DNA from: Roseibacillus sp.
GTDB taxonomy: Bacteria; Verrucomicrobiota; Verrucomicrobiia; Verrucomicrobiales; Akkermansiaceae
Reading direction: 5' to 3'
Length of the DNA stretch: 15,804 nucleotides
NCBI GenBank assembly: GCA_002729275.1
Contig: PBTP01000141.1
Span: 1-15,804, forward strand
Shown here: positions 1 through 15,804 of the stretch, one piece after another
How the letters are laid out: every line of letters starts with the position of its first letter
Numbering within the stretch: the first letter of the stretch is position 1
Program-made: the position numbers and the translations under genes
The notes under the pieces: generated by a model
Seen by the model: only the letters and a program-made list of their open reading frames with translations
Told to the model about the DNA's origin: nothing
Database searches by the model: none

Positions 1-1779
1 ACTGAGATTGACCGGAGTATCTCCCTGAGAAGACAGCACTACTCGAAATCGTTCATTCTCCTCAGCTTCGGCATCTCCATTAATCGAGACCGAAAAAGTC
101 GCATTCAAGCGGCCCGCTGGAATCGAAACCGCCACATCGAACGCCTGAACGTAGTCACTCCCCGCCACAGCCGTGTCACTCTCGGTGGAGTAGAGAAAAG
201 TAGCACTCTCCTCCAGCGGCTGGCTGAGGCTGATTATAAACTGAAGGTTTCTTGTTCCAGAGTCCCCCTCTGCCACCTCGGCATCGGACAAGGCAACCTC
301 AACCTCACCCAGCGAAACTCCATTCAAGGTCAGCAAGCCCGTTCCATCCGGGTCAAGCCAGTCGCGCAGCCTCGACCCTGAGGAACCTCCTCCTTCCCAG
401 CCCTCGGAAAACTTACCATACCAATCAGCATCATCATTTCCACAGTCTGCGTCGCCTCCACTCAACTGGCCTACCATACGGCCGTTCTGGTCGAAAATCG
501 GAGAGCCCGAGGACCCTCCCTCCGTCGTACCATGATCCCAGTCGATAATCATCCAGTGGGTTCCATCAGCGCTACTGACCGAGCTGTAATCCCGTGTTGA
601 GCGCAGAGCGTCAAAGTCAAAGCTTATCCGCTTTTCAGAGGTAGCAGGGAAATGAATACCTACAGCCATTTCAGGTATTTCTCCAGTTCGCGACCATCCG
701 GCAAGATAGACGTCGTGCTCAGGGTCAATCGGATCGTCGAGCTCGACGAGAGTCATATCAGCGGCGGTATAACTGGCCCGCAGAATAGCCCCGCTGTTGA
801 AATCACTGAGCGGCCCATTCCCATCTCCACCATTCTGAATACTCCCCGGTGTTCGGCAGGAGCTGTTCTCATGGTTCCAGTAAACCACCATGCTGGGTGC
901 ATTCGAGGAAGTTACCCCACAATGATCCGCAGTAATGAAGTATGGGCTCCTATCACCACGCGCATTATTGACCGCGCTACCTGAACAGGTGTCCTCACCA
1001 TTGAGGGTATAGGCCCCAGCAGCCCGGATTTGATCTCGATATTGATCGATCGCTGGGCCCACTCCCGACTCGGCAGCCGAGCAAACAACATCTATATGGC
1101 AGTCCCCATCAGGAGCTTCATTACCAATTTTCCACGCACCCGCTGCGAAGCTCAGGGCACGGAACCCCCTGTTAACCAAGGCAAGCTCCAGCTCGACTCT
1201 GCCTCGCTCATCATCCGGCAGCTCTAATCGCAAATCGATCTCTGAAGCCGCCACAACTGGAGTCCATAATTCCCCATGACTTTCATTATCTCTGGCAGTG
1301 AACGGCCTCACCAGCAACTGCCCCCCGGCTCGCAGTTCCAGACGCGCATTTTCTGGCAGAAAGAAACGGGAGAACCCCAGATTCAAATTCACCGCACCCG
1401 GAGCTTCGATTCGAAAGCTCCACTGTGCTTTCCCGTCACGGACTTTCCACTCACCATGCTCTCCCGGGTTAATGTTGACCGGTAGTCGCGTGGCAAAACG
1501 AAGTGGATGCACCTTCCGAGGAGGATGTTCCCGAAGAAGCTTATCCGAGTCAAAATTCGGAAGCTTCAGTATTGATCCAGAAAGACCTCGGTTTGACTCC
1601 GTCCTCTGCGCCGAATTCAACTGCGCGCCCAGGTAGCGGATCGGATTTTTCTCTTTGGGAGCGCCCTCGCAAACAACGGATGCGGGACTCTTTTTCTCCT
1701 GAAGTAAAAGCACAAGCGCAGTGACGACCAATAGCAGAGTGGCTCCAACCCATATGACTGATCGTCTTTCCATCGTCAT
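1..1779 (-). CDS. Membrane-anchored lysyl-endopeptidase-type serine protease with Calx-beta-like domain (3' end cut off)
   Basis: The frame is open from the left edge up to 1779, giving 593 visible residues. Residues 9-26 form a hydrophobic membrane segment. A beta-rich region at about 70-225 may be a propeptide. The protease domain spans about 230-475, with catalytic His286 (motif ITADHCG), Asp341 (ADMTLVELD) and Ser424 (GGSSGSP). Their spacing, 55 and 83 residues, closely matches my recollection of Achromobacter protease I (His57, Asp113, Ser194). Paired cysteines in CHIDVVC, EDTCSG, DHCG, SSCR and DADCG also match that family. Asp452 (DWYG) lines up with the Asp that selects lysine, so cleavage after Lys is inferred. 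Residues from about 490 resemble a Calx-beta repeat (AEVAEGDSG, AVAGSDY). The C-terminus, where further repeats or a sorting signal may lie, is outside the window. GTG 1782, ATG 1779 and ATG 1773 are in-frame start candidates just after a TAA; none has a clear ribosome site. Confidence 0.88.
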   Translation of the reverse strand, partial: MTMERRSVIWVGATLLLVVTALVLLLQEKKSPASVVCEGAPKEKNPIRYLGAQLNSAQRTESNRGLSGSILKLPNFDSDKLLREHPPRKVHPLRFATRLPVNINPGEHGEWKVRDGKAQWSFRIEAPGAVNLNLGFSRFFLPENARLELRAGGQLLVRPFTARDNESHGELWTPVVAASEIDLRLELPDDERGRVELELALVNRGFRALSFAAGAWKIGNEAPDGDCHIDVVCSAAESGVGPAIDQYRDQIRAAGAYTLNGEDTCSGSAVNNARGDRSPYFITADHCGVTSSNAPSMVVYWNHENSSCRTPGSIQNGGDGNGPLSDFNSGAILRASYTAADMTLVELDDPIDPEHDVYLAGWSRTGEIPEMAVGIHFPATSEKRISFDFDALRSTRDYSSVSSADGTHWMIIDWDHGTTEGGSSGSPIFDQNGRMVGQLSGGDADCGNDDADWYGKFSEGWEGGGSSGSRLRDWLDPDGTGLLTLNGVSLGEVEVALSDAEVAEGDSGTRNLQFIISLSQPLEESATFLYSTESDTAVAGSDYVQAFDVAVSIPAGRLNATFSVSINGDAEAEENERFRVVLSSQGDTPVNLS

Positions 1780-1891
1780 CACTTAGATTGCCACCGCACC
1801 CGTGCGACGAAAGCGAAAGTTTTGAGAAATGACGAGCGTGAGATTCGGTTCTGTCTTGCCAATCCCAAGCCTCCGTGAAGGAATTCGAGTC
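1780..1891. promoter_or_regulatory. Divergent intergenic region, protease / sulfatase 1
   Basis: These 112 bases separate two head-to-head genes and must hold both promoters unless transcription enters from further away. A GAAGGA Shine-Dalgarno sequence lies at 1877-1882, nine bases before the ATG at 1892. It supports that start over the in-frame upstream ATG at 1829. I see no convincing -35/-10 pair or operator. Confidence 0.5.
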
Positions 1892-3373
1892 ATGGCGAAG
1901 ACACTTCCTGCACACATATTTGGACTTTTCCTGATCTCTCAGGGACTTCTCTCTCTCGCGGCCAGTCCAGAGCGCCCGAATGTGGTCTTCTTTCTGGTAG
2001 ACGATTTGGGGTATATGGATATTGGCGCCTATAATCCGAACTCCTTCTACGAGACACCAAATTGTGACCGCATCGCGGCGGCGGGATGCCGCTTCACCAA
2101 CGGTTATGCCGCCAACCCAGTCTGCTCGCCCACGCGGTATTCCATCATGACGGGTCGTCATCCCTCCCGACCCGACGCTACTAACTTTTTCTCGGGGCGA
2201 CGAAGTGGCCGCTTCCTGCCCGCTCCTCTTCATGACCGAATGGATCTCGATGAGGAAACCCTCGCTGAAGCATTCAGGGAGGCTGGATATAAAACATGCT
2301 TCGCTGGGAAATGGCATCTCGGCCCCACCCCTGAATTCTGGCCAACCAAGCAGGGCTTCGATATAAATTTCGGAGGCCACAGCCGCGGCATGCCTCGAAG
2401 TTTTTTCTCCCCCTATCAAAATCCCCGTCTCTCCGATGGACCGAAAGGAGAGCATCTGCCGGCACGTCTTGCGGAGAATTGCGCCCAGTTTATCACCAGC
2501 CACAAGACGGGGCCCTTTTTTCTCTACCTGTCATTCTACTCGGTGCACACCCCGCTACAGGGCAAGCCCGACCTTGTGGCAAAGTATCGGGAAAAATTGG
2601 CCAAAATGCCTCTCGCCGATGGCGAATCTGCCTTTGGCTCGGAAGAGCAGGTCTCGCAGCAGCAAGGCAAGAACGGATCCACGCGTAAGGTCCGTATCCG
2701 CCAGCGGCACCCAGTCTACGCTGCGATGATGGAATCCATGGATAAAGCAGTAGGCCATGTCCTTGACTCCCTTGAGAGTAACGGACTCACAAAAGAAACC
2801 ATTGTCATTTTCATGTCTGATAATGGTGGGCTTTCCACCTCGGAGGGCAGCCCAACTTCCAATGTTCCACTCCGCGGCGGCAAGGGGTGGCTTTACGAAG
2901 GCGGGATCCGGGAGCCCTACATGATCTCCGCTCCGGGCCTCACCCGAGGCGGAACAGTTTGCCATTACCCGGTCACCTCGATGGACTTTTATCCCACCCT
3001 TCTTGACCTCGCCGGCATTCCTGCAAGACCGAAGCAGCACCTCGACGGCAAATCCCTTGTGTCACTGCTCCGGGATCCGGAATCCTCACTTCCCCGCAAG
3101 TCACTCCATTGGCACTATCCGCACTATTCAAATCAGGGGGGATTTCCCGGCGGCGCGATCCGACAGGGCGACTACAAGCTGATTGAAAGGTTCGAAGATG
3201 GAAGGGTCCACCTTTTCAATCTCGCAGCTGATCTGGGAGAAAAGGAAGATATGGCCGAAAAACACCCCGAGAAAGTCCTCACAATGCGCAAGGACCTTCA
3301 TGAATGGTATCGCAAGGTCGACGCCAAATTTCTCCGGCAGAAACCAGGTGGGCCAAGGCCTTGGCAGCCTTGA
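1892..3373 (+). CDS. Secreted S1-family sulfatase (sulfatase 1)
   Basis: This is a type I formylglycine-dependent sulfatase of 493 residues that should hydrolyse sulfate esters outside the cytoplasm. Residues 1-24 are a signal peptide ending LSLAA. The metal-binding pair Asp37-Asp38 lies in LVDDLGY. The motif CSPTR starts at Cys78, the residue expected to be oxidised to formylglycine, and continues as YSIMTGR. GKWHLG and VHTPL supply further active-site Lys and His residues, and Asp310-Asn311 (SDNGG) complete the metal site. The ATG at 1892 is chosen because it follows a GAAGGA ribosome site and directly starts the signal peptide; the frame is open back to ATG 1829. A polar, basic stretch around residues 250-270 looks like a loop insertion. 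The gene runs convergent to the Dabb gene, with 36 bases between stop codons. The substrate cannot be read from sequence alone; a carbohydrate sulfate is likely. Confidence 0.95.
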   Translation: MAKTLPAHIFGLFLISQGLLSLAASPERPNVVFFLVDDLGYMDIGAYNPNSFYETPNCDRIAAAGCRFTNGYAANPVCSPTRYSIMTGRHPSRPDATNFFSGRRSGRFLPAPLHDRMDLDEETLAEAFREAGYKTCFAGKWHLGPTPEFWPTKQGFDINFGGHSRGMPRSFFSPYQNPRLSDGPKGEHLPARLAENCAQFITSHKTGPFFLYLSFYSVHTPLQGKPDLVAKYREKLAKMPLADGESAFGSEEQVSQQQGKNGSTRKVRIRQRHPVYAAMMESMDKAVGHVLDSLESNGLTKETIVIFMSDNGGLSTSEGSPTSNVPLRGGKGWLYEGGIREPYMISAPGLTRGGTVCHYPVTSMDFYPTLLDLAGIPARPKQHLDGKSLVSLLRDPESSLPRKSLHWHYPHYSNQGGFPGGAIRQGDYKLIERFEDGRVHLFNLAADLGEKEDMAEKHPEKVLTMRKDLHEWYRKVDAKFLRQKPGGPRPWQP

Positions 3374-3409
3374 GGGGCCTGCAGAGGTTCTTCCCAGCAA
3401 CACATGGAG

Positions 3410-3712
3410 CTACTCCAGGTCCATTACCAGAACTCGCTCCCACCAATTCTTGAAATCCTCTACGAACGCCATGTGATGAGGATCGTTACCCTGGTAGGCA
3501 TCATGATCCTCCATCGTTGCGAACTTAAACGAGAGAGCGTAATCCCATGAGTGATCGGTCACGGGGCGCTCTTCGGTCGCTGCCGGCTGACCCCAGCACC
3601 CACTCTCAAGAGTCTTTGACTCCATGAGCTTACTCATTCCTGCTTCAAATTTCGAGCGCCCCGATGGATTGTCCCGCTCCTCCTTCAACCAGAAATACAC
3701 ATGATGCTCCAT
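3410..3712 (-). CDS. Dabb (stress-responsive A/B barrel) domain protein
   Basis: This small cytoplasmic protein of 100 residues has no signal peptide. It starts with EHHVYFWLK, the first strand of the dimeric alpha-beta barrel (Dabb) fold. It ends with a region built like the family's second half: DYALSFKF, then DHDAYQGNDPHHMAFVEDF, where a helix carries His residues. The length is typical of single-domain Dabb proteins, which form dimers. Some act on small polyketide or aromatic molecules, but most in bacteria have no known reaction. It is the last of four minus-strand genes, 46 bases after the acetyltransferase stop, and may share its transcript. No ribosome site is clear before the ATG at 3712. 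Confidence 0.8.
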   Translation of the reverse strand: MEHHVYFWLKEERDNPSGRSKFEAGMSKLMESKTLESGCWGQPAATEERPVTDHSWDYALSFKFATMEDHDAYQGNDPHHMAFVEDFKNWWERVLVMDLE

Positions 3713-3726
3713 GGGTGGAGGGTTAG

Positions 3727-3741
3727 CCGGGTTCTCCCCGG
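3727..3741 (-). other. Short GC-rich hairpin between the GNAT and Dabb genes
   Basis: A 5-bp CCGGG/CCCGG stem with a 5-base loop lies between the acetyltransferase stop and the Dabb start. No T-run follows on the minus strand, so I do not call it a terminator. It could affect translation or mRNA stability, or be chance. Confidence 0.2.
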
Positions 3742-3758
3742 GGTAAAAGGGGAAAGAT

Positions 3759-4247
3759 TCACTTGATTCTCTTACGCATTTTCCAGTGTGGAATATTCAC
3801 CTCGAGAAATTTCTCTCCCTCTCGGGCGAAACCGAGCTTTTCATAAAAACCCAACGCCGTCGCCCGGGCATGCAGTTCAATGATGGAGATATTTTCTCCG
3901 GAAAGCACCTGCTCAACCCCACATATCAAGCGCCGACCCCATCCGGCAGACTGACAATCCAGGTCGACAGCCATCTGCCGCAGCTTGACCACCCCGTCGC
4001 CCACCGCGCGAATTACAAGGCAGGCGATAATTCGCCCTTCCACTGCGCACCCGAAGTGGCGCTCCTTTTCCTCCCATGACTTCTCCTCCTCCGTCCATTC
4101 CAGATTAAGTGGGTCACGTAGGATTCGCTTCCTCAGAGCCAGCATGCCAAAATAGGCCTCTGACCCAAATCCTGCCTCTTTTACAACCATGGCTGAGAAG
4201 TGCTGCTTGGCAGATTTCACTGCCCCCCACTGATCAATTTCTCCCAT
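3759..4247 (-). CDS. GNAT-family N-acetyltransferase
   Basis: This is a 162-residue cytoplasmic acetyltransferase predicted to move an acetyl group from acetyl-CoA to an unknown amine. The acetyl-CoA-binding region is RQMAVDLDCQSAGWGRRL at about 90-107, with the family Q-x-x-G-x-G loop at Gln99-Gly104. The later ALGFYEKLGF (131-140) is the usual GNAT motif, with Tyr135 as a possible general acid. The N-terminal region with LALRKRILRDPL resembles the small stand-alone GNATs of the ElaA/YitI kind. From ATG 4247 the gene overlaps the end of the PHP gene by 31 bases, suggesting translational coupling. The conserved domain begins only around residue 20, so ATG 4190 is a real alternative that would remove the overlap. 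Neither start has a good ribosome site. Confidence 0.85.
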   Translation of the reverse strand: MGEIDQWGAVKSAKQHFSAMVVKEAGFGSEAYFGMLALRKRILRDPLNLEWTEEEKSWEEKERHFGCAVEGRIIACLVIRAVGDGVVKLRQMAVDLDCQSAGWGRRLICGVEQVLSGENISIIELHARATALGFYEKLGFAREGEKFLEVNIPHWKMRKRIK

Positions 4248-5467
4248 CCCACTGGCTGGGTCCAGGCCTGCTCCTTCTGCCCAGCATAGGAGGGGTTTGG
4301 ATGATCCCTTGAAGAGGTCACCCTCGCACGAACATATAGTTCGTCTCCTCTCAGACGGTAGACCGGCTGAAGGGATTCTGAAACCGCCAACTCTTCCCCC
4401 ACAGCAGCCTCCTCGCCGCTGCGGGTGCCGATAAATTGGGTTTTGTAGGCTACCCCGGGCTGCCCTTTGATCTCCAATTCGACGATGCCCGCCCGGAACG
4501 ACACATCCCGCAGTGTCACTCCGGAGGAGCCATAGAATTCGCCGCTCTCCAGCGCCCTCATAAGAAGATCCGCCTCAAGGCGCTCCGCCCTGACCATGAT
4601 CCAGCCCCGTCCGGGAGAAACGTTACCCCCATGATACTCGTGTGAGTCATCGGTCGCGATGCCATACAAAGGAGCCGCCTTCAATTTTCTGAGTCGGATA
4701 GCATTCGCCATATCCCAGAGCTGCTCGTCCCCGGGGTGCGTTTCATCACCGAGATGATTAATCCCTGGATGGCCGTTGTAGACCTCGAAAAACTGCTCCT
4801 CGACCACTTCAGCCAACTGCTCTGCCGTGAATGAGAAATGGAAATTCGGATGGTTCAAGTGTGCCACGATAGGCTTGCCAAGACGCTCTGCCTGCTCCCG
4901 GACCATTCGAAGGTTGTTCCGCATCGTATCAACCACGGATGTTCCCTTCTGCGGCGGAATCAATTCCTCAAGGTTCAGCGCGTTGATGTGCACCTGATGC
5001 CTTTCGAAACGATCAGTAATTTCTTCTGCTTCAATGAGCAGAAAGCGCCCCTCTTCCTCAAACTCAGACCGAAGTTCATCGAGTGTTCTCAGGCGAACCT
5101 CCTCAGCGCTTTCCTTTCCCCGGACCTCGACCCAATCCTCACCAAATCGCTTGCGGTATTTGTCCAAGGCGGAAGGCCCATCAGCTTTCTGACGACCCTT
5201 GATCGCGGCACTCTTCATCCACTTTTCTCCCCGGCTGAGAATGTTGTGGTCCGAGAGGGCAAGGAAGTCATATCCCTCCCCCTTATACCAATCCACTACC
5301 ATATCGGGAAAATCATTCCCATCACTCCACAGGGTATGAGTATGAGTATTTCCCTTGAACCATGGCAGGTATACCTCCTTTTCCTTTTCCTTCTGGGCAC
5401 GCGGCAAGAACAGAATGACCCCCAGGCCGAGCACGACCCCCACCAGCAACAGATGATATTTCTTCAT
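4217..5467 (-). CDS. Membrane-anchored PHP-domain metallohydrolase
   Basis: This 416-residue protein has an N-terminal hydrophobic anchor (about residues 5-21), a charged linker, then a PHP (polymerase and histidinol phosphatase) domain. Metal ligands expected in this fold are visible in order: His42, His44 and Asp49 (NTHTHTLWSDG), Asp73-His74 (LSDHN), Glu148-Glu149, His160, His203/His206 (HLNHPN) and Asp274/His276 (DDSHEY). The fold normally binds up to three metal ions and cleaves phosphate esters; the substrate is unknown. The anchor places the active site outside the cytoplasm, unlike polymerase-linked or histidinol-phosphate PHP enzymes. Residues from about 305 look beta-rich and may be a separate domain. 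The gene follows the DUF1080 gene by 49 bases and overlaps the GNAT gene. A role in handling a product of the secreted DUF1080 enzyme is only an inference. Confidence 0.9.
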   Translation of the reverse strand: MKKYHLLLVGVVLGLGVILFLPRAQKEKEKEVYLPWFKGNTHTHTLWSDGNDFPDMVVDWYKGEGYDFLALSDHNILSRGEKWMKSAAIKGRQKADGPSALDKYRKRFGEDWVEVRGKESAEEVRLRTLDELRSEFEEEGRFLLIEAEEITDRFERHQVHINALNLEELIPPQKGTSVVDTMRNNLRMVREQAERLGKPIVAHLNHPNFHFSFTAEQLAEVVEEQFFEVYNGHPGINHLGDETHPGDEQLWDMANAIRLRKLKAAPLYGIATDDSHEYHGGNVSPGRGWIMVRAERLEADLLMRALESGEFYGSSGVTLRDVSFRAGIVELEIKGQPGVAYKTQFIGTRSGEEAAVGEELAVSESLQPVYRLRGDELYVRARVTSSRDHPNPSYAGQKEQAWTQPVGWEKLISGGQ

Positions 5468-5516
5468 AGTCCTGAGCTAGTAAATCGTTTGTGAGCACAA
5501 GAGATTTCAGCCTATC

Positions 5517-6278
5517 TTACTTTTTTCGCCCCTGAATCTTTCGGGACTCCTCCTTTCCGATCTCCCTGATGAAGACATTGCGCCAGCGAATCTCACCTCC
5601 ATGCGTCTGCAACTGAATTGGTCCTTTCTCCGGAAGCGAACCCTTCTTGTCGAAATAGTTCTGTAATCGCGCATGATCGACCACCAGCTTTCCATTCAAA
5701 TGAATGGTCACAAGGTCTCCAGCCATAATGATACGGAAGCTGTTCCACTGGCCAAAGGGCTTATCAGCGAGGTCCAGTGGGTCCTTTCCAGGCCAGCTTT
5801 TGGGATTGTTCCAGAGACCGCCTGAGCCCTTGTCGGCCCCAATATCCCACTTCCCCCCCGCCTCGGTAAAATCCCAGATCTGAACCTGAGGAATTCCCCG
5901 GAGGTAGATTCCGCTATCCGCCTTGGCCACCGTCTTGTATTCGAGCAGTAACTCGAAGTCCCCATAATGTTTTTCTGTACTGAGGTAGAGCCCCCGACCA
6001 TCGTTGACCAGCTCATCATTCTCGACGCTCCAGTGCTTACGGATATCCAGCAGGCTCTTGGCTTTCTTTTCAGCCAGCTTCTCCGGGCTAAGCGCCATCC
6101 ATTTGGCTGGGTCCTCAGTTCCAATTCCCCACCATCCCTTTAGATCCTTTCCGTTGAAGAGAGCAGAGAAGCCCTCAGGCGGCCGGACCCCCGGGTGGTC
6201 ATTCGCGACCGCTGAGATTCCGGCAGCAAAAGTGATCAACAAAAAGGCGGTGAACGCTTGGGTCAATTTGGATTTCAT
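5517..6278 (-). CDS. Secreted DUF1080 / 3-keto-disaccharide hydrolase-family protein
   Basis: This 253-residue protein has a signal peptide (about 1-25, ending SAVA) and one DUF1080 domain. The domain is a concanavalin-like beta sandwich. It opens with the typical FSALFNGKDLKGW (37-49), followed by HWSVENDELV, SGIYLRG and a strand with VQIWD. It then continues through FGQWNSFRI and HLNGKLVVDH to a final strand in GGEIRWRNVFIREI. Family members are abundant in PVC bacteria and Bacteroidota; some cleave 3-keto-glycosides. The protein probably acts in the periplasm or outside on oxidised sugars, but its activity here is unproven. It is the first gene of the minus-strand unit with PHP, GNAT and Dabb genes and starts divergently from sulfatase 2. 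No ribosome site precedes the ATG. Confidence 0.92.
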   Translation of the reverse strand: MKSKLTQAFTAFLLITFAAGISAVANDHPGVRPPEGFSALFNGKDLKGWWGIGTEDPAKWMALSPEKLAEKKAKSLLDIRKHWSVENDELVNDGRGLYLSTEKHYGDFELLLEYKTVAKADSGIYLRGIPQVQIWDFTEAGGKWDIGADKGSGGLWNNPKSWPGKDPLDLADKPFGQWNSFRIIMAGDLVTIHLNGKLVVDHARLQNYFDKKGSLPEKGPIQLQTHGGEIRWRNVFIREIGKEESRKIQGRKK

Positions 6279-6367
6279 AGGGAGAAAGACAGATAACCTG
6301 CATATTCTAACCCCCCGACGGCAAGTGGCTATTGCAAAATTTTCTCTCGCTTACTATTCCTGCACTA
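6279..6367. promoter_or_regulatory. Divergent intergenic region, DUF1080 unit / sulfatase 2
   Basis: Eighty-nine bases lie between the two starts. On the plus strand TTGCAA at 6333-6338 and TATTCC at 6356-6361 are 17 bases apart and weakly resemble a sigma-70 promoter. If used, transcription would begin almost at the ATG at 6368, leaving little or no leader. The match is poor (4/6 and 3/6), so this is only a candidate. Confidence 0.3.
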
Positions 6368-8155
6368 ATGCGTCACTTCCCTTTGCTTCTCTTTCTCTGC
6401 TCAATCCTTTCGGTTCAACCCTCCATGGCCCGACAACCCAACGTTGTCCTCGTCATCACTGACGACCAGGGATATGGCGACCTCGGATGCAATGGACACC
6501 CCTGGGTAAAAACTCCTCATCTGGATAAGCTGCACGCCGAAGCAGTCGCATTGGATGACTACCATGTCGCTCCTACCTGCTCACCTACCCGCTGTGGCCT
6601 GCTCACGGGACACTGGACCAACCGTACAGGGGTGTGGCACACCGTGAACGGCCGGTCCATGTTACGGGAAAATGAAATTACGCTTGGCCAGCTCCTCAAG
6701 GATAACGGTTACCATACCGGGATGTTCGGCAAATGGCATCTTGGGGATAACTTCCCCTACCGTCCAGAGGATCGGGGTTTCACGGAGGTCTATCGCCATG
6801 GAGGAGGAGGAGTGGGGCAAACCCCGGATCTCTGGAATAACAATTATTTTGATGGCCGCTACTGGCATAACGGCAAGATCGTCTCCGCCAGGGGATTCTG
6901 CAGTGACGTCTTCTTCGACTACGGCATTCAATTCATCCGGGACTCCGTCCGCGAGGAAAAGCCCTTCTTCGCCTACATCTCGACAAACGCCCCACACGGG
7001 CCCCTGCATTGTCCTCAGAAATACATGGATCTCTACCCGGGACGCAGCAAGGCAGAGCAAGCTTACTACGGGATGATCTCGAATATTGATGATAACGTCG
7101 GCCGGGCCCGGCGTGCTCTTGAAGAACTGAAAATAACCAACAACACCATCTTCATCTTCACCACCGATAACGGGACGACTCTCGGCAGAAACATATTTAA
7201 TGCCGGAATGAAGGGCTCCAAGGGAAGCGAGTATGATGGGGGGCACCGGGTTCCATTCCTCGTCCACTGGCCCGCTGGCAACCTCAACAAGAAACAATCC
7301 GTCAACACCCTCACATCCTTTGTCGATATTGTTCCGACTCTCCTTGATCTTTGTGGAGCCAGTAAGGTTCCCCCTGCCCTCAAATTTGATGGAACTTCGA
7401 TCAGCAAGCTACTCAAGGAAGGTGATCACAAGGGCTGGCCGGATCGATTTCTGATCACAGATTCGCAGCGGGTCAGGGATCCTATCAAGTGGCGAAAGTC
7501 GTCCGTGATGTCCGAGCAATGGCGACTGGTAAATGGCAATGAGCTCTATCACATCGATAATGACCCCGGCCAAAAAAAGGATCTTTCAGCGGACAACCCC
7601 GAGCAGGTCAAAAAGATGCGCGCCTTTTACAACAGCTGGTGGGCCGAACTGGAGCCAACCTTTTCCCAGACCACTGAAATATACCTGGGACACAAGGATC
7701 ATCCCCGCGTCTCCCTAACTTCCCACGACTGGATTCAGGAGCAGAATCCACCCTGGAACCAGGGTCATATCCGCAAGGGGTCAGGGGCGCAGGGGGGGAA
7801 ACACCGAGGCCACTGGGCAGTCAAGGTTGTCAAGGCAGGGAAATATTCCTTCGAGATGCGCCGCTGGCCCGAAGAAGCGGATATCCCGATCAATGCCGGC
7901 GTTCCCGCCCTCCCAAACGTTCCCGGTTCAAGCAAGGCTTTCAGCACCATCCCGGGAAAAGCCTTCGACTTTGAGAAGGCAACCCTCCGCATTGATGGCA
8001 ATGACCTTGCCTCCGCCCCCGTTGTAGATTCAGAGAGCCACGTCAAACTTACCGCAACCCTCACCGCTGGATCACACCGCCTGGCTCCTTTCTTCACTGC
8101 CTCCACCGGTGACGAACTGGGGGCATATTACCTCATCGTCGAGCCTGCGCCCTGA
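6368..8155 (+). CDS. Secreted S1-family sulfatase with C-terminal extension (sulfatase 2)
   Basis: This 595-residue arylsulfatase-type enzyme begins with a signal peptide ending near QPSMA (residue 21). Metal-site Asp32-Asp33 lie in ITDDQGYGD. The formylglycine motif is CSPTR at Cys71, followed by an unusual second Cys (CGLLTG). GKWHLGD, APHGPL and Asp267-Asn268 (TDNGTT) complete the active site. The catalytic domain ends around residue 450. The remaining 130-145 residues, from about GKHRGHWAVKV to the end, are beta-rich, contain AGKYSFEMRRWP and AGSHRLAPFF, and look like a beta-sandwich domain that may bind the substrate. ATG 6368 is chosen because it starts directly into the signal peptide. 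An upstream TTG at 6332 is in frame but would add twelve residues before it. The substrate is unknown. Confidence 0.95.
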   Translation: MRHFPLLLFLCSILSVQPSMARQPNVVLVITDDQGYGDLGCNGHPWVKTPHLDKLHAEAVALDDYHVAPTCSPTRCGLLTGHWTNRTGVWHTVNGRSMLRENEITLGQLLKDNGYHTGMFGKWHLGDNFPYRPEDRGFTEVYRHGGGGVGQTPDLWNNNYFDGRYWHNGKIVSARGFCSDVFFDYGIQFIRDSVREEKPFFAYISTNAPHGPLHCPQKYMDLYPGRSKAEQAYYGMISNIDDNVGRARRALEELKITNNTIFIFTTDNGTTLGRNIFNAGMKGSKGSEYDGGHRVPFLVHWPAGNLNKKQSVNTLTSFVDIVPTLLDLCGASKVPPALKFDGTSISKLLKEGDHKGWPDRFLITDSQRVRDPIKWRKSSVMSEQWRLVNGNELYHIDNDPGQKKDLSADNPEQVKKMRAFYNSWWAELEPTFSQTTEIYLGHKDHPRVSLTSHDWIQEQNPPWNQGHIRKGSGAQGGKHRGHWAVKVVKAGKYSFEMRRWPEEADIPINAGVPALPNVPGSSKAFSTIPGKAFDFEKATLRIDGNDLASAPVVDSESHVKLTATLTAGSHRLAPFFTASTGDELGAYYLIVEPAP

Positions 8156-8324
8156 GGTGGAATATCTACGTCGGGAAGAGGTGTTTGAGCTCATTCCCTC
8201 ACTTTGGCGAAATGACTCGGCATCTTCCTACGTATCCTGATATATCTAACTCTTTCTCCTTTCTACCAACCCGGAAAAGCGCGCTGCCCCTGCTACGCTC
8301 ATCCAAACAGGAACACTCCTCATT
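8156..8324 (+). other. Intergenic region before the unknown exported protein
   Basis: This 169-base gap lies between two plus-strand genes. It contains no gene and no clear terminator hairpin. AGGA at 8309-8312 is twelve bases before the ATG at 8325, too far for a strong ribosome site. An AT-richer patch near 8240-8270 could hold a promoter, but I cannot define one. Confidence 0.35.
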
Positions 8325-9734
8325 ATGACCACCCGTATTGTTCTCCCCGCCCCTGCTCTCGCCGTAGCAGTTACTGCTTTTCTCGGCCTTACAACAATCG
8401 GCCGATCCGCAGAAGAGGCTCCCAAGGTGAATCAGAAGCAGCTTCTTGAAGCTCTGAATCAGAAAAAAACTCAGGCTCTCGCTGAGGCTGAGGAGGCTCA
8501 GTTACTCATCTCGGGCTACGAAGAATTCCTCGAGGACCCAGAGCTCAATGCGGAGGAGCGGCCTGAAATCCGCAAAAGCCTCATCAAGGAGAGGTCGCGC
8601 TACAAACAGCATCGCTCGAGGGCTGGAAGAATTCAGGTGGCCCAGCAGGAACTTCGCCGACTTCCCCACGATCCCGCGGTCAACCTCCACACATTGAAAG
8701 AGGCCTATGCGGGGCTTGATTCCCTTGCCGCACGGGGAAAGGAAGCCTGGAATGAGGTGCTTGCAACCCGGGAAAAGTTTGTGGGAAATCTTGAGCGGGA
8801 ACACGAGCAGCACCTCAGAGACGCACAGGACGCGCTTCGCACGTTGAATGTAAAAGAGCAGGCAACCGAACTTCTGCTACACTCCGTCGACCCAAACTCG
8901 GGCAATACCTCTGACTCTGAATTTTTTGTGACCCTCAAACTCCCAGCTGTCAGGACGGCTGTGGAGCGGGGATTTCGGATTGCTGCCAACCCGAACGATA
9001 AGCAGCGGCAGGCTCAAACCACACTTTTAGCCCTGATCGCCTACTCCCAATATTTTTGGGATCACTACAGTGGGAAGCGTTCCCTTCTGGGTGAGGATGA
9101 ACTCCCCTCGGACCGCCATCGCAATATTTTTGGAGTGCCCGACGGCAAGGTCCTCACCAGCGACATGATCACACACAACAATAGCCACTTTTACTATCTC
9201 GCCCCAAAAGCACGCGAACGCTTCAACAAGACTCTGGAAAGGATCTGGGGCGAGGAGGCCCTGTCAGTTACGACGTGGAACCAGAAATATGATGAGCAGT
9301 TCGCGCACGCCTGCCGCGCTCTTGCCACGGTCAGCAACGACTACCTTGTTCCAAACCCAGAGGTTTTTACCATCATGGAGAAGGTTGAACTTCTTCTTAA
9401 TGAACTCGACCTCGTTCATAAGGCCATCAACCAGCTGGACTCCAACTATCGAGCCCAGATGGCCACAGCCAAGCAGTTTGGAGATGAAGCACGACTCTCC
9501 TCCGCGCATTACAATGCAGAGATCTGGAGCAAGGAAGCAGAACGCCTACTTGGAGGATTTGAACAGGGGCACGCCCTCCTGGCACAGCAATTGAGAGATT
9601 CCGGCGAGGAGGGGTGGATTCCAGACGCTCGCAGGATCTCTGAAAGCGCTCTTATTATCGGCAAAGCACAGAAACGCTTCTATTCTGTCCGCAAGGTCAA
9701 GAATGACCTCAAGGAGCTGCTTTCTGACCGTTAG
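8325..9734 (+). CDS. Exported helical protein of unknown function
   Basis: I do not recognise this 469-residue protein. It has a signal peptide (about residues 1-29, ending GRSA before EEAPK), so it should be periplasmic or secreted. Residues 35-180 are rich in Glu, Lys, Arg, Gln and Ala with heptad-like patterns, suggesting long helices or coiled coil. The second half (about 180-469) is also mostly helical and holds more aromatic residues, including SQYFWDHYSG and HNNSHFYYLAP, where several His and Tyr residues cluster. There is no lipobox, no later membrane segment and no Cys pattern. It stands alone, 169 bases after sulfatase 2 and 229 bases before the beta-propeller gene. It could be a structural or scaffold protein; no enzymatic motif is visible. 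Confidence 0.85.
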   Translation: MTTRIVLPAPALAVAVTAFLGLTTIGRSAEEAPKVNQKQLLEALNQKKTQALAEAEEAQLLISGYEEFLEDPELNAEERPEIRKSLIKERSRYKQHRSRAGRIQVAQQELRRLPHDPAVNLHTLKEAYAGLDSLAARGKEAWNEVLATREKFVGNLEREHEQHLRDAQDALRTLNVKEQATELLLHSVDPNSGNTSDSEFFVTLKLPAVRTAVERGFRIAANPNDKQRQAQTTLLALIAYSQYFWDHYSGKRSLLGEDELPSDRHRNIFGVPDGKVLTSDMITHNNSHFYYLAPKARERFNKTLERIWGEEALSVTTWNQKYDEQFAHACRALATVSNDYLVPNPEVFTIMEKVELLLNELDLVHKAINQLDSNYRAQMATAKQFGDEARLSSAHYNAEIWSKEAERLLGGFEQGHALLAQQLRDSGEEGWIPDARRISESALIIGKAQKRFYSVRKVKNDLKELLSDR

Positions 9735-9963
9735 TGTCTCCGATATGGCGGGAACTCTCGTCTCTGAGCGGCAATCCGGCTCACACCCTTCTGCTTGACG
9801 AGCGGAACGGCCTCCCGACTCCCAGCTCCGGGAACGAGGCCCCAGAGCGATGTGGTGGAGCAAAACCTGTGACAAAATATTGACCCCCTCACCAAAGCAG
9901 GCACTTTCCACCATGCCCTTTCGATACTCCCGAGTTACTTGGGCCTCAACTCATCCGCCTATC
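9735..9963 (+). other. Intergenic region before the beta-propeller gene
   Basis: This 229-base gap is the longest in the window. It holds a possible hairpin at 9809-9841 (listed separately). The beta-propeller frame is open upstream to ATG 9850, but that stretch encodes no signal peptide or conserved sequence, so I treat it as non-coding. No clear promoter is seen. Confidence 0.4.
9809..9841 (+). terminator. Possible hairpin after the unknown exported protein gene
   Basis: GGCCTC at 9809-9814 is complementary to GAGGCC at 9836-9841. Inner CCG and CGG can extend the stem with a small bulge. No T-run follows, so it is at best a weak or factor-dependent terminator, or an RNA structure that forms by chance. 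Confidence 0.25.
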
Positions 9964-11205
9964 ATGAACCCTCTTATATCCACTGTTCTTGCCACGACCT
10001 TGATGGCTTCTTCTGTCTATTCCGCAAGACCGGATTGGCTCCAGTGGAGAGGCCCAACACGGGATAGTAAGATTCACAAATCTGCCAAGGCTTGGCCCAG
10101 TAAACTGACTGAGGGCAACCTTAAGAAGAAATGGGCGGTCGATCTCGCGGAGGGCTACTCCTCCCCGGTTGTCGCAGGCAATCGGGTCATCACGGTAGAG
10201 ACGAAGTCCAAGAAGAACGAAATCGTTCGTGCCTTCGACCGTGACTCTGGAAAACAGCTCTGGGAAACATCCTGGGCAGGGTCCATGAAAGTTCCCTTTT
10301 TTGCTGCCAAGAACGGTAGCTGGGTCCGCAGTTCACCAGCGTCTGATGGCAAGCATATTTATGTTGGTGGGATGGTGGATGTCCTTGTCGCCCTTGATCT
10401 TACTTCCGGAAAAGAGAAGTGGCGCGCCGATTTTCCAAAGACTGAGAAGACCACAAAGCCGCAGTTCGGCTTTGCGTGTTCTCCCTTGCTCGACAAGGAC
10501 AGTATCTACGTTCAGATCGGGAGTGCTCTCCGCAAGATCCGCAAGGATAATGGAGAGACCATGTGGAAATCTCTCGCTGATGAGAGAGCAATGTTTGGCT
10601 CTGCATTTTCATCACCGGTTCGTGCCCGGATCGGAAAGCGCGACCAGATTGTGGTGCAAACCCGTATGGAACTCGCGGGAATCGCCCCGCATGATGGAAA
10701 AGTCATCTGGAAGACTCCGGTCAAAGCCTTCCGGGGAATGAACATCCTCACTCCTACCGTTATCGACGACAAGGTGTTCACCTCTACCTATGGTGGTGGC
10801 ACCTTCTGGTATGGAGTCGAAACCAAGGGGAACAAGCAGGACATCTCCTCCCTGTGGCAGCATAAGGTTGAAGGGTACATGTCCTCGCCAGTCGTCGTTG
10901 ATGGCCTGATTTACATGCATGGACGCGACAAGCGTTTTCACTGCATCGATCCGGTGAAAAAGGAAGTCCTCTGGTCCACCGGGGAGGTATTTGGTGATTA
11001 CTGGTCGATGGTAGCAAACGGAAATCAGATCCTCGCATTGGACAGCCGGGGATACCTTCTTCTCATCAACGCCAGCCCGGAAGGCTTCAAGCCCGCCGGC
11101 AAGATCGAGGTAAGCGGCCGAGCAACCTGGGCTCATCTCGTTGTGTGTGGGAATGAAGTTTATATCCGGGACCTCAAAGGCCTCACCGCCTACAGCTGGA
11201 AGTAA
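9964..11205 (+). CDS. Secreted PQQ-like beta-propeller protein
   Basis: This 413-residue protein has a signal peptide (about 1-20, ending SVYSA) followed by WLQWRGPTRD, the usual N-terminal motif of PVC PQQ-like proteins. About seven blades follow, each ending in a D-x-x-S/D-G-K-x-x-W type motif: RDSGKQLWE, LTSGKEKWR, KDNGETMWK, HDGKVIWK, and later degenerate copies such as PVKKEVLWS. It resembles BamB and the beta-propeller of quinoprotein dehydrogenases but lacks a visible lipobox, heme motif or obvious PQQ-enzyme catalytic signature. It is therefore probably a binding or scaffold protein in the periplasm. ATG 9964 is chosen because it opens directly on the signal peptide; the earlier in-frame ATG at 9850 would place 38 unlikely residues before it. 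It converges with the ExbD-like operon, only 19 bases separating the stops, with no evident terminator between. Confidence 0.9.
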   Translation: MNPLISTVLATTLMASSVYSARPDWLQWRGPTRDSKIHKSAKAWPSKLTEGNLKKKWAVDLAEGYSSPVVAGNRVITVETKSKKNEIVRAFDRDSGKQLWETSWAGSMKVPFFAAKNGSWVRSSPASDGKHIYVGGMVDVLVALDLTSGKEKWRADFPKTEKTTKPQFGFACSPLLDKDSIYVQIGSALRKIRKDNGETMWKSLADERAMFGSAFSSPVRARIGKRDQIVVQTRMELAGIAPHDGKVIWKTPVKAFRGMNILTPTVIDDKVFTSTYGGGTFWYGVETKGNKQDISSLWQHKVEGYMSSPVVVDGLIYMHGRDKRFHCIDPVKKEVLWSTGEVFGDYWSMVANGNQILALDSRGYLLLINASPEGFKPAGKIEVSGRATWAHLVVCGNEVYIRDLKGLTAYSWK

Positions 11206-11224
11206 TCAGTAGAACCAGGCCCGT

Positions 11225-12316
11225 TCAGTCGAGAATATCCTCCGTCGGCTTTTTCTTCGGCAGGGGCTTCTTCCCAGGCTTCTGGGCCGGCGGCTTCCAG
11301 TCAGGATGAGGGGTAGCCCGGATCTTCCGTTCTCCGAGGTTCAGGGTCTGGCGTACAGCATCATCCGCGAAGATCCAGCCGACCGGAATCCGCTTGTCCT
11401 CAGCGATTCTCCGAACACTGATATAGTGCTCGAATGAATCTCTGGTCACAAAAAACCGGAGATAGTCTCGGTCGAATGATGCCGCAACCATCACCTTGTT
11501 GCCAGCGGATCTCGGTTTTGCAAGATCCTCAAGATCTTCCCCCTTCCCATCCCTTGGGTAACAGAAAACCTGTAGATGCCCGTTCTCGTGCAGCTTGAAT
11601 TCATACCGGAAAAGGGGGTGGCTTTCCGTTAATTTATCCAGAAGTGGTATAATTTTGTTTCTCTCATAGCGACTCTTGTATTTGGGGTCGCGGGATAGCA
11701 GATCCTTCCTGGGTATTACCTTGGCTGCGATGGCGTCGAGGATTCCCTCGCGGTCGAAATGAATCAATTTTCCACCGCGAATGATCATACGGATCTCTTT
11801 CGCTTCCTCTTCAGGAATACGGGGGTTAGGAAGGCGAACCAGTTTAGGCTTCCTGCTTCTGAGACTTTCCTCTTCCTCCTCTGCCTTACTTCTCAACTGT
11901 GCCAGTTTGCCACCCTCGGATACCAGCTTCTGTTTTAGCTCCTCAACCTCCTGCTCAATGATTGCCAACTCAAGATCCAGCTTCTTGAAACGAGCTTCGC
12001 TGTTTCTGAACTCTTTCCGATCCGCGATCAAGGCCCGCAAATTCCCTCGTGCCTTCTCCACATCCTCAGGGGTCACCATCTCGGGCTCTTTCAGCTGATC
12101 GAGGCGCTCCATTACGATTTTCTCCTTCGCCTCCAGCTCAGACATCATCGCAACGGTCACTTCCGGGAGGTTGGCTCGAATCCGCTTGGCCGCACTCGAG
12201 ACGTTCACCTGAGTGACAATCAAAACAACGATAAGAACCCCTACCACATTCGTCATAGTATCGAGAAGAGAGTCCAGGCTCCCCATCGTATCATCTCTTT
12301 TTCTACGTCGTGCCAT
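11225..12316 (-). CDS. ExbD/TolR-like coiled-coil protein, Asp-bearing subunit
   Basis: This 363-residue protein is the third gene of the motor-like operon. A short basic cytoplasmic N-terminus (MARRRKRDD) leads into one membrane segment at about 15-37, containing LLDTMTNVVGVLIVVLIV. Asp19 lies at the position of the proton-carrying Asp of ExbD and TolR. A highly charged coiled coil follows at about 58-155. The C-terminal region, about 160-340, should be periplasmic. It includes IRMIIRGGKLIHFD and, later, YLRFFVTRDSFEHYISVRRIAED, resembling the ExbD-like periplasmic domain of PVC proteins. The tail is rich in Lys and Pro (KPGKKPLPKKKP) and may bind an anionic partner such as cell wall or envelope polymer; that is inference. 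It starts 7 bases after the preceding gene, so translation is probably coupled. Its 3' end faces the beta-propeller gene. Confidence 0.85.
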   Translation of the reverse strand: MARRRKRDDTMGSLDSLLDTMTNVVGVLIVVLIVTQVNVSSAAKRIRANLPEVTVAMMSELEAKEKIVMERLDQLKEPEMVTPEDVEKARGNLRALIADRKEFRNSEARFKKLDLELAIIEQEVEELKQKLVSEGGKLAQLRSKAEEEEESLRSRKPKLVRLPNPRIPEEEAKEIRMIIRGGKLIHFDREGILDAIAAKVIPRKDLLSRDPKYKSRYERNKIIPLLDKLTESHPLFRYEFKLHENGHLQVFCYPRDGKGEDLEDLAKPRSAGNKVMVAASFDRDYLRFFVTRDSFEHYISVRRIAEDKRIPVGWIFADDAVRQTLNLGERKIRATPHPDWKPPAQKPGKKPLPKKKPTEDILD

Positions 12317-12323
12317 GGCCTTG

Positions 12324-13124
12324 TCAGCGCCGTTTACTGAAGAATTCTTTGAGGTCCAGATCTCCTCCGCCGACCAGAGGAACCTTACTTGTCACCGCAC
12401 CAACTCCCCGCGCGAAATCACGAGCCGCATAGAAACTGGACCGCGCATCATCCCTTACAAGAAATACGATGATACGGTTTTCCCTGGATGCCACATACTC
12501 CACCGCCTGCCGGAACTTTGCATTCTTTGATATCTCCTTACGAGCTACCTCTACTCGCTGGGAAGGACTGTGAATGATCACTCCCTCCTTACGCGCTTCC
12601 ACAAAAACAGGAGTAACCTTCCGGAAATAGTTGGAGTTCGAAAGAATCCTCAGGGGAAGACCCCTCCCAGCCTGCTTGGCAAGCTCTCCCAGTTTTTCCT
12701 TCCCTTTAACCAACCCCTCCTCAACCTTTTTAGTAGCGTCCCGGATTTTTTCCTGTTCCGCCTTCGCCTCGTCAACTTGACGGACAAGCGGAGGAACCTT
12801 TGACCCTTCCTTCCGCAGAGTCTCGATCTCTGCCGAGACCTTCTCAATCTGCTCCTTGAGCTCGGCCAGACCCACGGCATCAGCATTCGTCCGCTGAAGC
12901 TCCTGCTCCTTCAGCTCGATCTCAGCCTCCCGCTCTACAATTTCTTCCTGCAGTGCAACATAGTCTTCAGCCCGGGCGACCGCTTCGTCTTTCCGACCCT
13001 GAAGAACCTCTGACACACTTAGAGCGACAATCAGAATCGTGAGAGAGCCAATCAGGCACGCAAGGATGCTGAGGAATGGAAATAACGAGATCTCGGGTCC
13101 CGCAGATGTTCGCCCCCTGGCCAT
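12324..13124 (-). CDS. ExbD/TolR-like coiled-coil protein, Ser-variant subunit
   Basis: This 266-residue protein is the middle gene of the operon. Its N-terminus, GPEISLFPFLSILACLIGSL, aligns by eye with the ExbD start that ends in TPFIDVMLVLL. The ExbD proton-carrying Asp is replaced by Ser19 here. One membrane segment runs from about 17 to 36. A coiled coil of about 100 residues follows (about 45-150), rich in Glu, Lys and Ala. The C-terminal domain, about 150-255, contains VTPVFVEARKEGVIIH and VFLVRDDARSSFYAARDFARG, which match the ExbD-like periplasmic domain found in planctomycete and verrucomicrobial proteins. It follows the channel gene by 47 bases and precedes the second ExbD-like gene by 7. 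It probably pairs with that protein to form a heteromeric rod, which is inference from gene order and matching architecture. Confidence 0.85.
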   Translation of the reverse strand: MARGRTSAGPEISLFPFLSILACLIGSLTILIVALSVSEVLQGRKDEAVARAEDYVALQEEIVEREAEIELKEQELQRTNADAVGLAELKEQIEKVSAEIETLRKEGSKVPPLVRQVDEAKAEQEKIRDATKKVEEGLVKGKEKLGELAKQAGRGLPLRILSNSNYFRKVTPVFVEARKEGVIIHSPSQRVEVARKEISKNAKFRQAVEYVASRENRIIVFLVRDDARSSFYAARDFARGVGAVTSKVPLVGGGDLDLKEFFSKRR

Positions 13125-13171
13125 TGTCTGATATTAATTTTGCGATTTCTCCGGCTTTTCGACCACTACAC

Positions 13172-14506
13172 TCAGAACCACTTCCTTTTTTTCTCAATCT
13201 TGACCTGCTTTCCGTCCAGTTCCCGAAGCACCTTGTTAAGCTCTTTCATTCCCTCCGCAAGCACTTGGAATGAGGCCCTCACCCTCTCCGATGTCGTCTC
13301 GAGAGTGTGCTTGGACTGAACCTCCAGGCTTTCCGCCATTGCCCCAACCTTCTCCTCAATCACGGATCGTTGCGAAACGATCGCAGCCGTGGTCTGCTCG
13401 ACCAGTTGGAGCTGTTTCGCCTGTCCCTCGGCCATCCCCTCTCCAACCTCCCTTAACTGCTGTAGAAGGTCTTGCTGGCTCTCCGCAAGAACCGGGGCAA
13501 GGGCATTCGCAAGAGATCGGGTATTATCGGCAATATCTGAAACACCACCGGCATCACTGAGCCTCTTAAGAAGATTTTCAAGGCAGTAACTGTCCACCGA
13601 GGCCAGGAGGTCCTCCTCCGCCTTCTGCATTCCACTGGCGGGAAAACTTAAGAGAATGCTCATGCAGAGAGCAACCAGAGTTGTATCAAAAGCAACTCCA
13701 AGCCCGACCGTTACCTCTGTCAACTGATCCATGAGCGAAGCCATCTCCTGAGTCCCCGACATACCTCCTGCCAATCCTGCAATAGCGGTCGAAATGCCAA
13801 GCACTGTCCCGATAAAACCCATGATCGGAATGGCCCAGAGAAACACTTTCACAAGGGTGTAGCTGCCACTGATCTTTCCCGCATCAATTTCGGACTGCAT
13901 CTCCATCATGCTCGCTACCTCAGGGTTACTCTCACGGGCCTTAAAGTGCTCAAGACCCCTCCGAATCCGTCGAAGCATATAACTGTCCCCTAGCTTGGCT
14001 GGCAAAGTGGCCTGATAGCTAAGGAAGTTGTCGACATTCTGCGGAGTAATCGCATCCGCGATGGAAACAGGGAGAACGTCCATGATCAGCGCACGCCGCT
14101 CCACCTTCAGCCGCCGGTATTTCAAGATCATGATTCCGGCTGCCCATCCGAGGAAGAGAACCAGGACGAAAGGCACCCATCCGCGATCAAGAAAGAGAGC
14201 GCCAAAGTAAGCATCCTTGAAAGGAAGCATCATGAGCAGAAAGCCTGTGCCGATTGCAGCCCCGATGGCAAAGCCTGTCCACAGTTCACGGTTCCCGGCA
14301 CTTCCCCAGTTCTGTCCCCCCGGGCTACCCTCTGCAGCAGGGACCTGCTGTTGGGAAACCGCACCCGGAGCGGCCAGGGATCCGAGAGCGGGAACGGTAC
14401 AGTTTGTTCCACAGAAGGGGCACTTCACCTGGGTCTCTGAGGCGAATTGCTGGGCCAGAAGAGCCTGATTACAAGAGGGACAGGAGAATCTCACACCCCA
14501 GTTCAT
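13172..14506 (-). CDS. Zinc-ribbon MotA/TolQ/ExbB-like channel protein with coiled-coil tail
   Basis: This 444-residue protein is the first gene of the operon. Cys9-x-x-Cys12 and Cys29-x-x-Cys32 form an N-terminal zinc ribbon, then a Pro/Gly/Gln-rich linker runs to residue 74. Four membrane segments are predicted: about 76-95, 109-128, 218-242 and 265-288. The last two carry the family core, with GFIGTVLGI (230-238) and VTVGLGVAFDTTLVAL (265-280), including Thr275-Thr276 near where ExbB and MotA channels have conserved Thr. Four segments place both ends in the cytoplasm, as in MotA. Residues 290-444 form a helical coiled-coil tail. It should form a pentameric ring driven by proton or sodium flow. 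ATG 14506 is chosen because it starts just before the zinc ribbon; the frame stays open to 14689 but has no conserved sequence there. No clear ribosome site is seen. Confidence 0.88.
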   Translation of the reverse strand: MNWGVRFSCPSCNQALLAQQFASETQVKCPFCGTNCTVPALGSLAAPGAVSQQQVPAAEGSPGGQNWGSAGNRELWTGFAIGAAIGTGFLLMMLPFKDAYFGALFLDRGWVPFVLVLFLGWAAGIMILKYRRLKVERRALIMDVLPVSIADAITPQNVDNFLSYQATLPAKLGDSYMLRRIRRGLEHFKARESNPEVASMMEMQSEIDAGKISGSYTLVKVFLWAIPIMGFIGTVLGISTAIAGLAGGMSGTQEMASLMDQLTEVTVGLGVAFDTTLVALCMSILLSFPASGMQKAEEDLLASVDSYCLENLLKRLSDAGGVSDIADNTRSLANALAPVLAESQQDLLQQLREVGEGMAEGQAKQLQLVEQTTAAIVSQRSVIEEKVGAMAESLEVQSKHTLETTSERVRASFQVLAEGMKELNKVLRELDGKQVKIEKKRKWF

Positions 14507-14674
14507 CCTATGTGAAGCATAAGTGCAACTCAGTGCATCGTATCCAGCTCCATCTAAATCCGCTCTTGAAAGGACCGCTACACCTGACTCGATCATTTCT
14601 CGCTTCCTATCTCCAGATTGTTCGCTTTCCATTCCCTGCCCTAAAGACCCGACCATGGGGCACTTTGCAGCATC
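14507..14674. promoter_or_regulatory. Divergent intergenic region, motor-like operon / sulfatase 3
   Basis: These 168 bases lie between the two head-to-head starts and probably carry both promoters. AGTGCA occurs twice close together at about 14522-14536 as a short direct repeat, possibly a protein-binding site or chance. I see no convincing -35/-10 pair, and neither start has a clear Shine-Dalgarno sequence. Confidence 0.4.
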
Positions 14675-15804
14675 ATGAATACCATACACCTCCTCCTTCT
14701 AACGCTTATTATCAGTTTTGCGCCAGTCGCTGCCTCTGCAGAAGAAAACAAAGGCTCAAGTCAGGCACCCAATATCATCATCATCATGACTGATGATCAG
14801 GGTTATGCTGATGTAGGAAAGTTCGGCGCGAAGGGGTTCTCGACACCTCATCTGGACCGGATGGCGGACGAGGGGCTGCGCTTTACCAACTGGTATGTCC
14901 CTCAGGCAGTGTGTGGCGCCTCACGAGCCGGACTGCTTACCGGCTGCTACCCGAATCGTATTAACATGCTCGGAGCGCCAGGTCCGAGCTCGCGAGGGGG
15001 CATCGCCGACGGCGAGGTTCTTATCTCTGAGATGCTCAAGGACCGTGGTTACTCCACTGCTCTTTTTGGAAAGTGGCACTTGGGCCACCTCAGGAAGTTT
15101 CTTCCTCTCCAGCATGGTTTCGATGAATATTATGGATTGCCCTTCTCCAATGACATGTGGCCCTACCATCCCGGTGTCCGTCATCTCTCAATGGAAAAGC
15201 GACTCAAGCGCTGGCCTCACCTCCCTATGATTGAGGGCAACGAGATTATTAACAAAGAGGTCTCGCCCGAGGATCAGGTTGGCCTCACGACCTCTTATAC
15301 TGAGAAGGCAGTAGACTTCATTGCCCGTAACAGGACTAAACCCTTCTTTCTCTACGTGGCCCACTCCATGCCTCACGTTCCTCTCTTTGTCTCAGAAAAA
15401 TTCAAGGGTAAATCTGAACAGGGACTTTACGGAGATGTCATCATGGAGATTGACTGGTCTGTCGGCCAGATCCTTTCAGCGCTGAAAAGATTCGATCTGG
15501 CAGACAATACCCTGGTCTTGTTCACCAGCGACAACGGGCCTTGGTTAAGCTACGGAAACCACGCCGGAAGCGCTCATCCACTCCGCGAAGGAAAAGGAAC
15601 CACATGGGAGGGAGGGCAGCGGGTCCCCTGTATCGTACGTTGGCCTCGGAGAATTCCTGCAGGCCAAGCGTGCCATACTCCGGCCATGCACATTGATCTT
15701 TTCCCCACGATCCAGAATATTGTGGGAGGCAAAGAGCCTCCTCACCAGATTGACGGGCGGGATATCACTGCCCTTCTCACTAATCCCGGAGAGGCAAAAA
15801 GCCC
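14675..15804 (+). CDS. Secreted S1-family sulfatase (sulfatase 3), 3' end cut off
   Basis: Only the first 376 residues are in the window. Residues 1-22 are a signal peptide (ending AASA). Asp40-Asp41 lie in MTDDQGYAD. The formylglycine motif is the C-x-A-x-R form, CGASR at Cys80 followed by AGLLTG, rather than the commoner C-x-P-x-R of the other two sulfatases here. GKWHLGH, MPHVPL and Asp286-Asn287 (TSDNGP) are present, so the metal site is complete. [16 protein letters not shown] is the usual conserved region after it. The protein should be active if a maturing enzyme exists elsewhere in the genome. It starts divergently from the motor-like operon, and the C-terminal subdomain is missing only because of the window edge. 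ATG 14675 opens directly on the signal peptide. The substrate is unknown. Confidence 0.94.

Follow-up and report, generated by a model that had tools for sequence, protein, structure and literature searches.

A Roseibacillus operon predicted to encode an ion-driven envelope motor with two unlike rods

What might a bacterium build from one ion-channel subunit and two different rods? Well-studied motors of this kind have two identical rods, whereas the motor considered here would have two different ones, only one of which has the usual acid. Its genes lie in a 15,804-nucleotide stretch of Roseibacillus sp. DNA (contig PBTP01000141.1; hereafter the window), and we asked which machine their sequences, relatives and shared evolution favour.

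The operon and its three proteins

The locus encodes a MotA/TolQ/ExbB-type channel subunit of 444 aa (13172..14506), rod 1 of 266 aa (12324..13124) and rod 2 of 363 aa (11225..12316), all on the reverse strand, as are all features located below. An initial annotation had read these genes as one operon for a MotA/TolQ/ExbB-like channel and two unlike, single-pass rods, and they are indeed a real operon with these parts. Directly downstream lies a PQQ/BamB-like propeller gene; by eye, no TPR or vWA gene was recognised beside the operon.

The channel scores 35.4 bits against PF01618 (gathering score 22.9) and, judged by eye, has four membrane helices followed by a long C-terminal tail. Its N-terminal zinc ribbon (C9, C12, C29 and C32; 14411..14482) is seen as a CxxC-CxxC pattern in 34 of the 44 homologues aligned; of the ten others, some have a shorter N-terminal end. 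Asp274-Thr275 (13682..13687) lies in the fourth membrane helix, where D274, T275 and T276 are present in 44/44.

Rod 1 comprises an acid-free membrane helix, a long helix and a TolR/ExbD-like domain. The membrane helix (residues 14–36, 13017..13085) bears the SLFPFLSILACLIG motif and, across 93 aligned rows, has 13 invariant residues between S13 and I32; D, E or H was found within residues 14–36 in none of the 93. Ser19 (13068..13070), which occupies the site of the ion-binding Asp of ExbD and MotB, is Ser in all 119 homologues that include the helix (of 120). Rod 2 is built from an Asp-bearing membrane helix (residues 14–36, 12209..12277; LDSLLDTMTNVVG motif), a helical stalk and an enlarged C-terminal domain, and D15, D19 and N23 are all retained in 86/86 rows. 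Asp19 (12260..12262), the predicted ion-carrying carboxylate, is Asp in each of the 117 homologues with the motif (of 120). One helical turn before it, Asp15 (12272..12274) is Asp in 210 of the 212 readable proteins among 216 distinct ones. Because its search pattern itself demands Asp19, this tally is informative for Asp15 alone; its two Val15 rows are one gene read twice, and Val replaces Asp15 solely in company with a rod 1 that has Asp. Six proteins were not read by the pattern: two overlong readings that contain the motif, and four that are fragments or have a short N-terminus.

The profiles of the two rods are homologous and place Ser19 opposite Asp19 without a gap; judged by these sequences, the rods are diverged paralogues with linkers of similar length (on average 159 and 156 residues between membrane site and end domain). 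The Asp/Ser asymmetry between them had been missed by the initial annotation. In both rods the helix is far more conserved than the stalk or the end domain. A helical-moment test for burial found conservation on all faces of the rod helices and did not discriminate, an uninformative outcome because channel helices 1–3 lacked a moment in the same test.

Neither rod matched PF02472 or an OmpA-type family in Pfam at E values up to 1. AlphaFold2 predictions were of single chains. In the VIA-align comparison, the C-terminal domain of rod 1 (12336..12632) was closest to TolR/ExbD and had the periplasmic fold of these proteins. For rod 2, in which the C-terminal domain (approximately residues 160–330, 11327..11839) is possibly an enlarged TolR/ExbD-type domain, none of the solved folds compared stood out. 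Across the whole length of rod 1 no significant heptad pattern was found. A DUF4159 match to rod 2 (21.6 bits, below the cut-off of 25.9) was left unused. Of the rods' matches to PADLOC, NCBIfam and PDB sequences, the majority lay in the helical stalks and were taken as chance coil similarity.

Evidence that the two rods and the channel belong together

The initial annotation had further suggested a single heteromeric rod complex, an idea that it considered lost if the rods often occurred apart or without the channel. Co-occurrence, a coupled residue switch and covarying linker lengths now argue for such a complex at the level of sequence.

We searched a sample of 440 genomes (194 Verrucomicrobiota and 246 Planctomycetota), scoring for each genome its 8 to 13 top candidates and taking E < 1e-30 as a strong rod match. 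Strong matches to rod 1 and rod 2 fell in the same 6 of 194 Verrucomicrobiota and the same 11 of 246 Planctomycetota (17/440 overall), and at this threshold neither rod was found without the other. The channel gene adjoined rod 1 in 17/17 of these genomes; rod 2 was unlinked in six of the 17. Weaker matches (E up to 0.001) did not coincide, with rod 2 in 41 and 44 genomes and rod 1 in 48 and 46, and are an incompletely sorted mixture of many short coil matches and other, distant relatives. Shared descent accounts for part of both the co-occurrence and the residue switch described below.

Synteny, which the initial annotation had proposed as a check, held in part. The order channel, rod 1, rod 2 recurs in 70 of the 80 named loci, which were the top 80 among 168 relatives detected, one of the 70 (L024) being printed in another order owing to an overlong rod 2 reading. 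However, the operon is not universal, because in a Gimesia-like group rod 2 is unlinked, although these genomes still have rod 1 and the channel side by side at another site. Around the 80 loci, 25 neighbour families of open frames were common to at least six; by our judgement they reflect antisense reading frames, conserved gene order between closely related genomes (mainly Roseibacillus-like loci) or gene families, such as sulfatases, that vary in position and strand, so that no partner can be named.

Within one bacterial family, three residues in the three proteins change together. State A combines Ser19 of rod 1, Asp15 of rod 2 and Thr275 of the channel, and state B combines Asp19, Val15 and Ala275 at the same sites, with zero exceptions among the 49 genomes read. 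These genomes were drawn from the 48 of one genus, minus G467 (no match), G484 (weak match), G470 and G489 (both with partial rod 1), and from two other genera of the family, g4 (G066) and g116 (four genomes). Residue 15 of rod 2 is Val in 30/30 state-B and Asp in 18/18 readable state-A genomes; channel residue 275 is Ala in 28/28 and Thr in 19/19 readable channels of these states. Asp at rod 1 position 19 was seen only in 30 genomes of this family and in distant relatives. Given that the three residues switch together, both rods and the channel appear to be tied to one core.

On the joint tree the switch requires four changes; on single-gene trees it requires four (fast method) or three for rod 1, two for the channel and nine for rod 2 (fast method). 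The rod 1 tree rejects a single origin (p 4e-5), whereas the channel tree does not (p 0.07). Independent state pairs numbered two to three, too few for a sign test, and this count compares the state with itself and so conveys only the number of pairs. The helix blocks of state B resemble one another so closely that the repeated switching may be due to recombination. In a distant three-gene group, rod 1 has Asp while rod 2 has Glu at −4, so a rod 1 Asp does not strictly preclude an acid at that position.

When the tree is taken into account, linker lengths of the two rods covary (r 0.53 for contrasts, sign-flip p 0.0012, 68 pairs), and of 24 joint changes 19 went the same way. Without tree correction, Spearman coefficients were 0.54 (78 pairs) and 0.45 (29 distinct combinations). 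Loci in which the motifs were not found (14 skipped) and duplicate readings (78 reduced to 68 pairs) were left out.

A proposed motor and its alternatives

The explanation that best accounts for these observations, and that we regard as probable, is a 5:2-type rotary motor, driven by ions and spanning the envelope, whose axle is an obligate heterodimer of rod 1 and rod 2 (that is, 5:1:1). Its stoichiometry and rotation, as well as its ion and its cellular job, are inferences. Five channel subunits would surround a pair of helices, one from each rod. The ion-binding carboxylates would sit on rod 2 (Asp19, with Asp15 one turn before it), and Ser19 would make rod 1 a permanently neutral, ‘always protonated’ partner. 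Rod 2 alone would bind the ions that enter from the periplasm, and the axle would thus present one active face per turn. Such an axle, devoid of two-fold symmetry, would make approximately five steps of 72 degrees per turn rather than ten equivalent steps of 36 degrees, and would consume five ions per turn if Asp19 alone works and up to ten if Asp15 also carries ions. The latter counts against the proposal, as Asp15 could be a second ion site that preserves ten ions per turn. The paired stalks may pass torque across the periplasm to the ExbD/TolR-like end domains, which in turn may be attached to the cell wall or to a partner in the outer membrane. More tentatively, and stopping short of calling it probable, we suggest that the axle is asymmetric in the sense that the acids lie on one rod, the other is fixed neutral and the turn has five steps, and that within one bacterial family all three proteins have toggled, as a matched set, between this design and one with a single acid on each rod.

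Rod 1 might instead be a TonB/TolA-like force transducer that flanks the pentamer, with a rod 2 homodimer as the axle; this would agree with the lack of Asp in rod 1 but seems unlikely. TonB and TolA are likewise without the Asp, and the FP-rich start of the rod 1 helix bears what we take to be a loose resemblance to TonB. Against such a role, rod 1 and rod 2 are homologues, the rod 1 end domain most resembles that of TolR/ExbD, and position 19 of rod 1 is Asp in related genomes. Moreover, helices of the TonB/TolA type are described as having a conserved His (PMC12204202), that of the SHLS membrane motif, whereas rod 1 residues 14–36 contain no His in 93/93 rows.

No more likely, in our estimation, are two alternative motors sharing one channel, built on homodimers of rod 1 (inactive or regulatory) and of rod 2, respectively. 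The literature on AglRQ/S treats the choice between hetero- and homodimers as undecided (PMC9389320), which leaves room for this arrangement, but a rod 1 pair would be without a membrane carboxylate, and the rods covary in length and switch residues together.

If these parts instead formed a non-rotating gated channel or sensor, with the zinc ribbon and the C-terminal tail of the channel as its signalling elements, that ribbon, the long tail and the weak ZorA similarity would fit. We consider this improbable, since the operon retains two features of its ordinary relatives, the Thr pair in channel helix four and the Asp of rod 2, and since this fourth helix, alone among those of the channel, is conserved on one face in the helical-moment test. 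A Zorya-like anti-phage system, suggested by weak ZorA2 matches to the channel (PADLOC E 5.8e-6; NCBIfam 20.2 bits), is very improbable given an NCBIfam cut-off of 100, the finding of an OmpA-like wall-binding domain in neither rod by Pfam, and the presence of no defence partner among the 25 neighbour families as assigned by judgement rather than by a PADLOC scan.

Known relatives and implications

Motors with two ExbD-type subunits are already known: the AglRQS cluster of the Myxococcus xanthus gliding motor has one channel gene and two unlike ExbD/TolR-type genes (PMC3169522), as does the window operon. AglQ (162 aa) and AglS (194 aa) match PF02472, whereas the window rods are longer and fall outside that family. 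Both AglQ and AglS are described with a conserved Asp (PMC9389320), which in the window is confined to rod 2. A described PVC-lineage system also has one channel and two unlike rods; the section describing it names TPR and vWA partners and makes no mention of a missing Asp in the pair. In the open-licence literature, no description of the present two-rod motor was found.

With the 5:2 motors ExbBD and TolQR, the window operon shares a PF01618 channel, single-pass rods, the TolR/ExbD-like end domain of rod 1 and the Asp of rod 2, but it differs in its two distinct rods, their linkers of approximately 156–159 residues on average, its Asp-less rod 1 and the N-terminal zinc ribbon of its channel. 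With Zorya ZorAB it has in common a PF01618-type channel with a long C-terminal tail and a single-pass, Asp-bearing rod; however, its ZorA score is far under the NCBIfam cut-off, and ZorB is portrayed as one protein with a wall-binding domain (PMC11890865). The genome that contains the window has five ExbD genes above the Pfam cut-off, including a tandem pair, all with Asp, and on its contig C9 an ordinary channel gene is accompanied by two ExbD genes that have the Asp, plus a candidate TPR gene; its ordinary channels lack an acid at the position of residue 274, unlike the window channel. A sub-threshold PF02472 match on contig C104 is a 295-aa lipoprotein-like frame and not an ExbD.

As the helices of the two rods are so different, heterodimerisation and the need for two carboxylates become directly testable in this natural system, and close relatives already hold a natural swap between two designs. 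The family would reveal which features a rotary cycle needs, and the system points to an envelope machine in Planctomycetota and Verrucomicrobiota.

Gene products and their membrane helices

Re-reading of the window confirmed the three open frames of the initial annotation, all on the minus strand (channel, 14506–13172; rod 1, 13124–12324; rod 2, 12316–11225), together with the gaps of 47 and 7 bases between them. In a Pfam scan the channel is a member of PF01618, and neither PF02472 nor any other Pfam family scored above the cut-off for rod 1 or rod 2. A precomputed assignment, PF28006, is carried by a few rod 1 homologues (P0141, P0157 and P0174) and is absent from our own scan of the window rod 1. 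The channel has a CxxC/CxxC ribbon at its N-terminus (present in 34 of 44 aligned homologues) and a tail at its C-terminus. The zinc ribbon of the channel profile (window 14411–14482) weakly resembles that of 7zok, an entry for a myxobacterial gliding protein (E 0.022), and also matches other zinc ribbons.

The membrane helices of the two rods are unlike each other and nearly frozen (mean conservation of 3.7 and 3.9 bits for rod 1 and rod 2, as against 1.9 and 1.6 bits in the stalks). The rod 1 helix is present in 119 of its 120 best homologues, all 119 with Ser at the ExbD-type Asp site, whereas the rod 2 motif is present in 117 of 120, with Asp in every one. Across residues 14–36, no acid or His occurs in any of 93 rod 1 rows, and rod 2 has Asp15, Asp19 and Asn23 in 86 of 86. 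All five ExbD genes that this genome has above the Pfam cut-off, two of them in tandem, encode the Asp. Conservation is confined to one face in the fourth channel helix alone (p 0.005); no helical moment was found in either rod helix or in channel helices 1–3 and, because these channel helices also lack one, its absence from the rods is no proof of burial.

The linker that joins the membrane site to the end domain averages 159 residues in rod 1 and 156 in rod 2. Across 68 linked rod 1–rod 2 pairs, tree-corrected changes in length are correlated (r 0.53, sign-flip p 0.0012): where both linkers changed, 19 of 24 contrasts went in the same direction, and only one linker changed in six contrasts for rod 1 and three for rod 2.

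No partner gene could be named among the operon neighbours. A PQQ/BamB-like propeller gene (window 9850–11205) is convergent with rod 2, the two ends lying 19 bases apart, and has relatives downstream in several Roseibacillus-like loci. A 469-residue protein (window 8325–9734; no Pfam match above cut-off and no NCBIfam match) has relatives downstream of the operon in ten such loci. Three genes around the operon appear sulfatase-like by eye (window 1829–3373, 6332–8155 and from about 14700).

Co-occurrence and matched residue sets

With the best 8 to 13 candidates scored per genome, rod 2 has strong matches (E < 1e-30) in 6 of 194 genomes of Verrucomicrobiota and in 11 of 246 of Planctomycetota. 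Exactly these 17 genomes also hold the strong rod 1 matches, and in each of them the channel gene adjoins rod 1. Matches of lower strength (E up to 0.001), a mixture of chance coil similarity and distant relatives, are commoner and do not coincide. The co-occurrence of the rods is partly due to shared descent; it is not linkage only, because 6 of the 11 Planctomycetota encode rod 2 at a site apart from rod 1. In one Verrucomicrobiota draft (G126), each rod is encoded close to a contig end, on separate contigs. The search with rod 2 gave 168 loci; of the best 80, 70 hold all three genes, four hold the rods only and six hold rod 2 alone. Of the four, L039 and L079 start at a contig edge, and the channels of L040 (in two pieces) and L054 were found on other contigs; in all six cases of rod 2 alone, rod 1 is present elsewhere with the channel adjoining it.

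In one Verrucomicrobiota genome (G187), rod 1 carries an Asp and rod 2 lacks Asp15; among 216 distinct rod 2 proteins, 212 of them readable, no other readable one lacks it. The operon was therefore read in relatives of G187 (44 of the 48 genomes of its genus, G066, and four genomes of a second genus that a pattern search picked out from 68 of the family). Thirty genomes pair Asp19 of rod 1 with Val15 of rod 2, and their channels have Ala275 in 28 of 28 readable cases (state B); the 19 with rod 1 Ser19 have rod 2 Asp15 (18 of 18 readable) and channel Thr275 (19 of 19). No mixed state was found among these genomes. A joint tree from which columns around the three motifs were excluded requires four state changes, all forced by well-supported branches; a single origin is rejected on the rod 1 tree (p 4e-5) and not on the channel tree (p 0.07). 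Because the state-B helix blocks are almost identical across the two genera, recombinational exchange and repeated substitution are equally likely. Under either process, matched sets of residues are passed on across the three proteins, and this is the strongest sign that the channel acts together with the two rod helices.

Known motors and the wider family

One channel with two ExbD-type genes is already known, as passages on AglRQS, the Myxococcus xanthus gliding motor (PMC3169522), and on PVC clusters that include TPR and vWA genes (PMC12204202) indicate; what appears to be new is the ExbD-type partner that lacks Asp. Asp is described for both AglQ and AglS in part of PMC9389320, whereas the window rod 1 has Ser, and the published section on the PVC pairs is silent on Asp (PMC12204202). 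Searches of the open-licence literature showed no description of an Asp-free ExbD-type partner. Another contig of the same genome (C9) carries an ordinary channel and two Asp-bearing ExbD genes (L004, 997–2925; L010, 2108–3420), followed by a gene of TPR-like appearance; this arrangement resembles that of the published PVC cluster, which includes TPR and vWA genes.

In a longer Planctomycetota relative, rod 1 has Ala or Thr at the site and a length of up to about 815 residues; rod 2 reads DxxxDxxxN. A second Planctomycetota three-gene set (L143, 4241–9143; L144, 4950–9918; L146, 3245–8525) has a channel in which no zinc ribbon is seen by eye, a rod 1 of about 730–815 residues whose Asp site is Ala, and an Asp-bearing rod 2. 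A distant three-gene group (L109–L112, L166 and L171) has Asp in both rods, with ExxxDxxxN in rod 2 (that is, Glu at −4); its four aligned channels (L109–L112) have FETT instead of FDTT. The presence or absence of the rod 1 Asp requires three changes on the channel tree, of which the outgroup branch is very long, and parsimony with ordinary motors makes it likely that the ancestor was Asp–Asp and that rod 1 then lost its Asp. Short rod-2-like proteins (L099–L102; about 210–230 residues) lack the long stalk and have an Asp-bearing membrane helix soon before the end domain, with a short channel alongside in L099.

A possible working cycle

In the published 5:2 motor model, the Asp residues of the two rods act by turns, which yields ten equivalent states, and replacement of Asp by Asn imitates protonation (as set out in passages of PMC9389320). 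The Ser-bearing rod 1 would be locked in a neutral state. Rod 2 Asp15 lies one turn closer to the N-terminal end, presumably that facing the cytoplasm, and may partly replace the missing site. Its loss coincides exactly with the regain of Asp by rod 1, although such a takeover is only a possibility because an acid at −4 and a rod 1 Asp coexist in the distant group. The stalks and end domains suggest that the rods reach across the periplasm and, with rod 1 fixed as neutral, the axle would have one active face and pass through five equivalent states per turn.
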